Below are positions 1-64,000 of a stretch of 64,000 nucleotides of DNA, one piece after another. Numbering within the stretch: the stretch's first letter is position 1; every line of letters starts with the position of its first letter. Below the pieces are notes generated by a model. That model was not told where the DNA came from, did no database searches, and saw only the letters and a program-made list of their open reading frames with translations. Origin of the DNA: Herpetosiphon geysericola (GTDB lineage Bacteria; Chloroflexota; Chloroflexia; Chloroflexales; Herpetosiphonaceae); the NCBI RefSeq assembly GCF_001306135.1, contig NZ_LGKP01000022.1, positions 124,001 through 188,000 on the forward strand, read 5' to 3'. Position numbers and translations under genes: made by a program.

Positions 1-1
1 T

Positions 2-988
2 TTTATATTTGAAAATGTTAAAGGTCTGATCGATCCACGCAATCGTCTATTTCTAGAAACTATTCTCGATAGTTTTAAAGCTGAGGGTTATAACGTTTAC
101 TACAAGTTATTAAATTCGTTTGATTATGGGGTGGCGCAAAATCGTGATCGGGTATTTATTATTGGGATTCAACAAAAATTGGGTTTGCCCGATTTTTCAT
201 TTCCCGAATATAGTGAATCAAAACAACGGCTTTATGATCTTTTAGATAATCTTCAAGCTCCTTCTATTATTCCTGAATCGATTCCGATTCAACGCAATTT
301 ATTTGGTGAGCGGATTGAAGTAGGTTTCAATAAATTAACCCCGCGTGGCGCATTCAATGATTTCTTCATCCTTAACGATATTCGGAATGGACCAACTAGT
401 ATTCATAGCTGGGAAATCTATGCTACAACTGAACGTGAAAAGCAAATTTGTACAACGATTATGCGCAATCGGCGTAATCCACGCTATGGTGATTGTGATG
501 GAAATCCAATGAGCTATTCGGATATTGCGGATTTGGTAACTGATTTAGCTGAACCAGAACTGCAAGCCTTGGTACAAAAACGAATTTTACGTCAATATGA
601 AAATGGTAAATACGAGTTTTTCAATCGCCGTTTGTCTGGCGGGATCGACGGAACATATCGTATTTTCTTACCACATGCTCGCTTCTTTGGTACGTTAACT
701 GCGCGTGGAATGCACGATGAAATTGCCGAAATCAGTGTTAGCGGAGCAAACGCCGCAGAATATAAGCAAAATTTCATTCAACAAATATTAATCCCCAAAC
801 GCCATCGTCCAATTACCGTCAATGAAGCCGCCCGCATCCAAGGATTTCCTGCAACATTTAAGTTTCATTCCAATCAATCGGCTAATTTTCGCCTGATTGG
901 CAATAGTGTTGCCCCACCTGTTATTATGGCCTTGGGTAAAGCACTCCAAACAATTAATCTATTTGAGCCTGAATTGTGTGAGGTTTAG
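2..988 (+). CDS. C5 cytosine DNA methyltransferase, C-terminal part (5' end outside window)
   Basis: This is the modification enzyme of a Type II restriction-modification system; it methylates cytosine C5 in a specific DNA site using S-adenosylmethionine. The frame is open from base 2, so the gene begins before the window and the catalytic Pro-Cys motif is not visible. Visible motifs are the ENV motif (motif IV, FIFENVKGL) at the very start, QNRDRVFIIG (motif VI/VIII region) near base 135, a target-recognition stretch in the middle, then the C-terminal motif IX (TVNEAARIQGFP) and motif X (LIGNSVAPPV) near bases 815-930. It ends 3 bases before the start of the paired endonuclease gene, which suggests one transcript. 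No defect is seen in the visible part. The recognition sequence cannot be read from the protein. Confidence 0.93.
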   Translation, partial: FIFENVKGLIDPRNRLFLETILDSFKAEGYNVYYKLLNSFDYGVAQNRDRVFIIGIQQKLGLPDFSFPEYSESKQRLYDLLDNLQAPSIIPESIPIQRNLFGERIEVGFNKLTPRGAFNDFFILNDIRNGPTSIHSWEIYATTEREKQICTTIMRNRRNPRYGDCDGNPMSYSDIADLVTDLAEPELQALVQKRILRQYENGKYEFFNRRLSGGIDGTYRIFLPHARFFGTLTARGMHDEIAEISVSGANAAEYKQNFIQQILIPKRHRPITVNEAARIQGFPATFKFHSNQSANFRLIGNSVAPPVIMALGKALQTINLFEPELCEV

Positions 989-991
989 GCT

Positions 992-1806
992 ATGGCGATT
1001 AATCCGATTACTCGTAACAAAATTAAAGATTATTTGAATGGGTTTATCGATCAGCAGTTGGCCGTTTATAGTCAACGAAATCTACGGGAATTTCATGATG
1101 TTGATAGTTATCTAGCAGCTATTTCATCAGATGGAGATCTGAAGCCATTTCACGCTTCAATTATTCCATCTGCGATTATGCGTTTAAATCGCTTTGAACG
1201 AAGCCTAAGTACAGGGCTTGGCTCAACATTCGAGGAATGTGCACGCTTAATCGCGCTTGATCATCATGCAGTTGCTATCCGTAGCTACGATATCCAAGCA
1301 TCACTTGATCAAGCAGTTTGGGCTAGTATCGATTTATTAATTTCAAATATTGATCGTAACATCCCATCTATTCAATTACTGAAATGCTTGAAAAACTTCA
1401 ATCAATCGTATTAACTGGGATAGCAGAAAATCATGTTGTTCGGGCCGATCTGTATATTCAACGCCATGATGGTAGTGAGTTATTCTTTGAAATTAAGTCA
1501 CCAAAACCGAATAAAGGCCAATGTCTTGAAGTTATGCAGCGGTTATTACGAATTTACGCAATCAAACAACAATCTGCAATACCAATCAATGCATTTTATG
1601 CAATGGCTTACAATCCTTGGGGAGCTAATCGAGCAAGCTATACCTATAGCATGGTTAAAAAGTATACCGACTTTACAAATGCAGTAGTCATTGGGCAAGA
1701 GTTTTGGTCGTTGATTGGCGAACCATCAACATACACTGAACTACTTGAAATCTATCGTGAGGTTGGGCTATCAAAATCATCTGAGATAACCCAAAAACTT
1801 TTGTAA
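992..1806 (+). pseudogene. TdeIII-type Type II restriction endonuclease, frameshifted
   Basis: The N-terminal half reads in one frame from ATG 992 to a stop at 1412-1414. The rest continues in the -1 frame (open from 1360; ATG at 1384) to 1806. Both halves together resemble the TdeIII family from end to end: FHASIIPS and ERSLSTGLGSTFEECARLIA in the first part; RADLYIQRHDG, FFEIKSPKPNKGQCLE, AMAYNPWG and ELLEIYREVG in the second. The KSPKPNKGQ stretch carries the expected E-x-K catalytic core. The frame change must fall between about 1360 and 1414, where there is an AAAAA run at 1391-1395. It follows the methyltransferase by 3 bases. The simplest reading is a recent one-base indel that inactivates the nuclease while the methyltransferase is kept. 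A sequencing error or -1 ribosomal slippage are alternatives. Confidence 0.85.
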
Positions 1807-2141
1807 TACCTCTATAACGGCTCGCAAAAATGGGAGATGCGCCGGAGTTGGCCAACGATATTGCGGCTCCACGGCCAGCTAAACCAAACTGGATACAACA
1901 TACACAACCTCTTTCACGAGTGTTTGATTAAAGAGCAAGCCCAACGCTTCGAGGCATAGCGCAACATCCACTGGCGATTTGGGCTTGCTTGAGTTGTATT
2001 CTAGCAACTGGCTATGAAAAAGTTGTGGAGAATTATTGAACATTCGCGAACAAAAGTGGCATTTGGGGCTTGCCGCGCAGCATTCAAGGTTGTAAGGTAG
2101 ACCATAGGAGCAATGTTGCTCGGCTAGAAAGGGCTGTTGAT
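1807..2141. other. Non-coding gap with an 11-bp inverted repeat
   Basis: I see no convincing gene here. The clearest structure is an inverted repeat with arms AGCAAGCCCAA (1934-1944) and TTGGGCTTGCT (1979-1989) around a 34-base loop. It may act as a weak terminator for the restriction-modification pair, although no T-run follows. The rest is featureless and may be decayed sequence at the edge of the restriction island. Confidence 0.4.
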
Positions 2142-2594
2142 ATGATTGTTGATCTTTCTACGCGCTTGGATTGTGCTGCTAGCACCGCGATTGAGCATGT
2201 CACAACATCACGCCTTTTAGAATATGTGGCCAAACCGTTGGTCCGGTTTGTACCGAAACAACCACGCCAGCTGCCAACGATTTGGCACGATGGCACCTAT
2301 TGGGTCGAGTTGCGTTTATTTGGTCTGATTCCCTGCGGCAAACAGGCAATCGTCATCTCGCACCCACAGCAACATCCATTTACCTTGCGCGATAATGGCT
2401 ATAGCCGCCTTATCAAACGTTGGGATCATACGATTGAGGTGGCGGTTGAAGGCACAAGCACGCGCTATCGTGACCATCTGATAGTTGAGGCTGGCTGGCT
2501 AACCCCAATTATCTGGTTCTTCGCTCAAGTTTTTTATCGCCATCGGCAGCGGCGTTGGCGCCGTTTAGCCGCCAAACGTTTTCGTTATGAGTAG
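2142..2594 (+). CDS. SRPBCC-fold (polyketide cyclase/START-like) protein
   Basis: About 150 residues. The pattern is that of the SRPBCC lipid/hydrophobic-ligand-binding fold: an N-terminal strand and helices, a central block of strands (WVELRLFGLIPCGKQAIVIS), and a conserved C-terminal amphipathic helix (AGWLTPIIWFFAQVFY, then RHRQRRWRRLA). The ligand is unknown. An upstream in-frame TTG at 2070 would add 24 residues, but ATG 2142 has a good Shine-Dalgarno (GAAAGGG, 2127-2133) at proper spacing, so I use it. The stop overlaps the start of the next gene by 8 bases, so the two are probably translated together. Confidence 0.75.
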   Translation: MIVDLSTRLDCAASTAIEHVTTSRLLEYVAKPLVRFVPKQPRQLPTIWHDGTYWVELRLFGLIPCGKQAIVISHPQQHPFTLRDNGYSRLIKRWDHTIEVAVEGTSTRYRDHLIVEAGWLTPIIWFFAQVFYRHRQRRWRRLAAKRFRYE

Positions 2595-3018
2595 TATTTT
2601 GCTTGACCAAACCAACCCAGTGGTACAATTGTGTATTCGCGGGGTGCAGGCCGAAATGCACGATCACATTGCTGTTGCTCAAGCTGCCTATCAGCAAGCT
2701 TGGGCTATGCGCCAAACTGCCTTGGATGGCTGCATTGCGGCCCATTATTGTGCTCGTCATCAACCACCAATGATTATGCTCGAATGGAACCAGCTTGCGC
2801 TCGAACAGGCACGTTTGGTTGAACAAGCGGCCATCAGTGATTTTCTGCCATCGCTGTATTTGAATTTGGCTTGGTCGTATGAACAAACTGAGCAGCTCGC
2901 CCTCGCAGTCGCGCATTATCGACTGTGCTTGGCTAGCCTCGTTGGCTTGGAAGCTAGCCCCTATCACACCATGATTCAGGAAAGTGCTTTGACCGCGTTG
3001 CAACGCCTAGATCGGTAG
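2587..3018 (+). CDS. Small TPR-like protein
   Basis: 143 residues, almost wholly helical, with TPR-like spacing: NPVVQLCIRGVQAEMHDH, then AAYQQAWAMRQ, ACIAAHYCARHQ-type helix, and a final LYLNLAWSYEQTEQLALAVAHY repeat. Related short proteins in other bacteria are often labelled rRNA adenine methyltransferase, but there is no SAM-binding motif here and that label should not be carried over. It starts inside the end of the SRPBCC gene (8-base overlap) and runs 12 bases into the oppositely oriented TRIC-channel gene. No specific role can be given; TPR proteins usually mediate protein contacts. Confidence 0.7.
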   Translation: MSSILLDQTNPVVQLCIRGVQAEMHDHIAVAQAAYQQAWAMRQTALDGCIAAHYCARHQPPMIMLEWNQLALEQARLVEQAAISDFLPSLYLNLAWSYEQTEQLALAVAHYRLCLASLVGLEASPYHTMIQESALTALQRLDR

Positions 3019-3615
3019 CGTCCAATCGTAGCGCACCGCGCCCAAGCGCATGGCGGCGGTAATGCCAGTACAGACCAACACCGCCAGCGCATCAAAATTA
3101 AGATAGGTACATAACAGATAGCCACACGCGCCGACAAAGGCACAGGTTACATATAATTGAGTGCTGCGCTGAAACACCAAGGGAATTTCATTGCACAAAA
3201 TATCGCGCAGCATGCCACCAACCGAGGCCGTAATCACGCCCATCAAGGCGGCGATGAAGGCTGGCATCGAGGCTTCGAGGCCATAGGCCACGCCAACCGC
3301 TGTAAACAGGCCCAAGCCAAAGGCATCGGGAATTATAATTGCCTTTTCGGTCAGCGCAACCCAATCGGCTTTGGCCACAAAAAACGAGCCAATCGCCAAT
3401 GCCAACATCAACATTGGGTAAATTGGCTGTTGCACCCAGTAGAATGGGCGCCGATCGAGCAAGATATCCCGTACTGTTCCACCGCCAAACGTGGTGACAA
3501 ACGCCACCGTATACACGCCAATTAAATCGAATGAGCGACGGCGGGCAGTAATAATGCCCGAAATGGCAAAGGCAATCGTGGCACAAATTTCAATAAGCGA
3601 GAGCAGCGTTTCCAC
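3007..3615 (-). CDS. TRIC-like (UPF0126/YicG) cation channel family membrane protein
   Basis: 202-residue integral membrane protein with about seven hydrophobic segments and the family's internal duplication. The signature GGG-T-VRDILL occurs in the first repeat (about residue 47) and GGMLRDILCNEIP in the second (about residue 130). Bacterial members form trimeric channels for monovalent cations. The start is GTG at 3613-3615 with GAGGAT upstream. It converges on the TPR gene with a 12-base overlap. Its physiological ion and trigger are not evident. Confidence 0.88.
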   Translation of the reverse strand: METLLSLIEICATIAFAISGIITARRRSFDLIGVYTVAFVTTFGGGTVRDILLDRRPFYWVQQPIYPMLMLALAIGSFFVAKADWVALTEKAIIIPDAFGLGLFTAVGVAYGLEASMPAFIAALMGVITASVGGMLRDILCNEIPLVFQRSTQLYVTCAFVGACGYLLCTYLNFDALAVLVCTGITAAMRLGAVRYDWTLPI

Positions 3616-3642
3616 AACATCCTCTGAGTTTTAAGCTAATAC

Positions 3643-3671
3643 AAAACCGCGCCGAAAAATCAGGCGCGGTT
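3643..3671 (-). terminator. Rho-independent terminator for the GNAT gene
   Basis: Perfect 9-bp stem AACCGCGCC (3645-3653) / GGCGCGGTT (3663-3671). Read on the minus strand it is followed by a TTTTG run. It lies about 55 bases downstream of the GNAT stop and before the TRIC gene start. Confidence 0.75.
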
Positions 3672-3725
3672 CATGTCGCGATTGTCTATCACTATACCAC
3701 GAAGTTGCGATTGATCTATAGCTAT

Positions 3726-4292
3726 TTAGGGCATGGTTGCGCTAGCTGGATAAGCGCCATGAGCAGCCAAATATTCATCTTGCAACAAGTCCATCACAAT
3801 GTCGTCGTGCCAACGCCCGTTGCGAAAATTGATTTGGCGCAAACGCCCAGCCACTTGGAAGCCAACTTTGCTATAGACGCGCTGGGCACGTTGGTTGTAA
3901 TCGCGCACCGTCAATTGCAAGCGGTGAAAATTAAGCTCAGCAAAGACATAGCGCACCACCAAGTGCATTGCCTCGGTGCCATAGCCATTATCCCAAAACG
4001 CGCGATCAAGCATAATGCCCAATTCTGCCGAGCGATTTTTCAATTGTGCGCCCCAAACATTGGTGAAGCCAATCAATTGACCAGTTGCTGTTAGTTCAAT
4101 CGAAAAGCCAACATCGCTGCCACCATCGCGAAACCAATGGTCAAACATCATCACATTCGTTGGTTCATGGCGCAAACGAATATCACCATCGGTTTGCAAA
4201 GCCATAATTTCTGGATCACCCCACCATTGATGAAATATCGGCAGATCTTCTTGGCCAACAGAGCGCAGGGTCAAGCGACTTGAGCTAAACAT
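3726..4292 (-). CDS. GNAT-family N-acetyltransferase (RimJ/RimL-like)
   Basis: 188 residues in the acetyltransferase_3 pattern: N-terminal strand SSSRLTLRSVGQEDLP, middle GQLIGFTNVWGAQLKNRSAELGIMLD, acetyl-CoA-binding loop FWDNGYGTEAM (in place of the common R/Q-x-x-G-x-G/A), and C-terminal LQLTVRDYNQRAQRVYSKVGF. It transfers acetyl from acetyl-CoA to an amine, possibly a protein N-terminus or a small amine; the substrate is unknown. The open frame reaches 4442, but the ATG at 4292 has GGAG eight bases upstream and avoids overlap with the divergent gene at 4368, so I choose it. Confidence 0.85.
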   Translation of the reverse strand: MFSSSRLTLRSVGQEDLPIFHQWWGDPEIMALQTDGDIRLRHEPTNVMMFDHWFRDGGSDVGFSIELTATGQLIGFTNVWGAQLKNRSAELGIMLDRAFWDNGYGTEAMHLVVRYVFAELNFHRLQLTVRDYNQRAQRVYSKVGFQVAGRLRQINFRNGRWHDDIVMDLLQDEYLAAHGAYPASATMP

Positions 4293-4367
4293 GGGGTATA
4301 CTCCATCGTAATTAAGCAACCCTGATTGTAGCACGTTATTAGTAGTTTTGGCATGAGAGGAGCGATT

Positions 4368-5720
4368 ATGCTCGATTTGACCCAGCTTGATCAAGCAGCC
4401 ATGCTCACGCTTGCCCTCGATCATACCACCAATCCCGCGCAACTACGGGCGCTGGCCGAATGGATTAAGCTCGTTCACGTATCGCATTCAAATCAACCTA
4501 GCACGAGCTTGCATTATCTTACGACGCTTGCGCCGCAAGGCCCGCTAGCGATTTTCCTAGAACGGGCCAACACCTCGCCTGTAGTAGAAGCCTTGGTTGC
4601 CAACCCCAATACGCCAGCTCCAGTTGCTTTAGAATTTGCCGCCGCTGTTCCTGCTGCCTTCTTCGCTAATCCAGCGTTGGGTTCGTGGCTTTTGGCCAAT
4701 CCCGAGCTGTTGCGCCAACTCGAGCCGCTGTATCTATTACAGTTGTTGCGCTATGCCAACATTCCAGCGCCGATTTTGGGGTTGATTCGCACAATGAGCC
4801 TCGCAATCGCGCAAACTGTGGAATTGGATATTGGCTCGAATCCAGCCTTGGCTACTGATTGGTATGCGCAATATCAAACCTATAAGCAGCGGGTTGCGTT
4901 GCCAGCTACCGAAGCTAGCCTTTTATTGCAAGAATTGCTGAGTTTGAATGCGATTAACGAGCCAATGTTGAGCTGGCTGCGCCAATCGAGCCTTGAGCAG
5001 CATCAACGCCTCTTTATGCAAGTTTCTGCCAACAGCACGCCAGCATTTGAGCCAAAAACGCTTGATTTCAGCCCAAAATATGTCACCCTGCTTGATGCAC
5101 CACTTGCTGAGCGCATGTTGGTTGCCAATTCCAATGATGTTAAAGGCCTAGCAATTTTAGCCGAAGATGATGATCCTAATATTCGGCTTGTCGTAGCTCA
5201 GAATCCTGCAACCCCGCGCACAGTCCATCAACTGTTGGAGCTTGATGATTCGCAGCATGTGCGGGCAGCATTGGCGCGTAATCCCACCATTACGCCAAAA
5301 TTATTGTTGATGCTGGCTCGCGATTACAGCTGGTCGGCGGTGCCCATTCGTGGAGCCGCAGCGCGTAATCCAGTTGCAACTCCTGAGATTCTAGCCCTTT
5401 TGGCCCAAGATCAGGCTTCGCTTGTGCGTCAAACAGTGCTTCAGAACCAGCACATTGCGCCAGAAATTGGTCAACAAGTTTGCCAACGGGCATTAATCGA
5501 AGCCTTGTATTCGCTTGATCCATGGCTCCAGCTGCTGGCATGCGGTCATCCTGCTACGCCAATCGAGCATTTGGCCAAGGCGGTTAACTCGCCGTGGTGG
5601 CTTGGGCGGGCTGCCTTGGCCGAAAACCCCAGTTGCCCACCCGCAGTGCTTGAACAACTTGCCAACGATGGCAATTGCTATGTACGACTGCTTGGCCAAC
5701 GGCGACTTGAGCATGTTTAA
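4368..5720 (+). CDS. Leucine-rich-repeat-variant (LRV/HEAT-like) repeat protein
   Basis: 450 residues with no catalytic domain. The second half is a run of about 25-residue repeats with the LRV-type pattern V-R-x-A-x-A-x-NP-x-x-x-x-x-LL-x-x-LA: examples are RLVVAQNPATPRTVHQLLEL, HVRAALARNPTITPKLLLML, IRGAAARNPVATPEILALLA and LGRAALAENPSCPPAVLEQL. LRV proteins form superhelical scaffolds for protein binding. The ORF can begin at 4353, but AGAGGAG lies just before ATG 4368. The divergent GNAT gene starts 75 bases away. Partners are unknown. Confidence 0.75.
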   Translation: MLDLTQLDQAAMLTLALDHTTNPAQLRALAEWIKLVHVSHSNQPSTSLHYLTTLAPQGPLAIFLERANTSPVVEALVANPNTPAPVALEFAAAVPAAFFANPALGSWLLANPELLRQLEPLYLLQLLRYANIPAPILGLIRTMSLAIAQTVELDIGSNPALATDWYAQYQTYKQRVALPATEASLLLQELLSLNAINEPMLSWLRQSSLEQHQRLFMQVSANSTPAFEPKTLDFSPKYVTLLDAPLAERMLVANSNDVKGLAILAEDDDPNIRLVVAQNPATPRTVHQLLELDDSQHVRAALARNPTITPKLLLMLARDYSWSAVPIRGAAARNPVATPEILALLAQDQASLVRQTVLQNQHIAPEIGQQVCQRALIEALYSLDPWLQLLACGHPATPIEHLAKAVNSPWWLGRAALAENPSCPPAVLEQLANDGNCYVRLLGQRRLEHV

Positions 5721-5726
5721 ATAGCG

Positions 5727-5758
5727 GCGAGCCACAATCAAAATAGATCATGGCTCGC
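5727..5758. terminator. Hairpin between convergent genes
   Basis: 8-bp perfect stem GCGAGCCA (5727-5734) / TGGCTCGC (5751-5758) with a 16-base loop, between the LRV gene and the kinase gene, whose 3' ends face each other. There is no strong T-run on either strand, so termination is only probable. Confidence 0.45.
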
Positions 5759-5769
5759 TCAAAATTTAG

Positions 5770-8079
5770 TTATTGCCAGTAGCCAGCCATTAAATCGCCA
5801 CCACGGGTCGGAATCCCAGCGCCGCCTGGAACCACGCCGCCTTGAGCATTGTAGATCGTGAAGGTCACTTCTTGGCTGGCAGCTAGCCCACAGACGTTGC
5901 TATTGCCTGCGCCGTCCACGTTGCCACGATTACCAAGGCCATCGACGGTAACAAACCAACCGCTGGCATTAACTCCGCGAATATGCACCGCAAAACAGGT
6001 TGGCTCAACCGCGTTTTCTGCATACTTTTGGACGTACAAGCGTTGTGGTTTTGCGGTGGCTGGCACGGCGGTTGGTGGGGCTGGCTTAGTTGGCGTAGCT
6101 GGCACGGCGGTGGGCGAAATTGCCCGTAAACGAGCACGCAAGTCGCCTACATCGATATTTGGTGCATCCTGTGCTAACTCTAATGCCAAGCTATATACTT
6201 CACGAGCTTTGGCTAATTGTCCAGTTTCTTCAAAATTCTGGCCCTTCGCGAGATACGCCTTGACCATTGCATCAATTACCGCCAAATCGTTTTTTAATCC
6301 TGCAAATTCCTGCGCCGAATTAATTTGTTTTAAGCTTTGATCGAATTCATCGATTGCCTGATCCCACTCACCAGCACTGAACGCTTGTTTGCCCGCTTGA
6401 TAACTGCCGAGCAACTGATCAAGTTGTTTGGCCAAAGCGTGATCAGGATCAAAACGAAAGGCCTCGGCCAGATGTTGCTTGCTCATAGCAACCGAATCAG
6501 GATTGGTCAAGGTGCTGAGCGCCCAATTAAAATAGGTAGCAGAGCCAATACGCTTAAGCTCAAGATAGTTTTTATCAAGCTCCCAGACCCGATTAAAGGA
6601 CTGGGCTGCAAGCGGCCAATCTTGTTGGGCATAGGCTTCTTGGCCAACACTATATGCCAATCGCTTGGCTTCTTGCGGGTCGCTTGGTTCTTCCTCATCA
6701 GGTGGGGTTGGTGCTAGAGTTGGTGTTGCTTGGGCTACAAGGGTTGTTGTTGCTTGGGGTTGCGGTGAGCCATCTGCAATGCCACCTGGACTAGAATTTT
6801 TTGGGTTTGGATTTGTCGATGTTTTACCAAAAGTAGTAGTAATGACCAAAAAAATGAGTAGTAAACTAACGAGCCCAGCCCCAATCAGCATCCAACGTTG
6901 CTTGGTTTGCCATGGATTTGGCGTTAGTGGTGGGTAGATTTGCGGCGTGTAATTTGTTGGTGAATTTGGGGCTGGATTAAAATTGGCTTGGCTGTTCGGC
7001 TGATACGGTTGTTGAATTGCTTGGTTTGGCATTGAGCGTGACGCTGGATTGAAATTGGCTTGGCTAGGCGGTTGGTTTGGCTGATAAACAGTCGCAATGC
7101 TCTTTTCATTGGTTGCTGCTTGATGCAAAGCTACATTTGGGCGGCTTGACCCCTGTTGGATCACCGTGACATGTTCGGCTACGGGAATATTGGTTTGTGA
7201 GCCTGGATAGCGGGTTTTTTCAAGGGCCTCAAGAAAATCGCCCATGGTTGCAAAGCGCTCATTGGGGTTACTCGCAACCGCTTGATTGATCACGTTGACA
7301 ATGCCTGGTGGAATATGGGGTGCAAATTGACGTAATGATGGTAATTCTGCCTGTTGAATCCGATTAATCGTTATTCGCTCGTTGCTATCGGTTTCATACC
7401 AATATGGGTGTTTGCCCGCCAACATCTCGTATAAAATCAAGCCTAAGGCATAGATATCAGCCCGATGATCAGGCGTAAAGCCAGCAAATACTTCGGGCGC
7501 ACTGTAGGCAACGGTGCCAACAAAGCCACCAACTCTGGTCATGCGCGCTTGATTTTGGGCCAGCGCAATGCCAAAATCGGTCAATACCGCATCACCATTG
7601 GCCCGAAATAAAATGTTGGCTGGCTTAATATCGCGGTGAATAAAGCCCTTGCCATGCGCATAATCGAGGGCCGAGCCAATTTGCTTGATGACTTGCAGTG
7701 CTGTTTTCAACAGCTGTTGTGGTTGTTGCTGCAAGCGCGTGGTTAAGGTGCCATTGGGAATGTGCTCCATGGCGATAAAGGGAATATATTGTTGCACCGG
7801 CGCAAACCAGGTTTGGTTGGTATCGTAAATTGCCACAATGTGGGGGTGATGGAGTTGGCGCACCAGCTTGGCTTCATGAAAAAAACGATGCACCATCTCA
7901 TCATCGCTGAGGGCCACTGGGCGCAACACTTTGAAAGCCACCGTTTGATATATCGGATGGAAGGCTTGATAGACCTCGGCCATACCACCAGTGCCAATTT
8001 TGTGCTGCACCTGAAATTCTTCAAAATTGTGATTGGAATACATTCCCGCTTGTTGATTAGTGTGTGCTGAGTTACTCAT
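5770..8079 (-). CDS. Membrane serine/threonine protein kinase with extracellular TPR region (paralogue 1)
   Basis: 769 residues. The cytoplasmic Hanks-type (PknB-like) kinase domain has the glycine loop IGTGGMAEVY (about 28-37), the VAFKVL lysine, the catalytic loop HRDIKPANI, DFGIA and GTVAYSAPE, so it looks active. An Asn/Pro/Gln-rich linker leads to one membrane segment (WMLIGAGLVSLLLIFLVITT, about 398-418). Outside are TPR-like repeats (SVGQEAYAQQDWPLAAQSFN and following), a Pro/Thr stretch, and a C-terminal domain of about 90 residues ending GIPTRGGDLMAGYWQ. The start is ATG 8079 (AAGGGG upstream), not the further ATG at 8130. It is a close paralogue of the next gene on the same strand. 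It probably senses an envelope signal and phosphorylates cytoplasmic targets; the ligand is unknown. Confidence 0.9.
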   Translation of the reverse strand: MSNSAHTNQQAGMYSNHNFEEFQVQHKIGTGGMAEVYQAFHPIYQTVAFKVLRPVALSDDEMVHRFFHEAKLVRQLHHPHIVAIYDTNQTWFAPVQQYIPFIAMEHIPNGTLTTRLQQQPQQLLKTALQVIKQIGSALDYAHGKGFIHRDIKPANILFRANGDAVLTDFGIALAQNQARMTRVGGFVGTVAYSAPEVFAGFTPDHRADIYALGLILYEMLAGKHPYWYETDSNERITINRIQQAELPSLRQFAPHIPPGIVNVINQAVASNPNERFATMGDFLEALEKTRYPGSQTNIPVAEHVTVIQQGSSRPNVALHQAATNEKSIATVYQPNQPPSQANFNPASRSMPNQAIQQPYQPNSQANFNPAPNSPTNYTPQIYPPLTPNPWQTKQRWMLIGAGLVSLLLIFLVITTTFGKTSTNPNPKNSSPGGIADGSPQPQATTTLVAQATPTLAPTPPDEEEPSDPQEAKRLAYSVGQEAYAQQDWPLAAQSFNRVWELDKNYLELKRIGSATYFNWALSTLTNPDSVAMSKQHLAEAFRFDPDHALAKQLDQLLGSYQAGKQAFSAGEWDQAIDEFDQSLKQINSAQEFAGLKNDLAVIDAMVKAYLAKGQNFEETGQLAKAREVYSLALELAQDAPNIDVGDLRARLRAISPTAVPATPTKPAPPTAVPATAKPQRLYVQKYAENAVEPTCFAVHIRGVNASGWFVTVDGLGNRGNVDGAGNSNVCGLAASQEVTFTIYNAQGGVVPGGAGIPTRGGDLMAGYWQ

Positions 8080-8500
8080 ACTGTGGCCCCTTAACCGTAA
8101 CGTTGAATAACTGGAGATCATCACAAGCAAATAGCCCTAAAAACAGCAAACGCTGTTTATAAGTGCTCAAAAACCTGTTGGTTTGAACTATAGACTGATT
8201 GAATGATTGAAGTATTATCACATTATTTTGCTTGCTTCGCAAGCTTTATTTTGCTATTGCTAGGATTCCATAGCAATAGCTGTTGGTATTATTTTCTGTT
8301 TAGATACATTCTAATGCGAAATTTGGCATCTTATAAGTACCAGTTTGCCAATTTATCTAAATATTGCAGATAGCTGATTATTGGAGAACATGCTAGGAAA
8401 TGTGATGACGATTTGAGACACAAAAATCCCCTAGGCTATCAACATAGCACTAGGGGATTTTGCAAGGTACTTTTAGGCTAGCTGGAAATGGTATAGATGC
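8080..8500. other. Intergenic region between the two kinase genes
   Basis: AT-rich, no gene. It holds the terminator of the upstream kinase gene (listed separately), a 10-bp inverted repeat GCTATTGCTA (8253-8262) / TAGCAATAGC (8271-8280), and a small hairpin GCTTGC/GCAAGC (8230-8244). The region between about 8100 and 8400 should contain the promoter of the 5770-8079 kinase. I could not identify a clear -35/-10 pair. Confidence 0.45.
8422..8461 (-). terminator. Rho-independent terminator of kinase paralogue 2
   Basis: Perfect 12-bp stem AAAATCCCCTAG (8423-8434) / CTAGGGGATTTT (8450-8461) with a 15-base loop; on the minus strand it ends in TTTTTG. It lies about 40 bases past the stop codon of the 8501-11497 gene. 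Confidence 0.85.
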
Positions 8501-11497
8501 TTATTGCCAATAGCCCGTCATCAAGTCGCCGCCACGGGTTGGAATCCCGCCGCCACCTGGGACTGGATTACCTTGGGCATTGTAGACCGTGAAAGTCACT
8601 TCTTGGCTAGCAGCTAGCCCACAGACATTGGTATTGCCTGCGCCGTCTACGTTGCCGCGATTGCCCAAACCATCAACAGCGACAAACCAACCACCTGTGC
8701 TAACCCCGCGAATGTGCACCGCAAAACAGGTTGGGTCAACCGCATTTTCTGCATACTTTTGGAAGTACAAGCGTTGGGCAACTGGCACCGCAGTTGGTGG
8801 TGCTGGCCGCGTTGGAGTGGCTGGCACCGCAGTTGGCGCGGTTGCCTGAATTCGGCTATTGGCTGTGGCTACATCCAAATTGCCATCAAGTTCTCGCAGG
8901 CCAGCAGCCTCGCGATAAATCGCATTAGCCCCCTCAAGATTGCCTGCTTCTTCAAGCTGGCGACCACGGCCAAGATAGGCTTCATACAACTGTTTGACAG
9001 TTTGCAACTTGCCCATCAGATCGCCGAATTCACCGCTGCCGGCATTTTGGGCTTCGCGATAGGCGTTGATGGCAGCTTGCCAATCTTGCTGTTCTGCAGC
9101 TGTTTGACCATTACGATAGAGGTTCAGCACTTTGGCCAAGTTGGTTCCCGGTTGGTGGTCGGGCTTAAAGCCAAAGGTTTTATTCAAAATCTCAAGGCTT
9201 GCTGCAACCTTGTCAGGGCCGGTCAATTCGTTGATCGTCCAGTTGTAGTAGGTTGCTGAGCCAATATTGCTCAAATCGAGATACGCTGGGTCGATTTCGA
9301 GCACTTTATCGAAGGCTGCGGCAGCTTTTGGCCAATCTTGTTGGGCATAGGCTTCTTGACCAACCACATATTCCAAGCGCTTAGCTTCTTGAGGATCGCT
9401 GGTTTGCTCGGCAGTTGGCGTTGCCGCAACAGTAGTTGCGGTCGTTGCGGTTGGCGTACCATCGCCACCAGCAACGTTGGCATCCGAGGTTGCAGTTGCA
9501 ACGCTCGCAATATTGGGATCATCTTTGCCCTGGCCAAAGCTCAAAAATGCAATGACGAGCAAAGCTAAAAGTGCGCTACCCAAAGCGACAAGAACTTTTG
9601 GTGAACGGAAGAAATCTTTGGCTTTGCCAACAGGCGAGGCCTTCGGTGGCATTGCATATGGCGGTGGGGCAGTAGCATAATCTGCTTCAAACGATTGAGC
9701 GACTGGTGCCGGAGCTGGCCGCGCTAGCTCGATCCGTTGGGCATTAATTGGCCGCGCTGGCCCTTTCTTCGGCATCGGCTCATTCGCTAGCGAAGCCCCG
9801 CCCATGGCTAGATTGGCCTGATTGCCCGTTTGCGGATAGGCTTGGTTACCCGTTTGCGGATAGGCTTGGTTACCCGTTTGCGGATAGGCTTGGTTACCCG
9901 TTTGCGGATAGGCTTGGTTACCCGTTTGCGGATAGGCTTGGTTACCCGTTTGCGGATAGGACGGATACATAACGGTGCTTTCGTTATCGACCGGTTGATT
10001 GGTTTGACTTGGAATCGGTCGATTGGGCACGCTATGCGGCGTATACATCATCGTGCTTTGATCATCAAGCGGCACAGTTGGCGCTGCTGGCACAGGCTGA
10101 TTGGCCTGCGAGGGAGCGCGTGGAATTTCTTGATCTGGCTTGGTTGTTGGGGCTTGGCGCAATGGCGCTTGAGCCGCAGTTGATTGTTGATTGACCACCG
10201 GATTTGGCTGAGCTGGCGTGTAAATTTGGGTCGCATCAACTGGTGCTTGAGCCGCAGTTGATTGTTGGTTGACCACTGGATTTGGCTGAGCTGGCGTGTA
10301 AATTTGGGTCGCATCAACTGGTGCTTGAGCCACGGGCGCAGCTGGTGCTTGGTTGACCACTGGATTTGGTTGAGCTGGCGTGTAGATTTGGGTCGCATCG
10401 ACTGGCGCTGCTGCTTGATTGGCCACCGGATTGGCTGCTGGCGGCGTATAAATCATCGTACCTTCGCCTGCATCGGGCAAAGCCGAGGCCGCTGCTGAGG
10501 CTGCTATTCCAGCACCAAAGGCTTGGTTTTGAGTATTGCCTGCCTGCGGATTGCGTTGTGGTGGGCGATTTGGCGCACCAGGTCGATTTGCAATCGGAAT
10601 CATCGGGCGACCGCTGGCGTTCAATTGTTGCGCTGGGCGATCACTAACTCGATTGAATTTAGCCTGCTTCAACGCTTCAACAAAATCTGACATTGTTGCA
10701 AAGCGGCGAATCGGATCTTTGGCAGTTGCTTGGGCCAAGATTTCAGCAGTTAATGGTGGCACATGCGGCGCTACATCTTGTAATGGAGGCAAGGGCGTTG
10801 TCAGAATCTTGCTCATGGCGATTTGCGCATTGGTGCTGATATTGGCGTAAGGATTATGCCCGGCCAACGATTCATACAAAATCAAGCCAAGCGCATAAAT
10901 ATCCGAACGCATATCGGCAGTTTCGCCCTCGAAGATTTCCGGGGCGGTGTATGCTACCGTGCCAGCAAAGCCACCAGCTTTGGTCATACGCGCTTCATTA
11001 TTGGCCAAGGCAATCCCAAAGTCGGCGAGCACGGCATGGCCATTGCTGCGAAACAGAATATTGCTTGGTTTAATATCGCGGTGAATAAAGCCTTTGCCGT
11101 GAGCGTAGTCGAGTGCTGAGCCAATTTGCTCGCCCATTTCGAGGGTCAGATTGAGCGGCTGTTGCGGCTGTTGGCGCAATCGATCGGTTAATGTCCCACC
11201 AGCAATATATTCCATTGCAATATAATGGATTGGCTGGTAGGGATTTTGGGCTTGGGCAATATCGCTCGCTTCGTAGAGCTGCACAATATGTGGGTGATGC
11301 AAGGTACGATTGGCGCGAGCTTCGCGCATAAAGCGCTGAAGCGTATCGTTGTCGTGAGCAAAATAGGGTGGTAATACTTTGAAGGCAACCTGACCATAGG
11401 CTTGGTGCTGCGCGCGATAGACTTGCGCCATCCCACCACGGCCAATCTCTTCTTGCAATGTATACTCACCCAGTTGGGTATGTTCAAACGATTTCAT
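8501..11497 (-). CDS. Membrane serine/threonine protein kinase with repeat-rich linker and extracellular TPR region (paralogue 2)
   Basis: 998 residues and the same plan as the 5770-8079 gene. Kinase domain: IGRGGMAQVY (about 18-27), VAFKVLPP, HRDIKPSNI, DFGIALANN, GTVAYTAPE; all catalytic residues are present. A cytoplasmic linker of about 350 residues is low-complexity and contains two kinds of tandem repeat (listed separately). There is one membrane segment (VLVALGSALLALLVIAFLSF, about 634-653), then TPR-like units (VVGQEAYAQQDWPKAAAAFD) and the shared C-terminal domain ending GIPTRGGDLMTGYWQ. The two kinases are about 75-80 percent alike over the last 100 residues but differ strongly in the linker. 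The divergent ATP-grasp operon begins 404 bases away. Confidence 0.9.
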   Translation of the reverse strand: MKSFEHTQLGEYTLQEEIGRGGMAQVYRAQHQAYGQVAFKVLPPYFAHDNDTLQRFMREARANRTLHHPHIVQLYEASDIAQAQNPYQPIHYIAMEYIAGGTLTDRLRQQPQQPLNLTLEMGEQIGSALDYAHGKGFIHRDIKPSNILFRSNGHAVLADFGIALANNEARMTKAGGFAGTVAYTAPEIFEGETADMRSDIYALGLILYESLAGHNPYANISTNAQIAMSKILTTPLPPLQDVAPHVPPLTAEILAQATAKDPIRRFATMSDFVEALKQAKFNRVSDRPAQQLNASGRPMIPIANRPGAPNRPPQRNPQAGNTQNQAFGAGIAASAAASALPDAGEGTMIYTPPAANPVANQAAAPVDATQIYTPAQPNPVVNQAPAAPVAQAPVDATQIYTPAQPNPVVNQQSTAAQAPVDATQIYTPAQPNPVVNQQSTAAQAPLRQAPTTKPDQEIPRAPSQANQPVPAAPTVPLDDQSTMMYTPHSVPNRPIPSQTNQPVDNESTVMYPSYPQTGNQAYPQTGNQAYPQTGNQAYPQTGNQAYPQTGNQAYPQTGNQANLAMGGASLANEPMPKKGPARPINAQRIELARPAPAPVAQSFEADYATAPPPYAMPPKASPVGKAKDFFRSPKVLVALGSALLALLVIAFLSFGQGKDDPNIASVATATSDANVAGGDGTPTATTATTVAATPTAEQTSDPQEAKRLEYVVGQEAYAQQDWPKAAAAFDKVLEIDPAYLDLSNIGSATYYNWTINELTGPDKVAASLEILNKTFGFKPDHQPGTNLAKVLNLYRNGQTAAEQQDWQAAINAYREAQNAGSGEFGDLMGKLQTVKQLYEAYLGRGRQLEEAGNLEGANAIYREAAGLRELDGNLDVATANSRIQATAPTAVPATPTRPAPPTAVPVAQRLYFQKYAENAVDPTCFAVHIRGVSTGGWFVAVDGLGNRGNVDGAGNTNVCGLAASQEVTFTVYNAQGNPVPGGGGIPTRGGDLMTGYWQ
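9815..9958 (-). repeat. Six tandem 24-bp units coding YPQTGNQA
   Basis: In-frame repeat inside the kinase linker. Six consecutive units each encode Tyr-Pro-Gln-Thr-Gly-Asn-Gln-Ala. The DNA units are almost identical (one unit differs at a single base near 9824), which points to recent expansion by slippage or unequal crossing-over. Copy number is likely to vary between strains. Tyr-Pro-Gln-rich linkers are flexible and may be modified. Confidence 0.93.
10170..10420 (-). repeat. Three degenerate units coding APVDATQIYTPAQPNPVVNQ
   Basis: A second in-frame repeat in the same linker. Three copies of a roughly 20-residue unit (DATQIYTPAQPNPVVNQ core) are separated by short Ala/Gln/Ser spacers. 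Further looser copies (GTMIYTPPAANPVANQ, STMMYTPHSVPN) lie on either side. Each unit has a T-x-I/M-Y-TP core, so the linker shows a regular array of Thr and Tyr near prolines, which could be phosphorylated by the kinase itself (inference). Confidence 0.85.
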
Positions 11498-11642
11498 TGC
11501 TGTAATCCTACAACGTCAACTGCGGAGTATCCCGCTTCTAGTATCAAGTGCCAAAAATTGCAGGCTGGGTTGTTGCCCCATTATCACATCATTCGGCAAC
11601 ATTGACAAGCACGAAATTGGAAATTTAAAAAATTCATTAATT

Positions 11643-11658
11643 AAGCGCTTAAGCGCTT
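11643..11658. promoter_or_regulatory. Tandem AAGCGCTT palindrome, possible LacI-family operator
   Basis: Two adjoining copies of AAGCGCTT make a 16-bp perfect palindrome (AAGCGCTTAAGCGCTT). AAnCGnTT is the core of LacI-family operators, and the same core occurs in the stronger site upstream of the GH3 gene at 23322. No sugar gene is adjacent here, so the function is uncertain. Confidence 0.35.
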
Positions 11659-11828
11659 GCTATCGTGCTGAATTTGAGCAGTTTGGCTTCAAAGGGGTTG
11701 CTCGCTCTGTGGATAGGCACTGCAAACGATCATCGATTAGCAGGTTTCGTGCCGCTATGCTGAGATGATGGCTGTAAATGTATGCTGGGATTTGCTAATT
11801 TGCTGTGCTCGAAGGCCTAAAATCCTAC

Positions 11829-11856
11829 TTGCAAGCGGCGTAGAGTGCGGTATGCT
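11829..11856 (+). promoter_or_regulatory. Candidate sigma-70-type promoter of the ATP-grasp operon
   Basis: TTGCAA (11829-11834) and TATGCT (11851-11856) with a 16-base spacer, 45 bases upstream of ATG 11902. Match quality is moderate. Confidence 0.4.
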
Positions 11857-11901
11857 AAAGCAACCACCAGAGGTTCCCTCGTACATTTTTAAGGACAATC
11901 C

Positions 11902-12762
11902 ATGAACCCGAATATTCGTTTGCTGTCGCTGGCTTGTGAACGGCTTGGTTTGACGTATGAACATTTACATTCGACCGAAAATATTCTGCGAATCGTTGGC
12001 CCTACCCGCAATTGGCTGTTTGTGAATTGGAAGGCGCCGCTCAACGACAATACTATGAGCGAAATTTGCCGTGATAAAGATTATTTTTACACTTTAACAC
12101 ACTCATCAATTAAGCAACCGCAAACTGAATCCTATTTTCACCCGCTTGGCCCAGAGCGCTTTGCCAAATACCGCGCCTTTGATAGCTTTGAGGCAATTGC
12201 CGATGATGTGTTGGCCAAATTCGCCTTGCCTGTGATGATTAAACGCAATCGTGGCTCTGGCGGCTTGAATGTATTTCGCTGCCACGACCGTGAGGGTATC
12301 ATTCGCGCTTTGACCAAAATTTTCGATGGCGCAAGCAAAGATTTTGATTATATTGCCTTGGCGCAGAGCACAATTGAGATTGCCCACGAATATCGCGCCG
12401 TCTTTTTAGATGGTCAATTAATCTTACTCTACGAAAAAAATATCGACCAAGCGTTGTTTGAGGGCAATCTTAGCCCGCTCCACTGGAATGGTGGCAAGGC
12501 GGTGGTGATTGATGATCAAGCATTACACACGACGATCAGCAATTTTGCAGCCTCATTATTTGCAGCCCTGCCGTTACGTTGGACAGGCTTGGATATTGTC
12601 CAAGATCGCAATGGCGAATGGTGGTTGATTGAGGCCAATGCCTCGCCTGGCTTCGAATATATTGCCCGCGATGCTGGCGATGACGTGATCGTCGAGGTTT
12701 ATAGCAAAGTTTTAGCAACCTTAGGTGTTACCAGCCCAACGCTAGCAGGAGCACAAGCATGA
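11902..12762 (+). CDS. ATP-grasp domain protein (RimK/cyanophycin-synthetase-like ligase)
   Basis: 286 residues. The C-terminal two thirds follow the ATP-grasp plan: VMIKRNRGSGGLNVFRC (nucleotide-binding lysine and Gly-rich loop, about 112-128), EIAHEYRAVFLDGQLILLYEK (central strand), GLDIVQDRNGEWWLIEANASPGFEYI (Mg-binding D, E and N, about 233-258). ATP-grasp ligases join a carboxylate to an amine or thiol through an acyl-phosphate. The final IEANASPGF motif is well preserved, so it should be active. The substrate is unknown. Its stop overlaps the DinB gene start by 4 bases (ATGA), which makes it the first gene of a coupled three-gene operon. Confidence 0.83.
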   Translation: MNPNIRLLSLACERLGLTYEHLHSTENILRIVGPTRNWLFVNWKAPLNDNTMSEICRDKDYFYTLTHSSIKQPQTESYFHPLGPERFAKYRAFDSFEAIADDVLAKFALPVMIKRNRGSGGLNVFRCHDREGIIRALTKIFDGASKDFDYIALAQSTIEIAHEYRAVFLDGQLILLYEKNIDQALFEGNLSPLHWNGGKAVVIDDQALHTTISNFAASLFAALPLRWTGLDIVQDRNGEWWLIEANASPGFEYIARDAGDDVIVEVYSKVLATLGVTSPTLAGAQA

Positions 12763-13235
12763 GCGCCCAACGTGACCAATGGATTGGCCAAATTGAGCAA
12801 TTACCAGCCCAATTAACCGAACTTGTTCGTCCACTTAGCCCAAACCAATTGACTACGCCATTTCTCGCCAATGAATGGAGCGTGGCCCAAAATATTCATC
12901 ATCTGGCCGATTCGCATATGAATAGCTACATTCGTTGCAAATTGATCGCTACCGAGCACAACCCAACTCTCAAACCATATGATCAAGAGTTATGGGCCAA
13001 CTTTGGCGATTCCCAGCAGGCTGATGTGGAAATTTCGTTGCAATTGTTGCGTTCGTTGCATGCCCGTTGGGTGCAGTTTTGGCGTGAATTACCAGAGGAT
13101 GCATGGCAACGGACTGGCTTTCACCCAGAAAATGGCCCAGTCAGTTTGCTCAATTTGGTTGAAACCTATGCCGATCATGGGCTTGGCCATATCGACCAAA
13201 TTCAACGCACTTTAGCTGCTGAGCCACAACAATGA
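12759..13235 (+). CDS. DinB/YfiT-like four-helix metalloprotein
   Basis: 158 residues in the DinB_2 pattern: WSVAQNIHHLADSHMNSYIR near residues 41-60 and YADHGLGHIDQIQ near 136-148. The histidines in HHLADS and in HGLGHIDQI are the expected metal ligands. Family members include bacillithiol and mycothiol transferases and many uncharacterised enzymes. It is translationally coupled on both sides (ATGA overlaps at 12759-12762 and 13232-13235). In this context it could transfer a thiol or act on the product of the ATP-grasp enzyme; that is inference. Confidence 0.82.
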   Translation: MSAQRDQWIGQIEQLPAQLTELVRPLSPNQLTTPFLANEWSVAQNIHHLADSHMNSYIRCKLIATEHNPTLKPYDQELWANFGDSQQADVEISLQLLRSLHARWVQFWRELPEDAWQRTGFHPENGPVSLLNLVETYADHGLGHIDQIQRTLAAEPQQ

Positions 13236-13834
13236 GCGCACTGCAAGCAGTGTTGTTTGATGTTGATGGGGTGTTGTGTGTGCCAACTTTGCGGTTTGCC
13301 GCCTACTTGGAGCGCGAGCATGGCATCACTAGCGCCCACACCCGTGAGTTTTTTCAGGGCGTGTTTTTGGAGTGTATCGATGGCAAGGCCGATCTGCGCG
13401 ACGTGTTGCCCGCCTACCTTGAGCAATGGCCGTGGCCGCATGATCTCGATAGCTTTTTAGCACGTTGGTTTGGCGAAGAAAGCCTGATCGATGCGCGCGT
13501 GTTGAATGCCATGCAACAGCTACGTGATCGCGGAATAAAGTGCTATCTGGCGACCAACCAAGAGCAGCATCGTAGCAACTATCTTTGGCACGATTTGGGC
13601 ATGTGGCGCTGGTGCGATGGCATTTTAGCCTCATCAAGCCTTGGTGTGCGCAAACCAGAGCCTGGCTATTTTGCGTTGGCGACGCAACAATTGGCGCTAG
13701 TGCCTGCGAGCATCGCCTTTTGGGATGATACCAAAGCCAATGTTGTTGCCGCCCAAACCCATGGCTGGCAAGCTTTGCATTATCGCGATTACAGCGATTT
13801 AGCTGCTTGGCTCAACGCCAACTCAATTAACTAA
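13232..13834 (+). CDS. HAD-superfamily hydrolase
   Basis: 200 residues. Motif I FDVDGVLC (nucleophile Asp about 9, acid/base Asp two residues on), motif II CYLATNQEQ (about 107-115), motif III lysine in GVRKPEPGYF (about 143-151) and motif IV FWDDTKANV (about 168-176). All four HAD motifs are present, so it is probably a phosphatase of a small phosphorylated metabolite. It is the last gene of the ATP-grasp/DinB/HAD operon and is followed by a strong terminator. Confidence 0.88.
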   Translation: MSALQAVLFDVDGVLCVPTLRFAAYLEREHGITSAHTREFFQGVFLECIDGKADLRDVLPAYLEQWPWPHDLDSFLARWFGEESLIDARVLNAMQQLRDRGIKCYLATNQEQHRSNYLWHDLGMWRWCDGILASSSLGVRKPEPGYFALATQQLALVPASIAFWDDTKANVVAAQTHGWQALHYRDYSDLAAWLNANSIN

Positions 13835-13841
13835 TTGCCTG

Positions 13842-13894
13842 AAAAAACAGAGACTGCTTGATCAATATTGATTAATCGGTCTCTGTTTTTTTTT
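13842..13894 (+). terminator. Rho-independent terminator of the ATP-grasp/DinB/HAD operon
   Basis: Stem AAAAAACAGAGAC / GTCTCTGTTTTTT with a run of nine T at the 3' end. It begins eight bases after the HAD stop. The loop also contains TTGATCAATATTGATTAA-like symmetry. Confidence 0.92.
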
Positions 13895-14215
13895 GCACCA
13901 AAAATTAATATTCTCGTAGCTTGTATTTTTGCAAGCGAACTATCAGAATTTCATCATTGACATAGTATTTGATTATTTGCTAGCATAGCAATCCAGAGAA
14001 CGAAGCCACCAATTCACTAATCACTCTTCTCCCTAATCTTCAATAATCTGTTTTAAGCTTGCTGCTAATTATTTGGGTGGGCAGGCAAGTGAAGCTCAAA
14101 TCATTCGCAAGTATTTGCTGGAACAAGCACCAAAAGCAGCGCCAGCATGAATCAATTGTCTCGCACCGTATGGCTTCGTTAATCCACATCTAGGGGACTA
14201 GTTAAGGGGTGTTAA
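13895..14215 (+). other. Intergenic region with a possible gene remnant (14037-14150)
   Basis: No complete gene. A stretch open from 14037 to a TGA at 14148-14150 has no start codon but gives a protein-like tail (LAANYLGGQASEAQIIRKYL, then LEQAPKAAPA). It looks like the last 30 residues of a lost gene, but I cannot identify it. The promoter of the following secreted-protein gene is probably in 14100-14200; a good ribosome site (AAGGGGTG) precedes its ATG. Confidence 0.3.
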
Positions 14216-14953
14216 ATGCGTTTACGTCTGTTTTTATTAGCGATTAGTCTTATAAGTTTAATTGGTTTTGTGGTTGTACAACGCAATGCTAAAGCCCAAA
14301 CAATGCTCGAAACGAGCTTTCAAGCACCAGTGATTAATTGTTTTGCCAATATCGAGCCAATGGCCGATGATCAAACCAGTTCAGAAGTGACTGACTCTGG
14401 TTGTGAGATTATTCCAGCAGTCGATGCAATCTCTGGAGAGAAGCAAGCGATAGGCCATTGCGTTATTAATATCGAGCCAATCGATCCAAGCAAGGCTGGC
14501 CAAAGCTCAAAAGTTACTGGGGCGATGTGTTTCGCTACCTTTCAAACAGCCATTGAGCATGCAACCGATGGTTTGGTTAAGCTTTCAGCTGATAGTGCGC
14601 CAGAATTGCTTGACCAAGCAATGCTTGAATCTGCTACTACTGCCAAGACCACAATTATTGGCATTCAATGGGCTAATCCGCGATATTCAATTGCCGAGGG
14701 TGGGCTCAGCCAAATTTGGACGACAAGCCAAACTGCTGGCTGCGATGGCTATAGCTATGGGTTTGCCACCGTCGAATATGGCTGGAACAAACAGATTAGT
14801 TCGGCCAAAGCATTTGCCAATTGCCGCGACTTTGAGCATTACGAGCATGCAAATTGGACTGGATTACGCATCGATTGCACTCAAGCATGTCCAGGAATGG
14901 GCGCGATGAATGATCAAACAGCGTCATGGCGTTTGGATAATGTCCTGCCCTAG
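14216..14953 (+). CDS. Secreted protein with beta/gamma-crystallin-like C-terminus
   Basis: 245 residues. A signal peptide is clear (MRLRLFLLAISLISLIGFVV, then cleavage near NAKAQT). The mature N-terminal part holds an internal near-repeat, NCFANIEPMADD and HCVINIEPIDPS, each followed by a Cys-containing segment. The C-terminal 75 residues resemble a crystallin-type motif: CRDFEHYEHANWTGLRIDC, then CPGMGAMNDQTASWRLDN, where the final N-D-x-x-S-W/S-x-R/L pattern is typical. Eight or more cysteines suggest disulfides outside the cell. The function is unknown; such domains are often Ca-binding or peptidase-inhibitor-like. It is followed by a perfect palindromic terminator. Confidence 0.7.
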   Translation: MRLRLFLLAISLISLIGFVVVQRNAKAQTMLETSFQAPVINCFANIEPMADDQTSSEVTDSGCEIIPAVDAISGEKQAIGHCVINIEPIDPSKAGQSSKVTGAMCFATFQTAIEHATDGLVKLSADSAPELLDQAMLESATTAKTTIIGIQWANPRYSIAEGGLSQIWTTSQTAGCDGYSYGFATVEYGWNKQISSAKAFANCRDFEHYEHANWTGLRIDCTQACPGMGAMNDQTASWRLDNVLP

Positions 14954-14978
14954 TTCGAAAGCGGAGCCTGATTAACCA

Positions 14979-15008
14979 AAAGCGCGATCAATTAATTGAT
15001 CGCGCTTT
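14979..15008. terminator. Perfect 30-bp palindrome, bidirectional terminator
   Basis: AAAGCGCGATCAATT followed by its exact reverse complement (14979-15008), with T-rich sequence after it on the plus strand (CTTTATTT) and an A/T context on the other. It sits between the convergent genes ending at 14953 and 15032. Confidence 0.88.
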
Positions 15009-15031
15009 CTTTATTTAATGGAGCTTGATGC

Positions 15032-15481
15032 TTAATCGAGTTGTTCGCTCCAGCCGCGCTCTTGCAAATCTTCGCGCAGGCGTTCGGTCAAGCGCTCGGC
15101 ATCGGCGCGCCAGGTATGGGTTGCTGGGGCTAGCTTCAAAAATTGATCAAAATCGGCAATTGCTCGTGCCGCCGATTGCAAGCCATGAAAGCTATGCAAA
15201 ATGCCGCGTTGCAAATATGGCTCGGCCCACTCAGGATCTTGCTTAATTAAATCGCTGAAATCGCGGACTGCGCCTGCATAATCATCAAGCTCGCGGCCAC
15301 GAATCACCGCGCGGCGCAGGACTGGCATGTTCCACCATGGCGCATAGCTTTGGGCGCGAGTATAGGCATCAAAGGCCCAGCGATAGATTTGCTTGGAAAG
15401 GGTGCGATTGCCCCAATAGGTGCAACTTTGGCCCCAAGCAAACCACAGTTTGGCAGTCAACGGAATTTTTGCTTCGCTCAT
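15032..15481 (-). CDS. TPR-like protein
   Basis: 149 residues from ATG 15481. It is helical with one clear TPR-type stretch: YAGAVRDFSDLIKQDPEWAE, PYLQRGILHSFHGLQSAARA, then IADFDQFLKLAP. The ORF could begin at 15514, but the ATG at 15481 overlaps the upstream stop in an ATGA arrangement, which strongly marks it as the start. It is coupled to the GNAT-methyltransferase fusion gene. Likely a small scaffold; partner unknown. Confidence 0.75.
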   Translation of the reverse strand: MSEAKIPLTAKLWFAWGQSCTYWGNRTLSKQIYRWAFDAYTRAQSYAPWWNMPVLRRAVIRGRELDDYAGAVRDFSDLIKQDPEWAEPYLQRGILHSFHGLQSAARAIADFDQFLKLAPATHTWRADAERLTERLREDLQERGWSEQLD

Positions 15482-16572
15482 GCATGCTCCTTGCGGGCAA
15501 TCGTCCTGACCCACGGCGGATTATCGGGCAAATCGGCCTCAACCACCCATTGATCAAGCACGGTTAATCCAACCCCAGCTAAGGCTTTGGTCACCAATTC
15601 AGGTTGATGAAAGGCAAAAAAGCGGCCATCGGCATGCCATTGTTCGCCGTCGCCAACTTTGAGGCTTAGGTAGCAAACCCCTTGGGGCTGCAAAACCCGC
15701 GCAATCTCGCTTAAGGCCAGCGAGAATTCGAGGTGCGGCAGGTGCAGCAGCGAAGCTTGGGCCCAAACGCCTTGCACACTTGCCGCAGCAATTGGCAAAC
15801 TGCGCGAATCGCCAGCAACCAACGGCACTTCTGCTTGCTTGGCGAGTTGCAACATCGCCCAAGTTGGGTCAAGCGCAACCACGTGGTAGCCAGTCTCGCG
15901 TAATAAACGGGCATCGCGGCCCGGCCCACAGCCAACTTCGAGAATTTTGGCTGGGGCTGCAAGCTGTTGCTTAAAGCGATCAAGCGATTCTAAAACCCAA
16001 GGGCCAACTGCGCCACGGCGTTGCTGATAATCCTCAGCCATTATTTCGTAGGTTGCCACGGTTTGATTAACCTTACGATCAGTTGGCTTATGTAGGATGG
16101 CATAAAAATTTCCAGGTGCGCTGATCATCTCGCGCCGTTCGTGGTAGCGATAGCCCCAACGCTCGTACATGGCCTGATTTTCGGGTGAAACTTCGAGCGC
16201 ACCCAACGAAATGCTTTGATAGCCTTGGGCGCTGGCCCATTGTTCGACTGTTTGGACCAAAAGCTTGCCATAGCCGCGGCCTTGGGCTTCAGGCTTGACG
16301 CTCAAACGCCAAAGGTGCAAATCGGTGTCGGTTGGTTTGAAGGTTCCAACTCGTACCGCTGCCACAATCTGATCTGCCTCTTCAACGACCAAAATTTGCC
16401 AATTAGGATGCTTGGCCTGCGATGCCGTCAGGCTCTCGACCGTTTCCGTGTAGACATAGGCATAGAGTTCGCTTTTGGCGCGCTGTACAGCATAGGCGGC
16501 ATAGGTTACCTCAATGACCGCTGGATAATCTGCGTGGCTGGCCAAACGAACTTGGACTGGTTGACGTTCCAT
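15478..16572 (-). CDS. Fusion of GNAT acetyltransferase and class I SAM methyltransferase
   Basis: 364 residues. Residues about 5-155 form a GNAT domain (HLWRLSVKPEAQGRGYGKLL with the Q-G-R-G-Y-G acetyl-CoA loop, then ALEVSPENQAMYERWGYRYH). Residues about 170-360 form a Rossmann methyltransferase (AKILEVGCGPGRDARLL motif I, VVALDPTWAM, LPIAAASVQGVWAQASLLHL, VLQPQGVCYLSLKVGDGE). Both cofactor sites look intact. The methyltransferase half resembles enzymes of the UbiE/Methyltransf_11 type. Substrates are unknown; a fusion suggests both halves act on one molecule. The downstream TPR gene overlaps its stop by 4 bases. Confidence 0.85.
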   Translation of the reverse strand: MERQPVQVRLASHADYPAVIEVTYAAYAVQRAKSELYAYVYTETVESLTASQAKHPNWQILVVEEADQIVAAVRVGTFKPTDTDLHLWRLSVKPEAQGRGYGKLLVQTVEQWASAQGYQSISLGALEVSPENQAMYERWGYRYHERREMISAPGNFYAILHKPTDRKVNQTVATYEIMAEDYQQRRGAVGPWVLESLDRFKQQLAAPAKILEVGCGPGRDARLLRETGYHVVALDPTWAMLQLAKQAEVPLVAGDSRSLPIAAASVQGVWAQASLLHLPHLEFSLALSEIARVLQPQGVCYLSLKVGDGEQWHADGRFFAFHQPELVTKALAGVGLTVLDQWVVEADLPDNPPWVRTIARKEHA

Positions 16573-16625
16573 TGTGCTCCGACCTTAACAGCAAAATGCT
16601 CCGCTTTGTACTATACACCAGAAGT

Positions 16626-18308
16626 TTAATCAGCTGCTTTGCCAACTGCCAACACAACTTTAAGGTGGCTTTCGCCATACGCTGCGGGGTAATCCAACGG
16701 CGAGGCGGGATAATTGGCTTCAATCACGCCAGGCCAGCGCCCTTGCTGCATGCCGCGCTCAACCTGGCCGCGAAATTGGCGCCGCGACAAGCCAACGTGG
16801 TTACAACAGGCGATTAAATGGCCATTGGCTGGCAATAATTGCACCGCCAATGCTACCAATTCGGCGTAATGTTCTTCGGCACGCCAGCGCTTGCCCCGAT
16901 TGCGCGCAAATGAAGGCGGGTCAAGAATCACCAGATCAAATTGGCGACCTTGGCGCACCCAACGACTGAGCCAATCGAAGACATCGCCAAACACAAACTG
17001 GCGATCTTCAACCGCCAAATCGTTCAGGCCATAATTAATTTTGCCCCAATCCAACGAGCGGCGCGAAAGATCGAGGTTGGTGACGATTGATTGGGGCGCA
17101 GCAGCCACCGCCGCCACCCCAAAGCCACAGGTATAGGCAAAGGTGTTGAGCACCCGCAATTGGCTGTTGGCAACCAAATTATGTACTCGCTGGCGGGTTT
17201 CGCGCATATCTGCATACAGCCCAACGCTCAGGCCATCGCTTGGCCGTAATTCATAGCGCAAGCCAGTTTCTTGAACCACAACCTGCTCAATTGGCGTTCC
17301 CCAAACTGGCGTAGTTGGAGCTAGCTCGGCCATTGCAGCCTCATCAACGTTGGCGGCAGTGCGCGGACGATATTTGGCATAGATTGCCTGCGGCTGCCAT
17401 TGCGCAACCAAGGCATTGATTAAGCTCTGGGGCACTTGGCGCACCTGCTCGTTGTAGCACGACGCAATCAACACCTGATCAAGTTTATCGACCGTCCAAT
17501 CTTTTAACCATGGGTGGGTTACGCCATCGCTGGGGCCGTGAAAGACCCGAAAGATGGTAGTGGCAGGGTCAGCAACTAATGGTGCTCGGCGTTCAGCGGC
17601 TAATTCAATTAAGCCATTGAGCGCTGCTGGCTCGTTGCTCTGCTGTAATTCGGGCAAGCCTTGGACAACGCGGGCAAATAAGGCTGGCGCTGGCGCTTGC
17701 ACATGCAACGGCTGTTGGCTAATTGGGTGAGTAAAACGCAATGCGCTGGCGTGCAATATCAGCCGAGGGGCAGTTCGCGCCACATCATACAGCTGGTCGC
17801 CAACAATCGGATGGCCCAATGCTGCGCAATGCACCCGCAGTTGATGGGTGCGGCCAGTTTTGGGTTGCAATTCGAGCAAACTAAACCGCCGATCAGGGCT
17901 GCTCGCCACAACGCGATAATGGGTGATTGCTGTTTGGCCCCGCCGATCATGGGCTGGCGCGACCTGCATCAGGCCATCTCCAGCAGGCGCAATCGCCGCA
18001 TCGATAACGCCTTGGGCTGGGCTTGGTACGCCATACACTATAGCTTGATAGGTTTTTTCAATCGTGTGTTCAGCAAAAGCTAGGGCCAAATTGGCGTTGG
18101 CAGCGGGAGCAATCGCGAACAACATCACGCCAGAGGTATCGCGATCAAGCCGTTGATGAATTGCCAAATACTCAAGTTGCAACTGAGCGCGTAATGCCCG
18201 TTCAACATCAGTTAATGCCAAATCGCCTTGGGGCGCGTGAGTTGCCACGCCAGTTGGTTTATTAATCACCACGATCTGCTCGTCGCGGTAGAGAATTTCG
18301 AGTTGCAT
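16626..18308 (-). CDS. Fusion of RluA-type pseudouridine synthase and RlmI-like class I methyltransferase
   Basis: 560 residues. N-terminal half (about 1-230): RluA-type synthase with IVVINKPTGV, the catalytic HQRLDRDTSGVMLF (Asp in RLDRDTSG), KTYQAIVYG, PKTGRTHQLRVHCAALGHPI. C-terminal half (about 255-555): a RlmI/RlmK-like rRNA methyltransferase, with GLYADMRETRQRV, NTFAYTCGFGVAAVAA (SAM site), VTNLDLSRRSLDWGKINYGLN, LVILDPPSFAR and LIACCNHVGLSRRQF. It would modify two rRNA (or tRNA) positions, one by uridine isomerisation and one by methylation. Both active sites look intact. Start ATG 18308 has AAGGAA upstream. Confidence 0.87.
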   Translation of the reverse strand: MQLEILYRDEQIVVINKPTGVATHAPQGDLALTDVERALRAQLQLEYLAIHQRLDRDTSGVMLFAIAPAANANLALAFAEHTIEKTYQAIVYGVPSPAQGVIDAAIAPAGDGLMQVAPAHDRRGQTAITHYRVVASSPDRRFSLLELQPKTGRTHQLRVHCAALGHPIVGDQLYDVARTAPRLILHASALRFTHPISQQPLHVQAPAPALFARVVQGLPELQQSNEPAALNGLIELAAERRAPLVADPATTIFRVFHGPSDGVTHPWLKDWTVDKLDQVLIASCYNEQVRQVPQSLINALVAQWQPQAIYAKYRPRTAANVDEAAMAELAPTTPVWGTPIEQVVVQETGLRYELRPSDGLSVGLYADMRETRQRVHNLVANSQLRVLNTFAYTCGFGVAAVAAAPQSIVTNLDLSRRSLDWGKINYGLNDLAVEDRQFVFGDVFDWLSRWVRQGRQFDLVILDPPSFARNRGKRWRAEEHYAELVALAVQLLPANGHLIACCNHVGLSRRQFRGQVERGMQQGRWPGVIEANYPASPLDYPAAYGESHLKVVLAVGKAAD

Positions 18309-18386
18309 TGTTTGCTTCCTTCAGTTAATTGCTGCTTAGTGTACCGTAAAAGAGCATAGAACAGAGAGCATAGAACATAAGGCAAA

Positions 18387-18449
18387 GTCAGAAGTCAGAA
18401 ATCAGAAGTCAGAAATCAGAAGTCAGAAATCAGAAGTCAGAAATCAAAA
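18387..18449 (+). repeat. Nine tandem 7-bp units RTCAGAA
   Basis: GTCAGAA and ATCAGAA units run head to tail for 63 bases (the last is ATCAAAA), alternating for most of the length. This is a microsatellite-like tract and would be expected to change length between strains. Confidence 0.9.
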
Positions 18450-18619
18450 ACCGAAAGGATGAGGGATGAAGGATGAAGAGCATAGAGGTGTAGAGAAGGG
18501 ATGGCTATGGGTTTTGGGATAATAATCTGTGGAATCTGTGGCTAAAAAACTTAACCTTAGCGCTCTTTGCGTTCTTCGCGGTTTCGTTCTTCGTGCCCTT
18601 CGTGTCCTTCGTGGATCAA

Positions 18620-18653
18620 ATTGCCCCCTCGATCCATGAATCAAGGGGGCAAT
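18620..18653 (-). terminator. Hairpin just downstream of the carboxylase gene
   Basis: 10-bp perfect stem ATTGCCCCCT (18620-18629) / AGGGGGCAAT (18644-18653), 14-base loop, starting eight bases after the stop of the minus-strand gene at 18661. The T-run is weak (TTTGATCC), so efficiency is uncertain. Confidence 0.6.
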
Positions 18654-18660
18654 CCACAGA

Positions 18661-20268
18661 TTACATCCGAAACACACCATATTTAACATCGGCCAGTGGC
18701 GCGTTGGCTGCTGCCGATAAGCCTAGTGCCAAGCTCATGCGCGTATCAACTGGATCGATAATGCCATCATCCCATAAGCGAGCGCTGGAATAATACGGAT
18801 TGCCCTCGGCCTCGTATTTATCGAGAATTGGCTGCATAAAAGCTTGTTGCTCGGCCAAACTCAAATCTTGGCCTTTGGCTTGCAACCCGTCGCGGCGCAC
18901 GGTCAACAACACATTGGCCGCCTGCGAGCCACCCATCACCGAAATACGGCTATTTGGCCACATCCAAAGTTGGCGCGGGCTATAGGCACGGCCACACATG
19001 CCATAGTTGCCAGCCCCAAACGAGCCACCAATTACCACCGTAAACTTTGGCACGCGGGCATTCGAAACCGCCATCACCATTTTGGCTCCGTCTTTGGCAA
19101 TCCCGCGTTGCTCGTATTCGCGGCCAACCATAAAGCCAGTGATATTTTGCAAAAACAGCAACGGAATCGCCCGTTCGTTGCATAGCTCGATAAAATGGGC
19201 TGCCTTCAAAGCACTTTCGGAGAATAAAATGCCGTTGTTGGCCAAAATACCAACTGGATGACCATAAATATGTGAAAAACCTGTCACTAAGGTTGTGCCA
19301 TAGCGCGCCTTGAATTCATCCAAGCGCGATCCATCAACGATCCGGGCAATAATTTCGCGCACATCAAACTGCTTGCGGGTGTCGGCGGGAATAATTCCGT
19401 ACAATTCTTGCGGGTCGTAGCGTGGTGCTTCTGGCGTGCGCAGCGGCCATGGGTTGGCTTTGCGATGCTGCAAATTGGCCACAATCAAGCGCGTGATCGC
19501 CAAGGCATGCTCATCGTCGTCGGCAAAATGGTCGGCAACCCCAGAAAGGCGGGTATGCACATCGGCGCCGCCTAAATCCTCGGCGCTGACAATCTCGCCG
19601 GTTGCTGCTTTGACCAAGGGCGGGCCACCAAGGAAAATCGTGCCTTGCTCGCGCACAATCACCACTTCGTCGCTCATGGCTGGCACATAGGCGCCGCCAG
19701 CGGTACAACTGCCCATCACGACGGCAATTTGTGGAATGCCCAAGGCCGACATTTGGGCTTGATTGTAGAAAATCCGCCCGAAATGCTCGCGGTCAGGAAA
19801 GACTTCTGCTTGCAAAGGCAAAAATGCTCCACCGCTATCGACCAAGTAAATACAGGGCAAATGATTTTGTAGCGCAATTTCTTGGGCACGCAAGTGTTTT
19901 TTTACCGTGAGTGGATAGTAGGTGCCGCCTTTGACCGTCGCATCGTTGGCGACGATGAGCACCTCAATGCCTGATACCCGCCCAATTCCCGTAATGACGC
20001 CTGCCGCTGGTACATCGTCTTCGTAGACTTGCCATGCAGCCAAGGTTCCAATTTCCAGCCAAGCGCTGCCTGGGTCAAGCAAGCGCTCAATCCGATCGCG
20101 GACAAGCAATTTGCCGCGACGTTCGTGGCGGGCGCGGGCCTCAGCACTGCCACCTTGGGCAATCTGCTTGGTTTGTTGACGTAATTCTGCTGCCAATTGG
20201 CGATGAAAATCGGCGTTTTGGCGAAATTCAGGGCTATGAATATCGAGCGTACTCTGAATGATCGACAT
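18661..20268 (-). CDS. mccB: Acyl-CoA carboxylase carboxyltransferase (beta) subunit, methylcrotonyl-CoA carboxylase type
   Basis: 535 residues, the usual MccB length. It transfers the carboxyl group from biotin to an acyl-CoA. Signatures are [73 protein letters not shown], and the C-terminal [20 protein letters not shown] and [19 protein letters not shown]. The PLQAEVFPD and FYNQAQMSA stretches favour 3-methylcrotonyl-CoA (leucine degradation) or geranyl-CoA carboxylase over propionyl-CoA carboxylase. The biotin-carrying alpha subunit is not next to it. ATG 20268 has AAGGA upstream. Confidence 0.88.
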
Positions 20269-20322
20269 TGATCGTTCCTTATCACTAGACGTTCGCTGCG
20301 AACATGATACTGATGATCGCGC

Positions 20323-20751
20323 TTAAAACAAACCAACCCGAATTGTTTGCTCGCCATAGGGAAAATCCGGGTCGTCGGGATACATGCCATAGCGCGAGAA
20401 AACCCACGCTTTCAAGGCATGTTCATTATCAATCACTGCCTCGTAATGTGGTGGCTGATGGCGCTCGCAGGTGGCAACTTCATACTCAACACAGACATTT
20501 GGGCGCTGCATATAAATGCCACAACGGCTATCTTCCTGTAAATGCTCGCATGGCAGACCAATTTCTATTTCCCAAACCGATTGTTTGACCAAACATTTTA
20601 CGCCGCGATGCAGCACCAGCCAGCGCAACACATCAAAATCTTCACGAGTTTCAGGGGTGTCAATTGGCAAAATAAACGAGCGACAACACAAACCACCACA
20701 ACCAGCACAACTCGGCTGATTCTGATTAATCACATTTAAGCTAAGCGACAT
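20323..20751 (-). CDS. YkgJ-family cysteine-cluster protein
   Basis: 142 residues with the conserved cysteine pattern of the CxxCxxxCC family: CAGCGGLCCRSF (about 15-26), then LPCEHLQEDSRCGIYMQRPNVC (split by fixed spacing) and CERHQ. Proteins of this family chelate zinc or iron; none has a firmly assigned enzymatic role. It lies 54 bases upstream of the carboxylase gene on the same strand and may share its transcript. Confidence 0.85.
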   Translation of the reverse strand: MSLSLNVINQNQPSCAGCGGLCCRSFILPIDTPETREDFDVLRWLVLHRGVKCLVKQSVWEIEIGLPCEHLQEDSRCGIYMQRPNVCVEYEVATCERHQPPHYEAVIDNEHALKAWVFSRYGMYPDDPDFPYGEQTIRVGLF

Positions 20752-21014
20752 AGTTCTGTTCCTTGTGGATGAAGTTAAGCACTGGACGAATCTATTTTAA
20801 TCCAAAAGTGTTTATTTAACCACGAAGGATCATTAGCTGGGGATCGGTTGTTGGGGGCTGGGGATCGGGGTTTTAACTTGGCTATCGACGTTGGGCTATC
20901 GGAACAGGATTTGGAATTTCAAACCATGTTCCGATAGCCAATAGCCAATTCTCCTTCGTGGATCGTTAATCAGTATGTTCTTTGCTCTATGTTCTATGTT
21001 CTTTGCTCTATGTT
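20752..21014. repeat. Intergenic repeats and a 12-bp inverted repeat
   Basis: No gene. It contains CTGGGGATCGGTTGTTGGGG-type words (about 20838-20870), an inverted repeat GGCTATCGGAAC (20894-20905) / GTTCCGATAGCC (20928-20939) that may end the GH3 transcript, a CTCCTTCGTGGATC fragment, and TCTTTGCTCTATGTTCTATG words up to the GH3 stop. The words match those at 18352, 32345, 36591 and 59130. Confidence 0.75.
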
Positions 21015-23159
21015 CTACCTAGTCAATTCAAATGTTGCCTGCAAACCGCCAAGGCTGCTTGGCGCAACCCAAACATGAAACTCGCCTGGCTCAGCGATTT
21101 TTTGCATCGCATTATTGTGGAAACTTAAATCGGCGCTGCTCAGTTCGAACGTCACAGCTTGGCTTTGGCCAGGCTCCAAATGGATGCGCTGGAAACCTTT
21201 GAGTTCTTTGATTGGGCGGGTCATGCAGCCCACCAAATCACGAATATACAGTTGCACAACTTCCGCGCCAGCATACTTACCAGTGTTAGTGATGGTGGCG
21301 CTAATGCTGAGGGTTTCGTCGAAGCCTATTTTTTGGCTGGATAAACGCAAATCGCTATAGTCGAATGTCGTGTAGCTCAAGCCATAGCCAAAGGCGAACA
21401 AGGGCCGATGATCAACATCAAGGTAACTTGACGTAAAGCCGCTAGGGTCAAGCGGCGTGCCAGTTGGAATGCTGGGTGCGTCTTCACTTGGCGGGCGACC
21501 AGTGTTTTTGCGATTGTAATAGACTGGCACTTGGCCAACCGTGCGCGGGAAGCTGATCGGCAAGCGGCCCGAGGGGTTATCCAAGCCAAACAATAAATCG
21601 GCAATGGCTGGGCCTGCCATCGTGCCAGGATGCCAAGCATACAATATGGCTTGCACTTTATCGTGCAATTCGCCCAACACCAATGAACGCCCAGCCATCA
21701 CAACGGCAACCACAGGCTTGCCAGTTGCCACCAAGGCATCAACCAAGGCCAATTGGGAACCAGGCAAATCGATAAAGGCGCGGCTGTGGGCTTCGCCACT
21801 CAAGCCTGCATCTTCACCCAAAAAGGCCAGCACCACATCTGCTGCTTGCGCCGCAGCAACCGCTTCGTCAAACAAGCTGTGATCGGTGCTGCGGGCTTCG
21901 GCCAAGCCTTGGGCAAACTCAACGTGCTCGGCGCCAAGCAACTCACGAATCGCTTGCAATGGAGTTTGGCTATCTTCGGGCTTGCCATCAAACACCCAAC
22001 AGCCAAGTTGATCGGCGGCATGATCGGCCAACGGGCCAACGATTGCAACCTTGGTTTGGTTTTGGCTGAGTGGCAAGGTTTGCTTGTTACTCAGTAGCAC
22101 ACAGCTTTCTTTGGCAATTTGGCGCGCCAAATCCAAATGCTCAGGCGCAACCAACGTTTCAGCAGCGGCAGCGTTGGCATAGGGTTGATTGAATAAGCCC
22201 AAGTGGAACTTGATCCGTAGCACTCGCCGCACTGCATCATCAATCAAATCGAGGCTGAGCGTGCCGGATTCAACCAATTCAGCTAGATATTCGGCGTAGC
22301 TGGTGCTGGCCATTTCCATATCAACCCCAGCTTGTACGCCCTTCAAGGCTGCATCACGGGCATCAACAGCATAGCCATGGGCAATCATCTCGACAATCGA
22401 GGCCCAATCGCTCACCACCATGCCATCGTAGGCCCATTCGCCTTTTAAAATCTGGCGCAAGGTAAATTCGTTGCCCGAGGTTGGCACACCATTCAAATCG
22501 TTGAAGGCGCTCATAAAGGTAGCTGCGCCAGCCTCAGCAGCAGCTTGGAATGGCGCTAAATAGACATCACGCAGCAAAACCTCAGGAATCCAAGCGGTGT
22601 TGTAATCGCGGCCATTTTCGCTTGCGCCATAGCCAACATAATGCTTGGCACAGGCGGCAATTGCCTCGGGAGCAGTTAAATCGTCGCCTTGAAAACCTTC
22701 GACCATCGCCACTCCCATCAAGCTGGCAAGATAGGCATCTTCGCCACAGCTTTCGGCAATTCGGCCCCAGCGTGGGTCGCGTGCAATATCAATCATTGGC
22801 GCGAATGTCCAGTTGATGCCAGCACCAGAGGCTTCGCGGGCGGCAACCCGAGCGGCTTTGCGCACCAACTCAGGGTTAAACGAGGCTGCTTGGCCAAGCG
22901 GAATTGGGAAAATCGTACGAAAGCCGTGAATCACGTCGCGGCCAATTAATAGCGGAATGCCCAAGCGCGATTCTTCGACCGCGATGCGCTGAATTTCGTG
23001 GGCCTCTGCATCGATCACGTTCAACACCGAGCCTAAGTTCCCTTCGCGAACGAGGTTTTTTTGGTTCTCGCCAGTGCCATGAAGTTGGCGCATTTGGCCA
23101 ATTTTTTCGGCCAGGCTCATTTGGGCCAACAAGGCTTCGATTTGTTGCTCATACTGCAT
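21015..23159 (-). CDS. bglX: Glycoside hydrolase family 3 beta-glycosidase (beta-glucosidase/xylosidase)
   Basis: 714 residues, typical length for a three-domain GH3 enzyme. The N-terminal TIM-barrel domain carries PLLIGRDVIHGF, FAPMIDIARDPRWGRIAESCGEDAYL (split by family spacing), KHYVGYG and the nucleophile motif VVSDWASI (Asp near 250). The second alpha/beta domain includes AFLGEDAGLSGEAHSR with the likely acid/base Glu. A C-terminal FnIII-like domain ends the protein (TNTGKYAGAEVVQLYIRD). There is no signal peptide, so it should act inside the cell on imported oligosaccharides. It is probably controlled by a LacI-type repressor at the site about 165 bases upstream. Confidence 0.9.
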   Translation of the reverse strand: MQYEQQIEALLAQMSLAEKIGQMRQLHGTGENQKNLVREGNLGSVLNVIDAEAHEIQRIAVEESRLGIPLLIGRDVIHGFRTIFPIPLGQAASFNPELVRKAARVAAREASGAGINWTFAPMIDIARDPRWGRIAESCGEDAYLASLMGVAMVEGFQGDDLTAPEAIAACAKHYVGYGASENGRDYNTAWIPEVLLRDVYLAPFQAAAEAGAATFMSAFNDLNGVPTSGNEFTLRQILKGEWAYDGMVVSDWASIVEMIAHGYAVDARDAALKGVQAGVDMEMASTSYAEYLAELVESGTLSLDLIDDAVRRVLRIKFHLGLFNQPYANAAAAETLVAPEHLDLARQIAKESCVLLSNKQTLPLSQNQTKVAIVGPLADHAADQLGCWVFDGKPEDSQTPLQAIRELLGAEHVEFAQGLAEARSTDHSLFDEAVAAAQAADVVLAFLGEDAGLSGEAHSRAFIDLPGSQLALVDALVATGKPVVAVVMAGRSLVLGELHDKVQAILYAWHPGTMAGPAIADLLFGLDNPSGRLPISFPRTVGQVPVYYNRKNTGRPPSEDAPSIPTGTPLDPSGFTSSYLDVDHRPLFAFGYGLSYTTFDYSDLRLSSQKIGFDETLSISATITNTGKYAGAEVVQLYIRDLVGCMTRPIKELKGFQRIHLEPGQSQAVTFELSSADLSFHNNAMQKIAEPGEFHVWVAPSSLGGLQATFELTR

Positions 23160-23521
23160 CTGTGTTTGTCCTCATTGAGCACGCTGACTGTCATAGTCAA
23201 GTTGGCAATCACCATTCGACAGCCTAGAATCGGCCATTGCCGCCCATGCAGGTAGATTTTTAGCTGGAAGATGGGTTTTGAATCAAGCTGAAATTCTTGA
23301 TTCGGTTGATCTCTAAATTTCTGCAAGCGCTTGCAATTGTGCCGCTAAGCCTTTGCACTGTCAAGTTGGGCCAAAAAAGGCCGAGGAATTTCCTCAAGCT
23401 TCGCTGCTTCGATCGAGGCTAAATCTGCTTCCTTCCTATTCCATACATGGCGAGGTGGCACTTTATAAGAGATTGAATTAAGATATTTGGCAGCGTTTGT
23501 TTTATCGATGAGGAATGATTC
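23160..23521. other. Divergent promoter region between GH3 gene and panC
   Basis: No gene in this 362-base gap. It carries the LacI-type operator listed separately and must hold both promoters. A good ribosome site (GAGGAA) lies just before panC. Confidence 0.5.
23322..23335. promoter_or_regulatory. LacI-family (cre-like) operator
   Basis: TGCAAGCGCTTGCA is a perfect 14-bp palindrome and a full match to the cre/LacI-family consensus TGNAANCGNTTNCA. It lies 163 bases upstream of the GH3 start on the minus strand and 187 bases upstream of panC. Control of the glycosidase by a sugar-responsive LacI-type repressor is the natural reading. No lacI gene is in the window. Confidence 0.75.
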
Positions 23522-24355
23522 ATGCAGGTTGTAACCACAATTGAGGAAGTTCGGGCAGCTCGGCGCCAATGGGCCAACGTTGGTTTTGTGCCAACCATGG
23601 GCTTTTTGCATGCTGGGCATTTAAGTTTGGTGCAGCAAGCCAAGGCTGAAAATGGTGTGGCGATTGTCTCAATTTTCGTTAATCCAACCCAATTTGGCCC
23701 CAACGAAGATTTTGCTAGTTATCCGCGCGATACCCAGCGCGACCTTGATTTATTAAGCGAAGCTGGCTGCGATTTGGTCTGGATGCCAAGCATTGAAACA
23801 ATGTATCCTGCTGGGTTTAGCAGCTATGTTGAGGTGGAAGGGGTGACTGCACCGCTCGAAGGTGCGCGTCGGCCTGGCCATTTTCGCGGCGTGGCGACAG
23901 TTGTAACCAAATTATTTAATGTTGTGCAACCAACCAAGGCCTATTTTGGCCAAAAAGATGCCCAACAAACCGTGGTTATTCGCCAATTTGTGCGCGATTT
24001 GGCGTTGCCCGTTCAAGTGGTAATTGCGCCGACCGTTCGCGAGGCTGATGGCTTGGCGCTGAGCAGCCGCAACAGCTATCTCACGCCTGAGCAACGGGCA
24101 GCGGCTCCGGTGCTTTATCGCGCCTTGAGCGCCGCCCAAACTGCCTACATAGAAGGCCAAGCCGATGCAGAAGCAGTGCGCCAATTAATGCTTGCAACCC
24201 TCAACCAAGAACCGCTAGCTCAAGTCGATTATGTGAGCATTGCCGATCCTCAGAGTTTGCAAGAATTGACGACGATAGACCAACGCGGCGCATTGGTTTC
24301 GTTGGCAGTACGGATTGGCAAAACTCGGCTCATCGATAATTTGATATTGTCGTAA
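23522..24355 (+). CDS. panC: Pantothenate synthetase
   Basis: 277 residues. It condenses pantoate and beta-alanine with ATP to give pantothenate, the precursor of coenzyme A. Family motifs: VPTMGFLHAGHLSLV (HxGH nucleotide site), SIFVNPTQFGPNEDF, YPRDTQRD, RPGHFRGVATVVTKLFN, YFGQKDAQQ, and PTVREADGLALSSRNSYL (KMSKS-equivalent region SSRN). All expected residues are present and the length is normal. GAGGAA precedes the ATG. Other pantothenate genes are not in the window. Confidence 0.96.
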   Translation: MQVVTTIEEVRAARRQWANVGFVPTMGFLHAGHLSLVQQAKAENGVAIVSIFVNPTQFGPNEDFASYPRDTQRDLDLLSEAGCDLVWMPSIETMYPAGFSSYVEVEGVTAPLEGARRPGHFRGVATVVTKLFNVVQPTKAYFGQKDAQQTVVIRQFVRDLALPVQVVIAPTVREADGLALSSRNSYLTPEQRAAAPVLYRALSAAQTAYIEGQADAEAVRQLMLATLNQEPLAQVDYVSIADPQSLQELTTIDQRGALVSLAVRIGKTRLIDNLILS

Positions 24356-24360
24356 AGCAC

Positions 24361-24463
24361 TTAACGCAGAGGCGCAGAGAATAAACTTTACTAGGTTTTA
24401 GGAGAGGGTTGAACTGCCTTCGTTTAAGCCATCTACTTTTAATTCTCTACGTCTCCGCGTTAA
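24361..24463. repeat. Imperfect 22-bp inverted repeat (TTAACGCAGAGNCGCAGAGA word)
   Basis: Arms at 24361-24382 and 24442-24463 match at 19 of 22 positions when one is reverse-complemented. The word TTAACGCAGAGGCGCAGAGA recurs near 59349 and, with changes, near 47045. Placed between the convergent panC and SWIM genes, it may also work as a transcription stop. Confidence 0.7.
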
Positions 24464-24485
24464 AATTCTGCTCGTTGACCGTGGC

Positions 24486-24914
24486 TTAAAACCCTAGGCG
24501 TTCAATCCGCTCGTCAACCAAACTGCTTACTTCTGGGTGTTGCTCAGCAACATCGCGCAACAAGGTGCGCAATTGGCTTGGTTCAAGCTCATCGAGCGTC
24601 ACCTTGGATGCTGTTGCTGGCAGAACTTGCTCGGCGCAATAGCTTAAAAAGAGCAGCACCGCCACCCCATGAGCGCAGAACTCGCTAGCCTGAGCAGGGC
24701 ATGTGCATTGAATTGCAATCTGCTGAACAGAATGAATTTGGATACTAACCAAATAATGGCGATTATTACGATCACCAACTGAGGCCTGAACGCTTGCGCC
24801 ATGGGCTTGGACAGCTTCGACCATGCCCTGCTCGAAATATTCCAAGCCCTGTTCAAAGTTCACTGCGCCTGCGATTGCCTGAATTTGAGTCTCAGAAACC
24901 ACTGGAAACTCCAT
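24486..24914 (-). CDS. SWIM zinc-finger protein
   Basis: 142 residues. The centre has the SWIM pattern C-x-C-x(n)-C-x-H: CTCPAQASEFCAHGVAVLLF (about 76-95). The N-terminal half (FEQGLEYFEQGMVEAVQAHG, then VQASVGDRNNRHYLVSI) matches the strand-rich region that usually precedes SWIM fingers; the C-terminus is a short helical tail. SWIM domains bind DNA or proteins. It stands alone here, 25 bases upstream of no partner on its strand other than the gluconokinase gene, which lies before it and could be co-transcribed. Confidence 0.8.
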   Translation of the reverse strand: MEFPVVSETQIQAIAGAVNFEQGLEYFEQGMVEAVQAHGASVQASVGDRNNRHYLVSIQIHSVQQIAIQCTCPAQASEFCAHGVAVLLFLSYCAEQVLPATASKVTLDELEPSQLRTLLRDVAEQHPEVSSLVDERIERLGF

Positions 24915-24939
24915 ACATACCTCGTATTATGTGGGCAAC

Positions 24940-25428
24940 TTATTCTAACCCGAGAATCCATTGCTGAATACGCTCAACTAGCGTGCTTGGCTCTGCATCG
25001 ACGTTGAGGGTCAAGGCATTGCTGGGGATTTCCAAAGTTGCCAATTGGCTAGTTAGTAGGCTGCTGGGCATAAAATGATTGCTGCGTTGTTGCAATCGAG
25101 CCTGAATTAAGCCTGGGTCGCCAACCAAATGGACAAAGTGTACTTGCTGATTAATCTGCAAATAGGCTCGATAGTCAGCGCGTAAGGCTGAGCATGCCAA
25201 GACCAAACTCTGATTTTGGCTGCACGCAGCCTCAATTTGTTGGCGCACCAACGCCAGCCATGGCCAACGATCGGCATCGGTTAATGGCTGGCCGCTGGCC
25301 ATTTTTTGGCGATTCGCTTCAGGGTGCAGATCGTCTGCATCGATAAAGTGCCAAGCTTGGGCTGCTGCCAATTGCTGACCAATCGTTGTTTTGCCAACTC
25401 CGCTCACGCCCATAACCACAATCACCAT
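24940..25428 (-). CDS. gntK: Gluconokinase
   Basis: 162 residues, the standard size. It phosphorylates gluconate to 6-phosphogluconate with ATP. Walker A GVSGVGKTTIG (about 7-17), IDADDLHPEANRQKMASGQPL (diagnostic; split here after DDLHPEANRQKM), LTDADRWPWL, SALRADYRAYL, and VGDPGLIQARLQQRSNHFMP. All gluconokinase features are present. ATG 25428 has GGAG upstream. It is the only sugar-acid gene nearby. Confidence 0.93.
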   Translation of the reverse strand: MVIVVMGVSGVGKTTIGQQLAAAQAWHFIDADDLHPEANRQKMASGQPLTDADRWPWLALVRQQIEAACSQNQSLVLACSALRADYRAYLQINQQVHFVHLVGDPGLIQARLQQRSNHFMPSSLLTSQLATLEIPSNALTLNVDAEPSTLVERIQQWILGLE

Positions 25429-25446
25429 AACAACTCCATTTAAGCC

Positions 25447-25478
25447 AAAAGAGAGAGTTGGTGCATTCCAACCCTCTC
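25447..25478 (-). terminator. Terminator of the sigma/anti-sigma operon
   Basis: Stem GAGAGAGTTGG (25451-25461) / CCAACCCTCTC (25468-25478), 10 of 11 paired, with a TTTTGG run on the minus strand. It lies 25 bases past the stop of the bactofilin-like gene. Confidence 0.75.
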
Positions 25479-25503
25479 AAATGATAATCGGTTGTTGTTG
25501 AAT

Positions 25504-26433
25504 TCAGAACTGGAGGCTATGGCGTTGAACAACCGTCGAGCGCAGCAAGAACATGCCGCCAATGCCGACCCCAGAGCTAAGATAGAACCAGACAAACGCA
25601 GCGGGTAAACTGATTGCTGCCAAGCCAATTGCTGGGAGCACAATTGCTAAGCTGCCAACCAAAACTGCTGCTGGGCCATGTAAGTTGAGCCGTTGGCCAA
25701 TCACCATCGCAATTGCTGCCAGCCCAATCAAATAAGGCACTTGGGCAATGAGCAATAGCACTGGCAAAACCGCCAAGCCAACCAACGAGAAGATCAAGAG
25801 CAAGGCAATGCCGCCGACGACCACAACTGAGAGCACCGACCATACCAGGCCCAAGCCCAACGCGCGTTGGGTTGCCAAGCGAATAATTTGGGCGCCGCTG
25901 GCAAATGAGCGTGGCCAAATGAGGCTCAACAAGCTAGCGATAATTGTGGCCAAAATTGCCAAAACCACTGCCAGAATGACCCGCGTTGAAGTGTTGAGCG
26001 TCTGATTGCCTTCTACTGGTAAGAGCGCTGCTGCGCCGCTATCGCTGAGATTGCCATTGAAAACGGCTCCAGCTTGGGCAACATCGGCTCCCGCTTGCAT
26101 CTGAACTTCGCCAGTAGCTGCCATGACGTTGCCTTGGGCTATCGAATCTGCTTCGAAGGTAACATTGCCAAACAAACTGACGACATCGCCTTCGACTGAA
26201 CCACGGACGATAATCGAGCCAGTGACCGAGGTTACATCGCCTTCAACCACGCCATCAATCACGATTTGTTGGCTGATGGTTGCGATATCGCCGCCTTCAG
26301 TCGTGCCAGCGCGAACCACCAATGCATCACCATCGGTGCGTAGTGCTTGGGCAAACACAAAGGTTGGTGAGGCAATAATAATCAGGGCTAGAATAATCCA
26401 GCCAAATAAGAACACTCGTGGATTGCGCTTCAT
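25504..26433 (-). CDS. Polymer-forming (bactofilin-like) membrane protein
   Basis: 309 residues. A signal peptide or first membrane segment (FLFGWIILALIIIASPTFVF) is followed by a beta-helix-like region of short repeats (VVEGDVTSVTGSIIVRGSVE, GDVVSLFGNVTFEADSIAQG, NVMAATGEVQMQAGADV) typical of bactofilin/polymer-forming proteins, then about four membrane helices (RVILAVVLAILATIIASLL onward). The beta-helix should lie outside the membrane. It is the third gene of the ECF operon, with an ATGA overlap to the anti-sigma gene, so it is probably a product or sensor linked to envelope stress. Confidence 0.82.
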   Translation of the reverse strand: MKRNPRVFLFGWIILALIIIASPTFVFAQALRTDGDALVVRAGTTEGGDIATISQQIVIDGVVEGDVTSVTGSIIVRGSVEGDVVSLFGNVTFEADSIAQGNVMAATGEVQMQAGADVAQAGAVFNGNLSDSGAAALLPVEGNQTLNTSTRVILAVVLAILATIIASLLSLIWPRSFASGAQIIRLATQRALGLGLVWSVLSVVVVGGIALLLIFSLVGLAVLPVLLLIAQVPYLIGLAAIAMVIGQRLNLHGPAAVLVGSLAIVLPAIGLAAISLPAAFVWFYLSSGVGIGGMFLLRSTVVQRHSLQF

Positions 26434-26966
26434 TGTTCTACCTCCACAAGCAGCGCCGGTGAAGGGGTCAACAAACGTCGCCAGATCATCAGTGCTGCAC
26501 CTGCAAGCACAAGCATCCCAAGGAGCAAGGGGATGCCAATTAATCCAAGGGTTGCCGCCATCGGCTTGCCTGCTAAGGTCAAGGCCATAACTCCGCGGCC
26601 TGCGCTTGAATCAACCCCGCCAAAGGTAGCGGCAGGCAAAGAACTATCGAACAAGACCCCATAACCGCCCCAGAGGACGATTAATGTGACGAAGCCCAGA
26701 ACCACACCCCACAGCACACGTTGACGTAAGGCACGGCTACGGGCTTGAGTTGCTGCAAGCTCAGGAGTCGCTGGTAATTTTGCCATTAAGCTGGCGGCAA
26801 AATTTGGCGGTGGAATAGCCGATTTGGGAGCGGCTAAGGCGGCGGGCAATTGCCCAAGTTCATCGAGGCACATTGGGCACTCCTGTACATGACGAGAAAT
26901 CAGTTGTTGGTCGTCAGGGTCATCTGGTTGCTGAGCGCGTAGCTCGCGAATCGAACGGCATGTCAT
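26430..26966 (-). CDS. Zinc-finger anti-sigma factor, membrane-anchored
   Basis: 178 residues. The N-terminus has the ZAS pattern H-x3-C-x2-C (RHVQECPMC, about 26-34) with an upstream Cys (MTCRSIRELR). There are two membrane segments (VLWGVVLGFVTLIVLWGGYG and LGLIGIPLLLGMLVLAGAAL). It should bind and hold the adjacent ECF sigma factor at the membrane and release it on an envelope signal. It overlaps both neighbours by 4 bases. Confidence 0.88.
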   Translation of the reverse strand: MTCRSIRELRAQQPDDPDDQQLISRHVQECPMCLDELGQLPAALAAPKSAIPPPNFAASLMAKLPATPELAATQARSRALRQRVLWGVVLGFVTLIVLWGGYGVLFDSSLPAATFGGVDSSAGRGVMALTLAGKPMAATLGLIGIPLLLGMLVLAGAALMIWRRLLTPSPALLVEVEQ

Positions 26967-27520
26967 AGCTCTGCTCCTTGTTTATCCAACGCAGCGGCCA
27001 CCATATTGCGAGCACGATGGAGCCGGGTTTTAACCGCACTTTCTGATAGCCCCGTAATATTTTCGATCTCTTGATAGGAGAGATCGTTCCAGTAGCGTAG
27101 CACTGCCACCAGCCGATAATGATCGGGCAGGGTGGCTAAGGCACGTTGGACGGCATCGCGCAACTCACCACGCAATGCTGAGCGTTCAGGGCCATCATCG
27201 GTACTTGGTAGGGCAAATGCCAAATCATCAAGTGGCACTATCGGTCGCCGTCGCCGTAAGCGATCAATGCAGTAGTTCGATGCGACTGAAAAGAGCCATG
27301 TAGAAAATTTGCGGCTTTGATCGAACGTTTCAAGCTTGGTATAGGCCCGGATGAAAATTTCTTGGGCTGCATCTTCGGCCTCATGGCCATCGTGCAACAT
27401 CCGGTAGGCCAAGTTGAAAATTGGCCCTTGGTACAATTCGACAATCCGTTGAAATGCAATTTGGTCGCCACGAATTGTCGCCCGCACCAGCGTCAATTCT
27501 TCACTATTGATCTCTGTCAC
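26963..27520 (-). CDS. ECF sigma factor
   Basis: 185 residues. Region 2 contains FNLAYRMLHDGHEAEDAAQE, then IFIRAYTKLETFDQ and WLFSVASNYCIDRLRRRR; region 4 contains LPDHYRLVAVLRYWNDLSYQ and ITGLSESAVKTRLHRARN (helix-turn-helix). Both regions are complete. The start is GTG at 27520 with GAGGT eight to nine bases upstream. It is the first gene of a coupled sigma/anti-sigma/bactofilin-like operon and has its own likely promoter (27548-27576), so it should activate itself. Confidence 0.94.
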   Translation of the reverse strand: MTEINSEELTLVRATIRGDQIAFQRIVELYQGPIFNLAYRMLHDGHEAEDAAQEIFIRAYTKLETFDQSRKFSTWLFSVASNYCIDRLRRRRPIVPLDDLAFALPSTDDGPERSALRGELRDAVQRALATLPDHYRLVAVLRYWNDLSYQEIENITGLSESAVKTRLHRARNMVAAALDKQGAEL

Positions 27521-27547
27521 GCGGTTCTACCTCGCACCACTATACTC

Positions 27548-27576
27548 GGTACGCGCTGAGCAAGGGTAATGTTTCA
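27548..27576 (-). promoter_or_regulatory. ECF-type autoregulatory promoter
   Basis: On the minus strand TGAAAC (27576-27571) is followed after 17 bases by CGTACC (27553-27548), close to the ECF (SigW-like) consensus TGAAAC-N16/17-CGTA. It is 28 bases upstream of the sigma-factor start codon. Confidence 0.75.
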
Positions 27577-27743
27577 TTGTCAAGAGGGGATTTTGGATTC
27601 CCATCGGTGTGATGCTCGCTATGGTACCTAAGGATTGGCTAAATGGCAAAAGTGAACGTTACTACGGGCAGCTAGCAATATATCTATGCCAGGAATTACG
27701 CCAATCCAACAGCCTACTAATAGTATTCTGCTGCAACCTCGCG

Positions 27744-27749
27744 TATAAT
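27744..27749 (+). promoter_or_regulatory. -10 element upstream of the CpXC gene
   Basis: Perfect TATAAT 43 bases before ATG 27792. I could not see a good -35 at normal spacing. Confidence 0.4.
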
Positions 27750-27791
27750 GCATAGTGGCTTTTAATCGTGTTCGTTGAAAGGAATCACTCA

Positions 27792-29177
27792 ATGACCAAT
27801 CCACCACAAGGGCTGGACGAAACCACCCAAGGTGGCCCGCAGCGGCCTGTCGTGCCGCCACAGCGGGTTCAGATTCGCTGTCAAAATTGCCAAACGCCGT
27901 TTGTGGTGGCACTTTGGACATACGTTGATGTTGGGGTGCAGCCCGAATTAAAAGGCGCGATGCTTTCAGGTCAATTAAATGTCGCTGTCTGCCCCAATTG
28001 TGGCGCTGGCGGCATGTTGGCCTCACCCTTGATCTACCATGATCCTGAAAAGAAATTTTTCTGGACGCTCTTTCCTCAAGAATTAAACTTGCCACCAGAA
28101 GAACAAGAGCGCTTTGTTGGCGAGGCTTCCAAAGTGGCTATGCAATTGTTGCCACCAGATGCTCCTCGCGGTTATTTGCTCACGCCACGGCGCTTTATGA
28201 CGATGCAAACTATGCTCGAAACCTTGTTGGAAAGCGAAGGCATTACCAAAGAGGCGATGCAAGCGCAACGTCAACGGGTTGAGTTGCTGAGCCAACTAGC
28301 AGAAGCCCTCGAAGCCGATCGGGCCGAGAATTTGCTCGATTCAGCAGAAGGCAAATTGGCGCAAGTAGTGGCCGATAACAAAGCTGCACTTGATGGCGAA
28401 TTTTTCTTGACCCTCAACTCCTACATCGAAGCAGCCTTGCAACAAGGCCGCGAAGATAGCGCCGAAATGATCGGCGAGCTGAGCCAACGAGTCATGCAAT
28501 TAAGTGGCTTTGATCCAGTTGCCGCAGGCTTGCAAGAGCCAGCGGTCGAAGATGTGGTTGCTGCCTTGCGCGATGCAGATGATGCGAGCCTCGAAGATGT
28601 GATTAGTAATTATCGACCCTTGATCGATGATGAAACCTTCGAAGCTTGGGATGCCCAAATTGCCACCTTGCCTGAGACAGAGCAAGCTGCTGCCCAAGCC
28701 CGCCGCGAGCATATTTACAGCACCCTCGAACGCATGGATGCTGAAGCCCAAGCAATTTTTGAAAAAGCCAATGGCCTGTTGCGTGATGCCTTGCAAGCAG
28801 AAGACCCACGGGCCTTGTTGACTGAGCGCAATAAAGAGTTGAGCGAAGCCTTCTTTGTAGTGATCGATGCCAACTTGAATGCAGCGATGCGCACCAATCA
28901 GCAAATTATTGCCGAGCAATTGATGCTGTTGCGCCAAACCGCTGCCGAAGTGTTGCAAGAGGCCATGACTCCGCAAGAACGCTTGATCAATCAATTATTG
29001 AGTGCTGAAACTGCTGGCGATGCTACCAAGCTGCTACGCAAAAACATGGCCTTGGTCAACGGCGATTTCGTCAAGGAAGTCAACCAATTGGCCGAGCAAA
29101 TGGAAAAAGCAGGCCGCAAAGAAGTTGTTGATCGCTTGCGCCAAGTCGCCCGCGAATCAGCGAGCCTCCTGTTTTAA
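27792..29177 (+). CDS. CpXC-domain protein with long helical C-terminus
   Basis: 461 residues. N-terminal CpXC domain: IRCQNCQTPFVVALW (first CxxC), VCPNCGAGGML (second), with the IYHDPEKKFFWTLFPQEL segment typical of the family. The remaining 330 residues are helical and rich in Glu, Gln and Ala (ADRAENLLDSAEGKLAQVVA and similar), probably coiled coil. CpXC proteins are zinc-ribbon proteins of unknown role. The open frame starts at 27768, but ATG 27792 follows AAAGGA at good spacing. The next gene is separated by a repeat-rich gap. Confidence 0.8.
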   Translation: MTNPPQGLDETTQGGPQRPVVPPQRVQIRCQNCQTPFVVALWTYVDVGVQPELKGAMLSGQLNVAVCPNCGAGGMLASPLIYHDPEKKFFWTLFPQELNLPPEEQERFVGEASKVAMQLLPPDAPRGYLLTPRRFMTMQTMLETLLESEGITKEAMQAQRQRVELLSQLAEALEADRAENLLDSAEGKLAQVVADNKAALDGEFFLTLNSYIEAALQQGREDSAEMIGELSQRVMQLSGFDPVAAGLQEPAVEDVVAALRDADDASLEDVISNYRPLIDDETFEAWDAQIATLPETEQAAAQARREHIYSTLERMDAEAQAIFEKANGLLRDALQAEDPRALLTERNKELSEAFFVVIDANLNAAMRTNQQIIAEQLMLLRQTAAEVLQEAMTPQERLINQLLSAETAGDATKLLRKNMALVNGDFVKEVNQLAEQMEKAGRKEVVDRLRQVARESASLLF

Positions 29178-29189
29178 AAGTCAAAAATC

Positions 29190-29275
29190 AGAAGTCAAAA
29201 GGCAGAAGCGTTGGCTTATCTCGTTTATAATGACCATGGAGTTGTTTGCCTTTTGAGTTTTGCCTTTTGACTTCT
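29190..29275. repeat. Perfect 15-bp inverted repeat abutting a start codon
   Basis: AGAAGTCAAAAGGCA (29190-29204) and TGCCTTTTGACTTCT (29261-29275) are exact reverse complements. The right arm ends directly before ATG 29276 of the glycosyltransferase gene. A TATAAT lies at 29225-29230. The arms belong to the same AGTCAAAA/AGTCAGAA word family seen at 18387 and 47080. The structure could hide the ribosome site in mRNA (inference). Confidence 0.75.
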
Positions 29276-30409
29276 ATGAAAGCTTTACTTCGTTCGACAA
29301 TGGTGCGTGGTTTGGCGCTGGCCTTGGGTGTTTTTACTCGGCCAGCGCCAGCCCAACCGCAGCGCATTTTGGTGATTAAGCCCGACCATTTGGGCGATGT
29401 TTTATTGTTGACCCCCGCCTTACGTGCTTTGCGTCAAAGCCAACCCCAAGCCCAGATTACGCTGCTGGTCGGTTCATGGGCCAAACGCCTCTTGGCCGAT
29501 AACCCTGATCTTGATGCAATTGAAAGCTGCGAATTCCCTGGCTTTGTGCGTGGCGCTCAGCCCTCGGCTTTGGCTCCCTATCGCTTGCTCTGGCAGGAAG
29601 CTGCCCGTTTGCGCCAAATGAAGTTTGATACAGCCTTGGTTATGCGCGATGACCATTGGTGGGGCGGCTTGTTGGCGCTTGGTGCTGGTTGTGGCCGCCG
29701 GATTGGGTTTGCCCATCCCTTGGTTGCGCCAAGTTTGAACAAGGCCTTGGCTTGGAACCCAAATGCGCATGTAACCCAACAAGCCTTAGATTTGGTTGCT
29801 GCACTTGGCTCTGTTGACACTCAAAATCATAGGTTGCGCTTTGTGCCAAGTGACGAGGAACATGCTTGGGCAGCTGCTTGGCTGGCCCAGCATCAGATTC
29901 AAAAACCATTGCTGGCGATTCAGGCGGGCAGCGGTGGCGCGGCAAAATTATGGCCAGCTGAACGCTGGGCGCAGGTTGCTGAACAATTGGCTGATCAGGC
30001 TCAAATTGTGTTAACTGGCGGGCCTGCTGATGCTGCTGATGTGGCAGCGATTAGCCAGCATTTGACGATTCCGCATCTGAACGCGGTTGGACAGGCCAAT
30101 TTAGGTCAATTGGCGGCCTTGTTTGGACGCTGCGCCGTGGTGTTGGGGGTCGATAATGGCCCGTTGCATTTGGCAGTCAGCCAAGCAACGCCCACTGTGC
30201 ATCTCTTTGGGCCTGGCGATAAGCGGCGTTTTGGGCCTTGGGGCGATCCGCAGCACCATGTTGTGCTTGATGCAGCAATAGCGTGTTCGCCATGTGGTGT
30301 GTTAACCCATTGCCCACGCCAAACCAAGCCCAGCGAATGTATGACCGCAATTACCGTTCAGCAGGTGGTGAAGCAGGCCAAACGCTTGCTGGTACAGACT
30401 GGAACATAG
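29276..30409 (+). CDS. Glycosyltransferase family 9 (heptosyltransferase-like)
   Basis: 377 residues. GT-B fold with the family signatures RILVIKPDHLGDVLLLTPAL (N-terminal), ITLLVGSWAKRLLADNP, and the C-terminal sugar-nucleotide region LLAIQAGSGGAAKLWPAERW, VLTGGPADAADV, VVLGVDNGPLHLAVSQATPTVHLFGP (split in practice by family spacing). GT9 enzymes transfer heptose or related sugars in cell-surface glycans. Since Chloroflexota generally lack classical lipopolysaccharide, the acceptor is probably another surface polymer. The frame is open from 29246, but that part is the repeat arm, so I use ATG 29276. Confidence 0.87.
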   Translation: MKALLRSTMVRGLALALGVFTRPAPAQPQRILVIKPDHLGDVLLLTPALRALRQSQPQAQITLLVGSWAKRLLADNPDLDAIESCEFPGFVRGAQPSALAPYRLLWQEAARLRQMKFDTALVMRDDHWWGGLLALGAGCGRRIGFAHPLVAPSLNKALAWNPNAHVTQQALDLVAALGSVDTQNHRLRFVPSDEEHAWAAAWLAQHQIQKPLLAIQAGSGGAAKLWPAERWAQVAEQLADQAQIVLTGGPADAADVAAISQHLTIPHLNAVGQANLGQLAALFGRCAVVLGVDNGPLHLAVSQATPTVHLFGPGDKRRFGPWGDPQHHVVLDAAIACSPCGVLTHCPRQTKPSECMTAITVQQVVKQAKRLLVQTGT

Positions 30410-30462
30410 CGCTAACACACTACGTACAAGCCATGAAATCAACTTGTTTTGAGGAAAGCAGC

Positions 30463-30666
30463 ATGCAACAATGGGAATATCATGTTGAACTTGTCGATGT
30501 TAGTGGCTTTTGGAGTCCGAATGTTGACCCAAGCACGCTTAGTTTGATGCTGAATAAAGCTGGTAAGGATGGCTGGGAACTTGTGAGCATTGTTGATCTT
30601 AATCAAGCTCAAGGGCAAAGTTCGCGCCTCATTGTTACCTTCAAACGCCCCAAAGCATTCAACTAA
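30463..30666 (+). CDS. Small DUF4177-like protein
   Basis: 67 residues beginning MQQWEYHVELVDVSG and containing LNKAGKDGWELVSIVDLN, the pattern of the short DUF4177 family (E-Y-x-V near the start, G-W-E-L-V in the middle). The function of this family is unknown. The open frame extends back to 30283 inside the glycosyltransferase gene, but ATG 30463 has GAGGAAA seven bases upstream and begins the recognised domain. Confidence 0.72.
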   Translation: MQQWEYHVELVDVSGFWSPNVDPSTLSLMLNKAGKDGWELVSIVDLNQAQGQSSRLIVTFKRPKAFN

Positions 30667-30685
30667 GGATCGGTTTAATGCCTGA

Positions 30686-30713
30686 TTGAGTGCCATGCGG
30701 GCTATGCTATAGT
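30686..30713 (+). promoter_or_regulatory. Candidate promoter of the copper operon, possibly leaderless
   Basis: TTGAGT (30686-30691), 16-base spacer, TATAGT (30708-30713). The first gene's ATG is at 30722, only eight bases after the -10. If this promoter is used, the transcript would begin at or next to the start codon. No Shine-Dalgarno is present between them. Confidence 0.5.
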
Positions 30714-30721
30714 AGCCTAGC

Positions 30722-31111
30722 ATGAACGCATTGAAGCAACAGCACTCGCGGCCTTGGCCTCGGTATATTCAAACAGTCAGTTGGATCATTCTGATTCAAC
30801 TGGCTTTGTTTTGCCCGATTGCCTGTATTGCCCATTGCTGGTGGTGGGGCATGCAAAGCCAAACTGGTGCTGCTTCGGAGCATGCGATGTTGGTTTGTGA
30901 TTTGCACGCGCAGCATAGCGATTCCGCGCCACAGCCAATGCCTCCGCTACCTGATGGCTTGGCAGCAGTCTATCCAATGGTGTTGCTCCTGCTTACTAGC
31001 TGGATGCTTGCGTCTCGTTTATGGCGACGTTTGCTGGAAGTGCAACGCGTTTGGCCGAGTTATCATCCGCAAATTATCACGCCCCCGCCAAGAATCCTCG
31101 TGCTTGGTTAA
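30722..31111 (+). CDS. Small membrane protein of copper operon
   Basis: 129 residues. Two membrane segments (TVSWIILIQLALFCPIACIA and AAVYPMVLLLLTSWMLASRL) flank a loop of about 50 residues that holds His, Met and Cys (HCWWWGMQSQ, HAMLVCDLHAQHS). I do not recognise the family. Its place 50 bases before a SCO gene and a PCuAC gene, and the metal-type residues in the loop, suggest a part in copper handling (inference). ATG 30722 has no clear ribosome site; see the leaderless promoter. Confidence 0.6.
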   Translation: MNALKQQHSRPWPRYIQTVSWIILIQLALFCPIACIAHCWWWGMQSQTGAASEHAMLVCDLHAQHSDSAPQPMPPLPDGLAAVYPMVLLLLTSWMLASRLWRRLLEVQRVWPSYHPQIITPPPRILVLG

Positions 31112-31162
31112 TAACTGGATTCCTACAAACTTGAATTTATAAAATTCTTAAGGATGGGTGCT

Positions 31163-31768
31163 ATGAAATACGCTCATTGGCTTTTGGCCTGTGTGCTGCT
31201 TGGGCTTGGTTTGAGTTTAAGCGGTTGTGGCACAGCTAGCTATCAGATTATTCGCCCAATTGAAAACCCAACGGCTGCGCCCGATTTTAGCTTGATTGAT
31301 CAGCATGGTGCTGAATTCCATTTGGCTGAGCAACGCGGCAAAATCGTGATTCTCTTTTTTGGTTTTACTGCTTGCCCTGATGTGTGCCCCTTGGCTTTGG
31401 GGCTTTCAGCTCAGGCTCGCAAACAGCTTGGCGCTGATGGTGACAAGGTGCAAATTGCCTTTGTGACGGTCGATCCTGAGCGCGATAATCCGGCAACGAT
31501 CGATCGCTATGTTTCGTTGTTCGATTCAACGATTTTGGGCTTAAACGGCGAAACGGCGGCGGTCGAAGCGGTGAAAAAAGAGTATGGCGTGCATGCTCAG
31601 CGACGCGAATTGCCTGACTCGGCCTTGCAATACACCATCGATCATACTGCTGGCTTGTATATTATCGATCAACAAGGGCGCTGGTTTGCCATGGCCAACC
31701 ACGATGTTGATCCAACTCTTTTAGCGACTGATCTTAAAACGATGTTGCAATACATCGCTGTTGAATAA
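31163..31768 (+). CDS. SCO1/SenC-family copper lipoprotein
   Basis: 201 residues. Lipobox signal peptide (LLACVLLGLGLSLSGCGTAS), then a thioredoxin-like fold with the copper site CPDVCP (TACPDVCPLALG) and the distant His in IDHTAGLYIIDQQG. SCO proteins deliver copper to the CuA centre of cytochrome oxidase outside the membrane. ATG 31163 has AAGG nine bases upstream; ATG 31154 sits against it, so I use the former. It lies between the small membrane protein and the PCuAC gene. Confidence 0.92.
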   Translation: MKYAHWLLACVLLGLGLSLSGCGTASYQIIRPIENPTAAPDFSLIDQHGAEFHLAEQRGKIVILFFGFTACPDVCPLALGLSAQARKQLGADGDKVQIAFVTVDPERDNPATIDRYVSLFDSTILGLNGETAAVEAVKKEYGVHAQRRELPDSALQYTIDHTAGLYIIDQQGRWFAMANHDVDPTLLATDLKTMLQYIAVE

Positions 31769-31783
31769 GTGGAGAAACCTTTC

Positions 31784-32344
31784 ATGAAACGTTTAATCTT
31801 GGCCGTATTGCTTTTGGTCTTAGCCGCTTGTGGCTCGGCAACTACCCCGACCACCGTGCTAAATAGCAGCAATAGCGCAGCGAACACGCTTGGTTCATTA
31901 ACGATCGATGGTTCGTTTGCGCGGCCTGCCTTTGCTGCGGCAACGCTGATGCAAACCCCAACCATGGCAACTACGCCAGTTAGCCCAACCATGGGCGGTG
32001 GCATGGGTGGCGGCACGATGATGGGCAGTAATAGTGCTGCTTATATGACGATTCGCAATACTGGCGCTGCCGATAGCTTGATTGCTGCTGCAACCGATGT
32101 TGCTGGCAAAGTCGAGTTGCATACGGTTACTGCCGATGGCGAGGTGATGAAGATGGAGCAAGTCGAGAAGATCGAAGTGCCAGCCAATGGTGAAGCAGTA
32201 TTAAAACCAGGCGGCTTCCATATTATGTTGTTGGAAATCAAGCAGGATCTCAAAGTTGGCGATACACTTGATCTCACCTTGACCTTTGAAAAGGCTGGCA
32301 AGATTACGGTGAAAGTGCCAGTTCAAATGCCAAGTGCCCAATAA
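31784..32344 (+). CDS. PCuAC copper chaperone lipoprotein with Met-rich insert
   Basis: 186 residues. Lipoprotein signal (LILAVLLLVLAACGS). The PCuAC domain has its copper ligands in LHTVTADGEVMKM and GGFHIMLLEI (H..M and H-x-M pattern). Between the first strand (GSFARPAF) and AAYMTIRNTG there is an unusual Met/Gly/Thr-rich stretch (LMQTPTMATTPVSPTMGGG and GGGTMMG) that normal PCuAC proteins do not have. The role is copper(I) delivery to cytochrome oxidase with SCO. ATG 31784 follows GGAG at good spacing. Last gene of the operon. Confidence 0.9.
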   Translation: MKRLILAVLLLVLAACGSATTPTTVLNSSNSAANTLGSLTIDGSFARPAFAAATLMQTPTMATTPVSPTMGGGMGGGTMMGSNSAAYMTIRNTGAADSLIAAATDVAGKVELHTVTADGEVMKMEQVEKIEVPANGEAVLKPGGFHIMLLEIKQDLKVGDTLDLTLTFEKAGKITVKVPVQMPSAQ

Positions 32345-32390
32345 GAGCATAGAGCAAAGAACATAGACAATGCAGCGAAAACAATAGTTC

Positions 32391-32428
32391 AAATCCCTCG
32401 TCTCGTTGAATGCTGGACGAGGGATTTT
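32391..32428. terminator. Bidirectional terminator
   Basis: Perfect 12-bp stem AAATCCCTCGTC (32391-32402) / GACGAGGGATTT (32416-32427) followed by T-rich sequence on the plus strand. It lies between the convergent PCuAC and RecA-like genes. AGAGCATAGAGCAAAGAACATAG words precede it (about 32344-32366). Confidence 0.88.
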
Positions 32429-32441
32429 GTTTAGCTTCATT

Positions 32442-33353
32442 TTAGGCGGCCATCGCTTGATCGTTTGGTGCTTGGCGAACCTGTTCGGCGGCGCTGATCC
32501 AGCCTTCGATAGTGCTGGGTTTTTTATCTTTGCGCCCAAGGTAGCGTTGCACGGCGTTCCAATTGTTGCCGCCAACGACCGAGGCATAGCGGGCAAAGAA
32601 ACGGCGTTCTGCTTCATTGGCATCAACTGGGCGGCCTGTGCGCTCAGGGCTGTTGCCAAACGCTTCGTCAAGCGCAAGCTCAGGGTAGAGCGTGCCTAGC
32701 TTGGCGGGATAATTTGCGCCCAATTTGAGGTGCAATGGCCGAGGTGGCTTGATAATTGGTCGCATCTGGCGTTGGTCGCCGTCGCGCTCAACCAAGATAA
32801 TTGCATCGGCCTCGTAGGTGATGTGCTCATCGGCCAGCACGCGCAAGCCCACATCGGTGTGGTTGCGATCTTCGCTTTGTTCGCTATATTGTTTGGCCAA
32901 GTGGCCGATAATAATCACATGAAAGCCATGTTGTTTTAGCTCGGTGAGGCCAGTATAAATCGCTTGCAGGTTGCGATTGAACGACGCATATTCATCAAAC
33001 TCAATTTGGGTTTTGCGATCGGTTTCTGCGCCAGCCCGTTGCTGGGCATGGGCGCGCATCGCTTGCAGCACTTTGGAAACAGAGTCGAGCACAACGGTAT
33101 CGCCAGCCTTGCCAATGCGCAAAATCTCTTGCATGGCAGCTAAAATTTGTTGCAACGACAGCGTTTGAACTGCTTGGATCGCTTTGTGGACTCCAGGCTT
33201 GCCCAAAAGATTCTTGGCAGCGCCCTCGGTATCCAAAATCCAGACCGTGCCGTTGCGGCGGGTGCTGGCGGCTAAATGCGATTTCCCTGCGCCAGATTGG
33301 CCGGTTAATATAAATAAACTGCCTGTTTCAAGTTGTTCGAGCGACTGAAACAT
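32442..33353 (-). CDS. RecA-like (Sak4/AAA_24-type) ATPase
   Basis: 303 residues. Walker A ILTGQSGAGKSHLAAS (about 16-31), WILDTEGAA, Walker B DTVVLDSVSKV (about 83-93), then HVIIIGHLAK and ADAIILVERDG. This is the pattern of the phage-type single-strand-annealing partner Sak4 / AAA_24 RecA-like family. There is no phage gene nearby. The C-terminal 80 residues (NEAERRFFARYASVVGGNNW) are extra. ATG 33353 with AAAGGA upstream is preferred over the longer frame from 33413. A LexA box lies 77 bases upstream, which points to DNA repair. Confidence 0.78.
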   Translation of the reverse strand: MFQSLEQLETGSLFILTGQSGAGKSHLAASTRRNGTVWILDTEGAAKNLLGKPGVHKAIQAVQTLSLQQILAAMQEILRIGKAGDTVVLDSVSKVLQAMRAHAQQRAGAETDRKTQIEFDEYASFNRNLQAIYTGLTELKQHGFHVIIIGHLAKQYSEQSEDRNHTDVGLRVLADEHITYEADAIILVERDGDQRQMRPIIKPPRPLHLKLGANYPAKLGTLYPELALDEAFGNSPERTGRPVDANEAERRFFARYASVVGGNNWNAVQRYLGRKDKKPSTIEGWISAAEQVRQAPNDQAMAA

Positions 33354-33429
33354 TGTGCTATTCCTTTCGTGAACTCGGTTACCCATAGCCATTGCTGGCC
33401 CGTATCCAATCAATATACATAAAAAATAT

Positions 33430-33443
33430 AGAACAAATGTTTC
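33430..33443. promoter_or_regulatory. LexA (SOS) box, Gram-positive type
   Basis: AGAACAAATGTTTC matches the Gram-positive LexA consensus CGAAC-RNRY-GTTYC at 13 of 14 positions (only the first C differs). It is upstream of the RecA-like ATPase gene on the minus strand, in an AT-rich stretch suitable for a promoter. Confidence 0.65.
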
Positions 33444-33457
33444 AATGTGTCAAGCAG

Positions 33458-33486
33458 CAAAAAGCCACAGGTTTTATCCTGTGGCT
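33458..33486 (-). terminator. Terminator of the min/AI-2E operon
   Basis: Perfect 9-bp stem AGCCACAGG (33463-33471) / CCTGTGGCT (33478-33486), six-base loop, with TTTTTGC on the minus strand. It lies 25 bases past the AI-2E-type gene. Confidence 0.88.
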
Positions 33487-33510
33487 CAATGAGTTGCTCC
33501 AATTAGCATG

Positions 33511-34722
33511 TTATGGTTGAATATCGCCGCTTTCGACGCGTTTTTTGGCTTCGCGGCGGGTGCGGCGGCCTTCGCGGCGTTCGGTAGCTGCTGGTTTCTC
33601 AAGCAGCTTCTCCTCTTGTTCGACTAAATCGGCTTGAGGATTCGGCGAATCGACCAGCTTGCCATGCAGGTATGATAGGATGATCCTTGCTACTGCCGCC
33701 ATTGGAATTGATAAGAGGAGGCCCAAGCCGCCAGCTACTGCTCCCCCCGCCAAAATTGCAAAGATCACAAAGATCGGGTGCACATTGACAATGTGGCCGA
33801 CCAAGTTGGGAATAATAAAGTGATCTTCGAATTGGCGCAGGGCAAAGTAGGTAATGACGATCACCAATGCCAGCAACCACGGCTCCCAGCCAAATGGGGT
33901 TGTGCCTTGGAACAAACCAACCAAGGCCGCGATTGCGGTAGCCAAGTATGGCCCGATGATTGGAATAATTTCCAACACCCCAGTTGCAATTGCGATGATC
34001 AAGGCATATTTGACTTGCAAAATCGAGAGCGCAATATAGCTCAACACCGACATAATGATGATCAGCAAAAACTGACCGCGAATATAGGCTGAGAGCACGC
34101 GATCGATCGAGCTAACCAATTGGCGAATTTCATCGCGATGGCGTTCGGGAATCAAGCGATAGAAATTATTGGGAATGGTTTCTGCTTGCAGCAGCAAATA
34201 GAACGTGACCACAAAATAGACTAAGGTTAAAATAAAACCTTCGGCAATCCCAAACAAAAACTTGGGTGCAGCACTTGGCAAATCTTTGGCAAAGGCAGCG
34301 ATTGCGCCAGAGATTTCACGTTCAGCCTCGCGCAAATTAATAATTTCGACTCCACGAATCGTCAATGATTCATGTTTCTCGACATAATTACTTGCATCCT
34401 CAAGCCATTCGGGAATGGCCTTGGCAAGATCGTTAATTTGGGTCGTAATGATCGGGACGACATTACTGACCAGCAATGTTAACAGCGCAGACCCGATGAT
34501 GTAGAGCACAATTACCCACCAAAAACGGGGGGTTTTGGTCCGCCGTTGCATCCATGTAACAACTGGATTAAAAATATAGGCTGTGATGATTGCCCAGATG
34601 AAGGGAATCATAATATGCCAGGCTTGGTTGACCAAGTACAGGCTAATAATAACAATCGAAAGGACTGTTACAAATTTTGCGCGCGGCGAGAAACGAATCG
34701 GGCTAGTAGGCTGAACGTACAT
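33511..34722 (-). CDS. AI-2E-family (PerM/YdiK-like) membrane transporter
   Basis: 403 residues with about eight membrane helices (VTVLSIVIISLYLVNQAWHI, FWWVIVLYIIGSALLTLLVS, FILTLVYFVVTFYLLL, then several in 210-330). Family signs include the long soluble loop after helix 3, SYIALSILQVKYALIIAIATGVLEIIPIIGPYL-type stretch (about residues 235-265) and HIVNVHPIFVIFAILAGG. The C-terminal tail is charged (EGRRTRREAKKR). The exported compound is unknown; the AI-2 label is historical. It follows minE by 26 bases, with a strong GGAGGAG ribosome site. Confidence 0.86.
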   Translation of the reverse strand: MYVQPTSPIRFSPRAKFVTVLSIVIISLYLVNQAWHIMIPFIWAIITAYIFNPVVTWMQRRTKTPRFWWVIVLYIIGSALLTLLVSNVVPIITTQINDLAKAIPEWLEDASNYVEKHESLTIRGVEIINLREAEREISGAIAAFAKDLPSAAPKFLFGIAEGFILTLVYFVVTFYLLLQAETIPNNFYRLIPERHRDEIRQLVSSIDRVLSAYIRGQFLLIIIMSVLSYIALSILQVKYALIIAIATGVLEIIPIIGPYLATAIAALVGLFQGTTPFGWEPWLLALVIVITYFALRQFEDHFIIPNLVGHIVNVHPIFVIFAILAGGAVAGGLGLLLSIPMAAVARIILSYLHGKLVDSPNPQADLVEQEEKLLEKPAATERREGRRTRREAKKRVESGDIQP

Positions 34723-34748
34723 AAAATCTCCTCCACATGGCCATAGCG

Positions 34749-35012
34749 TTATTGTTGACGCGAGCGACCAAGGGGAATATCGGCCTTGAGGTGGTCGGTA
34801 GCTTCGCCACGGGTCAAGGTTACTTCAATGGCCTCTGGGTTGGTTACTTCAACGTAACGCTCGATTACTGCAATGATCTCACGTTTCATCTCGTCCATAT
34901 CGTGGGGCGAGAGATGAACCCGATCATGAACTAAAACCGTCAACAAACGCTCTTTGGCAACCGACGAGCTGGTCGGTTGCTTGCGACCAAAAAGATTATC
35001 TAAAAAACCCAT
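34749..35012 (-). CDS. minE: Cell division topological factor MinE
   Basis: 87 residues, the usual size. The N-terminal membrane/MinD-binding part (FLDNLFGRKQ, KERLLTVLVHDRVHLSPHDM) and C-terminal dimerisation part (EMKREIIAVIERYVEV, EAIEVTLTR) are both present. MinE stimulates MinD ATPase and places the division inhibitor. GGAG lies eight bases upstream of the ATG. It is third in a minC-minD-minE operon. Confidence 0.95.
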   Translation of the reverse strand: MGFLDNLFGRKQPTSSSVAKERLLTVLVHDRVHLSPHDMDEMKREIIAVIERYVEVTNPEAIEVTLTRGEATDHLKADIPLGRSRQQ

Positions 35013-35057
35013 AGATCCGCTCCATGTGGAAGATAAGGTTGGCTAGGTAGCGCCATT

Positions 35058-35858
35058 TTAGCGGCGTGTCCGAAACATACTGACCAATTGGGCCCATAAG
35101 CCTTGTTTTTCATCAAGCACAAGGAAGGGAATATCGTGGCCAAGTAAACGATTGGCGATATTATTATAGGCTTTTCCGGCCATTGAGTCGCGATCTAGCA
35201 CCGCTACTTCGCCACGGTTGGTCGAGACCACAATACTCTCGTCGTCGGGCACAATCCCAATTAAGTCGATTGCCAAAATTTCTACCACATCGGGCGTATC
35301 CATCATGTCGCCGCGAGCAACCATGCGGGCCTTGATCCGATTGATAATGAGCTTTGGGTTGCTTTTTTCATACGCTTCGACCAAGCCAACAATTCGGTCG
35401 GCATCGCGGACTGCTGACATTTCAGGAGTTGTGACGATCAAAATGTGGTCTGCGGGTGCAATCGCATTTTTAAAGCCGCCCTCGATGCCTGCTGGCGAAT
35501 CGATCAAGATAAAATCGAATTCGCGGCGCAGCTCGTTGCAGAGGGCAATCATATCATCAGGCGTTACCGCATCTTTATCGCGGGTTTGGGCTGCTGGCAA
35601 CAAGAATAAATTATCAGGAAAGCGCTTGTCTTTAATCAGCGCTTGGCGTGTCCGACAGCGACCTTCGACCACATCGACTAAATCGTAGACGATGCGATTT
35701 TCGAGGCCCATTACAACATCGAGATTCCGCAAGCCAATATCTGCATCGATAGCAACAACGCGTTGGCCTTGCATGGCTAACGAGGTTGCGAGATTAGCGG
35801 TGGTGGTGGTTTTGCCAACCCCCCCTTTACCAGAGGTGATTGTAATTACTTGTGCCAT
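35058..35858 (-). CDS. minD: Septum site-determining ATPase MinD
   Basis: 266 residues. Deviant Walker A SGKGGVGKTTTTANL (about 9-23), VVAIDADIGLRNLDVVMGLE, Walker B FILIDSPAGIEGGF, and the C-terminal amphipathic membrane-targeting helix (LWAQLVSMFRTR). Complete and normal length. It binds the membrane in the ATP form and recruits MinC. It follows minC by 20 bases. Confidence 0.96.
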   Translation of the reverse strand: MAQVITITSGKGGVGKTTTTANLATSLAMQGQRVVAIDADIGLRNLDVVMGLENRIVYDLVDVVEGRCRTRQALIKDKRFPDNLFLLPAAQTRDKDAVTPDDMIALCNELRREFDFILIDSPAGIEGGFKNAIAPADHILIVTTPEMSAVRDADRIVGLVEAYEKSNPKLIINRIKARMVARGDMMDTPDVVEILAIDLIGIVPDDESIVVSTNRGEVAVLDRDSMAGKAYNNIANRLLGHDIPFLVLDEKQGLWAQLVSMFRTRR

Positions 35859-35878
35859 ACATGATCCTCAAAGGCCCA

Positions 35879-36553
35879 CTAGCGGCGTGGGGCATCCCAT
35901 GGTACTACTACAATGTTGTCGCCATCAAGGCTGGCTTGTTCAGGGCCAGTTGGGCGATGATTATCGGGTGTGCGGGCAAGGTTATCGGCAATCCGCAAGA
36001 GGGTTGGGCTCAATTCGAGCGCACAGACAATCGCTTGTTGATTGCCGCCAACTCCTGCATGGACGGAGCCGCGTAAGCGCCCCCAAATGATGATGCTGCC
36101 GTGCGCGCTAATTTCGGCCCCAGCATTAACATCGCCAACCACAACGACATGGCCTTGATGCTTAATTGCTTGGCCAGAACGCACGGTGCGCCATAAAAAC
36201 AAGCCTTCGCCTTGCACGACGGGTGGAGGAGTAGACCGTAGGCTGTCGGGGTGGCGGGTTTCCACACCAGCTTGCCGACCAGTAGTTCGATTGGTTGGTG
36301 CGATGGTGATTAATGCAGCTGGCTCAATATCATGTTCGGCCATGATTGCCAAGATTGCCTGTAGCTCTACATCGGTGATCGACCGTTCGCCAACATCGAT
36401 CAATAATTTTGCGCCATGATAAAACGATGATCCTTGGGCTAGCTGCTTGCGCAGGGCTTCAAGGACTTCTTCCCACGCTGCGGTGGGGTGTAAAATCAAG
36501 CGCAGCCCGTCACGGCTGCCTTTTAACGTGATGCGCTCTTCCATATCGCGCAT
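35879..36553 (-). CDS. minC: Septum site-determining protein MinC
   Basis: 224 residues from ATG 36553 (GGAG eight bases upstream; the frame runs further back only through repeat sequence). The N-terminal FtsZ-inhibiting domain contains RLILHPTAAWEEVLEALRKQ; the C-terminal beta-helix domain contains TVRSGQAIKHQGHVVVVGDV, NAGAEISAHGSIIIWGRLRG and HAGVGGNQQAIVCALELSP, the classic MinC_C motif set. First gene of the minCDE operon. The linker between domains is short and polar (PDSLRSTPPP). Confidence 0.93.
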   Translation of the reverse strand: MRDMEERITLKGSRDGLRLILHPTAAWEEVLEALRKQLAQGSSFYHGAKLLIDVGERSITDVELQAILAIMAEHDIEPAALITIAPTNRTTGRQAGVETRHPDSLRSTPPPVVQGEGLFLWRTVRSGQAIKHQGHVVVVGDVNAGAEISAHGSIIIWGRLRGSVHAGVGGNQQAIVCALELSPTLLRIADNLARTPDNHRPTGPEQASLDGDNIVVVPWDAPRR

Positions 36554-36590
36554 TATACCGTCTCCGTCAAGAAAACGAAAATAAGAGCAA

Positions 36591-36691
36591 AGAGCAAAGA
36601 ACATAGAGCATAGTAGCCGTAATTGATGCCTAATTTGGTAAAACCACAAGCACATGCTTGTCTATGTTCTATGCTCTATGTTCTTTGTTCT
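36591..36691. repeat. Near-perfect 23-bp inverted repeat of the AGAGCATAG word family
   Basis: Arms 36591-36613 and 36669-36691 pair at 22 of 23 positions (core AAAGAACATAGAGCATAG). The right arm overlaps the stop codon of the nucleotidyltransferase-mutase gene at 36690. The hairpin may end that transcript before minC. Confidence 0.8.
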
Positions 36692-39197
36692 ACTGAAGCC
36701 CCATGACTAAACCTGCATACTTTTCGGTCAAGACGTGCGCTTGATCTTCGTTGACTCCCTCGGCAATCACGTGAATAAATGGGCCATCAGGGTCGGGCAG
36801 AATCAGCACCCATTCTGGCCCAAGCTCAATCTTGATGCCGTCGATATTTTCTTGTGAGCGTTCAGCATATTGTTCGTTGAGAATCCGCATTACTTTGCCT
36901 TTGGATTCCCAACGACATGGCACTTTGTGGTTGGCCATGGCCGAGCGCGGCAACGAGCGCCGAATTTCCGAGAGTGGAATATTGGCCCGCGCCAACAATT
37001 CCATCAATTTTACAATGGCAAACAGACCATCGGCTACCGGAAAGAACGATGGGAAAATCAAGCTACCAGCGCCATCGCCCAAGACGCATAATTCGTTGCA
37101 TTTGGCTGCTTGCTGCATCAGCGCGCCCAAGGCAGTTTTGGTGCGCTGAATCCGCCCGCCATAACGCTCGGCCAATTTATCGAACAGGCGCGGTGCGGTC
37201 ACTGGCACGGCCACCGTACCGCCACTGTTGGCTTCCATCGTGAGTGCGGTCACTGCAGCCAGCAACTCAATATCGCTCAAACGATGGCCGGTATCATCGA
37301 CCACATACATTCGTTCGCCACCAGAATCAAGCCGCACCCCAATATCGGCGTTCATCACGGGCACAATTGCTGCCAAGCGTTGCATGCCAGCATTGAATTG
37401 ATCGGCGGTTTGGAACAAGCGATCTTCATCGATTTGGGCATTCAGCTCAACTAAATCAACATTCAAGCGTCGCATAATCGTGCCAAGAATTTGGGCCGCA
37501 TTCGACGAAGCATAATCGATCACAATGCTCCACGGTTGTTCTAGCTCTGGCAAAATCTTGGGGTCGAGCGATTCCATAAATTTATCGATATAAACCGAGT
37601 TGTAATCGCTGTTTTCGGTGATCCTGCCAATTTCATCGAGATAAACGCGGCGATAATCTTCGCGGAAGTAGGTATTTTCGATCTTGCGCTCCATATCGCT
37701 GCCAAGATCTAGCCCGCGATGATCGAAGAATTTAATATCAACAACCCGATTATCGAATGGCGAAAGCCGCACATGCATGCCGCCAGCTGCTTTCAGGGCA
37801 TAGGTCAAATAGCGCGCGGTTGGAATTGGCACCGAATGCAAATCAAGCACATCGATGCCCGCCGATGGAATGCCTGCAATCAAGCCGCGTTTGAGCATGC
37901 GCGGCGTGTAATGCGCATCGCGATTCATTGTAACCATGGTATTTTTGGGCAAAATTGCGCCATAGGCAGCGCCTAATTTCGCGCAAAATTCTGGCGTAAG
38001 GTCGATATTGACCAAGCCGGTAATGCCGTAGCGCCCAAATAAGACCCGCCGCCCTTGGGCACCCCAAATAATCGAAGCACTAACCGTCGCTCCTTCTTCG
38101 ACTTCTTTCGAGGGCCAAATTTTGACGTTTGGCTGAATGACCGCGCCAGCGTTGATAATCGTGCTATCGGCGACAACCACGCCCTCGAAGAGCAACGAAC
38201 GACTTTTGATGTTGCACTGCTTGCAGACAATCGCCCCGCGCAACTCGGCCCGCTCGCCAACATACGAATTGCGCCACATCACCGAGCGATCGATTGTGGC
38301 CCGCGAATCAATAATTGTGTAATCGCGGATGACCGATGGGCCGAAGACCATCGCTCCACCTTTGATTTTGACCCCGTGGCCAAAAAAGACTGGGCCATGA
38401 ATTTGAGCATCGGGGGCAATTTCAACTTCGCCTTCGATCCAAACATTATCGCCGCGATCATGGCCTAGGCGCGGCAAATTGACCATGCCCATCAAATAAT
38501 CCGAGCAAGCCCGCATATAGGCATCGATGGTGCCGACATCGGTCCAATAGCCCTCGGCAATATAGCCATAGAGCAATTCGCCGCGGCGCAACAAGGCTGG
38601 AAACAAATCTTTGGAAAAATCGAAGGCATCGCCCAACGGAATATCGTCGAGCACACTGGGATCGATTACATAAATGCCAGTGTTGACGGTATCGGAAAAA
38701 ACCTCGCCCCAGCTGGGTTTTTCGAGAAATTGACGAATTCGGCCTGCATCATCGGTGATCACAACCCCATATTCAAGTGGGTTGGGCACGCGGGTCAGGG
38801 TAATGGTAGCTTTGGCATTCGAGCGTTTATGGGCCTCAATCAGCGCCGTCAGGTCGAAATCGGTCAAGGCATCGCCCGAAATCACGATGATAGGCTCGCT
38901 ATCGTCGTCGATCAAGCGCGAGGCATATTTGACGGCTCCTGCTGTGCCAAGCGGCACTTCCTCGACCGAATACGAAATATCGACATCAAACGCCGAGCCA
39001 TCGCCATAAAAATCTTGAATAATATTGGCGAGATACTGGACGGTAATAATAATATCGGTAATGCCGTGGCGTTTTAGCAGCTCAATAATATGCCCCATCA
39101 CTGGTCGATCAACCAGGGGAACCATTGGTTTTGGCCGACTAATCGTGAGTGGACGGAGCCGAGAGCCTTCGCCCCCAGCCATTAAAACTGCTTTCAT
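36690..39197 (-). CDS. Sugar-nucleotide pyrophosphorylase fused to a degenerate phosphomannomutase domain
   Basis: 835 residues from ATG 39197 (GAGGG upstream). Residues 1-235: nucleotidyltransferase, [18 protein letters not shown] with the signature loop and [12 protein letters not shown]. Residues about 245-375: left-handed beta-helix hexapeptide repeats ([20 protein letters not shown]). Residues about 385-830: phosphohexomutase-like region, but the serine loop reads [13 protein letters not shown] instead of the usual TASHNP, and the metal loop reads RLDSGGERM instead of DGDGDR. The N-terminal half should make an NDP-sugar (GDP-mannose or a related one); the mutase half is probably not active as such. 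The ORF can start at 39257 but has no ribosome site there. Confidence 0.85.
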
Positions 39198-39506
39198 GGT
39201 CTGCAACCCTCGCAGTGTCAACAATGCAGCACTCAGCGCGGTGGCCAGCACGGGCATTCGAGGGCCGCGCCGTTGTTCAGTATACCAGAAGATACTGGCA
39301 GAATTTGAGTGCTTTGGGGCATTGCTGAACGGATGTAGCTGTGGTCAATGCCGATCAAGCCACGCTGATCAGTCGGCTTTTGGTTTGCATAAGTTGTGCC
39401 AGTAGTTGCACCCCAAAATAGCTAGGAATCCCTAGCAGCGGAGTTCGGCAATTAACGCTATCCAGCATGGCTGAATCGCGTATACTTTGGTTAATCCTAA
39501 AGCTTC
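39198..39506. other. Non-coding gap
   Basis: Nothing recognisable in this stretch between the pyrophosphorylase start and the VOC stop (both minus strand). It should hold the pyrophosphorylase promoter; I see no clear elements. Confidence 0.4.
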
Positions 39507-39878
39507 TTAATAAACGTCGCCAAATTGCACAAACTCTAGCCGATTGCCAAACGGGTCGGCAGCGTAAAAGCGCCGCACATGGGGCAAGCTGCTATCTTCA
39601 ACAATTGCAATTCCGGCGGCCTGCAACTCAGCGCGGGCCTGCGCAAGGTCGGCGACGCGAAAGGCAGGGTGTGCTTTGTGCGCTGGCCGAAAATCGGCCT
39701 CGACTCCAAGGTGGAGTTCGATATTGGAGCCGCGAAACCAGCAACCGCCTCGAGCTTGCAACGGCGCTGGCTTGGCAACTTCGTCAAGGCCAAGCAGGGT
39801 GCTATAAAACCAGCGCGCTTGGGCTTCTTGCGCGGCGGGCATTGCGAGTTGGATGTGGTCGAGTGCGATAAGTTGCAT
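39507..39878 (-). CDS. Glyoxalase/VOC-superfamily protein
   Basis: 123 residues, one VOC module pair. LDHIQLAMPAAQEAQARWFY (N-terminal His), GLDEVAKPAPL, IELHLGVEADFRPA (Glu), HPAFRVADLAQARAEL and YAADPFGNRLEFVQF (C-terminal Glu in EFVQ). His/Glu metal positions are present. VOC enzymes include glyoxalase, dioxygenases and resistance proteins; the substrate is not readable. GGAG precedes ATG 39878. Confidence 0.88.
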   Translation of the reverse strand: MQLIALDHIQLAMPAAQEAQARWFYSTLLGLDEVAKPAPLQARGGCWFRGSNIELHLGVEADFRPAHKAHPAFRVADLAQARAELQAAGIAIVEDSSLPHVRRFYAADPFGNRLEFVQFGDVY

Positions 39879-40107
39879 AACCGCTCCACTACAGAATGAT
39901 TCTTTTGCTATGATACAGTGGATACAGCAAGAATCAATCTAGAAATAGCCTAGGACGTGCATAGATGTGCTCTATAGCTCGGTATATCCTATTGAACATA
40001 GGTAACGAATTGGCACAACCTAGCCTCTCAATGCTTGAGCACAATGGCGCTGTGCTGCTTAATCGTTGGTGGGGTAGCATCGTACCAAACATCTTGAGGA
40101 AACTGCT

Positions 40108-43029
40108 ATGAGTTTTTATCCGACCTATGTTGAACGCCCACGTTTACTTCGCTTGACCCAACATGAGCCACGGGTAATCTTAATCATTGGTTTGCCCAGC
40201 AGTGGCAAGTCGACCGTATTAGAGGCACTTAAGCATTCCATCAATGCTCCCTATGCTATGCTGCGGCTTGCGTCAGCGCCCAACGATCCCCAGGCCATGC
40301 TGCACACAATTGGCCAGCAACTTGGCTTAACCAGCGAGCAGCAGCTGCCGCAACTTTTGGCTATTCGCCAGCCAACTTGGATTTTGATCGACGATCTTGA
40401 CCAGCTTTTGGATGCTTGGGGCGCGTTTTTGCCTGAGTATGCATGGCTAACCGACTTGTTGGAAAATCCGGCGCTGCATGTCGTCGCCACGGCGCTTTCA
40501 ATTCCACAGCATCCAATGATTCAACAATGGATCATTCGGCAGCAGCTGCTGGTGATTGGCGCGAAAGAGCTGGCATTCACCAGTGCTGAATTAATTGAAT
40601 TGGCCCAAAAACGCCAACTCAGCCTAAGCCAAGCCCAAGCTGATCAGCTGATCGGCTTAACTGAGGGCTGGGTTGCCCCCTGTATTTTTGCGCTCAATCG
40701 CTCGGGCACGCTCCAGCCTTCATCGCTTGAATGGGTGATGCAAGATGTTATGGGGCGGCTGCCAGCGCAACTGCGCAATCTGCTCGAAGCATGGCTTTGG
40801 CTTGCCAGCGATTCGCTTGAGTTGCTGCAAAGCTTGTTGCCAAACGACGATTTAGCCCGTTTATTGCTTAGCTGGGAATCAGCAGGCTTGTTGTTTGAAG
40901 CCAACCTACGCTTGCAACCCTTGGCTGAGCTTGGTTTGCGCAAGCGCTCGAATGCTTTGGCTGACTATTTGACCCCGTTGTTTGAACAGGCTGGCGCATG
41001 GTATCTCGCGCAGCAGCAATTGCTGCCGTTTGTGCACCAGATGCAACGCTTGCAACGCTGGGATGTGATCAATCATACGCTGATCGAACAGTTCGACCTC
41101 GTTAACAACCAGCGCTTTTTTGGCGAGCTGGTCAATGCGTTGCAAACGGTTCCCGTGCAGCAGCTTGCGCCAAAAGTTGGCTGGTTGCTGGTGCGAAGTT
41201 ATCATCTTGGGGCGCGCAATGCCGAAAAAGCCTTGATTTTGGTCAATCAACTTTTGGGCATTCATCAACAGCCAGATGACCAACGGATGTTGCGTTTGCT
41301 CAAGGCCGATATGTTGCGGGCACAAGGAGCGATTCGAGAAGCTGATAGCTTAATTCAGCCCTATTTGAACGATCCTAATTTAACAGATGACGACCATGCG
41401 CGGGTTTTGCGTACCCATGCAATTTATTTGGCCTCGTTGGGCCAAGATGATGCTGCAATTACCACCTTTGAGCGAGCCTACAACTATATTGAAGGCTCGG
41501 GTATTAACCGATTACTGGGCTTAATTTTGGGCGATTATGCCAATGCTGCGGCCCGCGCCGGACGTTATTCGTTGGCTGATCGGCTTTTGCGCCAAGCAAC
41601 CTCATTATGGGACGAAATGGCTTCGCCTGCTGGCTTATCGCAAACGCTCAATTTGCGGGCGTTGGTGGCCTTACATCAAGGCCAAATTAGCGATGCAGCG
41701 CGCTATGCCCAAGAAGCCTACGACAACGGCATGCGTGCTGATAAGCGGGCGGCAAATGGTGCGTTGGTTACGCTTGGCGATGTGGCGCTGGCTGAGCGCG
41801 ATTGGACGAGTGCAATTGGGCGCTATGGCTTGGCGCGTGAGCAATTACGCAATAGCAATATGGTCGATTATCATATTTTGACCTATGCCTTGGCCTTGGA
41901 ATCGCAAGCAACCCGTCATGGCTCGCGCGATCAATTGCAGCGCTTGTTGCTTGAAATCGATACGACGACCGCCCAAAATCCGCTTGATCAGGCATGGTTG
42001 GCGGTGGCGCGCAGTGCCGCCAACTTAAGTCTCAAAATCGATGGCACGATTCCGCTCTTGCAACGAGCCTTGGCAGGGCTTGATAACGAAGGATCATTAG
42101 CCAAAGGCCTGCTGTATCTGTTATTGAGCGAGGCATTTTGGCTGCGCCACGAGCGAGGCGAGGCCCGCCAAGCGTGGAAAGCGCTTGATGAATTGATTAT
42201 TGAGGGCCGCAGCGGCTTGCCGATTTTGCTTTCGGCGCTTACCAGCCATTTGCCAGACTTGGTGCAGGAAGCCTATACCGAATGGAATTCGCCCTTTGCA
42301 GCGCGGGTGTTGCACGATACGTTGTCTGCCCCGCAAGCCCCAACCTTGGTGGTGCGCTTGATGGGCCAGTTGCGGGTTGAAATTGATGGCAAATTACAAC
42401 GCATCCCTCGCCAAGGGATTTTGCTGATCGCCTTATTGTTGTTGAACCCCAGCGGCATGACCTCCGAGGAACTACGCGAAAATCTTTGGGGAATTGATGG
42501 CAAGGCTGCTGGCTGGCGCAAAATGCTAGAACGCACACGCAAAGTTATTCCTGAATGCGTGGTCTATGATGGTTCGATCTATCGCTTGGGAATTCCCTTA
42601 TCGCTGATTGATGCAGACATTTTAGTGATTAAGAATACCCATTTACAAGGCTCTGAAGCGACCCTGGAGCGCTTACAACTTGCCGCCGATTACGCCAGCC
42701 AAGGGTTTTTGCCTGGCTGTGATGCAGCGTGGATCGAACATGAGCGCCAAGTGTTGATTAAGCGTGGCTCGGAGTTATGGGTTGCAACGGGCATTCAAGC
42801 CTACGACCAACAATTGTTTGATCGTGCTCAACAGGCGTATGATCGGGCGCTTCAGCTTGAGCCATTAAATGCACGGGCAGTTGCGCTGGCCATGAACTTG
42901 GCCATCAAGCAAGAGCGCCGTACCGATGCGCTGAAGCTCTATGCAACATATCGCAACGCATTAGCTGATCAATATGGCATTGATCCATCTGCTGAATTGC
43001 AAGCGCTCGAACGCCGCGCCTTGGACTAA
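40108..43029 (+). CDS. Large STAND-type transcriptional regulator with BTAD domain
   Basis: 973 residues. N-terminal P-loop NTPase: VILIIGLPSSGKSTVLEALK (Walker A, about 23-42), WILIDDLDQLLDAWG (Walker B), followed by a winged-helix-like region. Middle: TPR-type repeats from about 300 to 700 (AITTFERAYNYIEGSG and others). C-terminus: LVVRLMGQLRVEIDGKLQRI begins a winged-helix DNA-binding domain (SEELRENLWGIDGKAAGWRK), then a BTAD domain (FDRAQQAYDRALQLEPLNAR) of SARP type. It resembles MalT/SARP activators, with the DNA-binding domain at the C-terminal side. The signal and targets are unknown. GAGGAAA lies before the ATG. Confidence 0.85.
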   Translation: MSFYPTYVERPRLLRLTQHEPRVILIIGLPSSGKSTVLEALKHSINAPYAMLRLASAPNDPQAMLHTIGQQLGLTSEQQLPQLLAIRQPTWILIDDLDQLLDAWGAFLPEYAWLTDLLENPALHVVATALSIPQHPMIQQWIIRQQLLVIGAKELAFTSAELIELAQKRQLSLSQAQADQLIGLTEGWVAPCIFALNRSGTLQPSSLEWVMQDVMGRLPAQLRNLLEAWLWLASDSLELLQSLLPNDDLARLLLSWESAGLLFEANLRLQPLAELGLRKRSNALADYLTPLFEQAGAWYLAQQQLLPFVHQMQRLQRWDVINHTLIEQFDLVNNQRFFGELVNALQTVPVQQLAPKVGWLLVRSYHLGARNAEKALILVNQLLGIHQQPDDQRMLRLLKADMLRAQGAIREADSLIQPYLNDPNLTDDDHARVLRTHAIYLASLGQDDAAITTFERAYNYIEGSGINRLLGLILGDYANAAARAGRYSLADRLLRQATSLWDEMASPAGLSQTLNLRALVALHQGQISDAARYAQEAYDNGMRADKRAANGALVTLGDVALAERDWTSAIGRYGLAREQLRNSNMVDYHILTYALALESQATRHGSRDQLQRLLLEIDTTTAQNPLDQAWLAVARSAANLSLKIDGTIPLLQRALAGLDNEGSLAKGLLYLLLSEAFWLRHERGEARQAWKALDELIIEGRSGLPILLSALTSHLPDLVQEAYTEWNSPFAARVLHDTLSAPQAPTLVVRLMGQLRVEIDGKLQRIPRQGILLIALLLLNPSGMTSEELRENLWGIDGKAAGWRKMLERTRKVIPECVVYDGSIYRLGIPLSLIDADILVIKNTHLQGSEATLERLQLAADYASQGFLPGCDAAWIEHERQVLIKRGSELWVATGIQAYDQQLFDRAQQAYDRALQLEPLNARAVALAMNLAIKQERRTDALKLYATYRNALADQYGIDPSAELQALERRALD

Positions 43030-43032
43030 TTG

Positions 43033-44430
43033 CTAAGGCGTTAGGGTTGGCGAAATCGGCTCGGTCGGGCTAATTGGCTCGGTCGGGCTGATTGGCTCGG
43101 TTACCGTTGGCGTGCTGACTGGCGTTGCTGCTGGCTCACTTGGTTGGGTTGGTTCGCTTGGGTTGGTTGGGCTAGCTGGCTCGTTGGTTGGAATGCTAAT
43201 CGTGCTCAGCGTGACCTGAATAACGCTCAACGGTTTGGCGAGGGTTACGCCGCTTGGGAGATTAAGGCTTGGTTGAATACTATAGCTGCCAGCAGTTCGC
43301 CCAGCCAAATCAAGCACTAAGGCCAAATCGGTGAGATTTTGCAAATTTTGGGCATTGCCCCGCAGAGTTACCTCAAGTTGGCGTGGTTGGTAACTTAATT
43401 CTAAGCCAGCAGGCTGATTACGCGGCACTAACGGCAGCGTCAGCACAATTTCGGTGTTAATGGGCACAAAGCGCACAGTGGCAATTGTGCTATCTGCTGC
43501 TTGCGCATCACGCGGGGTAACCCCAATTGGGAAGCGCAATTTGATGGTTGCGGTGTAACTTTGGGTTGTATTCGGTAGGTTAAGCGGTTGGGTTTCAACA
43601 AATTCAACCTCAGTTAAACGCTGAGCGCTGCCAATTAATGTGACGAAAGCTGGTTCAAGCACCACATCGGCGCGATAGCCTGCTGGTGGCCCATTGAGGG
43701 TTGTGTAGATAATTGGCACCCGTTTGATGCCGCTGCTCGATAAAATGCGCACTTCAATATCTGCTAGCTCAGGGCTAACCGTCACGCCTTCAACATCGCG
43801 CCCAGCAATATCTACCGCCGTAATATTGCGCCGCGTGCGCAAATTGCTGGTTTGTGATGAAAGATCAAGCGTAATTTCGCCACCAACGACCTTATTCACT
43901 TGGCTAGCTGGCCCAGTAATTGTGACCTGCTTGATCATCTCGCCATTGACGCTGGCAATGGGCAAACTGGCCTCGTAGCTGGTTGGCGGCTGGCCTTCGG
44001 TAGTAATCGTTAGCGGCAGCGAGGCAGTAATAATTTGCTCGATTTGCACCAAGACTGTCGCAGGCTGAAAGCTTTGAAAATCGAGATCGGAGCGGCTAGG
44101 AATGCTGCGCGCTTGCACAGCAACTTCATGCGAGCCAGGCTCCAAGCCAGCAACATTAATAAATGGCTGTACATTTTGCTTGGTAATCCGGGTAATCGTA
44201 TCTTGCGGACCAGAAACATTCAAGTTGACCACAGCATCGGGCACAGGAATTGGCCTGCCTTCGCCATCGACCAAAGTTAAGGAACTGTTCAGGCCTTCGG
44301 CACGAATTGGCAAATTGGTAAATGGCGTAACTTGTTGCGGATTTTCGGTGAAACTGACGAAAACCCAGATGATGCTGGCCAACACTGCGGCCACGAAGGC
44401 GCGTAATGGGCTGCCTGCAAGCTTATTCAT
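43033..44430 (-). CDS. cdaR: YbbR-domain protein (CdaR-like regulator)
   Basis: 465 residues. One N-terminal membrane segment (AFVAAVLASIIWVFVSFTEN) and about four YbbR domains outside it, each with the strand pattern seen in PQDTITRITKQNVQPFINVA, ASQVNKVVGGEITLDLSSQ and AQRLTEVEFVETQPLNLP. The C-terminal tail is Pro/Thr/Glu-rich with repeated PISPTE units. CdaR proteins bind and tune the diadenylate cyclase CdaA. It is joined to cdaA by an ATGA overlap. Its stop lies 3 bases from the stop of the convergent regulator gene. Confidence 0.88.
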   Translation of the reverse strand: MNKLAGSPLRAFVAAVLASIIWVFVSFTENPQQVTPFTNLPIRAEGLNSSLTLVDGEGRPIPVPDAVVNLNVSGPQDTITRITKQNVQPFINVAGLEPGSHEVAVQARSIPSRSDLDFQSFQPATVLVQIEQIITASLPLTITTEGQPPTSYEASLPIASVNGEMIKQVTITGPASQVNKVVGGEITLDLSSQTSNLRTRRNITAVDIAGRDVEGVTVSPELADIEVRILSSSGIKRVPIIYTTLNGPPAGYRADVVLEPAFVTLIGSAQRLTEVEFVETQPLNLPNTTQSYTATIKLRFPIGVTPRDAQAADSTIATVRFVPINTEIVLTLPLVPRNQPAGLELSYQPRQLEVTLRGNAQNLQNLTDLALVLDLAGRTAGSYSIQPSLNLPSGVTLAKPLSVIQVTLSTISIPTNEPASPTNPSEPTQPSEPAATPVSTPTVTEPISPTEPISPTEPISPTLTP

Positions 44431-45236
44431 GCCTCTTCCTCCTCGCTTAGTTCGACGCGCAATAAGCCAGCTAGCAATTTCCGTAAGCGGCCTTCGGTTA
44501 AATGACGCACCATGCGGCCATCGTGGGTAATCGAAATACTGCCAGTCTCTTCTGAAACGATCACCGAAATTGCGTCGGATTGTTCGCTGATGCCCAAGGC
44601 GGCGCGGTGGCGCGTGCCATAGCGGGTGCTGCCAACCACGTTTTCGCTCAGCGGCAACACACAGTTGGCGGCCAAAATTCGGTTGCGCCGAAACAGCACC
44701 GCCATATCGTGGAGCGGCGCGTTGGGAAAGAAAATATTCACCAACAAGGGCACCGAAATGCGCGAATCGACTATCACGCCTCGGTCGGCATATTCTTGCA
44801 AGCCCGTGTCGCGCTCAATCACCATCAATGCGCCAATGCCTTGTTGAGATAATTGCTTGGCTGCGCGCGAAATCGTGTTGATCATCTCCTCTACTTCTGA
44901 GCGATTGGTGCTGCCAAAGCGATTAAACCATTCGCCAGTGCGGCCTAATGATTCTAAAGCGCGGCGTAATTCAGGTTGGAATAAAATTGGAATTGCCACA
45001 AAAAGGGCAGGGCTGAGGGCTTCGCGAATGATCCAGCGCAAGGTGGTGAGCGGTAAGGTCGAGCCTGCAAGCAGGGCAACCACCACCAAAATCCCAACCC
45101 CACGTAACAATTGTACCGCCCGTGTGCCTCGGATGACCCCGAGCAGCCAAAAAATCAAGGCAGCAACAAGCAGAATATCGAGTACAGCTAAGAAAGAAAC
45201 ACGTTCCCAAATCTGCTGGAAGCTTGGCACGATCAT
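44427..45236 (-). CDS. cdaA: Diadenylate cyclase CdaA (c-di-AMP synthase) with altered DGA motif
   Basis: 269 residues. Three N-terminal membrane helices (LDILLVAALIFWLLGV; GILVVVALLAGSTLPL; LFVAIPILF), then the DAC domain: IGALMVIERDTGL, the ligand motif reading PLHDMAVLF where most family members have HDGA, and GTRHRAALGISEQSDAISVI with the intact RHR motif, then VSEETGSISI. It makes c-di-AMP from two ATP. The Gly to Met change is next to the catalytic Asp and might lower or alter activity. The start is ATG 45236; GTG 45230 (V3) has better ribosome-site spacing and is an alternative. Confidence 0.92.
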   Translation of the reverse strand: MIVPSFQQIWERVSFLAVLDILLVAALIFWLLGVIRGTRAVQLLRGVGILVVVALLAGSTLPLTTLRWIIREALSPALFVAIPILFQPELRRALESLGRTGEWFNRFGSTNRSEVEEMINTISRAAKQLSQQGIGALMVIERDTGLQEYADRGVIVDSRISVPLLVNIFFPNAPLHDMAVLFRRNRILAANCVLPLSENVVGSTRYGTRHRAALGISEQSDAISVIVSEETGSISITHDGRMVRHLTEGRLRKLLAGLLRVELSEEEEA

Positions 45237-45484
45237 ACCCTCGAAACTGCCAGCCTCCCACTCGTGCTGGACATCGCGCCTGTACCTTACACCGATCAGG
45301 CTATCTATGCAAGTTTTAATCTTCGCGGCTCATACCACCAACAAGCCGCTTAGCCAAGGCCCTAGCTGGCTCGCTGCTTGACGAAATAGCGCGAGATTCG
45401 GTAGTATAGACCATCTTCTTTCCCCCCATTTTGGCGATGATGCCGCAAGCCCTTCAACGATGAAGCGACTGTAAGGAGCACACT

Positions 45485-46927
45485 ATGCCCGATGTCGCCC
45501 CTTTTCGTCAGTATCAGCTCGAAACTGCTTACGATGAGTTGTTGCTTAACCCAAACACGCCGCGCCCACACTATCGTTTGCTTGCGGAACGGTTGCGCGA
45601 GTTGCCGCCCGATGAGTTGGCGCGGCGCCAGCAAGCAGCCGATTTGGCGTTTCTCAATCAAGGGATTACCTTTACGGTTTATGGCCGCGATGAAGGCACC
45701 GAGCGGATTTTTCCCTACGATCTGCTGCCACGCATCCTGACAGCCAAAGAATGGGATACGATTGAGCGTGGTTTGGCGCAACGAGTAACCGCATTAAATT
45801 TGTTTTTGCGCGATATTTACCACGAAGAAACTATTTTAAAGGCTGGGATTGTGCCGCGCGAATTGGTCTATAGCTGTCGCCATTTTTCACGCCAAATGCG
45901 CGGTGTGAGCGTGCCACGCGATCGCTATATCTCCATCGTTGGCACCGATTTGATTCGTTTGCCGAGCGGCCAATTTGCGGTGCTTGAAGATAATTTGCGG
46001 GTTCCCAGCGGGGTTTCATATATGCTGGCCAATCGTTTGGTGATGAAACGGGTCTTTCCGCAGTTGTTTGCCAGCTACGGCGTGCGGTCGATCGATCATT
46101 ATGGCCAAGCGTTGTTAGCAACCTTGCGTTCGTTGGCGCCCCAAGGCCGTAGCGATCCAACGATTGTGTTGCTAACGCCGGGGGTTTTTAATTCGGCCTA
46201 TTACGAACACACCTTTTTGGCTCGCCAAATGGGCGTTGAATTGGTTGAAGGCCGCGATTTGATCGTCCACGACAACGTGGTGTACATGCGCACCACTGCT
46301 GGCTTGCGGCGGGTTGATGTGATTTATCGGCGGGTCGATGATGAATTTATCGATCCCTTGGCTTTTCGCCATGATTCGATGTTGGGCGTTGCTGGCTTGC
46401 TGAATGCCTATCGGGCTGGCAATGTGGCTTTGGCCAATGCCTTGGGCACAGGTGTGGCCGATGATAAGGCGATTTATGCCTATGTGCCAGCGATGATCAA
46501 ATTTTATCTTGATCAAGACCCGATTTTGCCCAATGTGGAAACCTTTTTGCTCAGCGACGATCGCCAACGTCAGCATGTGTTGCATAATTTAGATTCATTG
46601 GTGGTCAAGGCGGTCGGCGAATCTGGCGGCTACGATATGTTGATCGGGCCGCATAGCACGCTGGAACAACGTGCCCAGTTTCGCGACCGTATTATTGCCA
46701 ATCCCCGCAACTATATTGCCCAGCCAACCCTTGCGCTTTCTAAAGCACCATGTTTTATCGATGGCCAACTCGAAGCGCGCCATGTTGATTTGCGGCCCTA
46801 CATTTTATTTGGCGACCAAATTAGCATCGTGCCCGGTGGCTTGACTAGGGTGGCCTTGCGGCGCGGCTCGCTGGTCGTCAATTCATCGCAAGGCGGCGGC
46901 AGCAAAGATACGTGGGTGCTTTATTAA
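45485..46927 (+). CDS. Circularly permuted ATP-grasp protein (type 2)
   Basis: 480 residues. Strong family motifs: [90 protein letters not shown], and the C-terminal [20 protein letters not shown]. Known as DUF404/DUF407. These proteins are predicted peptide or amide ligases and almost always occur with alpha-E and transglutaminase proteins, as here. AAGGAG lies before ATG 45485. A repeat-filled gap of 262 bases separates it from the alpha-E gene. Confidence 0.92.
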
Positions 46928-47189
46928 AGGATGAAGGATGAGGGATGAAGACAGAAGTCAAAAATAGCCAAATCTTCCTTCGCGATCTTCGCGTTCTTCG
47001 CGGTTTCGTTCTTCGTGGTCTTTGTGCGCTTCGTGGATCAAAACGTTAACGCAGCGACGCAGAGAAGCGAAGGATGAAGACAGAAGTCAAAAGTCAAAAG
47101 TCAAAAAATAGCCAAATCTCCCTTCGCGATCTTCGCGATCTTCGCGGTTTCGTTCTTCGTGGATCATCATTAAAAATTGGGGGTTGCTC
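46928..47189. repeat. Intergenic block of simple-word repeats
   Basis: No real gene. It contains two copies of a 9-bp-period stretch (CTTCGCGATCTTCGCG type) at about 46977-47036 and 47121-47166, GGATGAAGGATGAGGGATGA words (46928-46947), AAGTCAAAAGTCAAAAGTC words (about 47085-47106) and a TTAACGCAGCGACGCAGAGA copy (about 47045). Words match those at 18309, 24361 and 58925. It interrupts an otherwise tight operon. Confidence 0.8.
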
Positions 47190-48134
47190 ATGTTATCGCG
47201 CGTTGCTGATAGCCTGTATTGGATTGGCCGCTACCTTGAGCGAACAGAGCATACTGCTCGCTTGCTTGACGTGAATTTGGCTTTGATGCTCGACCAAACT
47301 CCAGCCGCAGCCGAACGCCGCTGGGAGCGTATGCAAACCTATCTTGCATGGCAATACGATGGAATTCCCCAAACTTACGCCTTGGTACAAGCCTTAACCT
47401 TTGATGTCAATAACCCTGGCTCGTTGGTTAGTTGCATTGGCGCTGCCCGCGAAAATGCCCGCCAAGTGCGCGAACAAATTAGCTCGGAAATGTGGGAGCA
47501 ACTTAATCGGCTCTATTTACAAGTCAAGCGTGCCACGATGGAGCAATTGTGGCACGAGCCGCACGAATTTCTCCACAATGGGTTAAAAGAGGGCATTCAT
47601 CTTTTTCAAGGGATTACGAATGCAACCTTGAGCCATGGCGAATGTTGGCATTGGCTGCGTTTAGGCCAGTTTATTGAGCGAGCCAATGCCACAGCGATTT
47701 TGCTCGATGTGCATTTTGCCGAGCCAAGTGGCGCTGCCGATGCTCAAGCCAATTATTTGGATTGGGTTGGCCTATTAAAGTCCTGTACAGCCTTCGAGGC
47801 CTATTGTAATGTATACACTGCTGATATTCGGCCAGAACGAATTGCTGAATTTTTGTTGTTGAACGCTGAATCGCCGCGCTCGGTGCGTTTTGCCGCCGAT
47901 CAGATTGCGATTTCGATTCAAGCGATTGCTGCCAATACGCTTGGGCGGCGCGGTGATCGGGTCAAACGCTTAGCGGGGCGCTTACAAGCTAGCCTTGATT
48001 ATGGCCAAGTCGATGAGATTATGGCCGATGGCCTGAGCGGCTATTTGGCCAGTATTCAACAACAATGCCAACAAATTCATACCAACGTCTATCAGACCTT
48101 TATTAGTTATCCGGTTGAGACAGCATTGGTATAA
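47190..48134 (+). CDS. Alpha-E domain protein
   Basis: 314 residues, all helical. It opens with the family's hallmark MLSRVADSLYWIGRYLERTE and continues with ARENARQVREQISSEMWEQL, GECWHWLRLGQFIERANATA and SPRSVRFAADQI. The alpha-E family is a fixed partner of the circularly permuted ATP-grasp protein and a transglutaminase in many bacteria; its biochemical role is not established. ATG 47190 has GGGG upstream; a TTG at 47184 is less likely. Eight bases separate it from the next gene. Confidence 0.92.
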   Translation: MLSRVADSLYWIGRYLERTEHTARLLDVNLALMLDQTPAAAERRWERMQTYLAWQYDGIPQTYALVQALTFDVNNPGSLVSCIGAARENARQVREQISSEMWEQLNRLYLQVKRATMEQLWHEPHEFLHNGLKEGIHLFQGITNATLSHGECWHWLRLGQFIERANATAILLDVHFAEPSGAADAQANYLDWVGLLKSCTAFEAYCNVYTADIRPERIAEFLLLNAESPRSVRFAADQIAISIQAIAANTLGRRGDRVKRLAGRLQASLDYGQVDEIMADGLSGYLASIQQQCQQIHTNVYQTFISYPVETALV

Positions 48135-48142
48135 GGATGATC

Positions 48143-49063
48143 ATGACAGCAGCACAACAGCGCATGCTCGCGGCACTCAAAGGGTTGTCGGTTGGTGAAG
48201 CCTATGGTCAACAGCTTTGGCAACAGGTGCAAACTGGGCTTGCAGTCGCCGAGCAACCAAGCCTTTTGCCAGCACCATGGCTGTGGACAGACGCAACCCT
48301 CATGGCTTGTTCATTGGTTGATCACTTGTGGCATTATGGCACGGTGCATAGCGCGGCCTTGGCTGCCGATTTTGCCCTGCGCTACACGCCAATCCGCGAT
48401 TATGGCACCGCCATGCATACTCTCTTGGCCAAACCGCGTGATGGGGCGGCGGTGATGAGCGATGCCCAAAATTTGTTTGATGGCCAAGGCTCGTTTGGGG
48501 TTGGCGCGGCCATGCGGGCGGCTCCGTTGGGCCTATTTTTTGCTGAAGCGCCGCTGAGCCAAGTTGCCCAACAAGCTCAACTCTCGGCGCTCACCACCCA
48601 CACCAATCCAGAGGCGGTGGCGGGTGCGGTGGCGGTGGCAGTGGCCGGAGCAATTCTCTGGCGCGAGCGTGATCAGCCGTTACGCCAGCCATCGGCAATC
48701 TTGAATGAAATTGTGCAATATCTACCAAGCAGCAGCCTTGAGCATCGCCTAGCCTTAGCCGCCGCCATGAACGATCGCCAAATGTGGCATCATATTGCCT
48801 TGCGATTGAGCAATGGCTACCAGCATAGTGCTCAAGCCATTGTGCCATGGTGTTTGTGGTGCGCTGTGCATTATCGGGATGATTATGCGGCGGCGATTGA
48901 GCAAGTCTGTGCTGCCGGCGGCAACGTTACCTCAATGGCGGCGATTGTTGGTGGGCTGTTGGCAGGAACTTTAGGCCGCGATTGTATTCCGCCGCCTTGG
49001 CTGCGCGCCCGCGAACCCTTGCCCCACTGGTTTTTGGCCAGCCTTGGAATTGAAACCGATTGA
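48143..49063 (+). CDS. ADP-ribosylglycohydrolase-like protein, catalytic residues lost
   Basis: 306 residues with the ARH/DraG fold: LKGLSVGEAYGQQLWQQV, WLWTDATLMACSLV, IRDYGTAMHTLL, FDGQGSFGVGAAMRAAPLGL, TNPEAVAGAVAVAVAGAIL, and GGNVTSMAAIVGGLLAG. In active members the two metal-binding motifs read WTDDT and GGDTDT; here they read WTDAT and GGNVTS, so at least three acidic ligands are missing. It is probably a pseudoenzyme that binds rather than cleaves. It sits between alpha-E and transglutaminase, an unusual place. ATG 48143 follows AAGG at good spacing; ATG 48137 abuts it. Confidence 0.82.
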   Translation: MTAAQQRMLAALKGLSVGEAYGQQLWQQVQTGLAVAEQPSLLPAPWLWTDATLMACSLVDHLWHYGTVHSAALAADFALRYTPIRDYGTAMHTLLAKPRDGAAVMSDAQNLFDGQGSFGVGAAMRAAPLGLFFAEAPLSQVAQQAQLSALTTHTNPEAVAGAVAVAVAGAILWRERDQPLRQPSAILNEIVQYLPSSSLEHRLALAAAMNDRQMWHHIALRLSNGYQHSAQAIVPWCLWCAVHYRDDYAAAIEQVCAAGGNVTSMAAIVGGLLAGTLGRDCIPPPWLRAREPLPHWFLASLGIETD

Positions 49064-49086
49064 TTGTTTGAGTTTTGGCAGGTGCT

Positions 49087-50043
49087 ATGTACTACACCAT
49101 TCGCCACGTTACCCGCTTTCGCTATAGCAACCCAATTAGCGAAAGTATGATGGAAGTTCGCAAACAGCCCCGTACCGAGGGCGAGCAACGCTGCCTTTCG
49201 TTTGACATAACCACCAAGCCCAAATCGAAAGTCTTGGTTTATCTCGATTCGCAGGGCAATACGGTGCACCATTTTGATCTACCTCGTGCCCACACCCAGC
49301 TGGAAATTGTGACCCAAGCCTATGTGGAAAATCGTGTTCAAGCGCCAGCAGCCGATCTTACGCTCGATCTCAGCACATGGCAAATCCTCGAAGATCATGC
49401 CTTGAATGGCTACGATTGGGATTATCTCAACCCAAGCCAATTTGTGGCTTCAACCGATTTGCTCCAAACTTTCGCCGCCGAAATTGGCCTCAATAAACAG
49501 AGCGATCCGCTTTCCTTGGCCCGACTGATTACCCAATCAATCTACGATAAATTTGAGTATGTTCCACAGAGCACACGTGCTGATTCGCCGATCGACGAAG
49601 CTTTAGCGACGCGACGCGGAGTTTGCCAAGATTACACCCATATTATGCTCAGCCTCTTGCGCTCGTTGCAGATTCCGGCGCGCTACGTGAGCGGCTATCT
49701 GTTTCATCGAACCGATGATAGTGTGCGTTCTGCTGCTGATGCTTCGCATGCGTGGGTCGAGGCCTGGTTGCCCAGCCTTGGCTGGATCGGCTTCGACCCA
49801 ACCAACAATGTCGTGGTCGGCGATCGCCATCTGCGAGTAGCAATTGGCCGCGATTACGCCGATGTACCGCCGACGCATGGCATTTTCAAGGGCGAAACCC
49901 AAAGCACGCTCGAAGTCGCGGTGCAAGTGCGCTTGGCCGACGAACCATTGCACGCCGACGAGCCGTCGCAGCTCGCAGGTTGGTCGCAGGTTGAGGGTGG
50001 CGATGTGGCGGCGGCAATTCAACAAATGCAGCAACAACAATAG
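49087..50043 (+). CDS. Transglutaminase-like cysteine protease-fold protein
   Basis: 318 residues. N-terminal beta domain (YYTIRHVTRFRYSNPISESM, the bact_transglu_N pattern), then the catalytic domain with RRGVCQDYTHIMLSLLRSLQ (Cys), IPARYVSGYL, ASHAWVEAWLPSLGWIGFDP (His) and DPTNNVVV (Asp). The Cys-His-Asp triad is complete. It either forms or cuts amide bonds in the product of the ATP-grasp partner. ATG 49087; the terminator at 50053 follows directly. Confidence 0.93.
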   Translation: MYYTIRHVTRFRYSNPISESMMEVRKQPRTEGEQRCLSFDITTKPKSKVLVYLDSQGNTVHHFDLPRAHTQLEIVTQAYVENRVQAPAADLTLDLSTWQILEDHALNGYDWDYLNPSQFVASTDLLQTFAAEIGLNKQSDPLSLARLITQSIYDKFEYVPQSTRADSPIDEALATRRGVCQDYTHIMLSLLRSLQIPARYVSGYLFHRTDDSVRSAADASHAWVEAWLPSLGWIGFDPTNNVVVGDRHLRVAIGRDYADVPPTHGIFKGETQSTLEVAVQVRLADEPLHADEPSQLAGWSQVEGGDVAAAIQQMQQQQ

Positions 50044-50052
50044 GTTTTATTC

Positions 50053-50085
50053 AAAAAAGCATGGGTGGTTTTCGCCCATGCTTTT
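50053..50085. terminator. Bidirectional terminator
   Basis: Perfect 11-bp stem AAAAGCATGGG (50055-50065) / CCCATGCTTTT (50075-50085). T-runs are formed on both strands by the stem ends. It separates the transglutaminase and NYN genes, which converge. Confidence 0.9.
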
Positions 50086-50088
50086 GCT

Positions 50089-50718
50089 TTAAGTTGGCAG
50101 TTTGTAGGTAATTTTCGTATCGTCGACCTGAATAATTCCACGAGTTTTTAGCTGGTTGATGAGTGATGCTAGTTCTTGCTCGGATAGTTTTTTGGCAAAA
50201 ATTGCATTGATCGTGTTACTCAGGGTTTTAATCGTTCGAGGCTTGTTACTTTTATTAGCTTGAAGATATTTACTGACGATCTCAATCTTTTTTGGTGGGG
50301 TTGGAGTTGGGGATGCCTGTTGTTTCGATGCTGTTGTTGCTTGAGCTACTTTTATGGGAGGAATCTCGCTAACATCTTGAACCCGCTTGGCCATAATCTT
50401 TTTCGTTTTGAGGTGCTGAATCAAGGGATCGAAGCCGGTATCTTTGGAAACAATATGAAAATAGGCATTTGGTTCTTGGGCGGCTAATTGCCCAATATAA
50501 AAGGCAATATGAAAATCGAGCGCATTGCTGCCATTGCCCGATATTTTGATGTAGCAGGCGCGTTCGCCGAGCTGCTGCAGGGCAACTGCAATCTCAATTG
50601 GCACTTTTGTCTGATTTGCGCCAACGAAGATCAGTAGTTTAATTTGTTTGTGATTAAGCAATTCGATTGTGGCTGGTTGCACATTTTCGTAGTCGATCAG
50701 CACAAAATTGGTTCTCAA
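50089..50718 (-). CDS. NYN (PIN-like) ribonuclease with C-terminal helical domain
   Basis: 209 residues. The NYN/PIN-like domain shows the acidic residues of a metal-dependent RNase: FVLIDYENVQ (N-terminal D and N), GSNALDFHIAFYIGQ (D), FHIVSKDTGFDPLI (D-x-x-x-D). A Pro/Thr/Lys linker (SPTPTPPKK) leads to a winged-helix-like tail (IEIVSKYLQANKSNKPRTI, then LINQLKTRGIIQVDDTKITY). Such proteins act on RNA, and some belong to toxin or defence loci. It stands next to the MoxR cluster but on the opposite strand. Confidence 0.82.
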   Translation of the reverse strand: MRTNFVLIDYENVQPATIELLNHKQIKLLIFVGANQTKVPIEIAVALQQLGERACYIKISGNGSNALDFHIAFYIGQLAAQEPNAYFHIVSKDTGFDPLIQHLKTKKIMAKRVQDVSEIPPIKVAQATTASKQQASPTPTPPKKIEIVSKYLQANKSNKPRTIKTLSNTINAIFAKKLSEQELASLINQLKTRGIIQVDDTKITYKLPT

Positions 50719-50802
50719 ATATGCCCCCTTAGATGATCAGCAACGCTCCACACCACCCTTATTTAAACTAGCTGCATCCTCATGATAATCGATTTGGAGC
50801 AC

Positions 50803-51729
50803 TTAACCAAGCGGTTTGCTTAATTGCTCGTTCAATGCCCAGGCTGGCAAGGGTTCTCTGGCTGCACGCCACGCGCTAGGGAGGCCCTCAAGGCCCACAT
50901 AACAGGCCACGATTCCCCCAACGATCGCGCAAGTTGTATCACAATCGCCTAAGCCTTCCAACGTCAGCCAAATTGCTTGCTCAAAATCGGTTAAGTGTTG
51001 GGCAGCACACCACAAAGCAAATGGCACCGTATCTTGGGCCGAAATCTTGCTGCCATTGCCCAAATGTGCCGCAACTGTAGCAATTGGGGTGGTCGAATCA
51101 AGCTCAATCGCCATGGCTAAGCCCTTGGCTACTTGGCTTGCTGGCACCCATGGCTGAATTAATTGTAAAAACGTGCTTGGGCTTGGCACTGTGGTTTGGT
51201 GGGCTTGCCATGCCAACGCTGCTGCAATCGCCACCGCAATCGCCCCAGCAATTGCTTCAGGATGAGCATGGGTAATTTCGGCAGAAGCTGCTGCTTGCTG
51301 GGCAACGCTTGGCAGATCAGCAGCCCAAAACGCGCCAATTGGTGCAACCCGCATGGCCCCGCCATTGCCAAATTAGCCTTGGCCTTGATGCAAACTTGGC
51401 GCTTCCTCGCGCCAACTTTTTCCGCGCTGAATGCGGCCTAAAATTGCTCTGGTAGCTGGGCCATAGCCGCGCGAACGCTCGTAGTGCAGGGCAAAACTTT
51501 GGGCCAATACATCTTGATCGATGGTTGCGGTTTGGCGCAGCACCGAAAAAACCGAAGCTGCCATTTGAGTGTCATCAGTCCAATGCCATGGGCCTTGGGG
51601 AACTTGGCGCAAACGCACGCGCGCAGGCACTGTCGAATGGGCAAATTCAAAAAAACCGCCCAATGCATCGCCTATCGCCAAGCCTTCGAGGGCAATTTGG
51701 GCACGATCTAGGGCGCTATCAGGGTTCAT
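50803..51729 (-). pseudogene. ADP-ribosylglycohydrolase with an in-frame stop
   Basis: The frame from ATG 51729 runs to TAA at 51375-51373 and then continues in the same frame to 50803. Together the parts give one ARH protein: LEGLAIGDALGGFFEFAHS, WTDDTQMAASVF, the interrupted GQG-stop-FGNGGAMRVAPIGAF, THAHPEAIAGAIAVAIAAAL, and GDCDTTCAIVGGIVACY. The stop replaces the Ser of GQGSFGNGAAMR, which the paralogue at 48143 keeps; a single TCA-to-TAA change explains it. Both metal motifs (WTDDT; GDCDT) are intact, unlike in the paralogue. So the copy with good active-site residues is the one broken. Readthrough or an assembly error are alternatives. Confidence 0.85.
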
Positions 51730-51810
51730 TCAATTAACCTCAACTTCGATAATTCGGTTTATTTTAAAGCAGGTACAGCAAGTAAACGCACACGTTTAGG
51801 CTGTTTTGGC

Positions 51811-51829
51811 TGTGACTGCGAATGTCACA
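51811..51829. promoter_or_regulatory. Palindrome upstream of the MoxR cluster, possible operator
   Basis: TGTGAC (51811-51816) and GTCACA (51824-51829) form a perfect 6-bp inverted repeat with a seven-base centre. A possible -10 (TATGCT) lies at 51839-51844, so the palindrome would cover the -35 region. It recalls CRP/FNR-type half sites, but the spacing is three bases too long for a normal CRP site. Confidence 0.4.
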
Positions 51830-51911
51830 CGCGCTTGGTATGCTAGGCTTGCGCTTGAAGTAAGAGTTGATCCAGTATTAAGCGAGTGTTTCAGAGCGCA
51901 AAGGAGGCTTG

Positions 51912-52391
51912 ATGATACCATCATCGCTTAACCCACCCCAAGTTTTCCAAAAATCCACTCCGCGCAATGTCAAGGAAGTGCCGTTTGTTGAGCTAGCCGA
52001 TGGTCGGTTGCAAGGCGTTATCTCCAGCGGCTCGGATATTCAGCGGGTCTATGTGGCCTATTTCGAGGCGCGCAGCCTCAACTTCTACTGTAGCACCAAC
52101 AATAATCGCCCGTGTGGTGGCTTGCGGGGCAGCCCATGCAACCATCTGATCAATTTGCTTGAAGAAGGCATTAAGCAATTTGGCATTCCAGCTATTTTGA
52201 AATATCTGCAATCTGCCCACGACCCAACCACCATCACCACAATTGGCGATTTTTTGAAGCTTGCTGGCCATATAACCCACCAAGCGCATGGCGCAATTTT
52301 CAGCCGCTTTCTTGGCTCGCTCCAGTTGCTTGAACTTCCGCTCAGCGCATTGCCATTGCCAGAGATGGATTGGTTTGCAGGGGGCGCGTGA
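51912..52391 (+). CDS. Small zinc-finger (SWIM-like) protein of the MoxR cluster
   Basis: 159 residues. N-terminal strands (EVPFVELADGRLQGVISSGS, then VYVAYFEARSLNFYCSTNNN) lead to a Cys/His cluster, YCSTNNNRPC then GGLRGSPCNHLINLL, whose C-x-H end is like a SWIM finger. The rest is helical. I take it as the zinc-binding first gene of the five-gene cluster; its partner (DNA or protein) is unknown. ATG 51912 follows a strong AAGGAGG by four bases. The stop overlaps the next start by one base (TGATG). Confidence 0.7.
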   Translation: MIPSSLNPPQVFQKSTPRNVKEVPFVELADGRLQGVISSGSDIQRVYVAYFEARSLNFYCSTNNNRPCGGLRGSPCNHLINLLEEGIKQFGIPAILKYLQSAHDPTTITTIGDFLKLAGHITHQAHGAIFSRFLGSLQLLELPLSALPLPEMDWFAGGA

Positions 52392-53728
52392 TGCTTGCAG
52401 CTGAATTTCATGCTAGCAATGAACTAATTCAAGCAATCGATCAGCTGTTGCTGGCGGGCTTTACCAATCTCAATCATAGCCATCAAACGACATTACAACG
52501 GCTGGCCCAAGTCTATCGTGCCACGCCGCTCGAAGCAGCAATGCTCAGCGCCGTGACCGATTTGAGCGATGGCGTGTTGCAACCAGCCGCTTTTAAGCTG
52601 CTGGCCGTTGCGCGGGCGGCGATCCAAAGCGCGCAATACGATCAACTTTCGCAGCAACTGAGGGCGCAACTTGGCCGCCCAACGAGTAATCAGCCGCTGC
52701 CTACCATCGCTGCGCTTGAATCGACCCCGCCCTTGTTGAGCAGCGTGCAGCATTGGCTGACTGATTTGGCAGTAGTGGGTTTTGCGCGGCTTGAGCCTGC
52801 AATGATCAACGCTTTTAGCCCAACCCTTACCCAACTCCAAGCCAACCCAGACTATCTGCGTACCGCCGCACTTTTGGCGGGCTGGATGCACGAACTTGTG
52901 CTTCAGCCAGAGCAATTGCCGCTCTTTCGCTGGGCCGATTTGTGGACGCGGGCAATGCTTTCAACCCTCAGCATCAGCGCAACTCCTGCAACCCAAGCTA
53001 TCAGTGGCACGCTGTATCCTTTGGGCTTTGAATGGCGCCACCATTCCACCCTGGTCAGTTGGGTCTTGTACGCAGTGCTGGAGGCTGAAGCAACGCCGCG
53101 CATGGTCACCATCACCCAATCGGCCTATAAAGTTGCGGCCATTCAGGACGATCAACTGTGGTTGCTCTTTCCCGAGGCTAGCGTGTTGTTCGAAAGCCTG
53201 AGCACTGGCAAGGCTTTGGTTTTGCATAATCAGCAACTGCTGGCTGCTGGCCATTTACTGTGGAATGCGGCGGCGGCTCAGTTGGGCGATAAATATGATT
53301 TGCTTGCGGTTGCCGAGCGCCATTTTGGCCTGAATGCCAAGCAACCACTTGACCAAGCCCAACTTGCGCCCGAACAACGCCACCCAGTGCATTTGGCTGA
53401 GCCGATTGTGCTGAGCGACTATCAACTAGATCAAAGCGCCGAAGATGCCAGTTTGAGCGTTGGTGAACAGCGCTTCAAGCTTGATCTGGGCGCAATCAGC
53501 GGTACTGAAATCGATGTTGACGTGCTCGCATCGGCCCAACGCTTGTTTGGTTTGCTGCGCTTCGACGCTGGCGAATGGTTTATACGGCCATTGGCAACCA
53601 GCCTCAAAAAAGGCAAGCCATTGTTTATTGGGCTTGAAAACGGCAAAGTTTTCAAGAAAGCACCCAAAAATAACGCAGTTGGGATTCTCAAAGAACGCGC
53701 CAGCCGTTTGCTCAGGGAGAAATCATGA
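52391..53728 (+). CDS. Unrecognised protein of the MoxR cluster
   Basis: 445 residues with no motif I can name. The first 250 residues are helical (LIQAIDQLLLAGFTNLNHS, LRTAALLAGWMHELVLQPEQ, RWADLWTRAMLSTLSIS); residues about 250-440 look strand-rich (MVTITQSAYKVAAIQDDQLW, QRFKLDLGAISGTEIDVDVL, GKPLFIGLENGKVF). No signal peptide or membrane segment. It is coupled to both neighbours (one-base overlap before, ATGA overlap after), which means it is a fixed part of the system, perhaps an adaptor between the VWA protein and the others. ATG 52391 is chosen because of the TGATG junction. Confidence 0.7.
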   Translation: MLAAEFHASNELIQAIDQLLLAGFTNLNHSHQTTLQRLAQVYRATPLEAAMLSAVTDLSDGVLQPAAFKLLAVARAAIQSAQYDQLSQQLRAQLGRPTSNQPLPTIAALESTPPLLSSVQHWLTDLAVVGFARLEPAMINAFSPTLTQLQANPDYLRTAALLAGWMHELVLQPEQLPLFRWADLWTRAMLSTLSISATPATQAISGTLYPLGFEWRHHSTLVSWVLYAVLEAEATPRMVTITQSAYKVAAIQDDQLWLLFPEASVLFESLSTGKALVLHNQQLLAAGHLLWNAAAAQLGDKYDLLAVAERHFGLNAKQPLDQAQLAPEQRHPVHLAEPIVLSDYQLDQSAEDASLSVGEQRFKLDLGAISGTEIDVDVLASAQRLFGLLRFDAGEWFIRPLATSLKKGKPLFIGLENGKVFKKAPKNNAVGILKERASRLLREKS

Positions 53729-55107
53729 ACCAATCCGAGCTATTAAATCGGCGCCAAGTGCTCTATTGGCGCATGCTCAGCACCATGTTTGGCTACGACC
53801 AACAAGCTGAAAATCTTGAGGCCATGAGCCAGCAGATTGCCAGCGATTTGGAGTTGCCCGAGTCGATTTTGCACCCAACGCTTTCGCTGGATCAGTTGTT
53901 TCAACGCTATCCTGAGCTTGAGCCAGAGTTTAATCTGACTGAGCTTGACGATCGCCACGATGAAACAACCTTGCGCCGCTCGTTGATTATTTCGAAGTTA
54001 ATGCTGAATGTCTTTGGGCCGCAAACCCAAAAGCGCTTGATCAGCGCTGCTGAGTTTGCCCAATGGCTCAAAGATGTAGGCCATCTTGAGCGCTGTTTGG
54101 GCCTTCAGCCTGGAGCCTTGCGCCAAAGCCAGCCTGGTCAAGGCCAAGCTAGCCAACCTGGTGGTCTCCAAGGCGGCCAAGGCATTGGCTCAGGCTTCAA
54201 TTTTTCCGAAGAAGATTTGCGCCACGTTATCCAAGGCTTGGAAAAAGATTTGATCAAGCGCATGGCTTTGCGTGAAGTGCTGCAAGATAATCGGCTTGCC
54301 GCCCAAATTACACCATCAATGGCGGTCGTTGAGCAATTGCTGCGCGATAAAAGCCATCTTTCGGGAAATGCCTTGAATAATGCCAAACGTCTGATCAAGC
54401 AATATGTCGATGAATTGGCCGACGTGTTGCGTTTGCAAGTGATGCAGGCTGTTTCGGCCAAAATCGATCGTTCGGTGCCACCCAAGCGGGTGTTTCGCAA
54501 CCTCGATTTGAAACGCACAATTTGGCGCAATCTGACCAATTGGAATCCCAAAGAAGGCCGCTTGTATGTTGATCGGCTGTATTATCGCCAAACCGCCAAA
54601 AAACGCACGCCAATGCGCATGATCGTCGTCGTCGATCAATCTGGCTCAATGGTCGATGCGATGGTGCAATGTACAATTTTGGCCTCGATTTTTGCTGGCT
54701 TGCCGCATGTCGATATGCATTTGATTGCCTTCGACACGCGCATGCTTGACCTCACGCCGTGGGTGCACGACCCATTTGAGGTTTTGCTGCGCACTCAGCT
54801 TGGCGGCGGCACAAGCATCAACGAAGCCTTGCAATTTGCCAGCGAGAAAATTCTAGAGCCACGCAAAACCGCAGTGGTCTTGATTACCGATTTTTATGAA
54901 GGCGGCTCGCAGCAAGTGCTGCTGGATTCGATCAAAGCTATGATCGAATCGGGCGTGCATTTTATTCCGGTCGGCGCGGTCACTAGTTCTGGCTATTTCA
55001 GCGTCAACGATTGGTTCCGCACCAAGCTCAAAGAGATGGGTCGACCAATTTTTGCTGGCAGCCCCAAAAAGCTGATCGAACAAATTAAGCATTTTATTAC
55101 GCTTTAG
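53725..55107 (+). CDS. VWA-domain (CoxE-like) protein of the MoxR cluster
   Basis: 460 residues. The C-terminal VWA domain has a complete MIDAS: VVVDQSGSMVDAM (D-x-S-x-S, about 303-315), GGGTSINEAL (Thr) and LITDFYEGG (Asp). The N-terminal 280 residues are mostly helical with a Gly/Gln-rich linker (QPGQGQASQPGGLQGGQGIG, about 132-151). VWA proteins of this type pair with MoxR ATPases, which load or remodel them in a metal-dependent way. It is coupled to the previous gene by ATGA and lies 15 bases before the ATPase gene. Confidence 0.9.
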   Translation: MNQSELLNRRQVLYWRMLSTMFGYDQQAENLEAMSQQIASDLELPESILHPTLSLDQLFQRYPELEPEFNLTELDDRHDETTLRRSLIISKLMLNVFGPQTQKRLISAAEFAQWLKDVGHLERCLGLQPGALRQSQPGQGQASQPGGLQGGQGIGSGFNFSEEDLRHVIQGLEKDLIKRMALREVLQDNRLAAQITPSMAVVEQLLRDKSHLSGNALNNAKRLIKQYVDELADVLRLQVMQAVSAKIDRSVPPKRVFRNLDLKRTIWRNLTNWNPKEGRLYVDRLYYRQTAKKRTPMRMIVVVDQSGSMVDAMVQCTILASIFAGLPHVDMHLIAFDTRMLDLTPWVHDPFEVLLRTQLGGGTSINEALQFASEKILEPRKTAVVLITDFYEGGSQQVLLDSIKAMIESGVHFIPVGAVTSSGYFSVNDWFRTKLKEMGRPIFAGSPKKLIEQIKHFITL

Positions 55108-55122
55108 TAAGGAGTTTTGCTC

Positions 55123-56241
55123 ATGTCAGATACATTATTGCGCTTGCCCGCCGAACTCAAATATGCCGACGAATTGCGCTATTTGGCCGAACGCGACACT
55201 GGCCAACGCCCTGCGCGCTGGTTGCTTTCGCCGCAAATGGTGCGCACCTTCGTATTGGGCAGCACGCCCGGCCAAAAGCTTGATCGCGAGATTGCCCAAA
55301 AATGGTATGGCGACCCCAGCATTGCCGAACGGGCAATTGTCACGCTGGCTTCAGATCGCGGCTTGCTCTTGATTGGCGACCCTGGCACTGGTAAAAGCTG
55401 GTTGGCCGAATTGCTGGCGGCGGCAGTTAGCGGCAATTCAACCTACGTGGTGCAAGGCACGGCGGGCACGACTGAAGATCAAATTAAATATTCGTGGAAT
55501 ATTGCTATGGTGATTGCCGCTGGCCAATCGCGTGAGTCGATGATTGCTTCGCCAATTATGACCAGCATGCAGCTTGGGGCGATGGGTCGCTTTGAAGAAT
55601 TGACCCGCTGTACCAGCGACGTGCAAGATGCACTAATTTCGATTTTGAGCGAAAAATACATTTCGATTCCTGAGTTGCGCGAGCAAAACGTGGTCTTTGC
55701 CCAACAAGGTTTTAACATTATTGCTACCGCCAACAGTCGTGATCGCGGGGTCAACGACCTTTCATCGGCGCTCAAGCGGCGTTTCAATTTTGTGCATATT
55801 CCAGTTGTTACCAACAAAAAGCAAGAGCGCGAAATTATTCTGTTCCGCACCGCCGAAGTTTTGGAGCGCCAACAAGTGCGCGTCGACGTGCCACCAACTT
55901 TAATCGATGTGCTGCTGCAAACCTTCGCCGATTTGCGCGAAGCCAGCGCCAGTGCTAGCTCCGACGATGCCAAGCTTGAATCGGCGCTCTCGACCGCTGA
56001 ACAAATTGGCGTGCTCGAAGATGCGGTGCTCTATTCAACCTACTTTGGCGAGCAACGCCTAACGCCTGAAATTCTTGGGCGTTCGTTGGTTGGCACGCTG
56101 ATTCGTCGCCGCCCAGAAGATATTTCGGTGATGAACAAATTCTGGCATAGCGTGGTGGCCAAGCACAGCGAAAAACATCAAGGCGAATGGCGCGATTTCA
56201 TGGCTGGCGGTCAGGATGCAATGAAGGTCATCGAGGGGTAA
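55123..56241 (+). CDS. MoxR-type AAA+ ATPase
   Basis: 372 residues from ATG 55123 (AAGGAG eight bases upstream). Walker A LLIGDPGTGKSWLAELLAAA (about 80-99), Walker B-like region QLGAMGRFEELTRCTSDVQD with the E of RFEEL, sensor FNIIATANSRDRGVNDLSSA, and arginine finger ALKRRFNFVHIP. This is the motor of the VWA/MoxR pair and should act as a hexamer in the cytoplasm. Four bases separate it from the last gene. The insert between Walker A and B (GTAGTTEDQIKYSWNIAM) is as in the MoxR family. Confidence 0.92.
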   Translation: MSDTLLRLPAELKYADELRYLAERDTGQRPARWLLSPQMVRTFVLGSTPGQKLDREIAQKWYGDPSIAERAIVTLASDRGLLLIGDPGTGKSWLAELLAAAVSGNSTYVVQGTAGTTEDQIKYSWNIAMVIAAGQSRESMIASPIMTSMQLGAMGRFEELTRCTSDVQDALISILSEKYISIPELREQNVVFAQQGFNIIATANSRDRGVNDLSSALKRRFNFVHIPVVTNKKQEREIILFRTAEVLERQQVRVDVPPTLIDVLLQTFADLREASASASSDDAKLESALSTAEQIGVLEDAVLYSTYFGEQRLTPEILGRSLVGTLIRRRPEDISVMNKFWHSVVAKHSEKHQGEWRDFMAGGQDAMKVIEG

Positions 56242-56245
56242 CCCA

Positions 56246-58924
56246 ATGCTTGATTCACTTACCCAGCAATTAAATGCTACGGCGGCGGCCTTTACCGAGG
56301 ATGCAGCCGCCTTGCAACGCTTGCTTCAGCGCATGGCTCACGATGTTGAGCGCGCCGAACACGAAGCGCTTGATCTCTTTCCGGTGGCGCATCACTCGCC
56401 TGCTTCGGCCTTGCAACTGGTGCGCCGTTTGCACCAAAAGCAGCCCAAAGTCATTTATATCGAGCTTTGCGAAGATATGCTTGATTTAGTTGGTCATTTG
56501 CGCGATTGTAAATTGCCAGTCGCGTTTCAGGCTTTTGCTGCCGAAAGCGAGTTGGTGCCAGCAGAGGCGCTGCCAATTAGCGTGATTGCGCCCTTGACTG
56601 AATCCTCAGCAGAATATCAAGCGATTGCCTATGCCTTGACCCATCCCGAAACGCAGTTGGTGTTTGTTGATCGTCCGGTTGATTATGTGTTTCAATGGCA
56701 ACCAGTGCCGATTATCAACGAAGCTGAATCTGACGAAGACGACGAGGCCGCCCAGCTTCATGGCAAATCAATTGGCGTGACGATTGGCACGCTTGAGCCA
56801 ACCTTCGACGACTTTTTGCATTATTTGCTGCAAAATTCCAACTCGCGCCATTTTACTGAATGGTGGGAGCAATACGTTGAACGGGCGATTTTGCACGCTG
56901 ATTATTCAACCTATCGCCAAGTGATGACCTTGGTTGGCAGCCTAATTCACCAACTTGGCCGCAAACCGCAGGATGTGATCAACGATCGTTTGCGTGAACG
57001 CTATATGTGGACGCGGATCAAACAACATTTGGCTGAGCATGCAATTGATCCTGCCGATGCCTTATACATTTGCGGCGCGGCCCACTTGGCCAGCGATGTC
57101 GCCGAATTTGGCACCAATACTGCTGAGCAATGGGCCGACATGCCCGCCAAAAGCGCTACTCAATGGCTGTTTGGCCTAATTCCATCAAGCTTTGTGGCGA
57201 TTGAGCAACAATTCAATCATCCAGCAGGCACGATTGCTTTGGCCGAAGCGACATGGCGTAAAAGCCTCAAAGCTGGCCAAGTTAAGGCATTTCAGCTGAG
57301 CAAAGATCAAAAAGCTGCCAAGCCAAGTCGGGCCAAAGCGCCAGTTAGCGCAACCCAACCCCACAATCCGCAGGCTTTGGCCAACTTTTTGCAACAGCCG
57401 CCCGACGTTGCCGAAGCCGACCACGAGCAATTGCTCGACTGGTGTGCTCGCATTGTGGCCTTGGCGCGCGAAAATGGCTATTTGGCCAGCACCGCCGATT
57501 CGATTGCAATTTACGAAACGGCCTATCTGTTGGCCAATATTCGCAATCGCTATCAGCCTTCGCCCTACGATTTTCAAGATGCGGCGATTACCTGCTTGGA
57601 AAAAGATCGCACGCCGCGCAAACGCAATATCAGCCAATTGTGCCGCGTGTTGTTGGGCGGCGATCGGGTTGGCACAGTTGGTTATGAATCGCTGCCGCCA
57701 TTGGCCAAAAATATCTATGACCGCTTGGCTCCGTTGAATGTCAACCTGTACGCCAAAACCAACCAACGGGCCTTAATGGATTTTAGCCAAAGCCCCGATT
57801 TGCTCGATAGCTCAGAGTTATTGTGGCGCTTGAATTATTTGTTGGGCGATTATGTGGTTCAACCAATTATTGGTGAGCGCAAACTTGGCAGCAAGCCAGT
57901 CCAAGAATCGTGGGAGATTCGCATTGGCAAATATCAACGCGATGTGATTCAACTTGGCTACGAGGGCATTACCTTGGAGCAAGTGCTTGAACAGCGGATG
58001 CGCCAACGGGCCTTTGGCGATGATGCGACCGCCGCCAAAGCATTACACACCGCCGAAGCCAGCTTGATGTATTTGCGTAGCCCGCGCTTTACCGAAGAAT
58101 TGGGCTTTCACAGCCGCGCCTTGCTCATCCAAGAAACTGGGGTGCAAGATGCGCCGGATATTTTCGACCGCGCGCGCCATTTAGTCCAATATTATCGCAC
58201 CACGCCGCAGGGCTTGGCGGTTTGGCTCGAATCGTTTGTGGCAACTGGCTACAGCCATTATGCCTCGTTGCTGCCGCAGGCAATTGCCGATCGTGGCACA
58301 ACCCCAGAAGTGGTTGCTGGCATGTTGGGCTTTATCTTCTCGCTCGAAAGTTTGGCCTTGTCGGTTGGCTGCCAGCGTAGCGAATTGATCATTAGCGTTG
58401 AGCTGGCTGGCAAGGGCGAGGTTGTTCCCGATAAACTTGGTTTGTTGTGGGTGGCCGAGTGGCTGCTCAATCGGCGCACAATTCAATCAATGCGCGAATT
58501 TTTTGCGCATCTCACCGAAGATTCGCTGAGCTTGCAAGGGTTGCCAGCCTACTTGAACGGCTTTATTTTGGCCTTGAAGTTTGCTCCACGAATTGCCTTG
58601 TTTGTGGTTGAATTGTTGAGCCATATCTTCCGCGTCGTGCCCGATTCGGTGCTAATTCCATGGTTGCCTGGCTTTATTCTGCAACTGCGCCGCAACGCAA
58701 CAATTTTGGAGCCATTGATCAAAGAAGCAGCCTTGGTCTTCCCATCAAATGTGGCTGGGCTGGGCAACTGGCAACCAAACTGGATGCAAGATCAACAACG
58801 TTTGCCAGAAGGTGAAGTGACAATAAGCGCCGAGCTAAGCCCTGATGATCAATTAGTTCATGAGTTATTACTCGCTCATCCTGCTGGTATGCAAGCGCTG
58901 GCCGTGTTGCTCAAGCTTGGGTAG
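56246..58924 (+). CDS. Large DUF5682-type protein of the MoxR cluster
   Basis: 892 residues. The N-terminal 320 residues have DLFPVAHHSPASALQLVRRL and KVIYIELCEDMLDLVGHLRD, and later LYICGAAHLASDVAEF. The spaced H-H-S-P, I-E-L and G-A-A-H motifs recall the EreA/ChaN/TraB-like fold, in which His and Glu form the active site; that link is an inference. A Lys/Ala linker (SKDQKAAKPSRAKAPVS) leads to a long helical C-terminus (about 400-890) with no known motif. GAGGGG precedes the ATG. It is the last gene of the five-gene cluster and probably its effector or substrate. A repeat-filled gap follows. Confidence 0.78.
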   Translation: MLDSLTQQLNATAAAFTEDAAALQRLLQRMAHDVERAEHEALDLFPVAHHSPASALQLVRRLHQKQPKVIYIELCEDMLDLVGHLRDCKLPVAFQAFAAESELVPAEALPISVIAPLTESSAEYQAIAYALTHPETQLVFVDRPVDYVFQWQPVPIINEAESDEDDEAAQLHGKSIGVTIGTLEPTFDDFLHYLLQNSNSRHFTEWWEQYVERAILHADYSTYRQVMTLVGSLIHQLGRKPQDVINDRLRERYMWTRIKQHLAEHAIDPADALYICGAAHLASDVAEFGTNTAEQWADMPAKSATQWLFGLIPSSFVAIEQQFNHPAGTIALAEATWRKSLKAGQVKAFQLSKDQKAAKPSRAKAPVSATQPHNPQALANFLQQPPDVAEADHEQLLDWCARIVALARENGYLASTADSIAIYETAYLLANIRNRYQPSPYDFQDAAITCLEKDRTPRKRNISQLCRVLLGGDRVGTVGYESLPPLAKNIYDRLAPLNVNLYAKTNQRALMDFSQSPDLLDSSELLWRLNYLLGDYVVQPIIGERKLGSKPVQESWEIRIGKYQRDVIQLGYEGITLEQVLEQRMRQRAFGDDATAAKALHTAEASLMYLRSPRFTEELGFHSRALLIQETGVQDAPDIFDRARHLVQYYRTTPQGLAVWLESFVATGYSHYASLLPQAIADRGTTPEVVAGMLGFIFSLESLALSVGCQRSELIISVELAGKGEVVPDKLGLLWVAEWLLNRRTIQSMREFFAHLTEDSLSLQGLPAYLNGFILALKFAPRIALFVVELLSHIFRVVPDSVLIPWLPGFILQLRRNATILEPLIKEAALVFPSNVAGLGNWQPNWMQDQQRLPEGEVTISAELSPDDQLVHELLLAHPAGMQALAVLLKLG

Positions 58925-59495
58925 CGATGAGGGGTCGGGATTCAGGGGCGAGGGGTCAGCGTGAAGGATCGGAGGTGAGGAGCACAAAACCACGAAGAAC
59001 GCGAAGTTCGCAAAGGGGGATTTCGAAGAAACATAACAATCCCCAAAACGAATATGAGAGGGTGCTGGGGGATGAAAACCCCCGGCGTTTCCCTCCGGCG
59101 GAGGGACGGAAGGGTGGCGAAACGATGATGGGGACTGGTTGTTGGGGATCGGGGATTGGGAGCCGAGGAACCGCGAAGGACGCGAAGCACACGAAGGGGG
59201 GATTTCGAAGAAACATAACAATCCCCAAAACGAATATGAGGGGGTGCTGGGGGATGAAAACCCTCGGCGTTTCCCTCCGGCGGAGGGACGGAAGGGTGGC
59301 GAACTGTGGTAGGAATCGGCTACTGGAGATCAGATCGCGGTGCGAGATTTAACGCAGAGGCGCAGAGAGTAATGGTTAGAGGCTCTAGGCAATTGGAAAT
59401 ATTGTGGTATCCCAATAACTTCGATAGCCAAAAGCCCCTCCTTTGGGCGCTATAATAGCTGCATTCGTTGGTTTTAATAGTTAGGAGTTGCGACG
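58925..59495. repeat. Repeat-rich gap with a 105-bp direct duplication
   Basis: No gene; the small ORFs are repeat translations. A unit of about 110 bases at 59012-59121 recurs at 59194-59303, 182 bases on, with only a few changes. The unit contains GATTTCGAAGAAACATAACA, a GGGGGATGAAAACCCCC-type hairpin and a TCCCTCCGGCGGAGGGA palindrome. Each copy is preceded by an inverted (reverse-strand) copy of the CTTCGCGNT word family. GGGGATCGGGGATTGGGAGC words (about 59143-59163) and TTAACGCAGAGGCGCAGAGA (59349-59368) are also present. Confidence 0.88.
59451..59456 (+). promoter_or_regulatory. -10 element upstream of the acyl-CoA dehydrogenase gene
   Basis: Perfect TATAAT 40 bases before ATG 59496. 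No good -35 at 16-18 bases. Confidence 0.4.
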
Positions 59496-61166
59496 ATGCC
59501 ACCCTTTAATCAACCAGCACCACAGCTTACCAATCAATATACAAGCGATCGCTTGCTGCAACTATATCTGCGCCGCCGTTTGCCCGCCGAGGTTTTGGCC
59601 CAAATGAGCCCCGCGTTGCACGAAATGGGCGATTTAGCCGCCAATGAACTGTATCAATTGCAATTGGCTGATCGGCTGAATGAACCTGAACTGACTCAGT
59701 GGAATGCCTGGGGCGAACGCATCGATCAGATTCTATTGACCCCGCTCTGGCAACGTGCCCAGCAGATCGCAGCCCAATCTGGCTTGATTGCAACTGGCTA
59801 TGAACAAACCTTCGCTGAATATTCGCGCACCTGCCAATTTGCCTTGGCCTATCTCTTTCATCCATCGAGCGATGTTTATACTTGCCCTTTGGCGATGACC
59901 GATGGCGCTGCTCGCACCGTGCTTCAATCGGGCAATCAGGCCTTGATTGAACGGGCAATGCCCCATTTGACTAGCCGCGATCCCAAGCAATTTTGGACGA
60001 GCGGCCAGTGGATGACTGAATCGACTGGTGGCTCGGATGTTGGGCTTTCAGAAACCATCGCCCGCCAAGATACCGATGGCACATGGCGCTTGTATGGCCG
60101 CAAGTGGTTTAGCTCGGCGACAACCTCGCAAATGGCCTTGACCTTGGCGCGACCAGAGGGCAACCCTGCTGGCGGGCGTGGTTTGGCCTTATTCTATGTC
60201 GAAACCCGCGACCAACAGGGGCGGCTCAATCAGATCGAGGTCAATCGGCTCAAGGATAAATTGGGCACGCGCAAAGTGCCGACTGCTGAGCTAAATCTGC
60301 TTGGCACGCCAGCAATTCCTGTCGCAGGCTTGCAGGATGGCGTGCGTGCGATTGTACCAATGTTGCAAATTACCCGCACTTGGAACAGCGTTTCTGCGGT
60401 TGGCTTTATGCGCCGCGGCATGGCGCTAGCCCAAGATTATGCCCAAAAACGCTTCGCTTTTGGCTCGCTGCTCAATCAAAAACCATTGCATATTGATACC
60501 TTGGCTGGTTTGCAGGCCGAGTATACTGGGGCATTTCTGCTGACGTTCTATTTAATCGAATTGCTGGGTTTGGATGAAGTTGACAAGAGCACACCCCAAC
60601 AACGCCAATTATTGCGCTTACTGACCTCGATTACCAAATTAACCACTGCTCGCCAAGCAGTCCAGCATACCAGCGAAATTGTTGAGAGTTTTGGTGGCGC
60701 TGGCTATGTCGAAGATACTGGCTTGCCAAGCCTGGTGCGCGATGCTCAAGTGCTTTCGATTTGGGAAGGCACAACCAATGTTTTGGCGCTCGATAGTTTA
60801 CGTGCGATCAGCGAAGACCCTAGTATTTGGCCAAGTTTGCGCCAGCAAGTCAACCTGTGGCTCAGCAACGTCCATGAACCGAGTTTGAGCCAAGCGCTTG
60901 AGCTAGCCCAAACCACGCTCGATTGCTGTGAACGCTGGCTAGCTGAGAGCAATCGTGATCGGGCGGCTGCTGAAATGGGCGCCCGTCGTTGGGCATTAAC
61001 CGTTGGCCGCGCGCTTGAATTGGCACTATTACTTGAGCATGCTCAAGCGGCCTTGAGCGACCACGCTGATCGTTGGTTGGTGGCTGCTGCACGGCGGTTT
61101 AGTTGCAGCCAGATCAATTTGCTTGTGGCGATCGATCCCAACGATAATCAAATGTTGTTAAGTTAA
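59496..61166 (+). CDS. Acyl-CoA dehydrogenase family protein, AidB-like
   Basis: 556 residues, longer than usual acyl-CoA dehydrogenases (about 380) and similar to AidB. Motifs: YTCPLAMTDGAARTVL, FWTSGQWMTESTGGSDVGLS (FAD loop), WRLYGRKWFSSATTSQMALT, GLALFYVETRDQ, RLKDKLGTRKVPTAELNLLG, GFMRRGMALAQDYAQKRFAF, and SFGGAGYVEDTGLPSLVRDA then VLSIWEGTTNVLALD with the Glu in WEGTT. AidB proteins protect DNA from alkylation and have weak dehydrogenase activity; a plain isovaleryl-type dehydrogenase is the alternative. ATG 59496 has AGGAG upstream. Confidence 0.87.
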   Translation: MPPFNQPAPQLTNQYTSDRLLQLYLRRRLPAEVLAQMSPALHEMGDLAANELYQLQLADRLNEPELTQWNAWGERIDQILLTPLWQRAQQIAAQSGLIATGYEQTFAEYSRTCQFALAYLFHPSSDVYTCPLAMTDGAARTVLQSGNQALIERAMPHLTSRDPKQFWTSGQWMTESTGGSDVGLSETIARQDTDGTWRLYGRKWFSSATTSQMALTLARPEGNPAGGRGLALFYVETRDQQGRLNQIEVNRLKDKLGTRKVPTAELNLLGTPAIPVAGLQDGVRAIVPMLQITRTWNSVSAVGFMRRGMALAQDYAQKRFAFGSLLNQKPLHIDTLAGLQAEYTGAFLLTFYLIELLGLDEVDKSTPQQRQLLRLLTSITKLTTARQAVQHTSEIVESFGGAGYVEDTGLPSLVRDAQVLSIWEGTTNVLALDSLRAISEDPSIWPSLRQQVNLWLSNVHEPSLSQALELAQTTLDCCERWLAESNRDRAAAEMGARRWALTVGRALELALLLEHAQAALSDHADRWLVAAARRFSCSQINLLVAIDPNDNQMLLS

Positions 61167-61275
61167 TTTTTTACAATTGAATAGCTCGAAAATCCTAACA
61201 TGTAATCATATTCAAAGCTTAATAATCACGCCCTAGTACTATGAAAAAGTAGTTGAACCTAGTACCGTTGTCTGT

Positions 61276-61304
61276 TTGCGCGCATGAATAGGCTAGGGTA
61301 TAGT
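61276..61304 (+). promoter_or_regulatory. Candidate sigma-70-type promoter of the STAS gene
   Basis: TTGCGC (61276-61281), 17-base spacer, TATAGT (61299-61304), 72 bases before ATG 61377. Confidence 0.45.
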
Positions 61305-61376
61305 AGGGCAACTTGTTATTCCTCCAACGATCCAATAATTAATAGCTTAGCCGATTGAGCCAAAAAGGGTTTTTTC

Positions 61377-62462
61377 ATGAAAGCACTAATAGCGTGGTTA
61401 GCTCAGGTTGATCATCCGCTTGAAGATGTGCGGCGCCGTGGCCAAATTATCATCAGCGTGATGTGTGCGATTTTTGTTATTGCGGTGATTGCCCTTCCAT
61501 CCTTGTTCTTTAATCCCAAGCCATTAACCTCTGGTGTGGCCTTAGGCTTAGGTATTATCTTGTCATTGATCGTTATTCCACTGGCGCGCCGAGGCAAAGT
61601 ATCGTTTGCTGGTTGGATTGTTGTGATCTCAACGGCCTTTATTATCTCGATTCCCATGATTTTACGCGGCGAAAGTAGCTATACCTTGGCCTATTTGTTG
61701 ATTCCGGTCTTGATTGCTGGGGTTGTGCTGCGGCCATGGCAAATTGTCGGCGTTTTGATGGGCATATGGGTCATGATTTGGGTGTTGGAATTGAATTATC
61801 CTACGGCGCAGACCGTTGCCACAAGGGGCGGCGTATTAACCCACGCCCTGCTCATGACGTTTATCGGCGCCGTGATTAGCTTTGTGAATAGTCGAATTAC
61901 GGTTGGGGCGTTTGATGCAGTGTCTTCTGGTCAACAGACAATCGAACAAAATGCTCGTCAATTGGCCGAACTTAATGCCTCGCTCGAACAACAAGTCCAT
62001 GATCGCACCGCTGACCTTGAAACTGCACTCGTAAAGTTACAAGAGCGTGCCAGCACTCAAGAACGCTTGCTTGATGAGATTGAGCAACAACGCGAGGTGA
62101 TTCGTGAAATGAGTGTGCCAGTGTTGCCAGTAGCGGCCAAGGTGTTGGTCATGCCATTGATTGGGGCGCTTGATAGCGAACGGCTTAGCCGCCTGCAAGA
62201 TAATGCGTTGCAAGCGGTGCAGCGTCAATCAATCAAACATTTGGTCTTGGATATTACCGGGGTTGTGGTGGTCGATAGCCAAGTTGCCCAAGGGTTTATT
62301 AGCGTGGTGCGAGCGGTGCGCTTGCTTGGCGCAGAAACCATGCTGGTTGGCGTGCGGCCAGAAGTTGCCCAAGCCATGGTCTCGTTAGGGCTAGAATTGG
62401 ATACAATCAGCACCTCGGCGACATTGCAAGAAGGCCTGCAACGGATTCATAGCTACAATTAA
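61377..62462 (+). CDS. Membrane sensor with coiled coil and STAS domain (RsbR-like)
   Basis: 361 residues. About six N-terminal membrane helices (IIISVMCAIFVIAVIALPSL; VALGLGIILSLIVIPLA; GWIVVISTAFIISIPMIL; YLLIPVLIAGVVL and two more), a coiled coil (QLAELNASLEQQVHDRTADL, about 195-245), and a C-terminal STAS domain: VPVLPVAAKVLVMPLIGALD, LVLDITGVVVVDSQVAQGFI, LVGVRPEVAQAMVSLGL. The Thr in DITGV and Ser in VDSQV match the phosphorylation sites of stressosome RsbR/RsbS proteins. It is probably a membrane-bound input to a partner-switching pathway. No kinase or phosphatase partner is adjacent. Confidence 0.85.
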   Translation: MKALIAWLAQVDHPLEDVRRRGQIIISVMCAIFVIAVIALPSLFFNPKPLTSGVALGLGIILSLIVIPLARRGKVSFAGWIVVISTAFIISIPMILRGESSYTLAYLLIPVLIAGVVLRPWQIVGVLMGIWVMIWVLELNYPTAQTVATRGGVLTHALLMTFIGAVISFVNSRITVGAFDAVSSGQQTIEQNARQLAELNASLEQQVHDRTADLETALVKLQERASTQERLLDEIEQQREVIREMSVPVLPVAAKVLVMPLIGALDSERLSRLQDNALQAVQRQSIKHLVLDITGVVVVDSQVAQGFISVVRAVRLLGAETMLVGVRPEVAQAMVSLGLELDTISTSATLQEGLQRIHSYN

Positions 62463-63253
62463 GCGTCGTTTGTTGGCTCAAATGGTTCGTCCCAACGGTT
62501 AGCATATGCCAAGGCTGCGGTGCGCTTGCGCTGCGATGACGTCCAATCGATCGTTGGGCGATCGGCGGTTTGCGGAATGTAGCCCAACCGATACAGCACC
62601 ATCAAACTGTGCTCCTCGGGAATGTGCAACAGCTTGTTGATTTTCTCCCACTGGCCTTCAACTTCCATCGGCGTCGAAATAAACTGCATGCCAATGCCAA
62701 GTGAGGTGGCAGTTAGCCAAATCGTTTGCATCACCGCGCCCAACGAAAGCAGCGAGTACATTCCCGATAGGTCGTCGGGCTTGTATTCGCTTTTATCCAG
62801 CGTAATCCCCAAAATCAAGGGCGAGCCAGCCACCAATTTGCGGGCATCCTTGCCAAGCACTTTGGGCACTTGAAATTTGGCCATCAACTCGCCGCCACGC
62901 TCGGTAAAAATATATTTGGCAAACGGTTTAAGTACTGCTGGCAGGTTGTCGATCAAAATGCCATCGCCTCGTTGATCAACTTCCTTCTTTGAGAAGCGAA
63001 AATATTTGCGATAGCGTTGCCAGAAGCGACCACCAGCCATTAATTTCTGCATCGATTCGCCAGCAATATCAGCGAGTTGCATACGCGTCGCTTGATCTTG
63101 GATGACGACGAAACGCCATGGCTGCGAATTAAAGTGCGAGGGTGCACAGGCTGCCATCTCCAAAATAGTTCGCACATGGGCTGGGTCAAGCGGGCGATCT
63201 TCAAATGGGCCATTGGTGGTGCGGCGCGAACGAATCGCATCGAGCAAATCCAT
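62459..63253 (-). CDS. Nitroreductase-family flavoprotein
   Basis: 264 residues from ATG 63253 (AAGGA upstream). MDLLDAIRSRRTTNGPFEDR, then CAPSHFNSQPWRFVVIQDQA (FMN contacts), GMYSLLSLGAVMQTIWLTAT and GIGMQFISTPMEVEGQWEKI. It should reduce nitro or quinone compounds, or a similar substrate, with NAD(P)H and FMN; the extra middle section (about 85-140) is longer than in common nitroreductases. It overlaps the end of the convergent STAS gene by 4 bases. It follows the SCO1664-type gene by 16 bases on the same strand. Confidence 0.9.
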   Translation of the reverse strand: MDLLDAIRSRRTTNGPFEDRPLDPAHVRTILEMAACAPSHFNSQPWRFVVIQDQATRMQLADIAGESMQKLMAGGRFWQRYRKYFRFSKKEVDQRGDGILIDNLPAVLKPFAKYIFTERGGELMAKFQVPKVLGKDARKLVAGSPLILGITLDKSEYKPDDLSGMYSLLSLGAVMQTIWLTATSLGIGMQFISTPMEVEGQWEKINKLLHIPEEHSLMVLYRLGYIPQTADRPTIDWTSSQRKRTAALAYANRWDEPFEPTNDA

Positions 63254-63269
63254 AGCTGGATATCCTTGT

Positions 63270-64000
63270 CTACACGGGCGGCCACGGAATTGAGCGCTGC
63301 CCATACGAAGCTGGAAATTTGGCATTGCTGATCAGGCGGCTGAGCCGTTGGCGCATGGCTTTGATTTCACGTGGGTACAGCATTGCGTTCAAGGCTTGGG
63401 TCAGGCTGCTGTCTGGCTCCAAATCTTGGGCCAGTTGCTTAAGATCGGCTAAATCTTCTGCGGGAATATCCTCGCCCACCCAATCCCAAATTACCGTGCG
63501 CAACTTATATTCATCGTGAAAACAGATGCCATGATCAATCGCCCAAATCCGCTGATCATCATCGACGAGCACATGACCACCCTTGCGATCTGCATTGTTA
63601 ATCACAATATCAAACAAGGCCATGCGCTGAAAATCACGTTCGCGGCCTTCTTTCAAGGTAAAAAAATGCTGCTCGTAATCGGCGTGAATCAGCAATTGCA
63701 CCGAGCCAACGCCGTGCGGGCCTTGACGGGTAACGGTTGGCGGCACCAAATGCCAGCCCAAGGCATGGCTAATCATAAACGCCGCTGCCTCGCGTTTATA
63801 CAACGTGCCCTGCGGGAAATCCCAGAGCGGGTTCTCGCCACGTTGGGGTTTATAGACCGCCCCCAGCACAAGCTCGCTTGGCTCATCTGCATGGACTTCA
63901 ACTAAGAAGGTATAGTTACTGCTCCATGGCAATAAGCCCTGCAATTCGATCCGGCCATCGCGCAACACTTGCAAGATCGTTGCCAGTTCAAGCGCTAGGG
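63270..64000 (-). CDS. SCO1664-family (PI3/PI4-kinase-like) protein, 5' end outside window
   Basis: At least 243 residues; the frame stays open to the window edge, so the true start is probably beyond 64000 (the first in-window candidate is a weak TTG at 63974). Motifs: LVLGAVYKPQRGENPLWDFP, TLYKREAAAFMISHALGWHL, LFDIVINNADRKGGHVLVDD (catalytic-loop-like N-N-A-D-R-K), RIWAIDHGICFHDEYKLRTV (D-H-G metal-binding). This is the actinobacterial/chloroflexotal SCO1664 family with a PI3/4-kinase-like fold. The role is unknown. The nitroreductase gene follows by 16 bases. Confidence 0.85.
   Translation of the reverse strand, partial: LALELATILQVLRDGRIELQGLLPWSSNYTFLVEVHADEPSELVLGAVYKPQRGENPLWDFPQGTLYKREAAAFMISHALGWHLVPPTVTRQGPHGVGSVQLLIHADYEQHFFTLKEGRERDFQRMALFDIVINNADRKGGHVLVDDDQRIWAIDHGICFHDEYKLRTVIWDWVGEDIPAEDLADLKQLAQDLEPDSSLTQALNAMLYPREIKAMRQRLSRLISNAKFPASYGQRSIPWPPV

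Follow-up and report, generated by a model that had tools for sequence, protein, structure and literature searches.

The operon for a circularly permuted ATP-grasp protein, an alpha-E protein and a transglutaminase-like protein contains, in Herpetosiphon geysericola, a fourth gene whose product resembles an ADP-ribosylglycohydrolase (ARH) with a damaged metal site. The question raised by this gene, called here pARH (pseudo-ARH), is whether it is a working part of the operon, a gene in decay, or a guest with a function of its own. The window is the whole stretch of 64,000 nucleotides that was analysed. In the open-licence literature no description was found of an ARH in such an operon or of a bacterial pseudo-ARH.

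The locus

Iyer et al. (2009) is said to be the founding paper on the ATP-grasp/alpha-E operon. The genes flanking pARH correspond to the three non-Anbu members of the Anbu operon, namely the ATP-grasp, alpha-E and transglutaminase genes (PMC5666114, PMC6376114), but elsewhere that operon does not include pARH. That pARH fills the slot of Anbu itself was rejected: a proteasome-family gene was found in none of the 60 relatives searched, own genome included.

The pARH reading frame (48137-49063, plus strand) encodes 308 amino acids, or 306 from a second ATG at 48143. The AAGGA that overlaps the alpha-E stop is better placed for the second ATG, and the start at 48143 chosen in an earlier, sequence-only reading is likely correct; residue numbers used here count from the ATG at 48137. 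The intergenic distances of that reading were confirmed, with 8 bases between the alpha-E stop (48134) and pARH and 23 bases between pARH and the ATG of the transglutaminase gene (Table 1). The pARH protein is 99% identical to its counterpart in H. giganteus DSM 589, 98% in H. llansteffanensis CA052B and 93% in H. aurantiacus DSM 785.

Table 1. Features of the pARH locus, in window positions.
Feature	Position	Strand	Basis
Circularly permuted ATP-grasp gene	45485..46927	+	PF14403 (CP_ATPgrasp_2), 564 bits
Alpha-E gene	47184..48134	+	PF04168 (Alpha-E), 299 bits
Likely ribosome-binding site (AAGGA) of pARH; overlaps the stop codon of alpha-E	48133..48137	+	Sequence
pARH (putative pseudo-ARH)	48143..49063	+	Reading frame; PF03747, 136 bits; ligand loss in 6/6 genus genomes; dN/dS
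First metal motif, degenerate, reading WTDAT (A53 replacing Asp)	48284..48298	+	Sequence, alignments
Second metal motif, degenerate, reading GGNVTS (N263, T265 and S266 replacing Asp, Asp and Thr)	48917..48934	+	Sequence, alignments
Transglutaminase-like gene	49087..50043 (reading frame from 49075)	+	PF08379 (Bact_transglu_N), PF01841 (Transglut_core)
Terminator-like hairpin 3' of transglutaminase	50055..50085	+	Hairpin scan; same hairpin 3' of H. giganteus pARH
cARH, intact-ligand paralogue with in-frame TAA, outside the operon	50803..51729	-	Sequence, alignment

The hairpin is given little weight taken alone, as the scan found such sites no more numerous than in shuffled sequences. Divergent from the ATP-grasp gene lies a gene that we take to be diadenylate-cyclase-like (44427-45236, minus strand), with a presumably YbbR-like gene behind it. 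The region 3' of the operon, between the transglutaminase gene and the gene at window 51909, is variable. A PIN-domain gene (50089-50718 in the window) is found there in four genomes, the window's own, G001, G002 and G003, and an unrelated gene of 873-880 amino acids is found instead in G005 and G004 (L048 8069-10690; L045 9549-12191). The latter may contain a sigma-factor-like stretch, as judged by eye.

A degenerate metal site in an ARH family member

The product of pARH belongs to the ADP_ribosyl_GH family (PF03747). Residues 13-286 match the profile with 136.3 bits (curated cut-off 26.2; E = 2.1e-39) over nearly its full length (positions 2-286 of 287), and by this Pfam match, its single basis, the ARH fold is predicted to be retained; the AlphaFold2 model built from six sequences was poor (mean pLDDT 52.9). 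The motif replacements were read from alignments to ARH3 of solved structures and to 15 relatives with intact ligands, and they confirmed the degenerate motifs noticed earlier: WTDAT (residues 50-54) in place of TDDT and GGNVTS (residues 261-266) in place of GGDxDT. The ARH3 columns aligned with these motifs are presumably the metal ligands of ARH3. With T51, D52 and A53 standing for TDD and N263-x-T265-S266 for DxDT, the metal site is short of three of its four aspartates. Further changes are GEA for GDA at residue 21, GVG for GNG at residue 122, where the Asn present in all 15 intact relatives is Val, and AQA for AQD at residue 234, where Asp is Ala. pARH shares with ARH3 and DraG-type enzymes the nearly full-length PF03747 match and the GxGS and TH motifs, but differs from them in the loss of the binuclear metal ligands.

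When a near-invariant column is defined as one residue in at least 14 of the 15 intact-ligand rows, there are 85 such columns, of which pARH retains 65, has lost 16 and varies at 4; five of the eight acidic ones are lost. (The 15 rows leave out G006_a, the partial G149 and G266, the stop-bearing cARH of the window, and three distant ARHs, namely G055 and L001 and L002 of the own genome.) Retained residues include G118, S119, G121, R127, T51, D52 and the TH motif, T154 H155. The ARH reaction is reported to depend on a binuclear metal centre, which all characterised ARH enzymes use (PMC7050489), and also to need the TH motif (PMC9503650). With three of the four metal aspartates gone, we infer from what is known of the family that hydrolysis by pARH is very unlikely, and we are highly confident that the protein would not act as a classical dimetal hydrolase.

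Conservation and selection in Herpetosiphon

Among 60 relatives searched, own genome included, all six Herpetosiphon genomes have pARH, with the same ligand losses (TDA and NxTS in each); the second motif is GGNFTS in the other five genomes. Since all six genomes share the loss, a sequencing accident is excluded. No orthologue with intact ligands was found at the same place in these genomes. By the Nei-Gojobori method, dN/dS of pARH is 0.012-0.071 across all 15 genome pairs, compared with 0.080-0.175 for the intact-ligand paralogue cARH (6 pairs), 0.028-0.081 for alpha-E (10 pairs) and 0.060-0.097 for transglutaminase (10 pairs). On shared pairs pARH lies below cARH, with 0.012 versus 0.175 between the own genome and that of H. 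giganteus. The earlier proposal of a conserved degenerate ARH is thus borne out. Ligand loss in all six genomes together with this strong constraint makes pARH a candidate for a conserved pseudoenzyme, and the combination of lost catalytic residues with purifying selection is what marks a putative pseudo-ARH.

Pseudo-ARHs are familiar mainly from vertebrates (ADPRHL1), and jellyfish J1 crystallin stands beside them. ADPRHL1, also called ARH2, has been designated a pseudoenzyme for the loss of critical aspartates (PMC4990356) and is suspected to be inactive (PMC7050489). Like pARH, it has the ARH fold (in pARH predicted from sequence), has lost critical aspartates and is conserved. In contrast to pARH, it is a vertebrate, ARH1-like, cardiac protein; pARH is bacterial, is nearest to ARH3 among solved structures and occurs in an unrelated context. 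Judged by these sequence features, ADPRHL1 is the known protein closest in kind to pARH.

The operon inside and outside the genus

Alpha-E was detected in 48 of the 60 relatives, six of them in the genus, where one is a relic. The four-gene order proposed in the sequence-only reading holds in five of the six genus genomes. Outside the genus it does not hold: when coordinates were compared by eye with PF03747 matches, no ARH was near alpha-E in any of the 42 other members of the order with alpha-E. Both genes share a contig only in G013 and G041, where they lie more than 1 Mb apart. Because many contigs are short, 12 operons of other genera were read directly, and none contains an ARH. The ATP-grasp, alpha-E and transglutaminase genes are contiguous in nine of them; the transglutaminase gene is set off in two and out of reach in one. 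In a sample of 301 genomes of the phylum, a relative of pARH (E up to 1e-12) was found in 17 and alpha-E in 87, and outside Herpetosiphon both occur together only in G331, on different contigs. Within the genomes searched, the four-gene form is therefore confined to Herpetosiphon.

The search confirmed no viral relatives of pARH. Nine plasmid records contain relatives, and in the two of these whose neighbourhoods were opened the alpha-E operon is absent. Two of the other operons carry extra transglutaminase-like genes (L066 5078-7939, three in a row; L068 7909-9776).

Loss of the operon around pARH in H. giganteus

The sixth genus genome, H. giganteus DSM 589 (G003, identical with L035; one genome, one assembly), provides a natural deletion experiment. 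According to blastn, it is without window positions 45408-45468, about 45622-47770, 47886-48009 and about 49123-50010, and retains 48010-49122 whole. What remains of the other three genes, not recognized in the sequence-only reading, is the start of the ATP-grasp gene, two pieces of alpha-E and both ends of the transglutaminase gene. Nor were replacements found in this genome. The sole alpha-E match is the relic, which spans 46 codons and has a stop. The search for ATP-grasp proteins of this family gave nothing above the cut-off, one 20-bit match elsewhere having a similar counterpart in the own genome, and no transglutaminase of this family was found. pARH itself is open, with 308 amino acids, and its AAGGA and start are unchanged. 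The start of the next gene is lost, and the hairpin follows directly after pARH.

On this lineage the relics and pARH took very different changes. A change was assigned to the H. giganteus lineage when the window genome and G005 agree at a codon and H. giganteus differs. In 121 relic codons there are 15 nonsynonymous and 7 synonymous changes; in the 307 codons of pARH there are 0 nonsynonymous and 25 synonymous ones, all 25 at third positions (Fisher p = 2e-7; for the alpha-E relics alone, with 6 and 6, p = 4e-4). At the relic rate about 38 amino-acid changes would be expected in pARH (24 if the rate is taken from the alpha-E relics only), and none was assigned; a further 8 pARH codons have a different form in each of the three genomes and are unassignable, one of them (codon 95) changing the amino acid. 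Recent replacement of the H. giganteus pARH by recombination is unlikely, as its dS is not below that of the relics: to the two nearest genomes dS is 0.36 and 0.32 for pARH, 0.21 and 0.31 for the relics, and 0.30 and 0.44 for cARH.

These counts bear on two alternatives. Loss of catalytic residues, taken alone, would fit a pseudogene caught early in decay. The gene is, however, open in all six genomes, and its dN/dS together with the third-position changes in H. giganteus led us to reject decay, whose probability we regard as negligible. According to the second alternative, pARH acts with alpha-E, ATP-grasp and transglutaminase, for example by retaining an intermediate linked to a nucleotide or a partner carrying ADP-ribose. 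The tight spacing and the order kept in five genomes would suit such a partnership, as might the proposal that the gene set of the operon is a peptide-tagging system (PMC5666114, PMC6376114). In H. giganteus, however, the three partners are gone, as far as the searches for further copies show, and pARH still has no assignable amino-acid change; the link is also absent from the 42 other members of the order and from the 12 operons read, which makes the partnership improbable. The contrast of 0 with 15 nonsynonymous changes indicates that selection on pARH is independent of the other three genes, and the functional tie to the operon suggested earlier could not be upheld. pARH is neither linked to the operon across lineages nor lost along with it, as a component would be. 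In H. giganteus, as far as one genome and one assembly can tell, pARH very probably works without the operon. The guest has outlived the host genes, a warning against reading function from an operon.

The paralogue cARH and the origin of pARH

A second ARH gene, cARH, not noticed in the sequence-only reading, lies about 1.7 kb downstream of pARH on the opposite strand. Its product is 39% identical to pARH and has intact ligands. The window copy has a TAA near 51373, and intact copies occur in three other Herpetosiphon genomes; with the window copy, cARH was detected in four of the six genomes, the other two giving no match. Thus the degenerate gene is kept everywhere, whereas its intact neighbour is being lost. 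Each of the six genomes has two further ARH genes, which form a distant branch in the tree.

The presence of these genes raises the alternative that pARH is a pseudo-subunit which, with no ligand of its own, would associate with one of the cell's active ARHs and modulate it; pseudoenzymes that modify active relatives are known and have been discussed for Adprhl1 (PMC4990356). We consider this pairing unlikely: pARH stays where its closest active paralogue, cARH, is missing or interrupted, and the remaining two ARHs are only distantly related to it.

Phylogenetic analysis of 20 proteins places the pARH sequences in one clade (support 100/100), whose stem branch is 1.51 changes per column long. 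Its neighbours are G007_a (83/70) and then G006_a (92/96), and cARH groups with G007_b (98/97). The two genes therefore represent old subfamilies and not a local duplication, and a recent tandem duplication of cARH as the source of pARH was rejected. The sister position of G007_a is tentative, given the long stem and the modest support.

G007_a, from the sister genus g3, has intact metal ligands, and the G007 genome has no alpha-E match. A NADAR gene lies 43 bases from G007_a on the same strand (L040 9422-10883) and is absent from all other loci examined; the two may possibly form a pair for processing of ADP-ribose or nucleotides. G006_a has an intact second motif and lacks the first together with about 50 N-terminal residues (L041 9423-10217; the G006 genome is 75% complete), reflecting either damage to the gene or a break in the assembly.

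A long stem followed by strong conservation would also be compatible with a pocket that has gained a different activity, metal-free or single-metal, all the more as T51, D52 and the TH pair are retained. However, pARH shows no obvious conserved set of new catalytic residues, and the characterised ARH enzymes are all of the binuclear-metal type (PMC7050489); such retooling appears rather improbable.

A possible role beside the PARP of the genus

Of the 21 relatives searched for the PARP family, 7 gave a match, namely all six genus genomes and G007, and the other 14 gave none. The PARP of H. aurantiacus is reported to make long poly-ADP-ribose chains, and these are reported to be taken off by its PARG (PMC4245714; PMC5966428). 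Binding of pARH to an ADP-ribosylated or nucleotide-linked partner, as first suggested for this gene, is plausible, and the retention of much of the substrate loop, with its glycines, and of Ser, Arg and TH would make it a natural candidate for an ADP-ribose reader. We tentatively favor, at somewhat less than even chances, a free-standing pseudoenzyme to which ADP-ribose or a related adenine nucleotide would bind and stay uncleaved. Both the binding and a link to the PARP we infer, and the more specific proposal, a reader of the poly- or mono-ADP-ribose made by this PARP that used the operon as a promoter only and survived its loss, is doubtful.

For the favored non-cleaving binder, the following course can be envisaged. 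Its ancestor would have been an ordinary dimetal ARH like that of the sister genus. Such an ARH would have come to lie, in the Herpetosiphon ancestor, between the alpha-E and transglutaminase genes and lost its acidic metal site, with a period of fast change after which the sequence became fixed. The protein might then bind ADP-ribose or an adenine nucleotide uncleaved, as a reader or a sink alongside the PARP, the operon probably contributing a promoter and not a partner. The changes of Asn122 to Val and Asp234 to Ala suggest that the pocket may not hold ADP-ribose in the usual way, and they speak against simple retention of the binding mode of the intact-ligand type. The co-occurrence of PARP and pARH may reflect kinship alone. 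A bacterial pseudo-ARH that is more strongly constrained than its intact-ligand paralogue, in a genus for which PARP and PARG activity is reported, would offer a small, testable system for the passage of an eraser to another function.

Three 'ARH3-like' erasers of poly-ADP-ribose are listed for H. aurantiacus (PMC4245714). The number of ARH genes found in G001, taken as the genome of that species, is also three, and since the two numbers match, one of the listed proteins is probably not an eraser.
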